A stretch of 44,807 nucleotides of DNA from Anaerolineaceae bacterium (GTDB lineage Bacteria; Chloroflexota; Anaerolineae; Anaerolineales; Anaerolineaceae): the NCBI GenBank assembly GCA_018060515.1, contig JAGOVY010000003.1:1-44807 (forward strand). The letters run 5' to 3'. The position numbers and the translations under genes are program-made. Positions 1 through 44,807 of the stretch are shown here, one piece after another. Numbering within the stretch: position 1 is the first letter of the stretch; every line of letters begins with the position of its first letter. Under the pieces are notes generated by a model that saw only the letters and a list, made by a program, of their open reading frames with translations, was not told the DNA's origin and made no database searches.

Positions 1-1236
1 ATCCGCCTGGCTGAAGCTGTAGCTTCGAAGCGCACAGTGCTGGTGATCGGCAATGGCGCAGATCAGGTTCGTTTGAACGCCGGCGATAAGGTTGAATATG
101 CAATCCAACCGCAGCGATTGGGCACCGCAAATGCGGTGATGGCAGCGAGCAGCTTGCTGGCAAACGAAACCGGTTTAATGCTGGTCATCTCCGCGGATAT
201 GCCTTTGCTCACCGGTGAAACTCTTGCCAGCCTGGTGCTAACCCAGGCAAAATCTGATGGACCGATGACGCTGCTGACTGTCCATTCCGATAACTCGCGT
301 GGTTTTGGCCGGGTTCTGCGCCGGGCTGATGGAACCATGAGTGAAATTGTAGAGGAAGCACAGGCGAGCGATGAACAATTGCGCATTGATGAACTGAACG
401 TTGGCGCATATTGTTTTTCATCCCCCTGGCTATGGCAAGCCCTGCAGAAAATCAAACTATCGCCAAAAGGCGAATACTACCTGACCGATATCGTTGCTGT
501 TGCGGTTAGTGAAGGCAAACAAGTAACTGCCGTCACCGTAGAGGATGAAGACGAGACCATGGGGATAAACAATCGTATTCACCTTGCCGATGCCGAACGT
601 GTCATTCGGCGCCGCATAAACACAGCGCATATGCTCGCAGGAGTCACCATGACCGACCCTGATCTGGTATATATCGAAGACGGCGTGAAAATTGGCAGAG
701 ATACCGAATTACTGCCCAACACCAGGCTGCTCGGTACTACCGTCATCGGCGAAGGCTGCGTCATTGGCCCTGATACGATTATCAGTGACTCGCAGGTTGG
801 CAGCCACTGCCATCTGCTGGCTTCTGTTATTGAAGGAGCCGTGGTAGAGGATGAAGTGGGTATGGGTCCGTTCTGCCACCTGCGCAAGGGCGCGCACCTT
901 GGTCGTGGTGTGCACATGGGGAATTTTGGTGAGGTCAAAGATTCTCACCTGCTGCCTGGAGTAAAGATGGGGCATTTCTCGTACATTGGCAACGCCACCA
1001 TCGGTGAGAATGTAAATATTGGCGCCGGCACCATCACCTGTAATTATGATGGCGAACACAAGCACCCCACCGAGATCGGTGAAAACACCTTCATCGGCTC
1101 AGACACGATGCTGGTAGCCCCATTGAAGATCGGTAAAAACGCAAAAACCGCAGCAGGCGCTGTGGTAACCCACGATGTTGCAGACAACGAGGTGGTTGCT
1201 GGTGTACCGGCACGCCCCATGAAGAAAAAGGAATGA
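1..1236 (+). CDS. glmU: Bifunctional GlmU (UDP-GlcNAc pyrophosphorylase / GlcN-1-P acetyltransferase), 5' truncated
   Basis: This cytoplasmic enzyme acetylates glucosamine-1-phosphate and then joins it to UTP to make UDP-GlcNAc for peptidoglycan. The reading frame is open from the first base, so the start lies outside the window. About 411 codons are visible, against roughly 455 in the family, so some 40-50 N-terminal residues with the nucleotide-binding GxGTRM loop are missing. The uridyltransferase core is recognised by GTANAV near codon 41. From about codon 215 hexapeptide repeats form the left-handed beta-helix acetyltransferase domain, with the conserved GHFSYIG (catalytic His, codon 325) and NYDG. 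The stop is one base before the GTG of the next gene, which suggests one operon. Identification is secure. Confidence 0.95.
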   Translation: MRLAEAVASKRTVLVIGNGADQVRLNAGDKVEYAIQPQRLGTANAVMAASSLLANETGLMLVISADMPLLTGETLASLVLTQAKSDGPMTLLTVHSDNSRGFGRVLRRADGTMSEIVEEAQASDEQLRIDELNVGAYCFSSPWLWQALQKIKLSPKGEYYLTDIVAVAVSEGKQVTAVTVEDEDETMGINNRIHLADAERVIRRRINTAHMLAGVTMTDPDLVYIEDGVKIGRDTELLPNTRLLGTTVIGEGCVIGPDTIISDSQVGSHCHLLASVIEGAVVEDEVGMGPFCHLRKGAHLGRGVHMGNFGEVKDSHLLPGVKMGHFSYIGNATIGENVNIGAGTITCNYDGEHKHPTEIGENTFIGSDTMLVAPLKIGKNAKTAAGAVVTHDVADNEVVAGVPARPMKKKE

Positions 1237-1237
1237 T

Positions 1238-2497
1238 GTGTATTTAATAGCCTGGATTGTATTCGTAGTTTTCGTTTTGTTGGACCTGTTCTTCGCGGTG
1301 ACACGGGCAGCCCTGTTTAATTCGCGTCTGCCGCAATTGGTTGAGCTGGGTGTTGAGCAGCCTGATAATCTTGAACATACCATCAAAGTACTGGAAAAAC
1401 CCCGCATCCGTACAACCATGCGCTTTTTGGTCGCCTTGTTCCACGCGCTGATTCTCGCCTGCGTTTGGTGGCTGATTAAAGAAACCGGTCTCGAGGTCAG
1501 CTTCGCTGGCTTGCTTGGGTTGTTTGCGGCTGCATTAATCCTCCTGTTAGGCTTGGAGTTCCTCGCAGAACGTTTCCCACTGAAAAACCCCGAAAGCTGG
1601 GCGATGAAATTATCGCCTGCCGCCAATCTCCTGGATCAGGTATTCATTCCCTTTACTTCCGTGTTGGTTAAATTACAGGGCGCTGATTCTCTGCATCAGC
1701 GTAACCTGGGCTCGGTAACCGAAGATGAGCTGAAAACCTGGGTGGAGGTTGGGCAGCCGGAGGGCGGGCTCGAAGCCGATGAACGTAAGATGATCTATTC
1801 CATATTCCAATTTGGCGATACATTGTGCCGGGAAATTATGGTACCGCGTATCGAAGTCCTGGCGTTGGACGTGAACACTCCTCTGCACACCGCCATCAAT
1901 ACGTTGGTGGATTCTGGGCATTCGCGCACCCCCGTCTATGAAGACGTTATTGATAATGTGGTTGGGCTGCTTTACGCCAAAGACCTGCTCAAATTGCACA
2001 CCAGCCCGACCGATAAGAAGACCATCCGCCGCTTTTTGAGACCGGCTTACTTCGTGCCCGAATCAAAAAAAGTGGATGAGTTGCTCGCAGAAATGCAGGC
2101 AAATGGCATTCACCTGGCGGTTGTGGTTGATGAATACGGCGGCATGGCAGGCCTGGTTACGCTCGAGGATATTGTTGAAGAAATTGTCGGCGAAATCAGA
2201 GACGAATATGACCAAAGTGAAAAACTGCTGGTTGAAAAAATCAATGCTGACGAATTTATCTTCCAGGGGCGCGTTTCGCTGGATGATTTTAATGATGCCC
2301 TTGGCACCGACCTCGAAACTGATCAAACAGATACCCTGGGAGGGTATTTCTACAGCCAGATGAGCCGGGTTCCGGTTGAGGGAGATGAACTGGTTTTTGA
2401 CGACTGGCAGCTAACGGTTGAAGAGGTTCATGGGCGTAAAGTCGGCAGAATCCGCGCGCTCAAGATGGAGAAAACTGATGCAGCAAACACAAATTAA
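1238..2497 (+). CDS. CorC/HlyC-family membrane protein (CNNM + CBS pair + CorC_HlyC domain)
   Basis: This is an inner-membrane protein of 419 residues. A hydrophobic N-terminal CNNM (DUF21) region has segments near residues 3-25, 63-83 and 87-108. Two CBS domains follow at about 195-310 (VPRIEV, AVVVDEYGGMAGLVTLEDIVEE), and a C-terminal CorC_HlyC domain lies at about 325-410. Family members bind adenosine nucleotides through the CBS pair and are linked to Mg2+/Co2+ efflux or tolerance; the older 'hemolysin' name is poorly founded. The start is GTG, with AAGGAA five bases upstream. The gene overlaps cdd at its 3' end, so the two are probably translationally coupled. In Firmicutes and proteobacteria such genes often lie near ybeY/cdd/era. 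The transported ion is not predictable. Confidence 0.9.
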   Translation: MYLIAWIVFVVFVLLDLFFAVTRAALFNSRLPQLVELGVEQPDNLEHTIKVLEKPRIRTTMRFLVALFHALILACVWWLIKETGLEVSFAGLLGLFAAALILLLGLEFLAERFPLKNPESWAMKLSPAANLLDQVFIPFTSVLVKLQGADSLHQRNLGSVTEDELKTWVEVGQPEGGLEADERKMIYSIFQFGDTLCREIMVPRIEVLALDVNTPLHTAINTLVDSGHSRTPVYEDVIDNVVGLLYAKDLLKLHTSPTDKKTIRRFLRPAYFVPESKKVDELLAEMQANGIHLAVVVDEYGGMAGLVTLEDIVEEIVGEIRDEYDQSEKLLVEKINADEFIFQGRVSLDDFNDALGTDLETDQTDTLGGYFYSQMSRVPVEGDELVFDDWQLTVEEVHGRKVGRIRALKMEKTDAANTN

Positions 2498-2891
2498 CCA
2501 AGAAACGCTTGATAAATTAATCGAATCTGCCCGTGCTGCGCGCACCTGGGCCTATACGCCATATTCTCACTACGCAGTCGGCGCAGCATTGCTGACAGAA
2601 AGCGGCAAAATATACGAAGGCGTAAATATTGAAAACGCCGCTTACCCCACAAGCATCTGCGCTGAGCGGGTGGCGGTGTTCAAGGCGGTCTCAGAGGGTG
2701 AACGTGACTTCAGCGCTATTGTGGTCATGACTGACAACGGCGGTACGCCTTGCGGCTCATGCCGCCAGGTGCTCGCTGAGTTCGGCCTCACCACCCGCGT
2801 GATAATTGTAGATGTAACCGGCAAGATCCACTTGGATACGACGGTGGATGGTTTGCTGCCCAAAGCTTTTCGGCCGGAAGATCTTCTTTGA
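2478..2891 (+). CDS. cdd: Cytidine deaminase
   Basis: A zinc-dependent pyrimidine-salvage enzyme that converts cytidine or deoxycytidine to uridine or deoxyuridine. The ATG at 2478 gives a 137-residue protein, typical of the short tetrameric form. The active site is intact: C61-A62-E63 supplies one zinc ligand and the catalytic glutamate, and P91-C92-x2-C95 supplies the other two ligands. NIENAAYPTSICAER is the family signature. The start lies inside the last 20 bases of the CBS gene. A longer in-frame ORF begins at 2418, but its extra residues lie within that gene and do not resemble the family. recO begins six bases after the stop. In Bacillus cdd is followed by era; here it is followed directly by recO. 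Confidence 0.95.
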   Translation: MQQTQINQETLDKLIESARAARTWAYTPYSHYAVGAALLTESGKIYEGVNIENAAYPTSICAERVAVFKAVSEGERDFSAIVVMTDNGGTPCGSCRQVLAEFGLTTRVIIVDVTGKIHLDTTVDGLLPKAFRPEDLL

Positions 2892-2897
2892 AAGCTG

Positions 2898-3662
2898 ATG
2901 CCCAGACCTGACCGTAACATCAGGGTTGATGCAGTTGTCCTGCGGCATTCTGATTGGGGAGAAACCGATCGTCTGCTCGTCTTGTATTCCAAAGAACAAG
3001 GAAAGCTGCGCGCCATCGCCAAAGGACTGCGGAAAATCCAGTCACGCAAGGCGGGGCACCTTGAACCGTTTACCAGGGTCACCCTCATGCTGGCGAAGGG
3101 TCACGACCTGTGGATTGTTACCCAGGCGGAAGCCATTGACCTCTATCAGCCCATCCGTGAGAATTTGCAAAAAATGGTTCACGCTGCTTATGTGGTGGAA
3201 CTGCTCGACCGTTTTACTTATGAAGAGGGGCAGAATTGGCAGCTCTACAAACTGCTGACTGAAACACTGGAACGCTTAAGCGCGTTGGAAGATGATTTCG
3301 TCCCGTTAAGGTTTTATGAAACCCGTCTGCTTTCATTGCTGGGGTACCAGCCGCTGCTGTTTGAGTGCGCCGCCTGTGGTGATGAAATCATCGCCCAGTC
3401 TCAATATTTTTCAGCAGATATGGGCGGAGTGTTATGCCCCCAATGCGGAGCGCGCGGTCAGAGCAGCCGCCCCGTTTCACTCGAAGCCTTACGTTTTCTG
3501 CGTCATTTTCAACGCAGCGATTTCAAACAGGCACTTCGCGCAAACCCTCCACAGACCATCAGGCAAGAAATTGACGCTCTTCAATACTACTACCTCACCT
3601 ACCTGCTCGAACGCAGTTTAAATACGCCTGAGTTCCTCAAGCAAATCCAAAGACCACTCTAA
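2898..3662 (+). CDS. recO: DNA repair protein RecO
   Basis: RecO helps RecR load RecA onto SSB-coated single-stranded DNA in gap repair. The 254-residue length is usual. An N-terminal OB fold (about residues 1-80, opening with RVDAVVLRHSDWGETDRLL) is followed by a helical domain holding a four-cysteine zinc site: C157-x2-C160 and C180-x2-C183. The ATG at 2898 comes six bases after the cdd stop, so it belongs to the glmU-corC-cdd-recO transcription unit. The next gene, glyQS, has its own upstream TATAAT boxes, so the operon may end or be reinforced after recO. The first ten or so residues are basic and could be slightly over-extended. Confidence 0.93.
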   Translation: MPRPDRNIRVDAVVLRHSDWGETDRLLVLYSKEQGKLRAIAKGLRKIQSRKAGHLEPFTRVTLMLAKGHDLWIVTQAEAIDLYQPIRENLQKMVHAAYVVELLDRFTYEEGQNWQLYKLLTETLERLSALEDDFVPLRFYETRLLSLLGYQPLLFECAACGDEIIAQSQYFSADMGGVLCPQCGARGQSSRPVSLEALRFLRHFQRSDFKQALRANPPQTIRQEIDALQYYYLTYLLERSLNTPEFLKQIQRPL

Positions 3663-3673
3663 AACTTCAAGTC

Positions 3674-3706
3674 TATAATCCTGTGCGCAAACTGTCAGGG
3701 TATAAT
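3674..3706 (+). promoter_or_regulatory. Two TATAAT boxes upstream of glyQS
   Basis: Perfect TATAAT hexamers occur at 3674-3679 and 3701-3706 in the 81-base gap before glyQS. Neither has a good -35 hexamer 16-18 bases upstream. The downstream box would give a 5' leader of about 30 bases, with GGAG just before the ATG. The gap is too short for a T-box riboswitch, and none is seen. Confidence 0.45.
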
Positions 3707-3743
3707 TGACACACGTAAACGCCAAACCAACCCCGGAGATATT

Positions 3744-6740
3744 ATGAGCAAACCGTTGGATTTTCAATCTGTGATTATGGCATTACAGCATTTCTGGGCT
3801 GATCAGGGCTGTCTCATCTGGCAGCCATACTACAGCCAGGTAGGCGCTGGAACGATGAACCCTGGAACCTTTCTGCGCGTACTCGGTCCGGAACCGTGGC
3901 AGGTGGCGTACGTCGAACCCTCAGTTCGCCCTGATGATGGCCGCTATGGCGAAAACCCCAACCGTTTTTTGCAGCATTACCAATTTCAGGTCATCCTCAA
4001 ACCAGACCCAGGCAACCCGCAGGAGATATATCTTAAATCTCTCGAAGCCATCGGTATTGACCCGCGTGAACATGACATCCGCTTTGTCGAAGACAACTGG
4101 CAGCAGCCCGCCCTGGGCGCCTGGGGGCTTGGCTGGGAAGTGTGGCTGGATGGACAGGAAATCACCCAGTTCACCTATTTTCAGCAGGCAGGCGGTTTAA
4201 TGCTTAACCCGGTTGCTGTTGAAATTACCTACGGCCTGGAGCGCATCACCATGTCCTTACAGCGCTCGCGTCATTTCCGTGAGATGCGCTGGAACGACAC
4301 CTTCACTGATGGCGATGTGAATATGCTGGGCGAGGTGGAACACAGTCAGTATTATTTTGAATTAGCCGATATTGACCGTATGCGTCAGCTTTACACCCTT
4401 TACGAGCTGGAAGCGAAACAAGCCCTGGAAAACAAGCTGACTTTACCTGCATACGATTATCTGCTCAAGTGCTCTCATACTTTCAATATTCTCGATACCC
4501 GCGGCGCAGTTGGCGTGACTGAACGGCAAATGATGTTTGGCAAGATGCGCGAAATGGCAAGACGGATCTCAGAGTTATACGTCTCCAAACGTCAAGAACT
4601 GGGCTTTCCATGGGTTGGAAATGACAACCGCGCCAACCCTCTGAAGACAACACAAACCCGTGAGTTTGAATACCCCAATACACCGGCTGGCTTTCTGCTC
4701 GAAATCGGCACCGAAGAACTGCCGGTCGCAGAGCTGGGTAATGCACTGGCACAGTTGACAGAGCGGGTTCCGGTTTTATTATCTGATTTGCGTTTGGCTT
4801 ATGAAAAAGTTAATGTCATGGGCACGCCACGACGGCTGGTCGTGATTGTTGAAGGGCTTGCCTCACAACAAGAGGCGCGCGAAACCCTGGTGAAGGGGCC
4901 TCCTACCAACCGCGGTTTTGATGCAGATGGCAAACCCACGCGCGCGGCTGAGGGCTTTGCCCAAAGCAAAGGGTTAAGCGTAAGCGACCTGCAATCGCGT
5001 GAAATCGACGGCGGCAGCTATCTGGTAGCGCTGGTTAAAGAAGAATCTAAACCTACCCACTTTGTACTGCAAGAAGCACTTCCTGGTTTGGTGGAAAGCC
5101 TTAAATTCGAAAAAACAATGCGCTGGAACTCAACCAACGTTCCCTTCTCACGGCCGGTGCGCTGGCTGACAACCTTGTTAGGCAGCGAAGCAGTTCCCTT
5201 TGAGTTTGCGGGAGTCACTGCATCCAATACTACGCGTGGGCTGCGCTTTAATTCACCAGCCGAATATCAGATCAATTCACTTTCACAGTATCACACCTAT
5301 CTTGAGGAACAAGGAATTATTCTCGACCCGATAGTGCGTAAGGAAACCATCCAGCGCCAGGTGAACACGCTCTGCGCTCAGGTTGGCGGGGTACCCCTGG
5401 AAGATAATGCACTGCTCGAAGAAGTGGCAAACCTGGTAGAAGCCCCCACCGCGCTGTTAGGCAGATTCGACCCATCTCACCTTGAACTGCCTTCAGAAGT
5501 GTTAATTTCAGTAATGAAAAAACACCAAAGATACTTCCCCGTTATTGACAATGAGGGCAAGCTTATGGCTTGTTTTATTATTCTGCGTAATGGCAGCGCA
5601 GAAGGGGCTGAAACCGTAATTGATGGTAATGAACAAGTCATCAGAGCACGTTTTGCTGATGCACAGTTCTTCATTAAAGAAGACCTGAAACATAATCTCG
5701 AAGACCTGCTGCAGCGCCTGGGCTCGCTGACCTTTCAGCAAAAACTGGGCTCGATGTTGGATAAATCTCGCAGGGTCACCACACTTACTGAACAATTGTC
5801 AGAGGCTTTGGGGTTAAGCACAGCAGAGAAAACCAGCGCACTGCGCGCCGCAGAACTCTGCAAAGCTGACCTTGTCAGTCACATGGTTGTAGAAATGACC
5901 TCGCTGCAGGGGATCATGGGGCGTTATTACGCATTGCACTCCAACGAGCCGAAGGCTGTTGCTGACGCTATTCAAGAACACTACCTGCCGCGTTTCCCCG
6001 GCGATGCCGTACCTGCCTCCAAGGCGGGGTTGGCTGTCGGTTTGGCTGACAGATTGGATTCACTGATGGGGCTGTTTGCCGCAGGGCTGGCACCCACAGG
6101 AACCAGCGACCCCTTCGCTCAGCGCCGCGCTGCCATTGGCCTTGTACAACTACTTTCTGCATTTGAGATTGATTTTAACTTGCTCCATTGGCTTGAATTG
6201 GCTGCTCGACAATTGCCGATCGAAACCAGCGTGGAACAACTTACCGCATGCGCCGAATTCATTACCGGACGTCTGCGCAGCAGTTTGCTTGACCAGGGGT
6301 ATCGTTATGACGTGATCGATGCTGTATTGGCTGAACAACACAACAACCCTGCCAGCGCCCAGCGCGAGGTGAAAGCACTCGCCCAGTGGGTGGAGCGCGA
6401 GGACTGGCACACGGTTCTTCCCGCCTATTCCCGTTGTGTCCGCATCACCAGAGATATCAGTACCAAACAACAAATTGACCCTGCCAAATTCATAGACGCC
6501 AGCGAGAACGAACTTTACCGCGTGCTTGAAACCGCCGAAAACAAAAGCCAAAATCAGGGTTCTGTCAACGAGGCATTGAGTGCGTTTTTGCCTATGATCC
6601 CTGCAGTCAACAATTTCTTTGATGCCGTGCTGGTGATGAGCGAAGACAGTACAGTGCGCGCGAACCGTTTGGGTTTGCTGCAACGTGTGTCTGCTTTACT
6701 CCACGGAGCCGCCGACCTTTCTCGGCTCGAAGGGTTCTAA
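3744..6740 (+). CDS. glyQS: Glycyl-tRNA synthetase, alpha and beta subunits fused in one chain
   Basis: Charges tRNA-Gly with glycine. Most bacteria with this bacterial-type enzyme encode separate alpha (about 300 aa) and beta (about 690 aa) chains; here one 998-residue ORF carries both without a break. Residues 1 to about 295 are the alpha catalytic part ([17 protein letters not shown], the class II core, and [18 protein letters not shown]). A short linker leads to the beta part at about residue 315 ([11 protein letters not shown], then the HD-like and anticodon-binding regions, ending in a helical C-terminus). Fusions of this kind are known in chlamydiae and several other phyla. The start ATG has GGAG about 6 bases upstream. 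dnaG follows after 64 bases, as in the Firmicutes glyQ-glyS-dnaG-sigA cluster. Confidence 0.96.
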
Positions 6741-6791
6741 TATCGGCATTTCTCAAGCCACTCACTCGCCGGCGCCATAAGCAAACTCGGT

Positions 6792-6797
6792 TAAAAT
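6792..6797 (+). promoter_or_regulatory. -10 box for a possible leaderless dnaG mRNA
   Basis: TAAAAT, preceded by CGGT, ends seven bases before the dnaG ATG at 6805. No purine-rich ribosome-binding site lies between box and start. The spacing would place transcription initiation at or next to the A of the start codon. No convincing -35 hexamer is visible. Confidence 0.4.
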
Positions 6798-6804
6798 AGA
6801 TCAA

Positions 6805-8709
6805 ATGACTGCGGTTGATGAAATCAAAGCCAGGCTCGATATTGTGGACATCGTTTCTGAAACGGTGAAACTTCGCCGTTCTGGCAGAAACTATACCGGC
6901 TTTTGCCCCTTCCACCCCAACGCCAAAACACCTGCTTTCGCCGTCTTTACAGATTCAGGTACCTGGCGCTGCTTCGGGCAGTGTAATGAAGGCGGCGATA
7001 TTTTCAAATTTGTGATGAAGCGTGAAGGCTGGGATTTCGCTGAAACTTTGAAATACCTGGCTGCCAAAGCTGGCGTTACCCTCACACCGCTCACCCCAGA
7101 ACGCAAGGAAAAAGAAGATGAGTACGAAACCCTGCGAGCCATACTCGAAGAGGCTGTCAAGTATTATCAATTCCAGCTGACCAATACTCCTGCCGGTAAA
7201 ACTGCTTATGATTATTTGATTAACCGCGGCATCCTGCCTGAGTCAATTGAGGCTTTTGAACTGGGATTCGCGCCAAACTCGTTTGAAGCTCTGCTCAGCC
7301 ACCTCGGCGGTAAAAACCGTTCTCTGGCACACATGGCAGAGGTGGGTTTGGTTGTGGAAAGAGATTCTGGTGGATTCTACGACAAATTTCGCAACCGTAT
7401 CATGTTTCCCATCCGTGATGCCGCCGGCAAGATAACAGGTTTCGGCGCTCGCATTCTCAACCCCGATGACATGCCGAAGTTCCTCAATTCAGCGCAAACA
7501 CCGCTCTTCAACAAGAGCAACCTGTTGTATGGTTTGAACCAGGCTAAGAAAGCCATTCGTGATGCCGACCAGGTGGTTATCGTGGAAGGGTACCTGGATG
7601 TTATTGCCCTTCACCAATGCGGATACAACAACACAGTATCGCCGATGGGTACCGCGCTCACTGAAATACAGCTGCGCCAGTTGAAAAAATATACCCGCCG
7701 CATCGTATTGGCTTTGGATGCCGACGCGGCCGGAGAAAAAGCAACTCTGCGCGGCGTCGAAATCGCAAGGCAGACACTTGACCGTGAGGATGAAATTGTA
7801 TTTAACCCAGGCGGATTACTCAAACATGAGGCCAGGCTGCAGGCAGATGTACGCATCACGCCCATCCCGGCAGGTCTTGATCCTGATGACGTGGTACTGA
7901 AAGATCCGCAGGAATGGCAGCGTATACTCGATCGAGCCAACCCAATTGTCGTTCATGTGATGGAATCGCTGGCAACAGGACAAAACCTCGATGATGCCAA
8001 GGTAAAAGCAGCGATTGCTGCACAGGTGATTCCATTGATTGAGGATGTTCCTTCTGCGGTTGAACGCGACGCCTACCGGCAGCAGTTGGCCCGCCTCCTG
8101 AAAGTCGATGAGCGTTCACTCTTGGGCAGCCAAAAAGTGCGCGAACCCGGCAGACGCAAGCGGTTGGAACCCACAGACCGCCGGCAGACTGAGGTGCCGC
8201 CGCAAAGTGCCGCTATTGAGAACCGCAACTCACAGATGGAAAAGCATATCCTTGCTCTTCTGCTGCAAGAAACAAACCGCTGCTCTGAGCTTGAACGTGC
8301 GCTGAGGATTGCGAACCTAAAAGCCTTAACCACAGAAGATTTTGAAGACTTTCAAAATCAAGAAATTGCCCGTTTGCTGCTGAAAGGGATCACGCAGGAT
8401 ATGGTTGACCCTTTGGATTTTGTCAAAGAGCACATTCCGATTGAAATGCAAGACCGACTTTTTGATTTGACAAACAAAGCGCGGTTCGAAAAGATATTAG
8501 AAGAAGCTTTTTCTCTTGATCTTTTTCGAACCTTGATTTCATTGCGTCTCAACCGCATTAATCAAGTGCTCAACCAGATGCGCTTTTTGCAGGACGAAGA
8601 CAACCCTGACCAAGAGAATCAAATTGACCCAACCGCGATGATGCAATTTATGGTCGAACGCGGAAAACTTGATCAAGCATTAGCCAAAGCGTCGATGAAA
8701 TTTTTTTGA
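6805..8709 (+). CDS. dnaG: DNA primase DnaG
   Basis: Makes RNA primers at the replication fork. The 634-residue protein has the three expected parts. The N-terminal CHC2 zinc finger has ligands C34, H37, C56 and C60. The TOPRIM catalytic core at about 258-345 carries the acidic motif VIVEGYLDV, with its glutamate, and the metal-binding LALDADAAGEKA. The C-terminal helical region from about 470 should bind the replicative helicase. It sits between glyQS and rpoD, the conserved macromolecular-synthesis arrangement. The stop is 23 bases before the rpoD start. The ATG lacks a Shine-Dalgarno sequence and lies seven bases after a TAAAAT box, so a leaderless transcript is possible. Confidence 0.96.
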   Translation: MTAVDEIKARLDIVDIVSETVKLRRSGRNYTGFCPFHPNAKTPAFAVFTDSGTWRCFGQCNEGGDIFKFVMKREGWDFAETLKYLAAKAGVTLTPLTPERKEKEDEYETLRAILEEAVKYYQFQLTNTPAGKTAYDYLINRGILPESIEAFELGFAPNSFEALLSHLGGKNRSLAHMAEVGLVVERDSGGFYDKFRNRIMFPIRDAAGKITGFGARILNPDDMPKFLNSAQTPLFNKSNLLYGLNQAKKAIRDADQVVIVEGYLDVIALHQCGYNNTVSPMGTALTEIQLRQLKKYTRRIVLALDADAAGEKATLRGVEIARQTLDREDEIVFNPGGLLKHEARLQADVRITPIPAGLDPDDVVLKDPQEWQRILDRANPIVVHVMESLATGQNLDDAKVKAAIAAQVIPLIEDVPSAVERDAYRQQLARLLKVDERSLLGSQKVREPGRRKRLEPTDRRQTEVPPQSAAIENRNSQMEKHILALLLQETNRCSELERALRIANLKALTTEDFEDFQNQEIARLLLKGITQDMVDPLDFVKEHIPIEMQDRLFDLTNKARFEKILEEAFSLDLFRTLISLRLNRINQVLNQMRFLQDEDNPDQENQIDPTAMMQFMVERGKLDQALAKASMKFF

Positions 8710-8720
8710 TTACTCTATGG

Positions 8721-8726
8721 TATATT
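8721..8726 (+). promoter_or_regulatory. Extended -10 box for a possible leaderless rpoD mRNA
   Basis: TATATT with an upstream TG at the extended -10 position (TGGTATATT) ends six bases before the rpoD ATG at 8733. There is no ribosome-binding site between the two. It would allow rpoD to be transcribed independently of dnaG from a start at or near the ATG. Confidence 0.42.
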
Positions 8727-8732
8727 TAACCA

Positions 8733-10433
8733 ATGTCTCAGGATGAAACTGCTTCAGCGGACATTAATCAACCGCAAAAAGGCAATCTGCCTCTTCCAGC
8801 CAGCGTTAAATCCAACCCGGTCAAAAAAACAATGCCGCCTAAAAGCGTAAACCAAAAAACATCAGTCAAACACAGTCAGAAAAAAACGTCAGCGAAAGCG
8901 GTTGCTTCGACGAAGCCATTTTCTTCACCCTTAGGGGACAAAAATTTAACAGACCCGCCTCTTGAAAACCCTGACTTCGAAGAAACACTGGCCTCTGCGT
9001 CGTGGAATGAGCTGCAGGTTGATGACCCGGTCGATCTTCTCGATGACTCATCACTATTAACGGATATGACTGATGACCCGGTGCGCCTGTACCTTAAGGA
9101 AATTGGTCAGATTAGCTTGCTCAACGCAGATACCGAATTCAGGTTGGCAACAAGGATTGAAGCAAGTTTCCGCTTGGATTCTCACAGCCATCACATTAAA
9201 CCTGCTCCCGAGGAAAAAGGATATTACCGCGCTCTTTACCTCGCGATACTTGATGACCTCTTGACTTCGTGGAAACGCCTTCAAGAAGACAGCGATAGAT
9301 TGCGCTTAGGCGAAACACCCGAACTCGCCCTGACCCTGGCAGAAGCGCAGCTCCTCAAAATTACCTGGCAGACTGATGAGCCTTCATATCTACGGAATTA
9401 CTTTGATAATGGTCATTGGGGAAAAGACCCGATATGGGAAGGACTTGTCAAGCAGGTTTTCACTGTTTATATCTGCCTGTATCTTCTGCCTGAGAAATTA
9501 TCCTTGGCATTAATGGCTTATATTCACAAGAACGATTCCTTACCTGATCTTATTTGGTTCAGGCGGCGTTTACCCGCTGAAGCAGAATTGGCGTCAGAAA
9601 TCATTCATCTTCACCATTTAGCCGAAGAAGCCAACCAGGCGCTGATTCGCGCCAACCTGCGCCTGGTGGTGAGCGTTGCCAAGCGCTACCTCGGACGCGG
9701 AATTTCTTTCCTTGACCTCATTCAGGAAGGCAACCTCGGCTTGTTGCGGGCAGTAACAAAATTTGACGCCACACGCGGCTTCAAATTCAGCACCTACGCC
9801 ACCTGGTGGATCAGGCAGGCTATCAGCCGCTATATCGCAGAGCATGGACGTACTATTCGTATTCCGGTCCATTTATATGAAGCCATCAGCCGCCTAATGC
9901 GGGTGCAGCGCGGATTGATTCAGGAGCTTGGCAGAGAACCATCGCTTGAAGAGCTGGCGCTTGAATCTGATCTCATCTCCACCGAAGATGCTGCTGCCAT
10001 CAAGCTGGCGCGTATCACCCACCAACCGCTTGAAGGTGAATTACAACGCCGCTGGACATGGGCAACGATTAAGGCGCAGCGCATCCTCGACTCTGCTGAA
10101 GAACCAATCTCGTTGGAAAGACCTGTTGGAGATGAAGAAAGCAGCCAGTTGGGTGATTTTATTCGTGATGACGACGCTCTTGAACCGATGGATGCTGCTG
10201 CACGCGAGATGTTGCGCGAGCAGGTAGTTAACGCCCTTTCAGCCCTTTCAGAGCGCGAACGGCAGGTACTTGAACTGCGTTTTGGTTTGATTGATGGCAA
10301 AGATCACACCCTTGAAGAAGTGAGCCGTTATTTTAATGTCACGCGCGAACGAATCCGGCAAATAGAAGCCAAAGCATTGAGAAAATTACGCCACCCCACC
10401 CGCAGCCGCTTATTGAAAGAGTACCTGAGTTAA
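8733..10433 (+). CDS. rpoD: Primary RNA polymerase sigma factor (sigma-70, RpoD/SigA)
   Basis: Directs core RNA polymerase to housekeeping promoters. The 566-residue protein starts with a lysine- and proline-rich tail, then region 1.2 from about residue 113 ([12 protein letters not shown]). A long poorly conserved spacer of about 150 residues follows. Region 2 (about 306-375) carries RFSTYATWW-type motif [14 protein letters not shown] for -10 recognition and melting. Region 4 (about 500-560) ends in the helix-turn-helix [18 protein letters not shown]. Between SLEELA and EEPISL there are roughly 25-30 residues more than in Bacillus SigA, which enlarges region 3.0/3.1. The dnaG-rpoD order is widely conserved. 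The motifs leave no doubt about the sigma-70 class, and the gene context supports the primary factor. Confidence 0.95.
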
Positions 10434-10519
10434 TTGAATACACCGATGAAAATGAAAATATCAGCGCTTTCGGTATAAATCAGTTTGACAAAACGAACTT
10501 TTCCCAGATTCCTTATGAC

Positions 10520-10548
10520 TTGCAGCCTGTTTTCATCCATGTTATACT
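10520..10548 (+). promoter_or_regulatory. Promoter for rho, sigma-70 type with extended -10
   Basis: TTGCAG (10520-10525), a 17-base spacer and TATACT (10543-10548), with TG one base before the -10 box. This is one of the best-formed promoters in the window. It implies a leader of about 155 bases before the rho ATG. The leader contains an imperfect stem-loop at 10589-10611 (CTGGT...ACCAG) with no T-run after it. The rest of the 276-base rpoD-rho gap shows no gene. Confidence 0.6.
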
Positions 10549-10709
10549 TTATTTACTTGAGGTACTTACCATCATTAAAAGGTACACTCTGGTTTCAACA
10601 ATTGATACCAGAAAATTCCAAATCCCGTTCCTAAAAAATATATTGCCATCCCACGCCTGAACCAAGGCCAAGGAACCAATATTCAAACTACGCTACTGGA
10701 CAAGACATT

Positions 10710-11981
10710 ATGAAAATGCTCGAAATGGAAGTCGCCACCCTTTCTTCTTTACGCGCGGTTGCAGAAGAACTTAAGATCCCAAACGCCAACCGAATGAAGA
10801 AAGAGAACCTGATTATCAATATACGCCGCGCAGAGGCTGAAAAAGAAGGCTTGGAAGTGCGCGGAGGGGTACTCGAAATTACCCCTGAAGGTGTGGGGTT
10901 CCTGCGCACCAACTATTCCATCGGCGCAGAAGATGTGTATGTTTCACAAGCACAGCTTCGACGCCATGACTTGCGTATGGGCGACCTTGTAATCGGGTCG
11001 GTTCGTCCGCCGCGTGATGCTGAGAGGCATTACGGTTTGCTCAAGGTTGAAGCCATCAATGGTATTCCACCTGAAGAAATGCGCAGCCGCAAAGCCTTTG
11101 AAAGCCTTACACCGATTTTCCCTGATGAACGCTTCAACCTCGAAACCGACAAGAGCATTCTGTCTTCTCGGGTCATCGACCTCATCGCTCCCATTGGCCG
11201 CGGTCAGCGCGGAATGATCGTCTCTCCGCCGAAAGCCGGCAAAACCACCATTCTCAAACAACTGGCAAACTCCATCAGCGCCAACAATCCTGAGGTGCAC
11301 CTCATCATCGTCCTCATTGGCGAACGCCCTGAGGAAGTAACCGACATGGACCGCTCGGTGGATGCCGAAGTGGTCGCCTCCACCTTTGATGAACCGGTGA
11401 GCGCGCACGTGCGTACGGCTGAAATCACACTGGAACGCGCCAAACGGCTGGTGGAAATTGGCCGTGATGTGGTTATTTTGATGGATTCATTAACCCGCCT
11501 GGCGCGTGCTTACAACCTGGTAGTCAATCCCTCTGGCCGCACCCTTTCAGGCGGTATGGACCCTTCAGCCTTGTATCCGCCAAAGAAATTTTTCGGCGCG
11601 GCGCGCAATATCGAAGAAGGCGGATCCTTAACCATAATCGCCACCGCCCTGGTGGATACCGGTTCACGCCTTGACGATGTGGTCTATGAAGAATTCAAAG
11701 GAACTGGTAACATGGAGCTGCACCTGTCACGCAGGCTGCAAGAACGCCGCGTTTTCCCGGCTATCGATATCGAGCGTTCATCGACCCGCCGCGAAGATTT
11801 GCTGCTTGGACCTGATGTTTTGCCGCGCGTGTGGTTAATGCGCCGTATGTACCTGCAAATGATCGGCAACCCGCCGCAAGGTGCGGGGATGGACCCCGCA
11901 GTAGCCACTGAAGCCATTTTGCAACGCATGGTACGCGCCAAAAACAATTTGGACTTTTTGGATAACTTGACGGAGGATTAG
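10710..11981 (+). CDS. rho: Transcription termination factor Rho
   Basis: Hexameric RNA-dependent ATPase that ends transcription at Rho-dependent sites. The 423-residue protein is compact, without the long insertions of actinobacterial Rho. It has an N-terminal helical Rho_N region (about 1-50), an RNA-binding cold-shock-like domain (about 50-130) and the RecA-type ATPase. The Walker A P-loop is PPKAGKTT at residues 173-180. Walker B ends in MDS at 258-260, followed by LTRLARAYN. The Q-loop/R-loop region [22 protein letters not shown] is present. The ATG at 10710 has no strong Shine-Dalgarno sequence. Its stop TAG overlaps the GTG of the next gene by one base, so the two genes are coupled. 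The long leader could support autoregulation, as known for rho elsewhere. Confidence 0.97.
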
Positions 11982-13072
11982 TGACCAAGAAACAACCCGC
12001 CATTGAAGCTGAGCCTGAAGCCGAAGCTGTGGTTAAACGGGCGACCCTTCCATGGGAAGTTATTCTTGCCTGGGCAGGAACTATCATCCTGGTGGCCATC
12101 ATGCTGGCTGTGCTATTGCAGTACAACCCATTTAAGAAAGCAGCCCCTGCTCAAACTGAGATTGTAGAAAATGGCAGCACCATTGAATTGCCTGCATTAA
12201 CCCATTCGCGCGGCGATCATTCAATTATCCGCGTCGTCAGCCTTGATACTGATGTTCCTGAAGGTGTGAGACATTTCGCTGTAAAATACACGGTTGAAGA
12301 AGGCGACTCAATTTTCGCTATCGCTAAACTTTACAATCTTCAGCCTGAATCTATTCTGTGGGCAAATTATGATCTTCTGCATGATGATCCGACCTTCCTT
12401 GCTCCCGGCTGGCGGTTGACCATTCCGCCCACCGATGGAATTTACTATCAGTGGAAGGAAGGGGACACCCTGGAAAAGATTGCCGAAAAATATTTTGCCA
12501 ACGTTGCGGATATTATCCGCTGGCCTTCCAACCATATGGACATCACCAATCCCTCCACCGAGGGTTTGGAATATGTAATGATCCCCGATGGTTTTCGCCC
12601 AATCCAATCGTGGATCGTCCCGCTGGCTTTTACGCCAGGTTCAGGTGCCACGCGTGTGATTCTTGGCCCCGGAAGCTGCCCTTCAACCGGTTACGCGCTG
12701 ATCGGCTCAACCGGCTTTATCTGGCCAGCCGGAAACCACAGTGTTTCAGGGTTTGACTTTACCAGCTACCACCTCGGGATTGACATTGCCGCTGGTGAAG
12801 GCGCCCCTGTCTATGCTTCTGACAGCGGTACCGTAACTTATGCCGGCTGGAACGACAGCGGCTACGGCTACATGGTGGTTATTGACCATGGCAACGGTTA
12901 CGAAACGCTGTACGGTCACCTCTCTCAGGTTTCTGTGGGCTGCGGTCAGGGTGTCTATGCGGGCACCATGATCGGCACCGCAGGAAACACCGGCCGGTCG
13001 TACGGCGCACATTTGCACTTTGAAGTACGGCTCAACGGCGGGTTCGTCAACCCCTGGTCAGTCTTAAACTAA
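11981..13072 (+). CDS. Membrane-anchored LysM / M23 peptidoglycan endopeptidase
   Basis: A 363-residue envelope protein, probably a peptidoglycan hydrolase or a regulator of one. After an acidic cytoplasmic tail, a single transmembrane segment lies at about residues 27-47. Two LysM-like modules follow (about 98-146, VKYTVEEGDSIFAIAKLYN; and about 150-200, WKEGDTLEKIAEKYF), which bind glycan strands. The C-terminal M23 (LytM/lysostaphin) domain has the zinc-site motifs H264-x3-D268 and HLH at 344-346, so it looks catalytically competent. The start is GTG, overlapping the rho stop TAG by one base. A strong terminator follows at 13090. A second M23 protein occurs at 29281. The exact bond cleaved cannot be told. 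Confidence 0.9.
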   Translation: MTKKQPAIEAEPEAEAVVKRATLPWEVILAWAGTIILVAIMLAVLLQYNPFKKAAPAQTEIVENGSTIELPALTHSRGDHSIIRVVSLDTDVPEGVRHFAVKYTVEEGDSIFAIAKLYNLQPESILWANYDLLHDDPTFLAPGWRLTIPPTDGIYYQWKEGDTLEKIAEKYFANVADIIRWPSNHMDITNPSTEGLEYVMIPDGFRPIQSWIVPLAFTPGSGATRVILGPGSCPSTGYALIGSTGFIWPAGNHSVSGFDFTSYHLGIDIAAGEGAPVYASDSGTVTYAGWNDSGYGYMVVIDHGNGYETLYGHLSQVSVGCGQGVYAGTMIGTAGNTGRSYGAHLHFEVRLNGGFVNPWSVLN

Positions 13073-13089
13073 TCTGCTGATAGTGATAC

Positions 13090-13120
13090 AAATCGGGAGG
13101 TGAAAACCTCCCGATTTTTT
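13090..13120 (+). terminator. Rho-independent terminator after the rho-M23 unit
   Basis: A stem of about 12 bp (AAATCGGGAGGT / ACCTCCCGATTT) with a GAAA-type loop runs straight into a T-run. It closes the long + strand block. The reverse strand has a weaker T-run and could also help to end priA transcription arriving from the right. Confidence 0.9.
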
Positions 13121-13172
13121 ATAAACTCTGTTGTTTTTAAGCAATTTAATTCCCGCTTGAGTATATCCGATT

Positions 13173-13202
13173 CTTTTACTTTTTCGCATACGAAAATAAA
13201 AG
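13173..13202 (-). terminator. AT-rich inverted repeat downstream of priA
   Basis: CTTTTACTTTTTCG, a CATA loop and CGAAAATAAAAG form an AT-rich hairpin with a two-base bulge, 29 bases past the priA stop. On the - strand no long T-run follows, so it is at best a weak terminator or an mRNA 3'-end stabiliser. Confidence 0.35.
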
Positions 13203-13230
13203 TCACAGGCATATACAGAGATAAGCGCTG

Positions 13231-15726
13231 TTAGAGCAAGGTGAGCGGGTCAAGTATGGTGTCTACCGCCAAACCCGGCGACTGCCAATTTAGGGAGGGA
13301 GGCGATGCAAGCACAAGCGCAGGATCTGGGCCGCGGATGATGACTTGCCAGCGATAATAGCCGGCACGCTTCTGATAAAAGCATGGAACTGGTCCAATCA
13401 TGAAGGTGTTGCGAAAACGTCCCCGTTCAATTCTTTCCTTAATTTGTTCCCCAGCCGTAATGGCGGCTTGCTGTGCCGCCGGTGCGTTCGTATGTCTGAA
13501 CTCAATCTTAAGCAGCCGGCTAAATGGGGGATAACCCATCCGCTGCCGGATCTCAAGTTCGGTCTTATAGAAACCCTCTGAATCATAAGCGGCTGCCGCC
13601 TGAATGGCATAATTATCAGGCTGATAAGTCTGGAAAATGACCTTTCCTCCGCGGCCGCTGCGCCCCGCCCTGCCTGCAACCTGGGTCAACAACTGATAGG
13701 TGCGTTCTGCAGCCCGAAAATCAGGCAGGTTTAGCGAGAGATCTGCCAACACAACTCCCACCAAGGTCACCAGCGGAAGATCGAGGCTTTTCGCCACCAT
13801 TTGAGTGCCGATGAGAATATCTGCACGATGCTGCACAAAATGATCGAGTATGATGTCGTGAGCGCCGCGGTAGCGGGTGGTATCAGCGTCCCAACGCAGC
13901 ACTCGCGCATTCGGGAAAGCCTCATTTACATGCGTTTCCAAACTTTCTGTTCCCATGCCAAAACGGCGGATACTGCGGCTGGAGCACGCAGGGCATTTAT
14001 CGGGCAGCCCACGCTGGTAGCCGCAGGTATGGCAGATGAGCGCAGTAGAATCGGCATGCCATGTAAGCTGGGTGTCGCAGCGCGGACAGCGCATCACATA
14101 GCCGCATTCACGGCAAAAAACGTAAGAAGCGCTGCCGCGGCGATTGAGGAAGAAAATCGCCTGTTCTTGGCGCGCCAAAACTGCGGCGAGCGAAGCATGC
14201 AGCTCGCGGCTGAAGGGAGACCGGTTACCGGCACGCAGTTCGCGGCGCATATCCACCACATCGATTGGCGGCATTTCAAGGTATTGTGCGGGCTCATTTT
14301 CAGCCAGGCGGTTCGCGTTATCCGCGTGCGCCAAAACCCGCTTTGGCAGACGAAGCACTTGCCAGCCATTTTCATGAAACTGATGCTGTAACTCAACCCC
14401 CGGCGTCGCGCTGCCAAGCAGTAGTTGAGCGCCTGTGACTCGGCTTAAGGCGTATGCCGTTCTGACTGCATGGTAATGTGGCAATTTCTCATCCTGATGA
14501 TATGAATCATCGTGTGCTTCATCGATAATGATCAACCCTGGATTGGTCAGCGGAGAGAACAGAGCGCTGCGCGGCCCTACCACAATGGAGATCATGCCTG
14601 CCCTGATGCGCCGCCAAGTGTCATAGCGTTCGCCTTCAGAAAGCTTTGAATGCACCAGCCCAACTTTCCCGGCGAAGCGGGCAAAGAAACGCTTTACGGT
14701 TTGCGGCGTGAGAGAGATTTCAGGTACAAGGATGAAAACACCTTTGCCATCTTCAAGCATCTGTGCCGCTGCCCGCAGGTACAACTCGGTTTTTCCGGAA
14801 CCTGTCACGCCTTCCAAAAGGATCGGTTTGGTTTGGGTTTCGCTTGTCAACTGGTGGTGGATTGCGCGCCAGGCTGCATCCTGATCAGGCGTCAGTAGCG
14901 GCGGTTGTGTAAGCACCGGTTTCAGGTTTTCCAGTGGGTCGCGCCAGATTTCAGTTTCTCCGAAAATAATCAGGCCTTTCGCTGCTAATGCAGATAAATC
15001 TGAGGATGAAGCGCCGCTTTGCGCATAAACCCAGGAGACAGGCACAGGGATCGCCTGTTCTTCAAGAAATTTGAGTGCGGCATTGCGGCGTTCAGCAGCG
15101 GCGCTGTTCGCTCGACCGGTGACGATTTCAGGATTACCCTCCCAACCAGCCTGCGCGCTGAAGAGAGCGGTGCGGATGATTCTTGGACGAACAGAAGGCG
15201 GCAGCAGCACTGAGGTGCTCTTAATCAACCCCCTCTTTTCCAAACCCGGTAGGCTCTCCCTCCAGGGGATGCGCGGCAAGGCTGCGCTCACCTGCTGCCC
15301 CCGCAGCGTACCGCGTTTCTTGAGCAATTCAATCAGGCGCCGCTGGTTTGGCGTCATTTCAACGGACAAATCCACCGCGCCAAGCTTTAACAGCACATCC
15401 GTCCGCTGTGATAGCCCTGCCGGAACCATTAAATCGAGGCATTGCGGAAATGTTGCCAGGTTCTCGCGACTCATTTCCAGCGCTAGCTGAAGCTGCCAAT
15501 CGTTCAACACCGCTTCAGCGTCTACTACGCTCTGAATCAGTTTTGTTTCCGTCACCGATGGTAGATCTTTCAGATTGACAACCACCCCCTGCACCGTTTG
15601 GCTGCCAAATGGCACAATCACCAGCACTCCAGGCCGGAGCACTCCATCAAGCATCTCCGGGATCTCATAATCAAAAAGTTCATTGATTTGAGCAATATTT
15701 ACTGCAACACTGGCAAAGCGTGGCAT
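13231..15726 (-). CDS. priA: Primosomal replication restart helicase PriA
   Basis: 3'-5' helicase that reloads the replisome at stalled forks. The 831-residue length is somewhat above the common 730-810. The N-terminal DNA-binding region opens with FASVAVNIAQINELFDYEIP. The helicase core has Walker A (GVTGSGKTE) and a DEAH box (IIDEAHDDSYHQ). The zinc-binding insert holds the usual eight cysteines in four CxxC pairs (CRECGYVMRCPRC, then CHTCG and CPAC). Motifs V and VI (QMVAKSLD, QVAGRAGR) are intact. ATG start with AGGAAGG upstream. It lies 22 bases after the AmrB-like gene and is probably co-transcribed with it. Confidence 0.96.
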   Translation of the reverse strand: MPRFASVAVNIAQINELFDYEIPEMLDGVLRPGVLVIVPFGSQTVQGVVVNLKDLPSVTETKLIQSVVDAEAVLNDWQLQLALEMSRENLATFPQCLDLMVPAGLSQRTDVLLKLGAVDLSVEMTPNQRRLIELLKKRGTLRGQQVSAALPRIPWRESLPGLEKRGLIKSTSVLLPPSVRPRIIRTALFSAQAGWEGNPEIVTGRANSAAAERRNAALKFLEEQAIPVPVSWVYAQSGASSSDLSALAAKGLIIFGETEIWRDPLENLKPVLTQPPLLTPDQDAAWRAIHHQLTSETQTKPILLEGVTGSGKTELYLRAAAQMLEDGKGVFILVPEISLTPQTVKRFFARFAGKVGLVHSKLSEGERYDTWRRIRAGMISIVVGPRSALFSPLTNPGLIIIDEAHDDSYHQDEKLPHYHAVRTAYALSRVTGAQLLLGSATPGVELQHQFHENGWQVLRLPKRVLAHADNANRLAENEPAQYLEMPPIDVVDMRRELRAGNRSPFSRELHASLAAVLARQEQAIFFLNRRGSASYVFCRECGYVMRCPRCDTQLTWHADSTALICHTCGYQRGLPDKCPACSSRSIRRFGMGTESLETHVNEAFPNARVLRWDADTTRYRGAHDIILDHFVQHRADILIGTQMVAKSLDLPLVTLVGVVLADLSLNLPDFRAAERTYQLLTQVAGRAGRSGRGGKVIFQTYQPDNYAIQAAAAYDSEGFYKTELEIRQRMGYPPFSRLLKIEFRHTNAPAAQQAAITAGEQIKERIERGRFRNTFMIGPVPCFYQKRAGYYRWQVIIRGPDPALVLASPPSLNWQSPGLAVDTILDPLTLL

Positions 15727-15748
15727 CAGCAGAGCCTTCCTCTCAGTT

Positions 15749-16597
15749 TCATCTGGTCACTGCAAGCGCGCCATAGCCCACCACGCGCTGCGACTCTCCC
15801 GTTGCATCGGCTGAGGTGCTATGGTGCAGTAACGTTACTTGAGAGGCGCCGAGGCAGCGACATGTCCACAACATCAGCGCTACAGCACCCGCGCCGCAGG
15901 CAAATCCTTCGCCGCTTTTCTCGGCTTTGAGCACGCCCCCCGGCGAGAATGTGGCCATGTGCGTAAGCATATGATCATCAAGCTGCGCGGCTTCTGCTTC
16001 GCTGTAGAAATGAGAAAGATCCGTACTCGCCACCAATAAAGCCTTTTGACCGCGTAATACTTCAGCAATCGCCTGCGCCGCCATCTCAAGCAACAGCGGG
16101 TCGTGACTGCGCACCATAATCGGCAGCAGCGTGAAGGGTGAACCCAGCACGGTTTGGAGAAAAGGAAGTTGAATCTCGAGCGAGTGTTCGCTGTCGTTGG
16201 CGATTGGTTTTAAGGTTTCTCCGCAGGTTTTTTGCAACCCGGCACTGCACGCTGCCAGCAAGTCGCCATCTACCTTAACCCTGCCGAGAGGTGTGGCATA
16301 GGCCTCGTACGCGCTGGTAAGTAAATTGTATGGCAGGTACTCGTGCAGCGGCGAAAAAATTACACAAACATCATATTGCCTGCCCCGAACACAGTTGTAG
16401 GCATGCGCGGCTGTTAACCCTGAGTAATAATAGCCCGCATGCGGTGCGATAAGCCCGACAACTTCATCAACAACCGCTGTGCTGGCAGCCTGGTCAAGGT
16501 AACCATTTATCTGATCGCGCAGTACATTCGGGTTTGCTGAATACCAAGAGCCGGCGATAGGAGATGGGCGAACGGGAGAAAAAGGGTTCAATAACAC
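15749..16597 (-). CDS. amrB: AmrB-type Memo-family protein (AmmeMemoRadiSam system protein B)
   Basis: A 282-residue protein of the Memo family, structurally related to class III extradiol dioxygenases. The N-terminal PSPIAGSWYSANP and the LIAPHAGYYYSGLTAAHAY segment, with its His, are characteristic, followed by VASTDLSHFYSEAEA and a C-terminal YGALAVTR-like end. In bacteria it is usually encoded with AmrA (AMMECR1) and a radical-SAM protein. Neither partner is in this window. The molecular function is unsettled. The ORF begins with GTG at 16597, but the TTG six bases downstream has the better-placed GAGG, so that start is equally likely. A TATAAT (- strand, 16611-16616) lies just upstream. 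priA follows after 22 bases. Confidence 0.85.
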   Translation of the reverse strand: MLLNPFSPVRPSPIAGSWYSANPNVLRDQINGYLDQAASTAVVDEVVGLIAPHAGYYYSGLTAAHAYNCVRGRQYDVCVIFSPLHEYLPYNLLTSAYEAYATPLGRVKVDGDLLAACSAGLQKTCGETLKPIANDSEHSLEIQLPFLQTVLGSPFTLLPIMVRSHDPLLLEMAAQAIAEVLRGQKALLVASTDLSHFYSEAEAAQLDDHMLTHMATFSPGGVLKAEKSGEGFACGAGAVALMLWTCRCLGASQVTLLHHSTSADATGESQRVVGYGALAVTR

Positions 16598-16610
16598 CTC
16601 GCTTTTCTCT

Positions 16611-16616
16611 ATTATA
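16611..16616 (-). promoter_or_regulatory. -10 box upstream of amrB-priA
   Basis: TATAAT on the - strand, about 14 bases before the amrB GTG and just past the lysS terminator. No clear -35 hexamer is visible. Its position suits a promoter that starts the amrB-priA unit after lysS transcription has ended. Confidence 0.45.
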
Positions 16617-16632
16617 CAATCTCACCGTGAAG

Positions 16633-16660
16633 AAAAAACGGCTGGAGGTGTCTCCAGCCG
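16633..16660 (-). terminator. Rho-independent terminator after lysS
   Basis: On the - strand a perfect 9-bp GC-rich stem (CGGCTGGAG / CTCCAGCCG) with loop ACAC is followed by six T. It lies 25 bases past the lysS stop and separates greA-lysS from amrB-priA. Confidence 0.9.
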
Positions 16661-16684
16661 GAAAATTTTCGCTTTACGATCGTG

Positions 16685-18199
16685 TTATTCATCGCGTTCA
16701 CGCAGGTGCGGAAAGAGCAGCACCTCGCGAATGTTCTTCTTACCGGTTAGAATCATCACCAGGCGGTCAACCCCCATGCCAAACCCGCCCTGCGGCGGCA
16801 TGCCATAGGCCATGGCGTTCAGGTAATCCTCGTCCATCGGGTGTCTTTGCTCGTCTTCCACTTTGTAATCTCGCCCCATTTCGAGGAAACGTTTTTCCTG
16901 CTCCAACGGGTCATTCAATTCGGTAAAGGCGTTGCAGAGCTCCATACCCAAAACAAAGCCTTCAAAACGTTCTACGGTAGCGGGTTCGCCCGGCTTGTTT
17001 TTGGCAAGCGGAGAAATATCGCGCGGATAATCGTACATGAAAGTTGGCTGAATCAAGGTGGGCTCTACGAACTCTTCAAGCAGCTGCTCGATTAACTTGC
17101 CGCGGGCTTCTCCGGGCTTTACCTTCAGCCCCTTGGAGTTCATCACTTCTTCAAGGCTTTCTGCGCTAGGGTAAAGGTCAATGTCAATACCCGCGTTCTC
17201 AATCAGGCTTTGGCGCAGGTTCACCCGCTTCCAGGGCGGGTTGAAATTGATTTCAACCCCGTCATATACCACCTTGCGCGTGCCGAAAACCGAATCACAG
17301 ACATGCGCAATCATGGCTTCGGTCAGTTCCATCACCTTGAGGTAATCTGCGTATGCCCAGTAGAGCTCGAGTTGAGTGAACTCGGGGTTATGTTTAAATG
17401 AAACACCCTCATTGCGGAAGTCGCGTCCGATCTCATAAACTCGATCAAAGCCGCCAACGGTGAGCCGTTTGAGGTAGAGCTCAAAGGAGATTCGCAGATA
17501 AAGATCCTGTTTCAATTGGTTATGGTGCGTTACAAATGGACGCGCCGCCGCACCGCCATAAATTGGCTGTAAAATTGGCGTTTCTACCTCAAGGAAATCA
17601 CGCGCATCCAAAAACTCGCGCAGCGCCCGAACGACCGCCGCCCGCTTGCGGAAGATTTCGCGCACATCCTCATTCACCGCCAGGTCAGCATATCGTTGCC
17701 GGTAGCGCGTTTCAGCGTCAGAAAGCGTGGCATGGCGCACCACTTCGCCATCCACAATTTCATCCTTGGCTGCCGGCAGCGGGCGGATCGCCTTGGCGAG
17801 CATCTTGAAATGGCTCACAAGCAAACTTATTTCACCGGTGCGTGTGCGAATAAGCGCTCCTCCAGCCTGGATGTAGTCTCCCAGGTCAAAATGCTCTTTT
17901 AGGCGCAGCATTTCAGTTTCGCCAAGTTCATTAACCCTGAAGAAGAGCTGAATACGTCCGCTGCCATCTTCAATATGTGCAAATGCCAATTTACCCATCA
18001 AGCGGATGGCGCGCAGGCGCCCTCCAAGCACAAAGACCAAATTTTCACTGTTACCAGCTTTTTCATGGTCTTCAAAAGCCGCAATCGCAGCAGCTATGGT
18101 CGAATCCACTTCGGTGCGGGTGGGATATGGTTCAGTGCCTTCTGCACGCATGCGCTGGATTTTGTCAAAGCGGAATTTTTCGAGGTCTGAGAGTTCCAT
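16685..18199 (-). CDS. lysS: Lysyl-tRNA synthetase, class II
   Basis: Charges tRNA-Lys. The 504-residue protein has the N-terminal OB-fold anticodon-binding domain (about 55-160) and the class II catalytic core. Motif 2 is at FRNEGVSFKHNPEFTQLE and motif 3 at GFGMGVDRLVMILTG near the C-terminus. The start ATG is preceded by AGGAAA. greA lies upstream in the same direction with a 106-base gap. A greA-lysS pair is common in Clostridia and relatives. A stem-loop at 18223-18248 sits in that gap. No T-box is seen. A strong terminator follows the gene. Confidence 0.97.
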   Translation of the reverse strand: MELSDLEKFRFDKIQRMRAEGTEPYPTRTEVDSTIAAAIAAFEDHEKAGNSENLVFVLGGRLRAIRLMGKLAFAHIEDGSGRIQLFFRVNELGETEMLRLKEHFDLGDYIQAGGALIRTRTGEISLLVSHFKMLAKAIRPLPAAKDEIVDGEVVRHATLSDAETRYRQRYADLAVNEDVREIFRKRAAVVRALREFLDARDFLEVETPILQPIYGGAAARPFVTHHNQLKQDLYLRISFELYLKRLTVGGFDRVYEIGRDFRNEGVSFKHNPEFTQLELYWAYADYLKVMELTEAMIAHVCDSVFGTRKVVYDGVEINFNPPWKRVNLRQSLIENAGIDIDLYPSAESLEEVMNSKGLKVKPGEARGKLIEQLLEEFVEPTLIQPTFMYDYPRDISPLAKNKPGEPATVERFEGFVLGMELCNAFTELNDPLEQEKRFLEMGRDYKVEDEQRHPMDEDYLNAMAYGMPPQGGFGMGVDRLVMILTGKKNIREVLLFPHLRERDE

Positions 18200-18222
18200 T
18201 AGTTTCCTTTCTTAAGTAACAA

Positions 18223-18248
18223 GCCTGCCCTGATGATCGGGGGCAGGC
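18223..18248 (-). other. Stem-loop in the greA-lysS gap
   Basis: GCCTGCCC and GGGCAGGC form an 8-bp GC-rich stem around a 10-base loop, about 23 bases before the lysS start. On the - strand it is followed by TTGTTACTT rather than a clean T-run. It may be a weak terminator or an mRNA-processing or stabilising hairpin that tunes lysS against greA. Confidence 0.4.
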
Positions 18249-18305
18249 CTCTTTTGTTAGAGAACGGATCTGCTCGCCTGCTAGGCGGCACGACCCCCGC
18301 AAATA

Positions 18306-18776
18306 TTAGAGATCCACCTTGAGCACCTTCACGATGTAAGCGCCGGCGGGTGCTTCAATTTGGACTTCGTCGCCCACTCGCTTGCCCAGCAGTGCTTTGC
18401 CCATGGGAGATTCATTTGAAATTTTCCCGATTGAGGGATCAGCTTCAGCGGCACCGACAACCTCATACTCTTCGGTTGTGCGTACGCCTTTTTCCTGAAT
18501 GGTCACGCGATTACCGACCTGGATGGTTTCCTTGTCGATATCTTTATCCTCTACAACCCGCGCTGTAGCCAGCAGTATCTCAAGCTCTTTTATGCTGCCT
18601 TCGACAAAAGCCTGCTCATTCTTGGCTGCTTCCAATTCGGCGTTATCCAGCAATTCTCCGCCTTCGATCGCTTCGTGCAGGCGGTTGGCGATTTGCTCGC
18701 GTTTTACGGTCCGCAGGTATTCAAGTTCTTCCTGCAGCTTTTGATATCCTTCAGATGTCAGGAATGAGGTTTGCAT
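18306..18776 (-). CDS. greA: Transcript cleavage factor GreA
   Basis: Rescues backtracked RNA polymerase by stimulating cleavage of the nascent RNA 3' end. The 156-residue length is typical. The N-terminal coiled coil (about 8-75) carries the acidic tip LLDNAELEAAKNEQAF. The C-terminal FKBP-like domain ends in GKALLGKRVGDEVQIEAPAG. ATG start with AGGAAG upstream on the - strand. It has its own promoter at 18924-18952 and a leader of about 140 bases containing an intrinsic-terminator hairpin (18854-18881), so its expression is probably attenuated. lysS lies downstream. Confidence 0.96.
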   Translation of the reverse strand: MQTSFLTSEGYQKLQEELEYLRTVKREQIANRLHEAIEGGELLDNAELEAAKNEQAFVEGSIKELEILLATARVVEDKDIDKETIQVGNRVTIQEKGVRTTEEYEVVGAAEADPSIGKISNESPMGKALLGKRVGDEVQIEAPAGAYIVKVLKVDL

Positions 18777-18853
18777 GTCAGCTTTACTTCCTTTCTTGCG
18801 TGTTCTAATAGATTTCCCGCACTAATTACAACTTTTCAATCTGATATACATAG

Positions 18854-18881
18854 AAAAAAACCACTCCTACGGGAGCGATTT
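18854..18881 (-). terminator. Terminator-like hairpin inside the greA leader (attenuator candidate)
   Basis: On the - strand AAATCGCTCC, loop CGTA and GGAGTGGTTT form a 10-bp stem with two G-T pairs, and the sequence continues into a run of T. It lies about 35-65 bases after the predicted greA transcription start and 78 bases before the ATG. No gene ends here on this strand, so it can only act on the greA leader. Confidence 0.65.
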
Positions 18882-18923
18882 AACATGAAGAGAGAAATTT
18901 GTAACCCTCTCCGAATTTCTAAT

Positions 18924-18952
18924 ACTATAACATAATCATCTTAAAATAGCAA
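18924..18952 (-). promoter_or_regulatory. greA: greA promoter
   Basis: On the - strand TTGCTA (18952-18947), a 17-base spacer and TATAGT (18929-18924). The predicted start is near 18917. Both hexamers and the spacing fit a housekeeping sigma-70 promoter. Confidence 0.65.
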
Positions 18953-19058
18953 GTTTCACCGCAAAACCTGTGATTGTCTATACAAGGTAATGGAGTGATT
19001 AAGTTATTCCGTATTTTTGTGTGGGGTGAACTTTTCTGTGTGACAGGGGTTCTTCGTG

Positions 19059-19064
19059 TATAAT
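19059..19064 (+). promoter_or_regulatory. -10 box upstream of the NfeD-SPFH unit
   Basis: Perfect TATAAT, about 25 bases before the ATG at 19090, with GAGGG as the ribosome-binding site. The -35 region is weak (GTGACA lies too close, 13 bases away), so an activator or extended contacts may be needed. Confidence 0.5.
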
Positions 19065-19089
19065 GATAGAGACTTGAAATGAGGGTATT

Positions 19090-19692
19090 ATGGAATTGCT
19101 CATCGACCCAAATGTTGCGTATGTAATTCTGGTTATCGGCTTTGTCATGGGTGTATTGGCGCTCTTCGCCCCTGGTTCCGGCGTACTGGAAATTGGTGCT
19201 CTCCTGGCAATGGCCTTCGCAGGGTACGCGATGGCTGTGCTGCCCATAAATATCTGGGCGCTGATCTTAATCGTGGTCAGCGTCATTCTGTTCATATTTG
19301 CAGTGCGAAAACATAAACATTGGGTTTACCTAGTTCCTTCGATTATCGCAATCATCGTCGGAACAATTTTCCTCTATAGAAAAGAATCCGGCGCTCCAGC
19401 TATCGATCCTTTCGTCGCCACCTTTATGAGCATTATCACCGTCTTGTTTCTCTGGTTTATCACGCGCAAAGGTGTCGAAGCCCTGCAGCTTCGTCCGGCG
19501 CAAGATCTAAGCGCCCTGATCGGTCAAATCGGGGTGGCACGAAGTGATATTCGTCAGAGCGGATCAATTTATGTGGGCGGTGAAGAATGGACGGCACGCA
19601 GTACAAAATTGATCCATGCCGGTCAGCAAGCGCGTGTGGTTGACCGTGATGGTTTGATATTAGTGGTTGAAGCAGTGAAAGAAGAAAAATAA
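19090..19692 (+). CDS. NfeD-family membrane protein
   Basis: A 200-residue protein with four or five hydrophobic segments (about residues 8-30, 33-50, 53-75, 80-95 and 112-128) and a soluble C-terminal OB-fold domain (about 140-195) typical of short NfeD proteins. It lacks the N-terminal ClpP-like protease of long NfeD. NfeD proteins are found next to SPFH/stomatin genes and are thought to work with them in membrane microdomains. Here the SPFH gene follows after 40 bases in the same direction, which supports the call. GAGGG precedes the ATG. Confidence 0.8.
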   Translation: MELLIDPNVAYVILVIGFVMGVLALFAPGSGVLEIGALLAMAFAGYAMAVLPINIWALILIVVSVILFIFAVRKHKHWVYLVPSIIAIIVGTIFLYRKESGAPAIDPFVATFMSIITVLFLWFITRKGVEALQLRPAQDLSALIGQIGVARSDIRQSGSIYVGGEEWTARSTKLIHAGQQARVVDRDGLILVVEAVKEEK

Positions 19693-19732
19693 ACAGGTTA
19701 GCCAGAACAAATTTTTCAGGAGGTAGTTCGTT

Positions 19733-20638
19733 ATGTTCGGTTCAGATGCAATACTAATTTATTGTCTCATCGGGGCAGTCCTCATCTTGCTCGTGTTTTT
19801 CCTCGCCACGGCAATTAAAATTGTCCCCGAATATCGTAGAATAGTTGTTTTCCGCCTCGGTCGTTGTATTGGCGCAAAAGGCCCAGGACTGATCCTGCTC
19901 ATCCCGTTTGTCGACCGACCAGTAACGGTTGACTTGCGTGAGCAGGTTCGCGAGATCCCAGCCCAGCAATCCATTACACAAGACAACGCCCCGCTCTCGA
20001 TTGACTTCTTGTGGTATTACAAAGTCTTTGACCCCGTGCAATCTGTGTTACAGGTGCAGAACTTTGAACTGGCTGCCCAGGGTATCGCTACCACTACCTT
20101 GCGTTCGGTCATCGGCGGAATTCTGTTGGATGGCGTCTTGTCAGAACGCGAGAAGATTAACACCGCGCTGCGCGCACGTCTCGATGAAGTCACCGAGCGC
20201 TGGGGTGTAAAAGTCACTAATGTTGAAATTCGTGAGATCATCCCGCCGCGCGACGTGCAGGATTCAATGAACCGCCAACTGACGGCTGAGCGTAATCGCC
20301 GCGCCGTGGTGACGGAATCTACCGGCAGCCGCGAAGCCGCCATCAATGTTGCTCAAGGTGAAAAGCAAGCTAACATTCTGCGCGCTGAAGGTGATAAGCA
20401 ATCGAACATCCTTAAAGCTGAAGGCGAGCGCAAAGCCCAGGTCTTGAAAGCTGAAGGTTACCAGCAAGCCCTTGAAGCCATTTTCGCAGCAGCTCAAAAC
20501 ATCGATCAAAAGACGATGACGCTGCAATACTTTGAAACCCTCAAGAGCATGGCTACCGGTCCGGCTACCAAGTACATCTTCCCGATGGAGTTCACCAGCT
20601 TGTTGAGTGACTTCGTAAAGAAGAGCGCTGATAAGTAA
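19733..20638 (+). CDS. SPFH/Band 7 (slipin-type) membrane protein
   Basis: A 301-residue stomatin-like protein. One N-terminal membrane segment (about residues 6-27) is followed by the Band 7 domain (about 30-190, VPEYRRIVVFRLGRCIGAKGPGLILLIPFVDR). An Ala/Glu-rich coiled-coil with a repeated pattern (ANILRAEGDKQSNILKAEGE...) lies at about 205-250, and oligomerises such proteins. It probably forms multimeric rings that organise membrane domains, together with the NfeD protein encoded just upstream. AGGAGG precedes the ATG. A terminator follows at 20661. The NfeD-slipin pairing is widely conserved; the specific role here is unknown. Confidence 0.9.
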   Translation: MFGSDAILIYCLIGAVLILLVFFLATAIKIVPEYRRIVVFRLGRCIGAKGPGLILLIPFVDRPVTVDLREQVREIPAQQSITQDNAPLSIDFLWYYKVFDPVQSVLQVQNFELAAQGIATTTLRSVIGGILLDGVLSEREKINTALRARLDEVTERWGVKVTNVEIREIIPPRDVQDSMNRQLTAERNRRAVVTESTGSREAAINVAQGEKQANILRAEGDKQSNILKAEGERKAQVLKAEGYQQALEAIFAAAQNIDQKTMTLQYFETLKSMATGPATKYIFPMEFTSLLSDFVKKSADK

Positions 20639-20660
20639 GGTTATTGATTAAATTTACTCA

Positions 20661-20695
20661 ATGGGTTGGGAAAACTTGTTCCCAACCCATTTTTA
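20661..20695 (+). terminator. Rho-independent terminator after the SPFH gene
   Basis: ATGGGTTGGG and CCCAACCCAT form a perfect 10-bp stem around a 10-base loop, followed by TTTTT. The next gene starts only about 17 bases later, so it is expressed by read-through or from an unseen promoter. Confidence 0.9.
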
Positions 20696-20711
20696 ATCAG
20701 GGAATTTGCTC

Positions 20712-21173
20712 TTGAACCTTTACCCATACGATCTTACGCCAGCCTCTTTGAGTGACTTATCACAGTTAAATTCGCTCGAGAAGGCTTGTTTTCCATTGGA
20801 CGCCTGGCCACTAATAGAACAAATCGCCGTGCTTACCTTTCCCGGCATTGTACGCATTAAAGCAGTTCAATATGAGATGATGGTGGGTTTTATCGGCGGA
20901 GACGCAAAAAAATTGCAGAAAACAGGCTGGATTACCACACTGGCGGTGCTGCCCCAGTTTCGGCGTCAGGGGTTGGCAGGAGCTTTGCTGCATGCCTGTG
21001 AACAAGCTTTGAAAATGCCGACGGTTAGGCTGTCTGTACGGGCTTCCAATCAGGATGCCATTTACCTGTATACCAAGCATGGGTACAGCCAGGTGGATGT
21101 GTGGCGACATTATTATCAGGGTGGAGAAGATGCGATCGTGATGAGCAAGTTTTTCCCGCAATTTCAATCGTAG
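20712..21173 (+). CDS. GNAT-family N-acetyltransferase
   Basis: An acetyl-CoA-dependent N-acyltransferase of about 153 residues. The core GNAT motif A is clear: TTLAVLPQFRRQGLAGALLHACEQA (split here as LAVLPQFRRQGLAGALL), carrying the R/Q-x-x-G-x-G/A acetyl-CoA loop. It is followed by LSVRASNQDAIYLYTKHGY, the usual motif B with the N and Y residues. This pattern resembles RimI-like enzymes, but the substrate cannot be assigned. No ATG is available. TTG at 20712 has AGGGAA seven bases upstream and is preferred over the TTG at 20706. It lies immediately after a strong terminator, which suggests low or read-through expression. Confidence 0.8.
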   Translation: MNLYPYDLTPASLSDLSQLNSLEKACFPLDAWPLIEQIAVLTFPGIVRIKAVQYEMMVGFIGGDAKKLQKTGWITTLAVLPQFRRQGLAGALLHACEQALKMPTVRLSVRASNQDAIYLYTKHGYSQVDVWRHYYQGGEDAIVMSKFFPQFQS

Positions 21174-21196
21174 GGCAGTTTATCGGGTAAACGTAG

Positions 21197-21225
21197 TTGA
21201 CAAAGATCCTGAAAAGGTCTACTAT
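21197..21225 (+). promoter_or_regulatory. Promoter upstream of the SWIM-protein leader
   Basis: Consensus TTGACA (21197-21202), a 17-base spacer and TACTAT (21220-21225). The predicted start is near 21232, giving a leader of about 116 bases before the SWIM-protein ATG at 21348. Confidence 0.6.
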
Positions 21226-21252
21226 ATTATCAACCTGGGAGAACTGATCATC

Positions 21253-21282
21253 ATGCGAGTATTGGTTGACCATAAAAGCTAA
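21253..21282 (+). CDS. Possible 9-codon leader peptide before the SWIM-protein gene
   Basis: ATG with GGGAGA about ten bases upstream opens a mini-ORF encoding MRVLVDHKS and ending in TAA. It stops six bases before the terminator hairpin at 21289. Position and size fit a leader peptide, but nothing shows that it is translated. The same frame is open upstream without a start codon, so chance is possible. Confidence 0.3.
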   Translation: MRVLVDHKS

Positions 21283-21288
21283 ACTTCA

Positions 21289-21319
21289 AAAGGTGCGCCT
21301 GTTTAAGCGTGCCTTTTTT
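21289..21319 (+). terminator. Intrinsic terminator in the leader of the SWIM-protein gene
   Basis: AAAGGTGCGC and GCGTGCCTTT pair over 10 bp (two G-T pairs) around an 8-base loop, and the T-run continues to 21319. It lies between a good promoter (21197) and the SWIM-protein ribosome-binding site (21334), so it should attenuate that gene. Confidence 0.7.
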
Positions 21320-21347
21320 CTACCAAACTAAAAAGGAGCTAACGGAT

Positions 21348-21596
21348 ATGGATTCAAGTATGATCGGCAAGATAGACAAGGCAAAACGTTACGCACAGGA
21401 ACGCGATCGGTTCGAGTTTCATTCCTTTAAAGTCACTGTTAAAGGTGACAACAACGCTCATGTCGTTGAATATGAAAACGGCGCTTGGAAATGTGATTGT
21501 GAGTATTTTAAGACGCGCGGACGTTGCGTACACACAATGTCGCTTGAAACCATTCTCGAAGGGATGACTGCTTTAGAGCCTGCCAACGCAGCCTGA
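21348..21596 (+). CDS. Small SWIM zinc-finger protein
   Basis: An 82-residue protein that is little more than a SWIM domain. The signature CxCx8CxH is seen in CDCEYFKTRGRCVH (about residues 49-62). SWIM domains bind zinc and mediate DNA or protein contacts; in larger proteins they accompany SNF2 helicases. No such partner is nearby. The ATG at 21348 with AGGAG nine bases upstream is chosen over an in-frame ATG 39 bases earlier, which lies inside the terminator T-run region. The gene has its own promoter and terminator, and its leader carries an intrinsic terminator. Family is fairly sure; function is unknown. Confidence 0.75.
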   Translation: MDSSMIGKIDKAKRYAQERDRFEFHSFKVTVKGDNNAHVVEYENGAWKCDCEYFKTRGRCVHTMSLETILEGMTALEPANAA

Positions 21597-21616
21597 CCGG
21601 TTTTGAAATCACAAGC

Positions 21617-21655
21617 AAGACCCTGTCAGCGCTGAACACCGACAGGGTCTTTTCT
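21617..21655 (+). terminator. Rho-independent terminator after the SWIM-protein gene
   Basis: AAGACCCTGTC and GACAGGGTCTT form a perfect 11-bp stem with a 13-base loop, followed by TTTTCTATTTT. It ends the + strand island. Confidence 0.92.
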
Positions 21656-21800
21656 ATTTTGATATAAATTCAAATCTCGCAGCAAGAACTGTAAGAGGGT
21701 TATGGCGTGGATGCGGCACCAACCATTTGAATACCGCCTGCAATTTTTGAAACCGACAAGTTTTTCTCCATCTGATGTGATTCAATCAAGCGAGCATATA

Positions 21801-22538
21801 TTAGCTGCCTGTAAATTTTAACGCCGCGTAAAGCGTTAGCCCAATGAGAAAGAAAAAAGGCGCTAAAGATGGCTTGCTCCGCCCAGAATAAGCCGCAGGA
21901 ATCATGCTTTGTGTGACTGCTGTGATGAGAAAACCAGATGCGCCAGCCATGAGGATATGCAACACAACTTCGGGTTGGTTTTGCAGCAACGTAAAACCGA
22001 GGATGATCCCCGCAAAGACGCAAATAGGAACCGCCAAAGCCAATTGTCGCCTGGCATTGAGCGATAGCTGCTGTACTCTGGCTTTGGCTATCATTACAAA
22101 TACCAGCGGTATCATTTGCAATACTATGCCGATGGATAGAATGAGGCCATTGCGTATGCCGATTGCCATGCCCATTCCAATCACAAGCGCATCCACAATC
22201 AGGTCGAGTATCACGCCAAGATAAAACCCTTTCGAAGTACGAATTTCATCCTGATCATTTGATTGCACATATTGTTGTTTACTGGTAACGTAATCATACA
22301 AAACAAACAGTGTGCCGCCTCCAAAAAAAGCAAGCAGCACACCAGCTAACGGACCATTGTAGATTGCATCAGGCATCAGGCTGAGGATTACGAGCCCAAA
22401 GATCAGACCAGCGGCAAATTGTATTGCGCTGTCCAAGACCGTCCGCGGCAAATCAAACCGCTCAGCTGCCCTGGCAGCCAAAAAAAGCAGCGCCGAGAGG
22501 GCGATTGCAATTATGAAGACCAACAGAAAGTCTTCCAT
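21801..22538 (-). CDS. ZIP-like multi-pass membrane protein
   Basis: A 245-residue, very hydrophobic protein with about seven or eight membrane segments and one charged loop (residues about 88-103, KQQYVQSNDQDEIRTSKG). The pattern, with a central DLIVDALVIGMGMAIG helix and a closing LIGLTLYAALKF helix, resembles ZIP/ZupT metal transporters. The histidines of the usual HNxxDG metal site are not visible in that helix; only the acidic residues remain. It may therefore transport another ion or be a divergent relative. The ATG directly abuts the TAA of the M24 peptidase gene upstream, so the two are translationally coupled. Confidence 0.6.
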   Translation of the reverse strand: MEDFLLVFIIAIALSALLFLAARAAERFDLPRTVLDSAIQFAAGLIFGLVILSLMPDAIYNGPLAGVLLAFFGGGTLFVLYDYVTSKQQYVQSNDQDEIRTSKGFYLGVILDLIVDALVIGMGMAIGIRNGLILSIGIVLQMIPLVFVMIAKARVQQLSLNARRQLALAVPICVFAGIILGFTLLQNQPEVVLHILMAGASGFLITAVTQSMIPAAYSGRSKPSLAPFFFLIGLTLYAALKFTGS

Positions 22539-23627
22539 TTATGGTTGGTGAATCTTAGCGGCGTGGCTCAAGACCTCGCAGCCCTCAGCTGTGACCAACA
22601 CCAAGTCTTCAATGCGCACACCGCCCCAGCCTTCGATGTAAATACCCGGCTCAATACTGGTCACCACGCCCGGCTGAATGAGTGGGCTTGTACCGCCAGG
22701 GCTTGTCCAGCGGACGAATGGAAACTCATGAACCTCCATGCCAATTCCGTGTCCCAAACCATGACCAAACTTATCACCATAACCAGCAGAAGCAATATAA
22801 TCACGAGCTAGCGCATCCACTTCATGTGCATGTACGCCTGCGCGAACACCATCAATGGCACGCTGATGAGCTGCCAGCACCGTGTTATAGATCGTCCAGA
22901 AGCGTTCGTCAGCATCGCCTAAGATAATGGTACGCGTTAGATCAGCGTTGTAACCGTTGATGTGCGCGCCCATATCGATAATAATCGAGCGTCCCACGCC
23001 TAACTTATCGTCACAGGGGCGGTGATGCGCCTGTGCTGCGTTTGGACCAGCCGCCACAATGATGGGGAAGGATGGCCGCTCTGCTCCGCCTTCTCGCAGC
23101 GCTTTTTCAAACATCCAGGCAGCATCAAGTTCGCTATGCTCAGGGCGTAACTGGGCAATGACCGTTTCCATCACATAGTCAGTCAGATCGATCGCTTTGC
23201 GCATGGCAGCCAGCTCAGCGTCATCTTTAATCGTGCGCAACTGTTCGACTAAACCAGCCACCGGTCGTAAAACAAAAACCCCAGCGATATTCTTGGACAA
23301 GTCAGCGTGTTCTGCAAAAGAGGTATGCGCTGCTTCAAAGCCCATCTCAGGGATGCCGTACTGCGCCGCGACTTCCACCAGCCATTCTGCAATCGTCTTG
23401 CCGGGGTTTACGACCTGGTGCACGCTGAAGGCAGGTGCTTCGGCAGCAGCTTGCAGTGTGTAACGACTATCTGTAAATAAGAAAGCGTGTTCAGGCGTGA
23501 TCAGCAGCCAGCCAGCGCCGCCGGTGAACCCGCTTAAGTAGCGGCGATTGACCGCGGAATTAATCAGGATTGCTGGTAAACCCTGTTCTTTCAAAAGTGC
23601 GCGTAATAGTTTAATGCGATCGGTCAT
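22539..23627 (-). CDS. M24-family Xaa-Pro aminopeptidase
   Basis: Cytoplasmic metallopeptidase removing N-terminal residues next to proline. The 362-residue protein has an N-terminal creatinase-like domain (about 1-125) and the C-terminal pita-bread fold. The two-metal site is complete: DMGAHINGYNADLTRT (two Asp), GHGLGHGIGMEVHE (His), SIEPGIYI (Glu) and GGVRIEDLVLV (Glu). Length and motifs match short PepQ/YpdF-like enzymes. ATG with AAGGAG upstream; a TATAAT (- strand, 23671-23676) may be its -10 box. It leads a two-gene unit with the ZIP-like gene. Prolidase versus aminopeptidase P activity cannot be decided from sequence. Confidence 0.9.
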   Translation of the reverse strand: MTDRIKLLRALLKEQGLPAILINSAVNRRYLSGFTGGAGWLLITPEHAFLFTDSRYTLQAAAEAPAFSVHQVVNPGKTIAEWLVEVAAQYGIPEMGFEAAHTSFAEHADLSKNIAGVFVLRPVAGLVEQLRTIKDDAELAAMRKAIDLTDYVMETVIAQLRPEHSELDAAWMFEKALREGGAERPSFPIIVAAGPNAAQAHHRPCDDKLGVGRSIIIDMGAHINGYNADLTRTIILGDADERFWTIYNTVLAAHQRAIDGVRAGVHAHEVDALARDYIASAGYGDKFGHGLGHGIGMEVHEFPFVRWTSPGGTSPLIQPGVVTSIEPGIYIEGWGGVRIEDLVLVTAEGCEVLSHAAKIHQP

Positions 23628-23670
23628 AACCTGGCTCCTTATTAAAAATGTTGTGTCTGTTTCACAAACA

Positions 23671-23676
23671 ATTATA
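23671..23676 (-). promoter_or_regulatory. -10 box upstream of the M24 peptidase gene
   Basis: TATAAT on the - strand, about 44 bases before the ATG. No convincing -35 hexamer is seen. Confidence 0.4.
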
Positions 23677-23774
23677 TCCTGTGTGCGAATCTTAGCTGGG
23701 TTAAAGAGGAAATAATTAAATCAAGTTGGGTTGGAGATGGAGAAAATGCTTCAATACTATGAGACGAAATCCGG

Positions 23775-24009
23775 GAGGGTCGCGGGGTTGACACCCTCGC
23801 AGCTTGCTTTTTAGCGGAGAGGGTCGCGGGGTCAGCACCCTTGCAGCGAACGTTTTTTGTGAGCGGAGAGGGTCGCGGGGTCAGCACCCTTGCAGCGAAC
23901 GTTTTTTGTGAGCGGAGAGGGTCGCGGGGTTGGCACCCTCGCAGCTTGCTTTTTAGCGGAGAGGGTCGCGGGGTCAGCACCCTTGCAGCGAACAGTTTTT
24001 GTGAGCGGA
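23775..24009 (-). repeat. Tandem array of tRNA-Ser 3'-end repeats (five units)
   Basis: Five head-to-tail units begin at 23775, 23819, 23868, 23917 and 23961, with lengths 44, 49, 49, 44 and 49 bp, and the array runs directly into the tRNA-Ser gene at its right end. There are two unit types, a 44-bp form (A) and a 49-bp form (B); reading outward from the tRNA the order is B A B B A. Every junction repeats GCGGAGAGGGT, which is the complement of the tRNA 3' end plus the first trailer base. Each unit contains an imperfect hairpin (GGGTC/T...ACCC) and an A/T-run. On the - strand the array is the direct 3' trailer of the tRNA. The 378-base gap 23628-24005 holds only this array and the M24 promoter region. 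Confidence 0.9.
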
Positions 24010-24093
24010 GAGGGTGGGATTTGAACCCACGGTGACCACGAGAGCCACAACGGTTTTCGAGACCGCCCCGATAAACCACTCCGGCACCTCTCC
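24006..24093 (-). tRNA. tRNA-Ser (anticodon CGA)
   Basis: An 88-base class II tRNA on the - strand. The acceptor stem GGAGAGG / CCTCTCC is perfect, followed by discriminator G. The anticodon loop CTCGAAA gives anticodon CGA (serine, UCG). The long variable arm typical of tRNA-Ser is present, and the T-arm is GTGGG-TTCAAAT-CCCAC. CCA is not encoded. It lies 26 bases after the stop of the beta-CASP RNase gene and is probably co-transcribed with it. The downstream trailer is a tandem array repeating this tRNA's own 3' end. Confidence 0.96.
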
Positions 24094-24119
24094 AATGGCT
24101 GAAATTATACTCGATAACC

Positions 24120-25514
24120 CTAAACCTCAACCACCTGGGTTAGCTCGGGGTAATGAACATTCGTAATCCCATGTTCCTGTAGTTTATTCATCAAGGCGTT
24201 TGCTGCATCTTCCTCACCGTGCACCAGATAGATGTCTTTTACCCTGCCCTGCATTGCAGCGGCGTATTTCACCAGCAAATCCTGCCCGGCATGTGCCGAA
24301 AGCCCTGTCACCACGCCAACCTCACAGCGCAGCTTATAAAGCTCTCCAAAAATCCGCACCTCGTCTGCGCCCTCCACCAGCCGCCTGCCGAGTGTGTATG
24401 GCGCCTGCCAGCCGACGATTAATACCGTATTCTTTTCATCTTCAATATTATTCTTAAGGTGATGCAGAATCCTGCCGGTCTCCGCCATCCCCGAAGCAGA
24501 GATAATCACCATCGGGCCCTTTTTATTGTTTATCGATTTTGATTCTTCAACAGATTGCACATAGGTGAGCCCTTTGAAGTCGAGCGCCTGGTGACGATGC
24601 TCTCGGATAAACTGGTTGGTTTCGGGGTCAAAATACTCTGGGTAGCTGGCAAAGATCTTTGAAGCCTGCACCGCCAATGGGCTGTCGACATAGACAGGCA
24701 GCGGGGGGATGATCCGATCACTGATCATTTGGTTGAGAAAGAACACAATTTCCTGGGTGCGTCCAACAGCAAACGCCGGGATAATGACCTTTCCGCCTCG
24801 ATCGCAGGTTTTTTTAACCAAAGTTGAAAACTTCAGATAGGCTTCTTCAACACTTTGGTGCTCTTTATCTCCATAGGTGCACTCCATCAAGAGGTAATCC
24901 GCATCGCTGGGCAGCACCGGGTCAGTGATGAGCGGTAAGCCATAACGCCCGATATCCCCTGAAAACCAAAGGCTCTTATGACTGCCATTTTCTTCAATAT
25001 CCAGACGGATGGCAGCGGAACCGAGGATGTGCCCGGCATCAAAGAACCTGACCGTCACCCCCGCAACCGGAGAAAACGGCTCGGTATATTTCACCGGATA
25101 ATATTGTTCAATCGCCCGCTCGGCATCCACTTTGCCATACAGCGGTTCAAGCGGTGGGTCCCCTCGGCGGGCGCGTTTCTTGTTCAGGTACTCAATATCC
25201 GCTTCCTGAATGTGGGCTGCATCCAGCAGCATGATCTCGCCGAGCGTCGCTGTCGGCGGTGTGGCATAGATCGGCCCGCTGAACCCGCTCTTCACCAGGT
25301 TGGGCAAATTCCCACTATGGTCAATGTGGGCGTGAGACAGAACCACAGCATCAAGTTTTTTGGTATCAAAGGCAAAATTGAGGTTCTTTTCATAGGTATC
25401 CGCCCGCCTGCCCTGAAACAGCCCGCAGTCTAACAACAGGGTTTTTCCATTGATTTCAAGCAGATGTTGAGATCCGGTGACGGTTTGAGCGGCGCCATTA
25501 AAGTGTATTTTCAT
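24120..25514 (-). CDS. Metallo-beta-lactamase / beta-CASP ribonuclease (CPSF73-like)
   Basis: A 464-residue RNA-processing nuclease of the MBL/beta-CASP class. The zinc site HAHIDH is at residues 61-66, followed by DAGHILGSA and FSGDIGRYG. The beta-CASP part has the ISASGMAETGRILHHL segment. The C-terminal RMMBL-like region has GLSAHAGQDLL and the final VHGEE. It resembles the bacterial YsH1/TTHA0252 type of endo/exoribonuclease rather than RNase J. Its ATG overlaps the stop of the RNase D-like gene (ATGA), and tRNA-Ser follows after 26 bases. The context suggests a role in RNA or tRNA maturation, which is inference. Confidence 0.9.
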   Translation of the reverse strand: MKIHFNGAAQTVTGSQHLLEINGKTLLLDCGLFQGRRADTYEKNLNFAFDTKKLDAVVLSHAHIDHSGNLPNLVKSGFSGPIYATPPTATLGEIMLLDAAHIQEADIEYLNKKRARRGDPPLEPLYGKVDAERAIEQYYPVKYTEPFSPVAGVTVRFFDAGHILGSAAIRLDIEENGSHKSLWFSGDIGRYGLPLITDPVLPSDADYLLMECTYGDKEHQSVEEAYLKFSTLVKKTCDRGGKVIIPAFAVGRTQEIVFFLNQMISDRIIPPLPVYVDSPLAVQASKIFASYPEYFDPETNQFIREHRHQALDFKGLTYVQSVEESKSINNKKGPMVIISASGMAETGRILHHLKNNIEDEKNTVLIVGWQAPYTLGRRLVEGADEVRIFGELYKLRCEVGVVTGLSAHAGQDLLVKYAAAMQGRVKDIYLVHGEEDAANALMNKLQEHGITNVHYPELTQVVEV

Positions 25515-26653
25515 TTTTCCTCAATTGTTTTCAGTTGTTGGAGAATTTCCTCTCCATAGCGTTGAAAACGCCATGGTACTGCTGACATGATTGCCTGCAG
25601 TTCAGATAAATTGCCAGGGTTCAGGCAGGCAATCCGCTCTAAAACTTCTCTGGGTAAAACGATGTCTGATTCAATTTTTGAATGCTGCGCCAGCGTTTTA
25701 CGCCATTCGTGTAAGGTTTTAAAGCGCTCCACGGTCGCCGCAGAAGGCTTCTTGCGCGCTGGTCGTGAAAGAGGTTTCGCTTTTTCCCCTGTTTTTATCG
25801 CATTCAACAAAGCATTTCCGTGATGCAAGACCAGTTTTTGGTTGACACCCGGGACGAGGGCTAATTCTTCAGGTGAGTGCGGCGCTGAGCGGCTGAGTTC
25901 AACCAATAGTTGGTTGGAGAAAACCTTGAAGTGCGGGACGTTCATTTTTTGCGCTTGCTGGTCGCGGTAATTACAGAGCGCCTGTAAAATCGCTGATTCT
26001 TGATCGCTCAGATGATTGTTGCCAACCACTTTCCAGCACGAAGCGCCATTGGGATCTGACAGAGGCTGCTCGACGGCCGTCACAAGCGCAAAATCTTCCT
26101 GCGCAAGGTTCCAGAGATCCTGAGTAATCAGTTTCTCCTCGAGCACGGTTTTTAATGCAAAAAGATAGTGGGTATCCATACGCGCGTAATCCAGCATTTC
26201 ACCGGAGAGCGGTCGTTTGCCCCAATTGGCGCGTTGATATTTTTTTTCAAGATCCACCCCAAAGTAAGTCTCGAGCAGTGAGCCCAGCCCTACGCGTGGT
26301 TCAGCCAATATTCGGGCGGCGATCATGGTATCAAAAATATTGTTGAAAACAAATCTGTAATCGCGTTTCAGGCAAATGATGTCATATTCTGCGGCGTGAA
26401 AGATTTTCAGTTGAGCCGGGTTAGCAAAAATCGGCGCCAGCGAAGAAAGATCATCCATCTGCAGCGGGTCAATCAGGTAATCTGTTTCAGGTGTAGAAAT
26501 TTGAATCAGGCAAACCCGCTCGCGGTAGGCAAAGAGCGAGTTAGACTCGGTATCAATCGCGAGCAACGGTGAAGCAGAAATTGCTTCGATCATTTTCTGT
26601 AAGGATGCGGGAGCAGCAACCCAGTGCGGCTCGGTTGTGATTGGCGGTAACAT
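25511..26653 (-). CDS. rnd: RNase D-like 3'-5' exonuclease with HRDC domain
   Basis: A DEDD-family exoribonuclease of 380 residues, about the size of E. coli RNase D, which trims tRNA 3' ends. Exo I is LAIDTES (D34, E36). Exo II includes FHAAEYDIICLKRDY, and Exo III is YARMDTHYLF (YxxxD, the DEDDy type). An HRDC domain follows at about 210-285. The frame is open 19 codons further upstream, but the ATG at 26653 is preferred because it opens the conserved part and sits six bases after TATAAT. There is no Shine-Dalgarno sequence, so the mRNA may be leaderless. It overlaps the beta-CASP RNase gene by four bases. Confidence 0.9.
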   Translation of the reverse strand: MLPPITTEPHWVAAPASLQKMIEAISASPLLAIDTESNSLFAYRERVCLIQISTPETDYLIDPLQMDDLSSLAPIFANPAQLKIFHAAEYDIICLKRDYRFVFNNIFDTMIAARILAEPRVGLGSLLETYFGVDLEKKYQRANWGKRPLSGEMLDYARMDTHYLFALKTVLEEKLITQDLWNLAQEDFALVTAVEQPLSDPNGASCWKVVGNNHLSDQESAILQALCNYRDQQAQKMNVPHFKVFSNQLLVELSRSAPHSPEELALVPGVNQKLVLHHGNALLNAIKTGEKAKPLSRPARKKPSAATVERFKTLHEWRKTLAQHSKIESDIVLPREVLERIACLNPGNLSELQAIMSAVPWRFQRYGEEILQQLKTIEEK

Positions 26654-26659
26654 GAAGGG

Positions 26660-26665
26660 ATTATA
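26660..26665 (-). promoter_or_regulatory. -10 box for a possible leaderless RNase D-type mRNA
   Basis: On the - strand CGGGTTATAAT places TATAAT six bases before the ATG at 26653. The same 11-base string precedes the lipoprotein gene at 37133. The 205-base gap between this gene and the phosphatase gene shows nothing else convincing. Confidence 0.45.
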
Positions 26666-26858
26666 ACCCGCTTTGCCTGGCTTCACGCCTGGTTTACAGG
26701 TTGATGCCAAAGAATTTGTAATGCGACTGCGTACTGGTTATTGGTGAGAAGCCTGTGGCTCAAGACCTGGGGAATTCTTTGAGACCCAAGAGACGGCATG
26801 TGTACCGCCAAAGTACCTGGCTTCTCTAATGCAACATTTTATTACATTGAGGGGTTTG

Positions 26859-27458
26859 TTATTCAACGCGGTAAACCGAAAAATCAGGCAGCGGCAGGGT
26901 TTGCTCCATGTGGATTACCAGCGGTTGTCCATTTTCCGGGATGTACCGTCCGGCATCAATCAGAGATTTTTGGTTTGCGACGAGGTAAAGCGAGGCGGCC
27001 GATAAGCCGTGTGTAGCAAACAGAATCCTGCCGCTCTTGTGTTTTTCATGGTATTCATTGGCCGCGGCAAGCATGCGCCTGACCACTGTTTCGAGCGACT
27101 CAGCCCCTTCAGCGCGTGGAGTGATAACGTACCGCGGGTTTGGCGAAAAATCTGGCTGGTATTTCTCGTGTACTTCGTCCCAAGTCAGCCCCTCCCACAC
27201 GCCTTGGTTAATCTCACGCAAACGTGGGTCGGTAATGACCGGTAATCCCTGCGTTTCAGCGATGATCAGCGCAGTTTGGTAAGCCCGCGACAAGTCGCTG
27301 GAGTAAATGGCATCAAAATGAGTTCCATCAAGCGAAGCCGCAAAAGCATGTGCCTGGGCGATGCCGGTTTCATTCAATGGAATATCTACTTGCCCCTGAA
27401 ACATGCGGTTCAGGTTCCAATCCGTCTGTCCGTGACGCACAAGCCAAATTTCAGTCAT
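26859..27458 (-). CDS. Histidine phosphatase family protein (phosphoglycerate-mutase-like)
   Basis: A 199-residue member of the branch-1 histidine phosphatases. The catalytic LVRHGQTDWN (phospho-accepting His) is at residues 6-15, followed by the conserved Arg in FDAIYSSDLSRAYQTA, the acid in REINQGVWEGLTWDE, and the second His in ILFATHGLSA. The motif layout matches cofactor-dependent phosphatases such as alpha-ribazole phosphatase (CobC) or broad-specificity PhoE, as well as mutases. The length favours a phosphatase. Start ATG eight bases after TATAAT, with no Shine-Dalgarno sequence. A perfect palindrome at 27492-27509 covers the expected -35 region, so the gene may be repressed or activated there. 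Confidence 0.85.
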   Translation of the reverse strand: MTEIWLVRHGQTDWNLNRMFQGQVDIPLNETGIAQAHAFAASLDGTHFDAIYSSDLSRAYQTALIIAETQGLPVITDPRLREINQGVWEGLTWDEVHEKYQPDFSPNPRYVITPRAEGAESLETVVRRMLAAANEYHEKHKSGRILFATHGLSAASLYLVANQKSLIDAGRYIPENGQPLVIHMEQTLPLPDFSVYRVE

Positions 27459-27466
27459 AATCAGAA

Positions 27467-27472
27467 ATTATA
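27467..27472 (-). promoter_or_regulatory. -10 box for a possible leaderless phosphatase mRNA
   Basis: TATAAT on the - strand, eight bases before the ATG at 27458, with no ribosome-binding site between them. No -35 match is visible; the -35 region is occupied by the palindrome at 27492-27509. Confidence 0.45.
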
Positions 27473-27491
27473 CCTGATTACCCCATCTTCA

Positions 27492-27509
27492 TTCTTGAAG
27501 GTTCAAGAA
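27492..27509. promoter_or_regulatory. Perfect 18-bp palindrome, candidate operator
   Basis: TTCTTGAAGGTTCAAGAA has two perfect 8-base arms around GG. It begins 19 bases upstream of the phosphatase -10 box and so covers the -35 position. It also lies just past the nth stop. It is AT-rich with no T-run, so it looks more like a dimeric-regulator site than a terminator. Confidence 0.5.
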
Positions 27510-27530
27510 AACGGGCGTTGAGCAGCTGTG

Positions 27531-28205
27531 TTATGCGATGGTTTTATCAGGGTAATCGCAGAGTTGGTTCACAGGGCAACGCGGGCATTCGGGTTTGCGT
27601 GGATGACAGATTTCACGTCCCAGGCGGATGAGGTTGAGGTGGCCGGCAAAATAGTCTGCTGGGTCAATCAGTTCTTCCATCAACTGATGAGTTTTTTCTA
27701 CATTCAGATTCAATGGGCGAACCCCCAAGCGCCCCGTTATACGGTAAACATGCGTATCTACCGGAAAAGCGGGTCTTCCGAGCGAAAACTGCAGCACAAT
27801 CGCTGCTGTTTTTGGGCCAACACCATTAAACCGCAGCAGCCAGGCACGGGCATCTTCAAGCGGAATGTCGCCTAAGAACGACAAATCAAGCGCTCCAAGT
27901 TCTGCCTGTATCTGATTCAACACCTGCTTAATACGCGGCCCTTTTTGGTTGGCAAGCCCGGCAATGCGCACAGCATCAATAATCTCTTCTTCGGGAGCCT
28001 GGCGAACTTCGTCCCAGGTTGGAAAGCGCTGCCGCAGTGCATGAAAGGCACGATCGCGGTTCACATCATTGGTATTTTGAGACAAGATGGTGGAAACTAA
28101 TTCATCAATCGGCGGCAGAGGGTCGCGCCAGACTGGTTCGCCATAAACACGATTTAGTTCATTAAGAATAGCTTTAATGCGTGTTTTGATCGTTGATGAC
28201 TGCAT
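27531..28205 (-). CDS. nth: Endonuclease III-type DNA glycosylase / AP lyase
   Basis: Base-excision-repair enzyme that removes oxidised pyrimidines. The 224-residue protein has the helix-hairpin-helix with the catalytic lysine (FNGVGPKTAAIV) and the catalytic aspartate in PVDTHVYR. The C-terminal [4Fe-4S] loop has cysteines spaced C-x6-C-x2-C-x5-C (CHPRKPECPRCPVNQLC). All key residues are intact. The N-terminal ILSQNTNDVNRDRAF replaces the more usual ILSAQTTD, which may alter substrate preference. The start is ATG, with AAAGGAA about a dozen bases upstream. The MBL-fold gene lies 24 bases upstream in the same direction. Confidence 0.92.
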   Translation of the reverse strand: MQSSTIKTRIKAILNELNRVYGEPVWRDPLPPIDELVSTILSQNTNDVNRDRAFHALRQRFPTWDEVRQAPEEEIIDAVRIAGLANQKGPRIKQVLNQIQAELGALDLSFLGDIPLEDARAWLLRFNGVGPKTAAIVLQFSLGRPAFPVDTHVYRITGRLGVRPLNLNVEKTHQLMEELIDPADYFAGHLNLIRLGREICHPRKPECPRCPVNQLCDYPDKTIA

Positions 28206-28229
28206 GCGTTGAACGGCATTCCTTTATTT

Positions 28230-29090
28230 TTAAAAAAACTGAGGCTGTTCCAATTGTGCACCTGTGGTTCGTTTGAGGTATTGCACCAAACCCCAGCGTG
28301 CCCGCTGCAGCTGTTGCACTTCTTCCTGATTGGCGACGTCGCAAATCTTTAGGATTTTGCTTGCAGTTTTCTGAACATCTTCTACACGCAGTTGTTTTTC
28401 AGCGGTTTTTTCAAGCAGCTGGTTGATTTTTTCAAGTATCTTTATCTGGTTTTTTATTTCAACCGGGGTCACCAAACCATTACGGCCCGAGACAATGGTG
28501 TACGAGCGGAAAGAAGGCTGCAACAGTAGTTTTAAGGTCTCAACCCATTGATTCAGGTCTGCATTGGCAAGAAAGGGTACCGCACCAGGCATAACAGTAT
28601 CACCGACGAAGATCACCTTTTGCCCTGGTAAATGCGCCCAAATAGCTGCTGGAGTCGGCCCCGGACGGGATTGTAAAACGACGTCTTTTTCTCCCAAGTG
28701 GATCTCAAGCTTGTCGCTGAAGGAGATCTCAGGCGGGCTCCAGCGGATATTGCCTGGTGCACTATGCAGTTCCCATTCAGCGCCAGTTTCGTTGCCCTGC
28801 GGACGGATATTGATCGGCCGGTCTTTTAGGAGCAGCGGTAATTTTTCATGTCCGACCACAGTCCAGTCAATTTGTCTGAGGCCGAGTGTGCGGTCATAAT
28901 GATCATCCAAATTAATCACCAGGCGCTCAGGTTTGTCGCTGAATTCAGACATCGAAGCACGCCACAAGCGGATGTCATCCGGGCGAAACGGAACATCAAT
29001 CAAAATAATGCCGCCTTCCCAATGAATTAGCCCCAGCGTAACCCCGGGGTAATCTCTTTCAATAAAAACTTGTGGGGCGATTTCCTGCAT
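28230..29090 (-). CDS. Metallo-beta-lactamase-fold protein with a partly degenerate metal site
   Basis: A 286-residue protein with the MBL layout: an N-terminal beta-rich half (GLIHWEGGIILIDVPF), a VFVGDTVM strand-turn and a C-terminal helical region. The HxHxDH motif is replaced by D62-D63-H64-Y65-D66-R67, so two of the three histidines are lost. The usual GHTPG third-ligand motif reads GPTPA. The aspartate of GDT remains. It is either a non-classical hydrolase or a binding protein. The ATG at 29090 has AAGGG upstream; an alternative in-frame ATG at 29132 is less well placed. It is followed by nth. I do not recognise a specific function. Confidence 0.65.
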   Translation of the reverse strand: MQEIAPQVFIERDYPGVTLGLIHWEGGIILIDVPFRPDDIRLWRASMSEFSDKPERLVINLDDHYDRTLGLRQIDWTVVGHEKLPLLLKDRPINIRPQGNETGAEWELHSAPGNIRWSPPEISFSDKLEIHLGEKDVVLQSRPGPTPAAIWAHLPGQKVIFVGDTVMPGAVPFLANADLNQWVETLKLLLQPSFRSYTIVSGRNGLVTPVEIKNQIKILEKINQLLEKTAEKQLRVEDVQKTASKILKICDVANQEEVQQLQRARWGLVQYLKRTTGAQLEQPQFF

Positions 29091-29167
29091 CCTAAACCCT
29101 TCCTGATCAATAAGACAATACTTAAATCCCATACCTGCTGTATAGGCTGTATAGGCGTATTGGTTCG

Positions 29168-29278
29168 CTACTCAGATTGTACCACTGAGACCCTGCCCTT
29201 ATAAAAGTGGTATTTCATCCCCTTGATGAACGTCATTTTATAAATGCTTTCACCGTTTTCTTTTACAGCCTCAGCCAT
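29168..29278 (-). CDS. Possible 36-residue small protein
   Basis: ATG two bases after the M23 peptidase stop opens a 36-codon frame ending in TAG. The peptide is charged and lysine-rich at both ends, with the core IYKMTFIKGMKYHFYKG, and has no membrane segment. Its placement directly behind a stop codon suggests translational coupling, since no Shine-Dalgarno sequence is seen. It occupies most of an otherwise empty 190-base gap. It could be a chance ORF; homologues at the same place would decide. Confidence 0.35.
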   Translation of the reverse strand: MAEAVKENGESIYKMTFIKGMKYHFYKGRVSVVQSE

Positions 29279-29280
29279 TT

Positions 29281-29985
29281 TTACGGCTGGCACACCACCG
29301 GTACCACGCCCCCTTCTTTGGCATTTAGCAGCAATCCCAGGTAAGGCGAAGGGTCGAGTGTATTCACTATTTCAAGCTCATTTAAGAAAGAGCCGTTGCC
29401 ATCATCTTTAACCACTGAAAAGTGCAAGTGCACCCCGGTGGGTTTACCCGGTGTGCCTGAATAGTTTCCCTGGTAGCCAAGCAATGTGCCTGCTTCAACA
29501 AAGATTTCGGTGCTGCCCTGTCTGAACTCTTTCACAATATAACTTTCACCCGACGGGTCAGCCATATGTGTATAGTAAGTCCAGATGGTTTGACCTGGAT
29601 TGAGCGGGTCTTCGGGCAGGCGGATAATGACGGAGGACTTCCAGCCGAACTTGCGGGTGAGGTAACCATCATATGCAGCATAAACCGGTACAACCCCTGG
29701 CTCTGCCCCGCCAAAAATATCAATCCCCTGGTGCTGGTGTCCCGGACGGAATGAATCATGCCAGATAAAGCCGATATAACCGCTGCTGGGCATGAGGAAA
29801 GGTGCCTCGCCGCAGCGAGTCTTGGCCTCAATACTCCAATCGGTGTGAGCAACCGGGTTATTGAGCCAGGCACGCAGCGGGAGAATGCGAGACCCCAGGC
29901 GCGAAGGATTAAACCAAAAAAAGTAAAGCGCTGCACCAGCGGCTATGACAAATAAAGCTCCACCAATAACCAGCTTCTGTTTCAA
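29281..29985 (-). CDS. Membrane-anchored M23-family peptidase
   Basis: A 234-residue envelope protein with an uncleaved-signal-like hydrophobic N-terminus (about residues 4-25). An M23 (LytM-type) domain then runs from about 75 to 215. The motif HQGIDIFGG gives H-x3-D, and YYTHM and HLHFSVV give the remaining zinc and catalytic histidines. All ligands appear present. Unlike the LysM/M23 protein at 11981 it has no LysM modules. The start is TTG with AGGA eight bases upstream, only four bases after the miaB stop, so it is co-transcribed with miaB. The bond cut and its partners are unknown. Confidence 0.8.
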   Translation of the reverse strand: MKQKLVIGGALFVIAAGAALYFFWFNPSRLGSRILPLRAWLNNPVAHTDWSIEAKTRCGEAPFLMPSSGYIGFIWHDSFRPGHQHQGIDIFGGAEPGVVPVYAAYDGYLTRKFGWKSSVIIRLPEDPLNPGQTIWTYYTHMADPSGESYIVKEFRQGSTEIFVEAGTLLGYQGNYSGTPGKPTGVHLHFSVVKDDGNGSFLNELEIVNTLDPSPYLGLLLNAKEGGVVPVVCQP

Positions 29986-29989
29986 ACGG

Positions 29990-31306
29990 TTATCCTATTA
30001 ACTCAGCCAACATAGACCATGGCCCTGTGCGTACGATCTTTACCGGCAATATTTTTCCGCGCAAGTCAGCATCACTTTCAACAAACACCAGTTTGTTGGT
30101 TGGGGTGCGTCCACGCCAGCGTTGTTTGACCTTGTCTTCAAACAACACCTCCACGTTGGTGTTCAGGTAAGCAGCGTGAATCTCACGCACCACAGCCTCC
30201 TGCAGTTTCTCAAGCGCTCTGAAGCGGCGCCATTTTTCTGCCGCGGGAACATCGTCAGGCAATGTGCGCGCCGAGAGGGTGCCAATTCGTGGCGAATAGC
30301 GCGCCAGATGCACCACATCCATTTTCAATTCTGCCAGCAGGTAATACGTATTTTGGAACTGCGCCTCTGTCTCGCCGGGAAAACCAACGATAATGTCAGT
30401 GGCGATAGAAACACCCGGAATTCGGTCACGGATTTTTTGCACCAGGCGGCGATATTCTGCTGTGGTGTAACCGCGCTTCATCGCTTCCAAAATGGCATCA
30501 TCACCCGCCTGGTTAGGGATCTCAATATGCGGCATCACCTTGGGCAAATCAGCCACACAATCTAAAAGCTCGTCCGTCATCCAATTGGGATGCGAGGTCA
30601 GAAACCTCAGACGCTCGATGCCTTCCACCTGGCTCAGTTCACGCAGCAAGCCGGCGAGCGAGGGGTAAGAAGGTTCATCTTTTCCATAACGGTCAACAAT
30701 CTGACCCAGCAGGGTGATCTCCTTGATCCCCTGGGCGGCAAGAGAACGCGCCTCGCGCAGAATCTCCTCCGGCGGACGGCTTGCCTCCACCCCGCGGCGG
30801 TAAGGAATGATGCAATATGCACAGGCATGTGAGCAGCCATAGACAACGGGAATCCAACCCGAAACCTGAGCAACGCCATCAGTCTGCGGTAGCACTAGGT
30901 CACCATCCATCAAAGCAAACCGTCTGGCCGTCTCGGCTTCTTCTGCGCTGCGGGCATCGCGTTGAATGAGGAACTCAACCAGCGGCAGCGGGTCGGAGGG
31001 CGGTGAGAAGACATCCACGTAAGGAAAACGTGTTCGCAGCGGATGGTTTTCATTGATGCCCACCAGACAGCCCATCAGGTTAATCACCACATCTGGGCGT
31101 GAACGCTTGACTGGTAGAAGCGAGGTAAGCCGCCCATAGGCTTTGTCTTCAGCAGACTGGCGCACCACGCACGTGTTCAAGACAATGACATCAGCGTCTT
31201 CAGCCACCGGCACGTATTCATAGCCCAGGTGCTCGAGCGCAGACGAAACGCGCTCCGAGTCAGCCACATTCATTTGACAACCTTCAGTCCATACATGGTA
31301 TTTCAT
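29990..31306 (-). CDS. miaB: tRNA-2-methylthio-N6-dimethylallyladenosine synthase (MiaB-type)
   Basis: Radical-SAM methylthiotransferase acting on A37 of tRNAs that read UNN codons. The 438-residue protein has the N-terminal UPF0004 domain with three cluster cysteines (EGCQMNVADSE, LNTCVVR, LMGCLV). The radical-SAM CxxxCxxC motif lies in GCSHACAYCIIPYRRG, and a C-terminal TRAM domain (about 370-435) is present. QMN in the N-terminal motif favours MiaB over MtaB or RimO. The ATG is seven bases after an extended -10 box and has no Shine-Dalgarno sequence, so a leaderless mRNA is possible. The M23 peptidase gene follows four bases after its stop. No miaA is visible in the window. Confidence 0.92.
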   Translation of the reverse strand: MKYHVWTEGCQMNVADSERVSSALEHLGYEYVPVAEDADVIVLNTCVVRQSAEDKAYGRLTSLLPVKRSRPDVVINLMGCLVGINENHPLRTRFPYVDVFSPPSDPLPLVEFLIQRDARSAEEAETARRFALMDGDLVLPQTDGVAQVSGWIPVVYGCSHACAYCIIPYRRGVEASRPPEEILREARSLAAQGIKEITLLGQIVDRYGKDEPSYPSLAGLLRELSQVEGIERLRFLTSHPNWMTDELLDCVADLPKVMPHIEIPNQAGDDAILEAMKRGYTTAEYRRLVQKIRDRIPGVSIATDIIVGFPGETEAQFQNTYYLLAELKMDVVHLARYSPRIGTLSARTLPDDVPAAEKWRRFRALEKLQEAVVREIHAAYLNTNVEVLFEDKVKQRWRGRTPTNKLVFVESDADLRGKILPVKIVRTGPWSMLAELIG

Positions 31307-31313
31307 GAGCGTG

Positions 31314-31319
31314 ATTATA
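31314..31319 (-). promoter_or_regulatory. Extended -10 box for a possible leaderless miaB mRNA
   Basis: On the - strand TGTTATAAT (TG, one base, TATAAT) ends seven bases before the miaB ATG. No ribosome-binding site lies between. Confidence 0.45.
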
Positions 31320-31455
31320 ACAAACTAAGCACTCAAACTCACCTGTTTTTATCCAATTCATGCGCCTGAAGATTCTTTATCGGGTAGAATTGAGAAATCT
31401 TTTTATTGAAGTTGCGGCAATTATCAGGGCTGCTGAAAGGGTTGTAAGGTAGCAC

Positions 31456-32859
31456 ATGGGTAAAAAAACAGGCCTCTCGATTTTGGTATTGGTAATTTCT
31501 GCTTGTGCATTGCTTAGCATTGGTTTAATTGTCGGTGGAGTCTTTTTATTAAAGGCTCAGAAGAATTACACCCCTCCAACGCCGGTGACGGTGGTTGCCA
31601 CCCCGCAGATCGACCCTCAGATCGACCCGCTAATTACCGCTGTGCCGAACGAAATACCCGCGGATATTTCACGCCAGATGGACGAAATCGAGCAGCAGGT
31701 AAGTCCAATCCGCGGCCTCGACTTACTCGATACTTTGGATCGCAACCTGATGACGCCGGATGAGCTGCGTGAGAAGGTCGTCAATGATTTCTTCGCCGAT
31801 TACACTGATGAAGATGCCCGCCAGGATGTGCTGGTGCTTTCTGTTTTGGGCTTGATGGACGCTGGTTTTAATTTGAAGCAGTTTTATCATGATCTGTATT
31901 CTGAGCAAATAGCCGGCTTTTATGACAGTGAAACCAAAGAAATGTATGTCATTGTCAATGATGGATTTGGCGGAATGGAACGCATCACATACGCGCATGA
32001 GTTCAACCACGCTTTGCAAGATCAAAACTACGACTTGGAAAATGGTTTGATGCTCAACGATGAGAAATGCGAAATTGATACAGAGTACTGCGCTGCAGTG
32101 AGCGCATTGGTAGAAGGAGACGCGACTTCTCTTGAATACGCCTGGTTTTACGAACACGGAACCAAACAAGATTACGAAGACATTACTAATTTTCAGAATT
32201 CCTACGAAAGCCCAATCTATGATTCTGCTCCGGCTTTCATGCAGGAAGATTTCCTCTTTCCATATTCCTATGGCTATGATTTTGTACAGGTATTGATCAA
32301 TAAGGACGGTTGGACGGCTGTGGATGCCGCCTTTGCCAACCCGCCTGTTTCCACGGAGCAAATTCTGCACCCCGAAAGATACCCTGACGATAAGCCCATT
32401 CCCGTAGAATTACCCGACCTGACGCCTGACCTGGACGGCGGATGGCAGGAGATCGAAAGAAACGTGATGGGTGAATGGTACACCTACCTCATCCTTGCCA
32501 AAGGGCGCACTGAAGGGTTTATGATGGATGAGGATAAAAGCCGTGCAGCAGCAGAGGGGTGGGGCGGGGATACTTATGCCTTCTATACCACGCCAGACCT
32601 GAGCCAATACTTGATTGCCTGGCACAGCACCTGGGATAGCCAGCAAGATGCGCTGGAGTTCTTCGACCTCTCGCACGACTACGGTCTGGCGCGCTGGGGA
32701 ATCCCGACACAAAAAAGCAATGGCGTGGTTGTTTGGGATTCAGAAGTTGACGGCAGAATTACCATGCGCCTCAGCGGCGCTGATGTTTTATGGCTGATCG
32801 GCTCCTCAGAACCCTTGGTAAAAGAGGCGTTGGTAGATATCGGAAGTTTTGGGAAATAA
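31456..32859 (+). CDS. Membrane-anchored HEXXH (zincin-like) protein
   Basis: A 467-residue protein with one N-terminal membrane segment (about residues 6-33) and a Pro/Thr-rich linker; the rest is probably extracellular. HEFNH at residues 181-185 in ITYAHEFNHALQDQNYDL is a canonical HEXXH zinc motif. VEGDAT follows at about 219-224, and its E220 could be the third ligand, as in gluzincins. The C-terminal part has an ADVLWLIGSSEP segment. This looks like a secreted-side metalloprotease or a relative. I recall similar 'AHEYTHALQDQ' proteins in Chloroflexota and Actinobacteria, without a known substrate. The HAD gene follows three bases after the stop. Confidence 0.7.
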   Translation: MGKKTGLSILVLVISACALLSIGLIVGGVFLLKAQKNYTPPTPVTVVATPQIDPQIDPLITAVPNEIPADISRQMDEIEQQVSPIRGLDLLDTLDRNLMTPDELREKVVNDFFADYTDEDARQDVLVLSVLGLMDAGFNLKQFYHDLYSEQIAGFYDSETKEMYVIVNDGFGGMERITYAHEFNHALQDQNYDLENGLMLNDEKCEIDTEYCAAVSALVEGDATSLEYAWFYEHGTKQDYEDITNFQNSYESPIYDSAPAFMQEDFLFPYSYGYDFVQVLINKDGWTAVDAAFANPPVSTEQILHPERYPDDKPIPVELPDLTPDLDGGWQEIERNVMGEWYTYLILAKGRTEGFMMDEDKSRAAAEGWGGDTYAFYTTPDLSQYLIAWHSTWDSQQDALEFFDLSHDYGLARWGIPTQKSNGVVVWDSEVDGRITMRLSGADVLWLIGSSEPLVKEALVDIGSFGK

Positions 32860-32862
32860 AGC

Positions 32863-33561
32863 ATGCCGCTTGACCTGTCGCGCATTAAAGGGTTGTGTTT
32901 CGATGTAGACGGCACTATTAGCGACACGGATGATGACTGGGTTGAAAGAATCTTTCATGCGCTGGCGCCAGTAAACAAGGTGTTCAGCGGGTTTGAGCGC
33001 AGGCGTTTCTCTCGTTGGCTGGTGATGACAGGTGAATCGCCAATGAACTTAATGATGTACTGGATGGATGCTCTCAGCCTTGATGATAATTACGCCAGGG
33101 CGTTTGAGCGATTTTCTCGGCGCGCTGAAAAGCCTTCGAAGCCCTTCCTCCTGATGCAAGGGGCGCGTGAATTGCTGGATGCAGCGCGCGCAGCATATCC
33201 GCTGACGATTGTGAGCGCCCGTGATGCCCACACTACGATTACATTCCTCAATCAATTTGAACTCGAGAAGCATTTTGTCAAGGTCGTCACCTCTCAAACC
33301 TGCGAACGCACCAAGCCGTACCCGCACCCCATCCGACATGCAGCCCAAGCCATGGGGATTGAGCCGCATCATTGTCTGATGATTGGCGACACCACTGTGG
33401 ATATTCTGGCAGGCAAACGGGCAGGGGCTCAAACGGTTGGGGTGTTGTGTGGTTTTGGCACCCAAAGAGAACTGGTTAAAGCCGGCGCAGATGTCGTCCT
33501 CAACAATCTAGAAGAACTACATGCCTTGCTGTTTGGCGTGTCGCCTATCGCTGCACATTGA
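32863..33561 (+). CDS. HAD-superfamily hydrolase
   Basis: A 232-residue phosphatase-like protein. Motif I is CFDVDGTISD, with the nucleophile D14 and acid D16. Motif II is LTIVSARDAHT, the motif III lysine is in ERTKPYPHP, and motif IV is LMIGDTTVDILAGKRAG. A helical cap lies between motifs I and II (about 25-100), so it belongs to the C1-cap (phosphoglycolate-phosphatase-like) subgroup. The substrate is not predictable. It starts three bases after the HEXXH gene stop and is co-transcribed. Its last 17 bases overlap the 3' end of the convergent penicillin-binding-protein gene. Confidence 0.85.
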   Translation: MPLDLSRIKGLCFDVDGTISDTDDDWVERIFHALAPVNKVFSGFERRRFSRWLVMTGESPMNLMMYWMDALSLDDNYARAFERFSRRAEKPSKPFLLMQGARELLDAARAAYPLTIVSARDAHTTITFLNQFELEKHFVKVVTSQTCERTKPYPHPIRHAAQAMGIEPHHCLMIGDTTVDILAGKRAGAQTVGVLCGFGTQRELVKAGADVVLNNLEELHALLFGVSPIAAH

Positions 33562-36439
33562 AGTTTACCGTTGCTGATTGCTGAAAATTACCGGCTGTGT
33601 CCCAGGCTTTGAGAACTACTTCATAAGTATCTGATTCTGCGATTAATGGGTAGGTGAATGGTGGCGTGGTCTGCTCCATCACCTCTCTGCCGTTCACCCA
33701 CCATTCCACGCGTGCAATGCCTGAAGCATCTTCTGCGGAGGCGGAGAGGGTAACTCGCCCAGCCAGCGCTACAACCGTTTGGTTGTCAGACGGCTGAATG
33801 ATTTGTACAAATGGCGGGGTGTTGTCAATCGTTACCTGCGTGTAAGCGGTGTGAATCAGGTTTTGCTGATCCACAACACTCAGCCGGATGGCATACATGC
33901 CATTCAAGCCGCTGGTATCAAACTCAGCCAGGGTTCCAGCACTTACCGGCTGTGTGGATTCAGCCACTTTCAGCCACTTGCTCGGGAAGATCCCCTGGCC
34001 CGCCTGCACCTGATAAGAAGAAAAGCCTTCGCCGCCAGCCGTGCCGGTGATCAGAATTTTCCCCGCCACCGTGGATAGTAGAGCGGGATACGCGATATTT
34101 ACATCGGGGTTGATATTGCCAATTTGGATGACATCGTACCCCTGCGGGATAATGCCGATACCTTCCCGCTTCGCCCAGTCACGCCCCTCAGCGGGGATGT
34201 TCATCAGCAACTGCTCTTCCACCAGCGCCGCCGGTGAAAAAACGGTTGCCAGCAGCCCTGTTTCACGGTTAATCTTCACCCTTGCAAAAAGCGTGTCAGT
34301 CAGGTTGGGCTCGTTACCCTTGAGAAAAACGTCATAAACCTGATTTGGGCAGTCGGCTGTGGGGAGCATGCCCGAGGGACTGCATACCCTCAGCGAGGTG
34401 ACCCCTTCAGGCGTTGCCCAGCCCTCAAATGCCGGCTGCTGAAGGAGATATGTTGAAAGTGCGTGTAATATGCCTGCGGGCATTCTCTCGCTCAATCGCG
34501 GAGCGCCCTGCCCCGATGCAGTTTCTGGTCCCATCCACACCAGCACGAGGCGGTCGGAGGTGTAGCTCACGCCCCACACCTGGCGCTGATCATCGGCGCT
34601 GCCGCTGGCAAAAGCAGCTTGCGAAGCCACCTCGATCTCATTGGCAGGGATCTGCCCCTGCCAGCGCGCACGCGCGTCGCTGAGGATATGATTGACCAGA
34701 TAGGCGACACTATCGCTGACGATGACGGCTTCGGCAGCAGCCGGTTTTTGCCAGATTGACTGCCCGCCGAGCGTAAAAACCTGATTGACCATTTCAGGCA
34801 GAATTTCGCCTGTTTCCGCCTGCAGCTGGCCGTTGCGCACCCCCATATTCGCCAACGTTCCAAACGCAGCCGCCACCTGCAGCAGGCTGTTCTCGCTCCC
34901 GCCCAATAGCGGAGAGGCATCATCGGGCGCGTTCTGCAATCCCTGCATGCCAATCAATGCCGCATAACGCCAGGTGGTATACGCGCCGGTTTCCACGGCC
35001 AGGTTGGCAATCGGGTTAAGGTAGCCGTTCGCAACCGATGAACGTATGTTCACAGCGCCGCGGTAATGCCCATTAGAAATTCCCAGTGAGTTGGTGTAAG
35101 CCGGAATATCCCACAACAGGCTGGCTGGCGAATAGCCCTGTGTAAATGCGCTGAGCGCCACAAACGGAGAAAGCAATGACCCGGGCTGATAACGCCTGAT
35201 TTGGATCGGGTCACTACCGTTTTTCTGCGGCTCATGATAGGCCAGCACCTCTCCCGTTTTCGGGTTCAACACCACCCCGGCTGCCGCCAATGGAACGGTT
35301 CCCAAAGTGGTTAAGGCTTGAACAGGCAAATGGAGGGCGGCTGCGCATAAATGCTCGTCAGGCGCCACCACGCTTTTTCCACGTTGTCTGATTCGGTTCA
35401 ATTGAGTATCTGAGGTGCAAACCAACTGCTGCTGCAAATCGGCATCCAGCGTGGTAACCACCAGCAGACCGCCGCGGTGCAATCGCTGCAGGCTGATTTC
35501 ACTCGCCAGGCGTTGATCCACCAGCAGAGCCAACCCGGCGGCACTGTCAGGGTCATCAGCGGGTGGCTGGCGCAGGTTGATGTTTTCGGCCAGCGCCTGC
35601 TCGTATTCTTCGCGCTCAATCGTGCCGGAGGCAAGCATCTGCGCGAGAAAATCCTGCTGCCGGCTGAGCGCGGCTGCCGGCGCAGTGTGTGGCATTAGCG
35701 TTGGGTGATCGATCAACGGAATTAATAGCGCCGCCTCTGCCAGGGTTACCTCTGCCGCTGACTTGCCCAGATACAACTGCGCCGCACTCTCCACACCGTA
35801 GGTATAACCGCCAAACCAGGCGCTGTTCAAGTACCATTCAAGCGTTTTCGCGCGCCCATAGTGATTCACCACCTGCGCGGCAAGCAGACGCATACGCAAT
35901 GAACGGGTGATGGTGGGCGCCTCATCCCACAAGAGCAGATCACTGACCAGTCGCTCGGCAATTGTCATGGGTTCCGATGCCTGCCAATGGAGCAGGCTGA
36001 AGCCGGGGCTTGCCCAGAAGCCAGGCTCATAAGCCGCCACGACAGCGCGCACCAGCTGCGGGCTGATAAAAGTACCCTCATCAGGGTTTATGGATAGGAA
36101 TTTTCTTTCAACGCCTTCATTTTGATAGGTATACAGTACCGTCAGGGCGTCGCGGTCCAAGAGCTTGGTTGGCTGCAGCAGTTCACCGTGTGTGTTGTCA
36201 AGCAATATGGGCAGCGTATCAATCGAAGGCAATTCGTGCAGCGCCTGTGAGGACGCGGTTACAGCCAGAACAAAGAAAGCAGCCGCCGCCAGCGTAAAAA
36301 GTACAGCCCCAACCCGCGCGCTGACGCCCAAAAATCGGTTGTTGCGCTGTGTGCGCTTCAGCGCAGAAAGGCGGCGGTTTTTGCGCAGAAAGTAAAGCGA
36401 GGTTTTATGCACCAGCCCTCGTTTCAGCCATCGGCACAC
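33545..36439 (-). CDS. Class A penicillin-binding-protein-like protein (PBP1C type) with most catalytic residues replaced
   Basis: A 964-residue envelope protein: a basic cytoplasmic tail, a membrane segment at about 42-64, a GT51 glycosyltransferase fold (about 120-260), a transpeptidase fold (about 385-650), the PBP1C-like CSPSG...DCP region (about 680-710) and an Ig-like C-terminal domain (about 870-962). In the GT51 part the ED pair before Phe reads Y137-E138, the following His is S144, and the RKxxE glutamate is M183. In the transpeptidase the S421 nucleophile is kept, but SxxK reads SLLS (Lys to S424), SxN reads Y473-L-N475, and KTGT reads ASGS (611-614). The fold is kept over the full length without stop or frameshift, so it is probably a structural or regulatory pseudo-enzyme. 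GTG at 36439 lacks a ribosome-binding site; GTG at 36412, with GAGGG upstream, is the better start. Confidence 0.85.
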   Translation of the reverse strand: MCRWLKRGLVHKTSLYFLRKNRRLSALKRTQRNNRFLGVSARVGAVLFTLAAAAFFVLAVTASSQALHELPSIDTLPILLDNTHGELLQPTKLLDRDALTVLYTYQNEGVERKFLSINPDEGTFISPQLVRAVVAAYEPGFWASPGFSLLHWQASEPMTIAERLVSDLLLWDEAPTITRSLRMRLLAAQVVNHYGRAKTLEWYLNSAWFGGYTYGVESAAQLYLGKSAAEVTLAEAALLIPLIDHPTLMPHTAPAAALSRQQDFLAQMLASGTIEREEYEQALAENINLRQPPADDPDSAAGLALLVDQRLASEISLQRLHRGGLLVVTTLDADLQQQLVCTSDTQLNRIRQRGKSVVAPDEHLCAAALHLPVQALTTLGTVPLAAAGVVLNPKTGEVLAYHEPQKNGSDPIQIRRYQPGSLLSPFVALSAFTQGYSPASLLWDIPAYTNSLGISNGHYRGAVNIRSSVANGYLNPIANLAVETGAYTTWRYAALIGMQGLQNAPDDASPLLGGSENSLLQVAAAFGTLANMGVRNGQLQAETGEILPEMVNQVFTLGGQSIWQKPAAAEAVIVSDSVAYLVNHILSDARARWQGQIPANEIEVASQAAFASGSADDQRQVWGVSYTSDRLVLVWMGPETASGQGAPRLSERMPAGILHALSTYLLQQPAFEGWATPEGVTSLRVCSPSGMLPTADCPNQVYDVFLKGNEPNLTDTLFARVKINRETGLLATVFSPAALVEEQLLMNIPAEGRDWAKREGIGIIPQGYDVIQIGNINPDVNIAYPALLSTVAGKILITGTAGGEGFSSYQVQAGQGIFPSKWLKVAESTQPVSAGTLAEFDTSGLNGMYAIRLSVVDQQNLIHTAYTQVTIDNTPPFVQIIQPSDNQTVVALAGRVTLSASAEDASGIARVEWWVNGREVMEQTTPPFTYPLIAESDTYEVVLKAWDTAGNFQQSATVNFNVQR

Positions 36440-36488
36440 GCGTAGGATGGACCACCCCAGCCTTGAACACTGCAGAAATCATGGAATC

Positions 36489-36517
36489 AGTGTAGCATAG
36501 CGCAACTTGCTGAGCAA
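36489..36517 (-). promoter_or_regulatory. Promoter for the penicillin-binding-protein-like gene
   Basis: On the - strand TTGCTC (36517-36512), a 17-base spacer and TACACT (36494-36489), about 50-77 bases upstream of the start candidates. Confidence 0.5.
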
Positions 36518-36618
36518 GGAAATGAGTTTGTTTTGTACACCGGGCTCAAAAGATGTAGTCGAGAGAATTGCCGTTGGGCACCGTACACCAGGCTGTCCAG
36601 TCGCCCCCACGAGGGAGC

Positions 36619-37060
36619 GGTTTGAAACTTAGCGTCCTTCGCGCCTTCGCGGTTGATCCCAGTCGCCCCCACGAGCGAACGGTTTGCAACTTAGCGTCCT
36701 TCGCACCTTTGCGGTAAGAAACAAACCGCCTCCCAAACGGAAGGCATGGTTTGCAACTTAGCGCTCTTCGCGCCTTTGCGGTAAGAAAAAAGCCGTCTCC
36801 CGCACGGAAAGATCGGTTTGCAACTTAGCGTCCTTCGCGTTTTTGCGGTAAGAAAAAAACCGCCTCCCGCACGGAAAGATTGGTTTGCAGCTTGGCGTCC
36901 TTCGCGCCTTTACGGTAAGAAAAAAGCCGTCTCCCGCACGGAAAGATCGGTTTGCAACTTAGCGTCCTTCGCGTTTTTGCGTTAAGAAAAAAACTGCCCC
37001 CTCCACAAAAAGCATGGTTTGCAACTTAGCGTCCTTCGCGCCTTTGCGGTTGATCCCATT
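36619..37060. repeat. Intergenic tandem array, seven copies of a 62-67-bp unit
   Basis: Copies begin (at GGTTTG) at 36619, 36681, 36748, 36815, 36882, 36949 and 37016: one spacing of 62, then five of exactly 67. The core GGTTTGCAACTTAGCGTCC followed by TTCGCGCCTTTGCGGTAAG is well kept; the linker (CCGTCTCCCGCACGG, a small hairpin) varies more. The core can form an imperfect hairpin from CTTAGCG and CGGTAAG. Read on the - strand a unit translates to REGAKDAK-like peptides, but no frame is continuous across the array. It fills the 693-base gap between two divergently transcribed envelope genes. There are no spacers, so it is not a CRISPR array. Confidence 0.9.
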
Positions 37061-37119
37061 CGCCTTACGCACCGAGAATTGCACCCATATTGCCGTATTC
37101 AACCGGTTTTTAATCGGGT

Positions 37120-37125
37120 TATAAT
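37120..37125 (+). promoter_or_regulatory. -10 box for a possible leaderless lipoprotein mRNA
   Basis: CGGGTTATAAT places TATAAT seven bases before the ATG at 37133. It is identical over 11 bases to the box before the RNase D-like gene. Confidence 0.45.
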
Positions 37126-37132
37126 GCAAATT

Positions 37133-38101
37133 ATGAAAAAAGCTGTTCAACTGTTGTTTTTAATGGCGCTGCTCATCACGCTCTCCGCTTGCAGCGGGCA
37201 AACGCAGCCCCCCGCGCCGCAGCCCAGCCTGGCGGTGAAGCTCACTCCATTTCAGACGATGACCAGCACGCCAACGATTACACCAACCCCCGAAGGCTTG
37301 CCGGCCAATACGCCCGTGCCCACCCTCACCGCCACGCCTCAGACGTATGAAATGAAGCTCAATGACACTTTCTACAGCGTGGCTGAAAAGTTCGGCGTGA
37401 CGGTTGAAGAACTCCAGGCGGCCAACCCTGAGGTACACCATCTGTACATCAACATCGGCACGCAGCTGCTCATTCCCGCTGCCAAAGCAACCCCGGCTGC
37501 CACCAGCGCCGCCACCCCCATCACTTATAATTTAACATTTGCAGAGCCCTACTGCTTCCCCTCGCTCACCGGCGGGCTGCACTGTTTTGCCCTGATCACC
37601 AACGAAGAAGAGCAGACGCTAAGCAGCCTCAGCGCCGAGTTCACCCTCAGTGACAGCGAAAGCGGAGAAGTCATCCACCAGCAGGCAGATCTGCCGCTGG
37701 CGCACCTTTCGCCCGGCGAAAGCCTTCCTTTTTATCTCTTCTTTCCACCCCCTGTTTTTAGTCAACCACAAGTTGCGGTTACCCTCGTTTCAGCCAGCGA
37801 GGCGCGCCTCGAAGATGGAGCTGCGGTCTCAGCGGCGGTGGAAGAGCTGAAAGTAACCATCGCCGTAGACGGCGCCTCAGCCGGTGTCAGCGGAACCATC
37901 GCCTTCGAAGGCTCAGAACCTCCGGGCGAGGTGGTTTTGCTGGCAGTGGCGTATGACGCTTCAGGGCGGGTGGTTGGAATCCGCCGCGGCAGCCTTCACC
38001 AGGAATGGGGCGGCAGTGATACCCCCACTTTCAATATCATTGTGTTCAGCGGTGGCGGGGTCATCGACCATGTGCTTGTTTTTGCAAGCGCAGAAAATTA
38101 A
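37133..38101 (+). CDS. LysM-domain lipoprotein
   Basis: A 322-residue secreted lipoprotein. The signal peptide MKKAVQLLFLMALLITLSAC ends in a lipobox, so Cys20 should be lipidated. A Thr/Pro-rich linker (about 25-75) leads to a LysM module (about 77-122, NDTFYSVAEKFGVTVEELQAANP) that should bind peptidoglycan. A C-terminal beta-rich region of about 190 residues follows, which I do not recognise; it looks like an FxLyD-type or Ig-like module. The frame extends upstream to 37019, but that part lies in the repeat array. The ATG at 37133 gives a perfect signal peptide. No Shine-Dalgarno sequence is seen. It faces the PBP-like gene across the repeat array, and both are envelope genes. Confidence 0.82.
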   Translation: MKKAVQLLFLMALLITLSACSGQTQPPAPQPSLAVKLTPFQTMTSTPTITPTPEGLPANTPVPTLTATPQTYEMKLNDTFYSVAEKFGVTVEELQAANPEVHHLYINIGTQLLIPAAKATPAATSAATPITYNLTFAEPYCFPSLTGGLHCFALITNEEEQTLSSLSAEFTLSDSESGEVIHQQADLPLAHLSPGESLPFYLFFPPPVFSQPQVAVTLVSASEARLEDGAAVSAAVEELKVTIAVDGASAGVSGTIAFEGSEPPGEVVLLAVAYDASGRVVGIRRGSLHQEWGGSDTPTFNIIVFSGGGVIDHVLVFASAEN

Positions 38102-38284
38102 ACTGCCGCCAGGCTCATTTCCATCATGGCGGTCTGTCTCGCTGGTGTTCGTGCCAGCCGGGCAGCAATAACCGCGTCACTTATGCCTGCAACGCATATT
38201 TCACAAAAATCTTTCAACTCTGCTTTCAGCGGGGTTTTACAGGCAGTGGTAGAATGAGCATGAACGAAGCCTCAGGAGGTTGAA

Positions 38285-39502
38285 ATGATTGACGTGGTGA
38301 TTGTCGATGCAATTAGAACTCCAATTGGCGCACTGGGCGGGGGGTTGGCGCGTGTGCGGGCAGATGACCTGGCAGCGCTGGTGATTAAAGCCCTGGTTGA
38401 ACGCAACAATCTGCAAAACACAGAAATCGATGAGGTTTATCTTGGCTGCGCCAATCAAGCGGGCGAAGATAACCGCAATGTCGCACGCATGGCAGCGCTG
38501 TTGGCGGGGCTGCCGGTTAGTGTGCCCGCTGTAACCTTTAACCGCCTCTGCGCTTCAGGGCTCACGGCAGTTAACGCTGCTTTTCGCGCCATTCGGGCTG
38601 GTGAAGGCGATGTTTTTATCGCCGGCGGTGTGGAGAGTATGTCGCGTGCGCCTTACGTCATGGCAAAAGCGGAATCAGGTTACGCGTTTGGCAACCTCAC
38701 CGCGTACGACACGGCTCTGGGCTGGCGCTTCCCGAACCCGCGTATGACTGAGCAGTATGGCACCGACCCCATGGGAGAAACCGCAGAAAACATCGCCGCG
38801 GCCTATGCCATCAGCCGCGAAGAGCAAGATCGCTACGCCGCGCAAAGCCACGCCCGTGCAATTGCCGCCATCGACGAGGGGCGCATGTCGGCGGAGATTT
38901 TGCCTGTGCTTGTGCCGCAGAAAAAAGGTGATCCGCTGCGGGTTGATCAGGATGAACGCCCGCGCCGCGATACCACAATCGAAAGCCTGGCGCGGTTAAA
39001 GCCTGCTTTCCGCCCGGGCGGAACCGTCACCGCCGGGAACTCCTCTGGGATGAACGATGGCGCTGCTGCAGTGCTGCTGATGCCGGCTGAAAAGGCGGCT
39101 ATCTTGGGGTTGAAACCTCTGGCGCGCATCCTGTCTTCTGCCGCCGCCGGTGTAGAACCAAGAATGATGGGGATTGCCCCCGTTAGCGCCGCCCAAAAAG
39201 CGCTCAGACGCGCCGGGCTGAAGCCTTCAGACCTGAGGCTGGTAGAAATAAACGAAGCCTTCGCCGTGCAAGCGCTGGCAGTGCTGCAGGATCTTTCAAT
39301 TTCAGAAGAGATCAGCAACGTCAACGGTGGTGCAATCGCCCTCGGACATCCGCTTGGGTGTTCAGGTGCACGCATCCTCACCACTCTGCTGCACGAGATG
39401 AAACGCCGCGCGCCCAGCGAAATGCACTCCTTTTTTGGGCTGGCAGCACTCTGCGTAGGTGTGGGTCAGGGCGAAGCCACCGTCATTCAAAGCTTTGTCT
39501 AA
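38285..39502 (+). CDS. Acetyl-CoA C-acyltransferase (thiolase)
   Basis: A 405-residue thiolase that condenses two acetyl-CoA or cleaves 3-oxoacyl-CoA. The acyl-accepting cysteine is in NRLCASGLTAVN (about residue 90). NEAFAVQALAV, GGAIALGHPLGCSGAR with the catalytic His, and the C-terminal CVGVGQGEA with the second Cys complete the active site. YGTDPMGETAENIA resembles the beta-ketoadipyl-CoA thiolase (PcaF) and FadA-like branch. AGGAGG precedes the ATG. It stands alone; a 191-base gap separates it from the kor operon. Biosynthetic versus degradative use cannot be told from sequence. Confidence 0.92.
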   Translation: MIDVVIVDAIRTPIGALGGGLARVRADDLAALVIKALVERNNLQNTEIDEVYLGCANQAGEDNRNVARMAALLAGLPVSVPAVTFNRLCASGLTAVNAAFRAIRAGEGDVFIAGGVESMSRAPYVMAKAESGYAFGNLTAYDTALGWRFPNPRMTEQYGTDPMGETAENIAAAYAISREEQDRYAAQSHARAIAAIDEGRMSAEILPVLVPQKKGDPLRVDQDERPRRDTTIESLARLKPAFRPGGTVTAGNSSGMNDGAAAVLLMPAEKAAILGLKPLARILSSAAAGVEPRMMGIAPVSAAQKALRRAGLKPSDLRLVEINEAFAVQALAVLQDLSISEEISNVNGGAIALGHPLGCSGARILTTLLHEMKRRAPSEMHSFFGLAALCVGVGQGEATVIQSFV

Positions 39503-39531
39503 GGCGCTGATTGTTGCGGCAATTTTTACAT

Positions 39532-39548
39532 TAATAACAATCTTATTA
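39532..39548. promoter_or_regulatory. 17-bp inverted repeat upstream of the kor operon
   Basis: TAATAACAATCTTATTA has perfect 6-base arms around CAATC. It lies in the AT-rich gap upstream of the ferredoxin gene and could be a regulator site. A GATAAT at 39622-39627 is the best -10 candidate, without a clear -35. Confidence 0.35.
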
Positions 39549-39660
39549 GAGGTGTCATAAACAATACATTTATTATGCTGAGTACAGGACAAATACACTA
39601 TCCAAAAAAGATGGTATTGTGGATAATAAAAGCAACCCGGTGTTTCGCGGCCGGAGATTA

Positions 39661-39678
39661 TTCCCCATAATCGGGGAA
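39661..39678 (+). other. Small hairpin just before the ferredoxin ribosome-binding site
   Basis: TTCCCC and GGGGAA form a 6-bp stem around ATAATC, directly upstream of the AGGAGG of the first kor gene. It has no T-run. It may stabilise the mRNA 5' end. Confidence 0.4.
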
Positions 39679-39693
39679 AAAGAGGAGGTTTGA

Positions 39694-39936
39694 ATGCCCC
39701 CAAAGGGTCGGATTACTGTCAGCGAGCTTTATTGTAAAGGGTGTGAGTTATGCGTGGACGCCTGTCCACAAGATGTATTAGGGCTTGACCTAAACCAGAT
39801 GACTGCCAAAGGTTATCACCCTGCGGTGTTGATTGCCCAGGGATGCACAGGTTGTGGGATCTGCGCAATTGTCTGCCCCGATGCGGCGATTACCGTGTAC
39901 CGCATCCGTGCCGGCGAAAAGCTTTCGGTGGATTAG
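39694..39936 (+). CDS. korD: 2[4Fe-4S] ferredoxin-type delta subunit of 2-oxoacid oxidoreductase
   Basis: An 80-residue ferredoxin with two complete [4Fe-4S] motifs: CKGCELCVDACP (about residues 12-23) and CTGCGICAIVCP (about 50-61). It is the first gene of the korDABC set and probably carries electrons out of, or into, the oxidoreductase core. Good AGGAGG before the ATG. The stop is ten bases before the alpha-subunit ATG. A free ferredoxin function cannot be excluded, but the position at the head of the operon argues for a subunit. Confidence 0.9.
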   Translation: MPPKGRITVSELYCKGCELCVDACPQDVLGLDLNQMTAKGYHPAVLIAQGCTGCGICAIVCPDAAITVYRIRAGEKLSVD

Positions 39937-39946
39937 GAGACAAGCG

Positions 39947-41059
39947 ATGGCGAAAGAATTGATGAAAGGCAATGAAGCGGTTGCCGAAGCCGCGATTCGC
40001 GCCGGTGTTACGGCGTATTTCGGTTACCCCATCACCCCGCAGACCGAATTGCTGGAATACATGTCTCGCCGCATGCCCGAGCTCGGACGCGCCTTCGTGC
40101 AGGCGGAAAGTGAACTCGGCGCCATAAACATGGTTTACGGCGCTGCCTGTACCGGTCAGCGTGTGATGAGTTCCTCATCCAGCCCTGGCGTGAGCCTGAT
40201 GATGGAAGCCATATCCTACATCGCAGGCACTGAGTTGCCAGTGGTCTTGGTCGATGTAATGCGCGGCGGTCCTGGCTTGGGCAATATCGCCCCGGGTCAG
40301 GGAGACTATAACCAGATTGTTCACGGCGGCGGGCACGGCGAGTATCATGCCATTGTTCTGGCGCCTGCCAGCGTGCAAGAATCGGTGGATTTGACCGTGC
40401 TGGCATTTGAGTTGGCCGAGAAATACCGCTCGCTCGTGGTGGTGCTCTCAGATGGCTCCATCGGTCAGATGATGGAACCCTGCGAACTGCCGCCGATGCA
40501 GCCCTTAAAAACAAGGTTCCCAGATTGGGCTGTTACCGGCAGCGAAGGGCGCGAAAGGCGTTTTCTCAGCTCAATCAACATTGATCCGTCTGCTCAGGAA
40601 GTGATGAATTTTCGCATCATGCGCCGCTGGCAGGAAATTCAAGCCAATGAATTGCGTTACAAAGAATACTACATGGATGACGCAAAATTCGTGGTTACCG
40701 GTTTTGGTTCAACCGGCAGGGTAGCTCTTTCCGCCGTCAGGGCGGCGCGAGAAGAAGGCATCCCTGTGGGATTAATCCGGCCGGTCACGCTTAGCCCCTT
40801 CCCCAGCCAGGTTTATACCGAAGCCGCCAAAAAAGCTGAGGCGCTGCTGGTGGTGGAGATGAACAACGGGCAGATGCTCAACGATGTGCTGCTCAGCGTG
40901 GGTGACCAGCTACCCGTGGAATTTTACGGCCGCATGGGAGGTGTCTTTATGATGCCCGATGAGGTGTTGAGTGAAATTCGCCGCTTAGCCGCCGGAGGCT
41001 ACAGCAAAGAAGGACATCCGCGCGACCGCTGGCTTAACCGTACTGTGATGACGAAATGA
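39947..41059 (+). CDS. korA: 2-oxoacid:ferredoxin oxidoreductase, alpha subunit
   Basis: Alpha subunit (370 residues) of a CoA-dependent, ferredoxin-linked 2-oxoacid oxidoreductase, an oxygen-sensitive alternative to 2-oxoacid dehydrogenases. The N-terminal pyrimidine-binding thiamine-diphosphate domain opens with the classic [28 protein letters not shown]. The C-terminal domain has [19 protein letters not shown] and VVEMNNGQM. The ATG at 39947, with AGGAG upstream, is chosen over a longer frame from 39833 that overlaps korD out of frame. Separate alpha, beta, gamma and delta genes suit the four-subunit type. KOR (2-oxoglutarate) is the most likely assignment, but a branched-chain 2-oxoacid enzyme (VOR) is possible. 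Confidence 0.92.
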
Positions 41060-41069
41060 GGAGACCCTA

Positions 41070-41852
41070 ATGGTGATAAACACAATAGTTAATGAAGAGC
41101 TTGTCTATTCCAGACCCGATGCCTTCACAACCGTCAACACCCATTACTGCCCGGGTTGTACCCACGGCACCGCACACCGCCTGATTGCCGAAGTCATCGA
41201 CGAAATGGGCATTCAGGGTAAAACTGTCGGCGTGGCTTCTGTGGGCTGCTCTGTATTTGCCTACAACTACTTTAATGTGGATTTTGTTCAGGCACCGCAC
41301 GGACGCGCACCGGCCATGGCAACCGGCGTTAAACGGGTTTTACCGGAAAATGTCGTCTTCACCTATCAGGGAGATGGCGATCTGGCTTCGATCGGTACAG
41401 CGGAGATTGTCCACGCTGCTGCCCGCGGTGAAAACATCACCGTGTTCTTCCTCAACAACACCAATTATGGCATGACCGGCGGTCAGATGGCTCCTACTAC
41501 TTTGCCTGGGCAAAAAACCACCTCATCACCCAACGGGCGCGATGTGGAAGTACAGGGTTACCCGGTGAAAGCTTCTGAAATGCTCGCCACCCTCGACGGC
41601 GCTTCTTACGTGGTCAGGCGTTCGCTGCACGACCCAAAACATGTGCGACAGGCGAAGAAAGCCATCCGCACCGCGTTTGAAGTGCAGCTGCGCGGACTTG
41701 GCTTTTCGATGGTTGAGCTGCTCTCCACCTGCTCCACTAACTGGGGGATGACCCCGGTGGAATCTTTACACTGGCTGGAAGAAAATATGGTGCCTTACTT
41801 CCCGTTGGGAGATTATAAAGTGCACCCGGCAATTGCCAACCTGCGGTTTTAG
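41070..41852 (+). CDS. korB: 2-oxoacid:ferredoxin oxidoreductase, beta subunit
   Basis: Thiamine-diphosphate-binding beta subunit, 260 residues. The N-terminal [13 protein letters not shown] carries the cofactor-cluster-region cysteines. [17 protein letters not shown] is the ThDP/Mg2+ motif, followed by [16 protein letters not shown]. It lies eleven bases after korA with GAGG before the ATG. The short form without its own ferredoxin domain matches the separate korD gene. Its companion gamma subunit follows after 14 bases. Confidence 0.93.
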
Positions 41853-41866
41853 GCGAAGGAGGGATA

Positions 41867-42406
41867 ATGCAAACAGAGATCATAATTGCAGGGTTTGGTG
41901 GCCAGGGGGTGCTCTTCACCGGTCAGTTACTCACTTACGCCGCGATGGATGAAGGCAAAGAAGTCACTTGGATTCCATCCTACGGACCCGAGATGCGTGG
42001 TGGTACGGCGAATTGTACAGTTGTAGTTTCAGACGATGAAATCGGCTCACCGATGGTCAGTCAACCCAGCGCAGTCATCGCCATGAACCTCCCTTCGTTG
42101 AACAAATATGAAGCTAAAGTGAAAACCGGCGGGCTGCTGGTGGTAAACGAATCCATGATCGACCGCGAGATTCCACGCGATGACATCAAAGTCGTTTTAG
42201 TCAAAGCGAATGACATCGCCGAAGAACTGGGAGACAAACGCATGACCAACATGGTGCTGTTGGGAGCGTTAATCGCCAACTTGGAGGTATTACCAGTTCG
42301 TGCTATCGAAAATGCGTTAAAAGGGCACCTGCCCCAGCGTCACCACAAATTACTGCCGCAGAACTACGAAGCGCTCAAGCGGGGATCTCAGCACAGTCCC
42401 AAATAA
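41867..42406 (+). CDS. korC: 2-oxoacid:ferredoxin oxidoreductase, gamma subunit
   Basis: Gamma subunit of 179 residues. The opening IIIAGFGGQGVLFTGQLLTYAAM is the family signature, followed by SYGPEMRGGTANCTVVVSD and a central AMNLPSLNKYE. The gamma domain helps to bind CoA and shapes the complex. It is the last gene of korDABC; AAGGAGG precedes the ATG. A perfect palindromic terminator follows. All four subunits being present and intact indicates a working anaerobic 2-oxoacid oxidoreductase. Confidence 0.93.
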   Translation: MQTEIIIAGFGGQGVLFTGQLLTYAAMDEGKEVTWIPSYGPEMRGGTANCTVVVSDDEIGSPMVSQPSAVIAMNLPSLNKYEAKVKTGGLLVVNESMIDREIPRDDIKVVLVKANDIAEELGDKRMTNMVLLGALIANLEVLPVRAIENALKGHLPQRHHKLLPQNYEALKRGSQHSPK

Positions 42407-42431
42407 ATTCGTTGGTGTGAATAAGAAAACT

Positions 42432-42459
42432 AAAGGAGATCCGCGCGGATCTCCTTTTT
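42432..42459. terminator. Bidirectional terminator between korC and the membrane-protein gene
   Basis: A perfect 26-base palindrome (AAAGGAGATCCGC and its complement) is flanked by T-runs on both strands. It lies between the converging korC (+) and membrane-protein (-) genes and overlaps the latter's stop codon, so it can serve both. Confidence 0.92.
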
Positions 42460-43348
42460 AATCATCACTTTTCAGCGCTGCGGCTTGCCGTGTGATATAT
42501 GTACCTGGCCAAAGGTGTAGAAGCATGCCCAAGCCAAACATAAACAACCCGATCACAGCCAATATACTTTGCTTGAGATAAATACCAGTCGTAAACCCAA
42601 CGATGCTAAAAAAGAGGTGAAACACCAGCGGCACTGCGAACACCACCCAATCCAGCTGAGCGGAAGGGATGAACCTGGGCCGCGATACGAAAACCACAAC
42701 CACACCGGTGTAAATGAGCAGCAGCATCGCCATGGCACTGAGGATGTCGCTGCGTCCAAATAGGACGGAAAACGTATAGTTGGTGGCTGCCAGAATCAGC
42801 GTTGCCCCGATCATGGCAATCAATGGATATAGCCAAACACGAATGGCCTGTTTGGCAGTGTGCCAGCCACGTGCGCGCATCCAGTAGACCATGCCGCTGT
42901 AGGCGCTCACCACAATAAACCATGCCCAAAAATTGCCGTACGGCACACCGAACCACTGAAAATCCAGCGGGATCACCCAGTTCCAGAACCCAAGGCGAAT
43001 AGCGACCACATCCATCGCCAGATCAATATTTAATGCCAACAGCCCAACCAGAAAAGGACGCGTAAAATCAGGCATCTTGAAATTTTCGGCAAATTCCATA
43101 CTGCTGTAAATGATCACCGCCCAGCCCAACCCGATGCATATCGGTGCGCCATCCACCATCAAGAAGAAATCGCCATAGTGGTAGGCTTCCAATTGCTTAA
43201 TTGTCATCCACTCCAGAAAAACCCCGAAAACAAGGCTGCCGACAAGCTCCAGCACACGATATTTGCCTTGTCGCGCTGCGTGCCAAATACAGGCAATGAA
43301 AAGCAATATGGTAAGCACTTCAAAAAGTAAAAATACGGGTTCGGGCAA
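42458..43348 (-). CDS. Multi-pass membrane protein, carotenoid-biosynthesis (DUF422/CruF)-like
   Basis: A 296-residue integral membrane protein with about eight hydrophobic helices. The central segment MDVVAIRLGFWNW...FGVPYGNFWAWF matches the pattern of CruF/DUF422 carotenoid hydratase-type proteins (an Asp, then G-x-W-x-W, then GVP-x-x-N-x-x-x-W). EWMTIKQLEAYHYGDF near the N-terminus would fit the other conserved acidic patch. CruF enzymes hydrate carotenoid end groups, but no other carotenoid gene is in the window, so the role is uncertain. The start is TTG with AGGAGG six bases upstream; no ATG is better placed. Confidence 0.5.
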   Translation of the reverse strand: MPEPVFLLFEVLTILLFIACIWHAARQGKYRVLELVGSLVFGVFLEWMTIKQLEAYHYGDFFLMVDGAPICIGLGWAVIIYSSMEFAENFKMPDFTRPFLVGLLALNIDLAMDVVAIRLGFWNWVIPLDFQWFGVPYGNFWAWFIVVSAYSGMVYWMRARGWHTAKQAIRVWLYPLIAMIGATLILAATNYTFSVLFGRSDILSAMAMLLLIYTGVVVVFVSRPRFIPSAQLDWVVFAVPLVFHLFFSIVGFTTGIYLKQSILAVIGLFMFGLGMLLHLWPGTYITRQAAALKSDD

Positions 43349-43470
43349 TCAAACCTCCTGCACCTAATGAACTTCGATCGCTTGAATTGTATCGTATTTC
43401 AGCGATGGGGAGATCGCTATTCTCATGCTGCCTGTTTCATTACTTCCCTACAACCCACTGATACTCCCGC

Positions 43471-43499
43471 TTGAATTATGCCTTCCTTTATGAAATAAT
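43471..43499 (+). promoter_or_regulatory. Promoter for the winged-helix-like gene
   Basis: TTGAAT (43471-43476), a 17-base spacer and AATAAT (43494-43499), about 43 bases before the ATG at 43542. Confidence 0.5.
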
Positions 43500-43541
43500 A
43501 CCTATAACGGTTTTCGTGAGGGTTTGGCGAAGGGCGGAAAG

Positions 43542-44435
43542 ATGGTTTTTAGCGATCTATATCCAGAACTTGAAGCAGCGTCACACACGCTTCTTTCTCT
43601 TTGCGAACCCCTCATCAAACAAAAAGGGGAGCGACTTGGGCTGACGCCGGCTCAGGTATCCATGTTGCTCATGGCACCTGCTTTTCAACCCGCCGCATTG
43701 AGCGCGCGTCTGCTCAATATCGGAGCGCCAACAGCTTCCACGTTACATCTTCATAAGCAATTGCAAACACTCAAAGAAAAGGAGATGTTGACTGAGCTTG
43801 GTGAAGGAGATTACCACCTCACTGAGTTCGGTCAAACAACTATTCAGGAATTAAAGCACAATTGGACAGTCTCGCTTGCCGGCATCCAAACCCTCTCCAC
43901 AACAGATATGATGGATCTCGGCAGCCGCCTGAAAGACATGGCTGACGCCTGTATGCGCGCGCCAGACCCGCCTGGAACCTGGTGTATTCGTCTTTTGCGC
44001 AAGCTCGATCCGGGCAGCCACGCTCCGATGATGGTGCGGATAAGTCAATTTATCAACGAGCTGCGCGCCTACCGTGAAGATTCTCACATGGCTGCCTGGC
44101 GCGGCTACAAAGTCAACGGTCATGCCTGGGATATTCTCACCTACCTTTGGGCTGAAGAATTCGCTTCGATCCTCGTCATCAACCAGGCGCTTGGCAATAT
44201 GGGGCACACGCTTGATGAAACCCAGTCTGCCGCTGAGAGCCTGGTGAGAAAAGGTTGGGTCAATCAAAACGACGGTGGGTTGTGGATCAGCGAAACCGGT
44301 ACCGAAGTGTGGAATAACGTAAAAAACGCCACAGATGATTTTTACATGGTACCATTTCGAAACCTGCCCGCTGCCGAAATTGCGCGCACGCTGGAGTTAC
44401 TGACTGCCTTCCGCAAGGGTATTCCAGTTTATTAA
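43542..44435 (+). CDS. Winged-helix-like protein of unknown function
   Basis: A soluble, helical 297-residue protein. The first third (about 35-105) has the helix-helix-turn pattern of a winged-helix domain, with LNIGAPTASTLHLHKQLQTLKEKEMLTEL followed by a short wing (GEGDYHLTEFG). The last third repeats a similar pattern (TQSAAESLVRKGWVNQNDGGLWISETG). The central ELRAYREDSHMAAWRGYKVNGHAWDILTYLW resembles the SCO6745 family, as far as I recall. It could be a MarR-like regulator or a non-DNA-binding relative. The in-frame TTG at 43524 is possible, but the ATG with a purine-rich GGGCGGAAAG upstream is preferred. A UPF0173 gene follows after 17 bases. Confidence 0.55.
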   Translation: MVFSDLYPELEAASHTLLSLCEPLIKQKGERLGLTPAQVSMLLMAPAFQPAALSARLLNIGAPTASTLHLHKQLQTLKEKEMLTELGEGDYHLTEFGQTTIQELKHNWTVSLAGIQTLSTTDMMDLGSRLKDMADACMRAPDPPGTWCIRLLRKLDPGSHAPMMVRISQFINELRAYREDSHMAAWRGYKVNGHAWDILTYLWAEEFASILVINQALGNMGHTLDETQSAAESLVRKGWVNQNDGGLWISETGTEVWNNVKNATDDFYMVPFRNLPAAEIARTLELLTAFRKGIPVY

Positions 44436-44452
44436 TAATTAAGGAGAAAATC

Positions 44453-44807
44453 ATGAGTGCAACGATCCGCTGGTATGGCCACGCCACATTTGGCATTGAT
44501 ATAAACGGTTACCGGCTGCTATTAGACCCATTTTTTATCGGAAACCCCTGCACTACCCAGAACCCTGATGAGCTTGAGGCGGATTTCATTCTCATCACCC
44601 ACGGTCATGGTGATCACGTTGGCGATGCGCATGCGATTGCTCGCCGTACAGGTGCGATGGTCATCTCAAATTCTGAAATTGCCGATTGGTTTGAAAAACA
44701 AGGTTTCACAGCGCATGCGCAGCACCTCGGCGGTGGTTTCAATCATCCCTTTGGCTACCTCAAAATGACCTTCGCCCTGCACGGTTCCGCGCTGCCAGAT
44801 GATTCTT
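44453..44807 (+). CDS. UPF0173-type metal-dependent hydrolase, 3' truncated
   Basis: The first 118 codons of an MBL-fold protein that runs off the window. The start ATG has AAGGAG about ten bases upstream. IRWYGHATFGIDINGYRLLLDPF is the N-terminal signature of UPF0173/YtkL proteins, and ITHGHGDHVGDA supplies the HxHxDH metal site (complete, unlike the protein at 28230). Family members are about 220-230 residues, so about half is visible. It is probably co-transcribed with the preceding winged-helix-like gene. The substrate is unknown. Confidence 0.88.
   Translation, partial: MSATIRWYGHATFGIDINGYRLLLDPFFIGNPCTTQNPDELEADFILITHGHGDHVGDAHAIARRTGAMVISNSEIADWFEKQGFTAHAQHLGGGFNHPFGYLKMTFALHGSALPDDS

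Follow-up and report, generated by a model that had tools for sequence, protein, structure and literature searches.

The closest described counterparts of the repeats studied here are the rtT repeats of the E. coli tyrT/tyrV operon, which follow an intact tRNA gene in tandem and carry the 3' end of that tRNA in each unit. In E. coli K-12 (NC_000913) the last 19 nt of tRNA-Tyr, AATCCTTCCCCCACCACCA, which start in the T-loop, are found in three copies behind tyrV at a spacing of 178 bp. Within these units (1067-1245 of the tyrV/rttR stretch L407) AATCCTTCCCCCACCACCA is preceded by GCTTCGACCAAGGTTCGACTC, which closely resembles the tRNA from its variable region through the T-stem into the T-loop (CTTCGAAGGTTCGAATC), and a hairpin-rich insert stands between the two. 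A partial literature search met no account of rtT as a split tRNA 3' half.

Direct repeats of tRNA 3' ends are also known as attachment-site duplications. Both the 3' ends and the T-loops of tRNAs are well-known sites of integrase action. Among extragenic short palindromes, REP (repetitive extragenic palindromes) measure about 20 bp and are known together with the RAYT transposases (PMC3733652). Here we describe a tRNA-end array in the window, the whole stretch of 44,807 nt of Anaerolineaceae DNA that was analysed (contig JAGOVY010000003.1), and compare it with these systems and with arrays behind other tRNAs.

The array behind tRNA-Ser(CGA)

The tRNA-Ser(CGA) gene (24005-24093, minus strand), whose identity was confirmed by ARAGORN and Rfam, is intact, does not encode CCA and is the source of the copied 3' end. 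This end and the start of the trailer make up the 12 bases ACCCTCTCCGCT (minus strand), which are found exactly at 24004-24015 in the tRNA itself and again at 23955-23966, 23911-23922, 23862-23873 and 23813-23824, the junctions of units 1 to 4. At the fifth junction (about 23771-23780) stands CCCTCCCGG, which gives the array four exact copies and one degenerate copy. All units are on the minus strand: unit 1 (type B, 23957-24004) is the trailer with a hairpin at 23961-23984, and it is followed by unit 2 (type A, 44 bp, 23913-23956, hairpin 23917-23940), unit 3 (type B, 49 bp, 23864-23912, hairpin 23868-23891), unit 4 (type B, identical to unit 3, 23815-23863, hairpin 23819-23842) and unit 5 (type A, 23771-23814, hairpin 23775-23798), which ends in the degenerate copy. 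The copy spacings of 49, 44, 49, 49 and 44 bp agree with the initial annotation, which gave five units in tandem, ordered B A B B A; the tRNA 3' end that it placed at every junction is exact at four of them and degenerate at the fifth. TRF scored the array at 315, with 4.2 copies of 49 bp and 85% matches. The 12-mer has no further occurrence in the window, and the 11-mer is found once more, at 33741.

Each unit has a potential hairpin of the layout GAGGGTGC-7 nt-GC-R-ACCCTC. The imperfect hairpin noted earlier for every unit is a fair description of type A, where it is the predicted minimum-energy fold (z -1.8), and a weak one of type B alone, where it is not the predicted minimum-energy fold (z -0.2). 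Inside the window array we found no terminator on the tRNA strand, no cut-off-passing match to Rfam families other than tRNA, and no conserved ORF or tpr-like reading frame; the unit lengths of 44 and 49 bp are not multiples of three.

The array shares with rtT the tandem repeats directly behind an intact tRNA and the own tRNA 3' end in each unit. The earlier comparison with E. coli tyrT was apt, as rtT units also consist of a tRNA 3' half with a hairpin-rich T-loop insert, and a 3' half split in this way is clear for most other tRNAs with arrays in the genome and family. On the other hand, the copied end is 12 nt in the window array and 19 nt in E. coli, the units of most Anaerolineaceae arrays are 44-90 bp and not 178 bp, the annotated tpr reading frame of rtT has no counterpart in them, and many tRNAs are concerned in Anaerolineaceae as against one locus in E. 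coli. The window array is built like rtT, yet we do not file it as an rtT member because its unit size, its reading frames and the Rfam criteria speak against membership.

Downstream of the array lies a gene for an M24 (creatinase/prolidase-type) peptidase (22539-23627, minus strand). The tRNA is preceded on the same strand by a gene for a beta-CASP/RMMBL metallo-beta-lactamase-fold (MBL) RNA hydrolase-like protein (24120-25514) and an RNase D-like gene with a 3'-5' exonuclease domain and HRDC (25511-26710). The initial annotation saw in these RNase genes a reason to suspect a functional role of the array. However, the order RNase D, beta-CASP MBL, tRNA-Ser(CGA) (24120-26710 in the window, also in L022) is conserved with or without an array, hence the beta-CASP gene is not part of the array, and arrays are also found behind at least 12 other tRNA species, whose neighbours differ. 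As the neighbourhood is kept regardless of the array, a link between the array and the RNase genes is not supported.

A second minisatellite, of about 5.5 units of 67 bp around CTTAGCGTCCTTCGCGCCTTTGCGG, was seen in the window at 36619-37050, not near a tRNA. A related sequence, CTTAGCGTTCTTAGCGCCTTCGCGG, comes after a Glu array in L078.

Distribution among tRNAs, relatives and other phyla

We queried 100 genomes of relatives with the tRNA and array. tRNA-Ser(CGA) is present in nearly all of them, and a Ser tandem array was detected in about half of the same-GTDB-family genomes with trailers read, a set including Anaerolineaceae bin45 (G004), UBA2260 (G005), UBA6107 (G009), Leptolinea tardivitalis YMTK-2 (G025) and the complete genome of Leptolinea sp. 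HRD-7 (G058). The units vary between genomes, and copies of the tRNA 3' end are always present. As the complete HRD-7 chromosome has at least seven Ser units of 64 bp, the arrays are not assembly artefacts. Contigs ending inside arrays were seen in G015 (C27, C35), G034 (C9), G050 (C14) and G052 (C22, C25), where the true arrays may be longer.

The strict Ser-array pattern was found in 15 of 147 family genomes, although one of the 15 (G147) looks unrelated, and in 7 of the 16 genomes of the window's genus. Outside Anaerolineaceae, a search of 400 Chloroflexota genomes gave almost no true Ser arrays, the matches being almost all unrelated palindromes. The close relatives G010, G012 and G013 have two, five and two Ser units, and many relatives have the same tRNA-Ser locus without an array. 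The initial annotation took an absence of comparable arrays from close relatives, together with a lack of transcript past the tRNA 3' end, as a sign of neutral local duplication; arrays are in fact common throughout the genus and the family. Several genera have the Ser unit motif CGTTCGGCT...GAGGGYGC in common, which indicates that some arrays are old and not fleeting.

Further, the last 34 nt of each tRNA in the stretches examined were compared with its own trailer, and a copy was counted at 11 nt or more. The match lengths are bimodal, and shuffled trailers seldom exceed 10 nt. Six of 30 tRNAs in the window's genome (Ser-CGA, Met, Lys-TTT, Lys-CTT, Pro-CGG and Glu-TTC) have arrays of their own 3' end, and the copied end is 18-21 nt at the five tRNAs other than Ser-CGA. 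Own-3'-end copies were found for 7/28 and 7/34 tRNAs in the congeners G004 and G015, 4/27 (Ser-CGA, Lys-TTT, Val-CAC and Arg-GCG) in the cultured L. tardivitalis (G025), 3/22 in HRD-7 (G058), 3/19 in G044, 0/14 in G031 and 2/29 in G071, which belongs to another family of the order. Most Anaerolineaceae genomes examined hold several such arrays. The array of the window is genuine and rtT-like; its genome has at least six tRNA-end arrays in all, and Anaerolineaceae have many.

The copying is restricted to the 3' end: with a stricter cut of 12 nt and other tRNAs masked, downstream 3'-end copies were detected for 27 of 169 tRNAs, against upstream 5'-end copies for none of 75. Arrays were found behind none of the 22 tRNAs with encoded CCA and behind 38 of 200 others, but exclusion by an encoded CCA was rejected as a rule, since G010, G012 and G013 have Ser arrays behind encoded CCA.

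In other phyla, the matches listed for the Ser pattern include Patescibacteria (L228, L258), Bacteroidetes (L242, L270), Steroidobacteraceae (L259) and Lachnospiraceae (L239), where tRNA-Ser is followed by one or two interrupted copies. Also among the matches listed are an unclassified bacterium (L169) with interrupted copies behind both tRNA-Ser and tRNA-Leu, and a Dehalococcoidales contig (L193) with an interrupted Ser copy at its end and no tRNA. Anaerolineaceae account for about a dozen of the approximately 116 stretches among the matches listed, and for about 0.15% of the species searched. Our literature search, which mostly covered journals outside subscription, found no description of such arrays.

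Unit anatomy and the hairpin insert

The typical unit is a copied tRNA 3' half with a hairpin insert that splits it within the T-arm or next to it, and the units have no genes inside. In most units tRNA sequence flanks the insert on both sides, and the flanks match the local tRNA. The tRNA of the Met array in G004, for instance, reads GGTCGCAGGTT-CGATCCCTGCCGGGCCCACC and its unit GGTCGCAGGTT-CTCTTACAGAGCGCTTCGCGG-CGATCCCTGCCGGGCCCACC with CTCTTACAGAGCGCTTCGCGG as the insert, and the unit of the Arg array in G018 reads GAGGTTCAGGG-TCCCCGGAAGGGGATGATA-TTCGAATCCCTGCGGGGGCGC with TCCCCGGAAGGGGATGATA as the insert. In 17 of 38 arrays the first base of the exact copy falls on tRNA positions 54-57. 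For tRNA-Ser the insert is often located between T-stem and acceptor strand (L003, L016, L026, L044). The Ser unit of the window has the layout CGTTCGCTGC-GAGGGTGC-n7-GCG-ACCCTCTCCG with a strongly degenerate stretch ahead of the hairpin, and judged by its sequence it may be a worn form of an insert at this place.

The insert TCCCC-loop-GGGGATGATA (about 20 nt) occupies nearly the same T-arm position in units behind at least 12 isoacceptors and in 10 of 40 genera. The pattern CCCCN{3,6}GGGGATGMTATTCGA was found in 16 of 147 family genomes (10 of 40 genera) as against no matches for the reversed control, and nearly all matches with readable context stand directly behind a tRNA of the same sequence. 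The tRNAs with the insert behind them are Arg-TCG, Lys-CTT, Lys-TTT, Glu-TTC, Glu-CTC, Val-CAC, Val-GAC, Met, Gly-TCC, Gly-GCC, Ser-CGA, Ser-GGA, Ser-GCT and Asn, with close variants at Pro-GGG and Cys. The one clear exception to the tRNA linkage is the bare hairpin TATCCCCTAAAGGGGATGA, which stands in tandem near a non-tRNA gene in L408 (G018; near base 2081 of the minus strand). Each genome tends to have loop versions of its own, which recur behind different tRNAs (ACAGG in G106, ATTGA in G055), and two inserts were seen in one T-arm for Gly-GCC in G106 and Glu in G107. Like REP, the inserts are short palindromes outside genes; unlike REP they are not dispersed in the genomes tested, no GTAG/CGTC tag was seen and there is no link to a Y1 transposase, and without this association we rejected REP/RAYT identity.

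Of 38 arrays, 12 have a perfect stem of 5 bp or more immediately 5' of the copied end, against 2.1 expected and a maximum of 6 in 200 shuffles. When the 42 nt around the joint are folded as a whole, the energy is only mildly low (mean z -0.65), the focused stem test being the stronger of the two. The covariation analysis suggested by the initial annotation gave one compensated pair over 21 Ser hairpins, in which 93.5% of cells pair: U-A has changed to C-G in 7 of the 21 units, with two U-G forms, and the change lies within the genus, for example between the near relatives G010 and G013. Together this points to some pressure on, or renewal of, hairpin pairing. Template switching in replication is able to renew such pairing (PMC8794818); short perfect hairpins would be made or restored by it, and compensatory changes could arise along with them. 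By its abstract, that work concerns subjects other than tRNA-end repeats, and template switching is for the arrays a candidate process.

We also considered whether the insert might lock away the copied acceptor strand and so protect the folding of the tRNA. This was rejected, as pairing of the copied strand was 0.473 with native and 0.479 with shuffled inserts (p 0.89), and pairing with the copy showed no difference in a full fold of tRNA and unit (p 0.15). The tRNA's own acceptor-strand pairing was slightly lower with the native insert in the full fold (p 0.014), the absolute values of which may be skewed by multiloop terms of the energy model.

In at least nine arrays the first copy is separated from the tRNA by a hairpin and T-run that resemble a terminator, as in L078, L087, L165, L105, L327, L374, L377 and L417. 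The terminator of the tRNA is itself repeated in several arrays; for Glu in L078 the form is tRNA-(terminator-joint-3' end)n-terminator. Some units have short shared sequence at the duplication boundaries, and in the Glu array of L377 the trailer GGTTAAAAGG is fused to the tRNA sequence CTAAAACGG.

Origin and possible roles of the arrays

The array is probably a tRNA-seeded minisatellite of the E. coli tyrT (rtT) kind that requires no dedicated function, which is also the best-fitting of the readings offered by the initial annotation. A segment from the tRNA 3' half through the trailer would have been duplicated in tandem, and a short hairpin insert would have broken up the extra 3' half within its T-arm or next to it. 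Through slippage or unequal exchange the unit number would then change and the units stay alike, and extra copies would be tolerated, located as they are past the tRNA 3' end. In Anaerolineaceae the same events may have taken place behind many tRNAs, with arrays repeatedly lost and re-formed. For the process we propose slippage during replication or template switching, and we suggest that a dedicated function is absent.

Duplication and slippage at the DNA level explain poorly why the insert recurs at one T-arm position. Nor does a neutral process readily explain nearly the same insert behind so many isoacceptors and in so many genera, or the compensatory change in a third of the Ser units, and the age of some arrays, seen from the Ser motif common to several genera, argues against fleeting neutral arrays. 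It is conceivable, if doubtful, that a dedicated process both builds and maintains the arrays of interrupted 3' halves across Anaerolineaceae, be it an activity that inserts specifically into T-arms or selection for an RNA with a T-arm hairpin, and that E. coli rtT is another product of a like process.

The trailer might also be a functional RNA, read-through transcripts being cut at the copied ends into small RNAs or acting as decoys for tRNA 3'-end enzymes. The annotation of E. coli rttR as a small RNA on like-built repeats, the pairing and the compensated pair of the Ser hairpin, the motif shared between genera and the window array free of terminators on the tRNA strand are in accordance with such an RNA. 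We nevertheless hold it to be unlikely: many relatives are without an array at the same tRNA-Ser locus and arrays come and go between close relatives, the units vary by tRNA and species, and with a terminator-like element before the first copy the later units should rarely be transcribed. The predicted folding is moreover independent of the insert, unlike what selection on the tRNA would lead us to expect. Another reading takes the insert to be a mobile or copied element with site specificity for the T-arms of tRNA 3' halves, the duplication letting the tRNA survive. The placement of CCCCN{3,6}GGGGATGMTATTCGA directly behind tRNAs, the genome-specific loops common to different tRNAs and the double inserts would fit, but the insert measures merely about 20 bp, no Y1 transposase was found in the insert carriers G018, G105 and G107, many Y1-rich genomes are without the insert, and it is not dispersed elsewhere in the genomes tested; we regard this reading as quite improbable. 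A phage origin of the insert was rejected, as viral contigs gave no match.

We give a very low probability to the copies being attachment-site footprints of phages or islands that integrate at tRNA genes. The known integrase preference for tRNA 3' ends and T-loops and the start of the exact copy at positions 54-57 agree with it, as do direct repeats of the tRNA 3' end as such; the small, gene-free units with tRNA sequence on both sides of the insert do not, the copies being hairpin-interrupted and tandem with no element between them, and the arrays lack the unbroken tRNA 3' segment that would mark the distal end of an integrated element. In G015 (L411) and G107 (L421) we observed truncated tRNA-Lys 3' halves that are long and uninterrupted, begin in the anticodon loop, have no hairpin and are followed by an array. 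They are probably distal attachment sites of integrated elements; no integrase gene was found nearby in the short stretches examined, judged from translations alone. Since these likely attachment-site copies differ in build from the arrays of the same genomes, integrase scars were rejected as the array origin.

Repeats of a tRNA 3' end are not necessarily integrase scars, and assemblies may break at tRNA-end arrays. The rtT repeats have so far been an isolated oddity of one E. coli tRNA operon, and a like anatomy recurs behind many tRNAs of Anaerolineaceae. This recurrence makes both the origin of such repeats and the possible activity of trailer RNAs accessible to comparison.

Follow-up and report, generated by a model that had tools for sequence, protein, structure and literature searches.

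The window analysed here, a stretch of 44,807 nucleotides, comes from an Anaerolineaceae genome of 2.05 Mb that is 97% complete. On its minus strand lies an open frame of 964 codons (P0001) without stop or frameshift. The likely start is the GTG at codon 10 (position 36412), because relatives carry Met there (M10 is nearly invariant), which gives a protein of 955 residues. The features of the locus are listed below.

33545–36439, minus strand: open frame of the pseudo class A PBP, 964 codons, likely start GTG at 36412
36257–36313, minus strand: transmembrane segment, residues 43–61 (hydropathy; long helix 13–67 in the model)
35585–36172, minus strand: dead GT51 domain, about residues 90–285, flap between motifs I and II absent (Pfam, alignments, model)
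34445–35290, minus strand: dead transpeptidase domain, about residues 384–665 (S421 kept; S424, G472, L474, A611)
34130–34411, minus strand: post-transpeptidase region, about residues 677–770, densely conserved, with invariant C686 and C697
33824–34102, minus strand: first C-terminal β domain, about residues 780–872, well conserved (conservation, model)
33554–33814, minus strand: C-terminal Ig-like domain (Big_7), about residues 876–962 (Pfam)
36619–37050, no strand: array of 67-bp tandem repeats, unique in the genome, at the site where most relatives have a TPR gene
37124–38101, plus strand: divergent LysM lipoprotein gene (start could also be 37133)

Fold and active sites

By descent the protein is a class A PBP, with a membrane anchor at the N-terminus, then a GT51 and a transpeptidase fold. 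In Pfam the Transgly match begins at profile position 68, Transpeptidase falls slightly below its cut-off, and Big_7 is C-terminal. NCBIfam and PDB searches place the protein among class A PBPs, far under the cut-offs for named enzymes. Assignment as PBP1C was rejected (PBP_1c model 132.5, cut-off 494.2), as was a BiPBP_C domain (16.8, cut-off 26.8).

Structure prediction and superposition, a check that had been set beforehand, show that the class A PBP fold is kept. The model has a mean pLDDT of 91.7 and its best Foldseek match is 3dwk (E 2e-30), and VIA superposes 531 residues on 5u2g (Z 35.2, rmsd 8.8) and 379 on 4oon (Z 33.5, rmsd 3.0). These VIA matches mainly cover residues 73–764 and therefore provide hardly any structural test of the two C-terminal domains. 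The membrane anchor and both folds are the same as in S. aureus PBP2 (3dwk), E. coli PBP1b and H. influenzae PBP1A (5u2g); the pseudo-PBP differs from these in lacking all catalytic motifs and the flap, and in having extra C-terminal β domains.

Alignment with intact homologues confirms the claim of a preliminary description of this DNA, that the frame encodes a full-length class A PBP-like protein with both enzymatic sites degraded. Most of its residue calls agree with the alignment. In the glycosyltransferase, the motif I Glu is Tyr137, the His is Ser144 and the Glu of RKxxE is Met183; in the transpeptidase, Ser421 of SxxK is kept, the Lys is Ser424, and KTGT reads Ala611-Ser-Gly-Ser. The Ser of SxN had been placed at Tyr473, but its aligned residue is Gly472, and that of the Asn is Leu474. 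Tyr473 occupies the middle of the motif, where many intact enzymes have Tyr as well. Ser421 had also been taken for the only transpeptidase residue remaining; it is indeed kept, but Gly613 is canonical too. The window copy thus has none of the glycosyltransferase motifs (motif I Glu-Asp, GGSTxTQQ, RKxxE), and of the transpeptidase motifs (SxxK, SxN, KTG) only Ser421 and Gly613 are left.

The damage to the glycosyltransferase exceeds point changes, since there is neither a GGSTxTQQ motif nor a flap between motifs I and II. Columns in the flap region with R, A and G conserved in 98–100% of 60 intact orthologues are gaps in 81–82 of 82 dead rows, and in the model residues 138 and 159 have no helix between them. 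The flap of the S. aureus enzyme is described as part of the lipid-contacting jaw, within the stretch that joins motifs I and II (PMC6053601). KTG is not lost from the whole family: the dead clade keeps K611 and G613 almost without exception, and it is the window copy that has lost the Lys itself.

Two further checks had been set beforehand. Dead relatives, when aligned, lack the same catalytic residues, and a search for an intact paralogue found one intact class A PBP (C26) in the same genome. Together with the retained fold and the dN/dS of 0.08–0.19 described below, this strongly supports the identification of the window protein as a pseudo-PBP. The genome further encodes three SEDS proteins, three strong additional transpeptidases and one Glycos_transf_4 (MraY-type) protein. 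Its wall machinery is therefore active, with the pseudo-PBP as an extra.

A clade of dead class A PBPs

An initial contig scan with the single protein as query gave no match. A profile scan of named genomes gave 330 relatives, and the best 80 of these 330, which were retained, include Anaerolinea thermolimosa, Longilinea arvoryzae, Levilinea saccharolytica, Leptolinea tardivitalis, Bellilinea caldifistulae and Ornatilinea apprima. P0001 matches 59 of 61 related genomes (E 1e-10, paralogues included), the full-length relatives having mostly 33–53% identity; at E 1e-60 it matches 126 of the 150 genomes from its class. The dead clade is centred on Anaerolineales (Anaerolinea, Longilinea, Leptolinea and others). 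Several Anaerolineaceae genomes have no pseudo-PBP, and it is therefore not needed throughout that family.

The 196 proteins scored at 15 catalytic positions comprise 84 intact at the decisive positions, 108 dead in both domains, three mixed, and one cut by a contig end. Rows shorter than 700 residues and identical copies were meant to be removed ahead of counting. L054 has no matching frame of 500 residues, the partial duplicates L001 and L002 were left out of the tree, and L168, truncated by a contig end, was entered as intact. The mixed proteins keep the glycosyltransferase glutamates by alignment and have a dead transpeptidase, motif I being present and motif II lost. These three were counted as dead. 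The tree has 110 dead and 84 intact rows (194 in all), a ratio that is not a frequency, since the homologue set is not random (80 loci are the best 80 of 330).

In the tree of 194 a single branch separates dead from intact rows (support 83), and a core of 101 dead rows has support 100. In a mixture-model tree of 49 representatives the branch between 30 dead and 19 intact rows has support 100, as has the one between 29 intact and 40 dead rows in an earlier tree of 69. A single ancestral loss of catalysis therefore suffices, provided that the root falls on the intact side; several independent losses were rejected, as the trees require one change only. The motif I Glu-Asp survives in the early branches (lineages f33, f58 and a single f46 member), which have a dead transpeptidase and lack motif II; f33 members also retain a stretch at the flap position. 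The steps of decay thus differ among lineages, and the early branches fit a stepwise decay.

The dead clade is under purifying selection across Anaerolineales, beside intact synthases. Using our own Nei-Gojobori script, dN/dS is 0.08–0.19 for dead pairs (26 pairs, 24 computable) and 0.05–0.21 for intact pairs (n = 10). In four dead pairs analysed by domain, the dead glycosyltransferase and transpeptidase are about as constrained as the remaining, C-terminal parts. Conservation in 90% of the 82 dead rows holds for 158 columns, of which 118 are common with intact orthologues and 40 are specific to the dead clade. Among the latter is Asp472, present in 76 of 82 dead rows and none of 60 intact ones, which indicates that the cleft first changed shape and was subsequently fixed. 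Intact orthologues from Chloroflexota (such as L037–L043) have a similar length and C-terminal extension and share the 118 columns, but unlike the pseudo-PBP retain all 15 scored catalytic positions.

The preliminary description had argued that the frame has no stop or frameshift and is therefore under selection. The frame of 964 codons is indeed open, but an open frame alone is no proof of selection; the evidence for it comes from the dN/dS of the relatives, and is weak for the window copy. The clade thus has the character of a pseudoenzyme, with catalytic residues lost and fold and purifying selection kept, and the window copy shows this less strongly. Among the open-access papers searched, none was listed as describing a natural family of pseudo class A PBPs.

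Neighbouring genes and a proposed role

The neighbourhood was surveyed at 67 loci with at least 11 kb of sequence (68 counting the window, for recurrent families). The commonest neighbour, at 26 of the 67, is a TPR gene of about 600 codons, immediately upstream on the same strand. All 26 loci fall in the window's 43-row subclade of the tree of 194, which contributes 33 well-flanked loci; of the seven that lack the gene, two start at the pseudo-PBP itself. Judged by predicted starts, 20 of the 26 pairs are separated by 3–21 bp and two by 102 bp, and four overlap, two of these overlaps being of the 4-base stop-start type. From its N-terminus the encoded protein consists of a helical repeat domain, a single membrane helix and, past the helix, a long TPR array; TPR parts lie on either side of that helix.

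An obligate pairing of the two genes was rejected: co-occurrence in 37 family genomes is 21/8/3/5, which is not significant (Fisher p 0.10; G014 and G016 were scored as having the pseudo-PBP, although only part of it is present, at a contig end or next to the TPR gene). The TPR cluster had no match beside intact orthologues in the rows scanned, which have short flanks of 1–3 kb. In the window genome the TPR gene had no match, and in the window no significant trace.

Members of the LysM lipoprotein gene family lie near the pseudo-PBP in 24 of 68 loci, the window included. In the window this gene had been described as facing the pseudo-PBP, but the two are divergent, back to back. Its listed start, TTG at 37019, falls within the repeat array, and the signal peptide is read from 37124 or 37133. 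A second tandem array lies at 23813–24015 (49-bp unit, 4.2 copies).

A doubly dead protein whose shape is preserved, and which selection maintains across a whole group of Chloroflexota, is probably a non-catalytic helper in wall building. On balance we favour the reading that it is a pseudoenzyme derived from a class A PBP, serving as a scaffold or regulator of wall synthesis together with its TPR partner, in a role possibly reduced in the window species. It keeps the membrane anchor, the flapless glycosyltransferase fold, the transpeptidase fold and the C-terminal β domains. It would be located at sites of wall synthesis through contacts of the class A PBP type, and would there position or tune whichever synthases are active, either SEDS pairs or the intact class A PBP. 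In Anaerolineaceae, the transmembrane TPR protein encoded upstream may act with it, linking the cytoplasm to the outside. In the window species the partner is lost and the protein appears to be eroding, so the role may be reduced. A scaffold or regulatory pseudo-PBP had already been suggested in the preliminary description: the pseudo-PBP part is strongly supported, and the scaffold or regulator part, which draws on the operon partner and on conservation, is plausible.

There are partial parallels in known systems. LpoA has a TPR-like part. The LpoA-PBP1A pair, as described in PMC4111904, resembles the present one in joining a TPR-type partner to a class A PBP fold; LpoA is described there as an outer-membrane lipoprotein acting on an active synthase, whereas here the TPR protein spans the membrane and its gene adjoins that of a dead synthase. 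DipM and other degenerate LytM regulators are reported to be catalytically dead and to regulate autolysins (PMC10336132). They too are dead wall-enzyme folds retained as regulators, but DipM has another fold and acts on autolysins. For mycobacterial PonA2 a role in morphology is reported that needs neither catalytic domain (PMC10547480), and is in this sense a class A PBP role independent of catalysis, although PonA2 is a normal bifunctional enzyme.

The window copy and alternative readings

The window copy differs at 31 of 171 conserved columns, compared with 13–20 in 12 genus mates, the columns having been defined as conserved in 59 rows outside the tested set (an earlier count used the column-defining rows). 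Among 27 family members, two deviate more and one equally. The intact paralogue in the same genome is normal, deviating at 9 of 416 columns. Asp472 and Lys611, nearly fixed in the dead clade, are both lost (Gly472, Ala611). From L077, the window copy is 1.23 times as distant as its sisters are on average, against 1.01 for the intact paralogue. An M23 peptidase gene at 29281–29985, a recurrent neighbour (11 of 68 loci, window included), has a distance ratio of 1.27 and is thus as fast as the pseudo-PBP. These differences suggest relaxed constraint on the window copy, from which loss of function does not follow.

The gene could also be heading for loss in the window species, its frame open and its function ended or nearly so, perhaps since the loss of the TPR partner. 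This would account for the changed columns, the replacement of D472 and K611, the raised rate, and the finding of repeats in place of the partner in a genome that is 97% complete. We nevertheless consider it unlikely, since all 964 codons are free of stops and frameshifts, dN/dS to the nearest relative is 0.17 (with dS saturated), and the subclade G001/G010/G012/G013, also without the TPR gene, has a pseudo-PBP that is still constrained. Across the family, loss of the TPR gene and erosion are not significantly associated (p 0.43). On the favoured reading, the pseudo-PBP is conserved in the order and eroding in the window species.

Two readings would give the re-shaped cleft a task of its own. 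One makes the protein a sensor, binding muropeptide or lipid II non-covalently in the transpeptidase cleft and signalling inward via the TPR partner. The cleft has indeed acquired fixed new residues rather than drifting at random (D472), and the partner has TPR parts on either side of the membrane helix, but it is absent from the window genome and several others, and neither the gene nor the neighbour families examined contain a recognisable kinase, protease or sigma factor module; we regard a sensor as improbable. Still harder to sustain is a re-tooled enzyme, in which Ser421, Asp472 and Lys611 serve another reaction: Ser or Thr421, Asp472 and Lys611 are frequent in the dead clade, but many members have Thr for Ser421, the SxxK Lys occurs in no dead row, and the window copy lacks both Asp472 and Lys611. 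Retention of the original catalysis by relocated residues, as reported to be possible for some pseudoenzymes (PMC10211241), is scarcely credible here, given that the glycosyltransferase flap and motif II are absent and that the alignments contain no conserved replacement, including any Glu at these sites.

A second protein of this genome was noticed in passing. Outside the window, L221:377–3016 (G000:C56) encodes a SEDS polymerase (PF01098) fused to a PBP module without an SxxK site. In the alignment with its relatives (L222–L258), Ser-x-x-Lys occurs in none of 33 modules showing the site (30 fused, three in separate adjoining frames), and 37 of 41 genomes have a match, some with the unfused SEDS part only. 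A SEDS polymerase fused to a second dead transpeptidase would fit an order that keeps PBP folds for contacts and not for chemistry. We tentatively raise the possibility that Anaerolineales use dedicated non-catalytic PBP modules (the dead class A PBP with its TPR adaptor, and the SEDS-dead class B-type transpeptidase) as a synthase-shaped control layer.

If so, a control layer apart from catalysis would show directly what PBPs do beyond chemistry. Non-catalytic roles of PBPs are usually approached with point mutants; here evolution did the experiment in an entire order, and intact orthologues in other families allow comparison with the dead clade. The gene is carried by cultured type strains (A. 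thermolimosa, L. arvoryzae, L. saccharolytica, L. tardivitalis, B. caldifistulae and O. apprima). Counts of PBPs based on annotation overestimate both synthases and β-lactam targets in these genomes.
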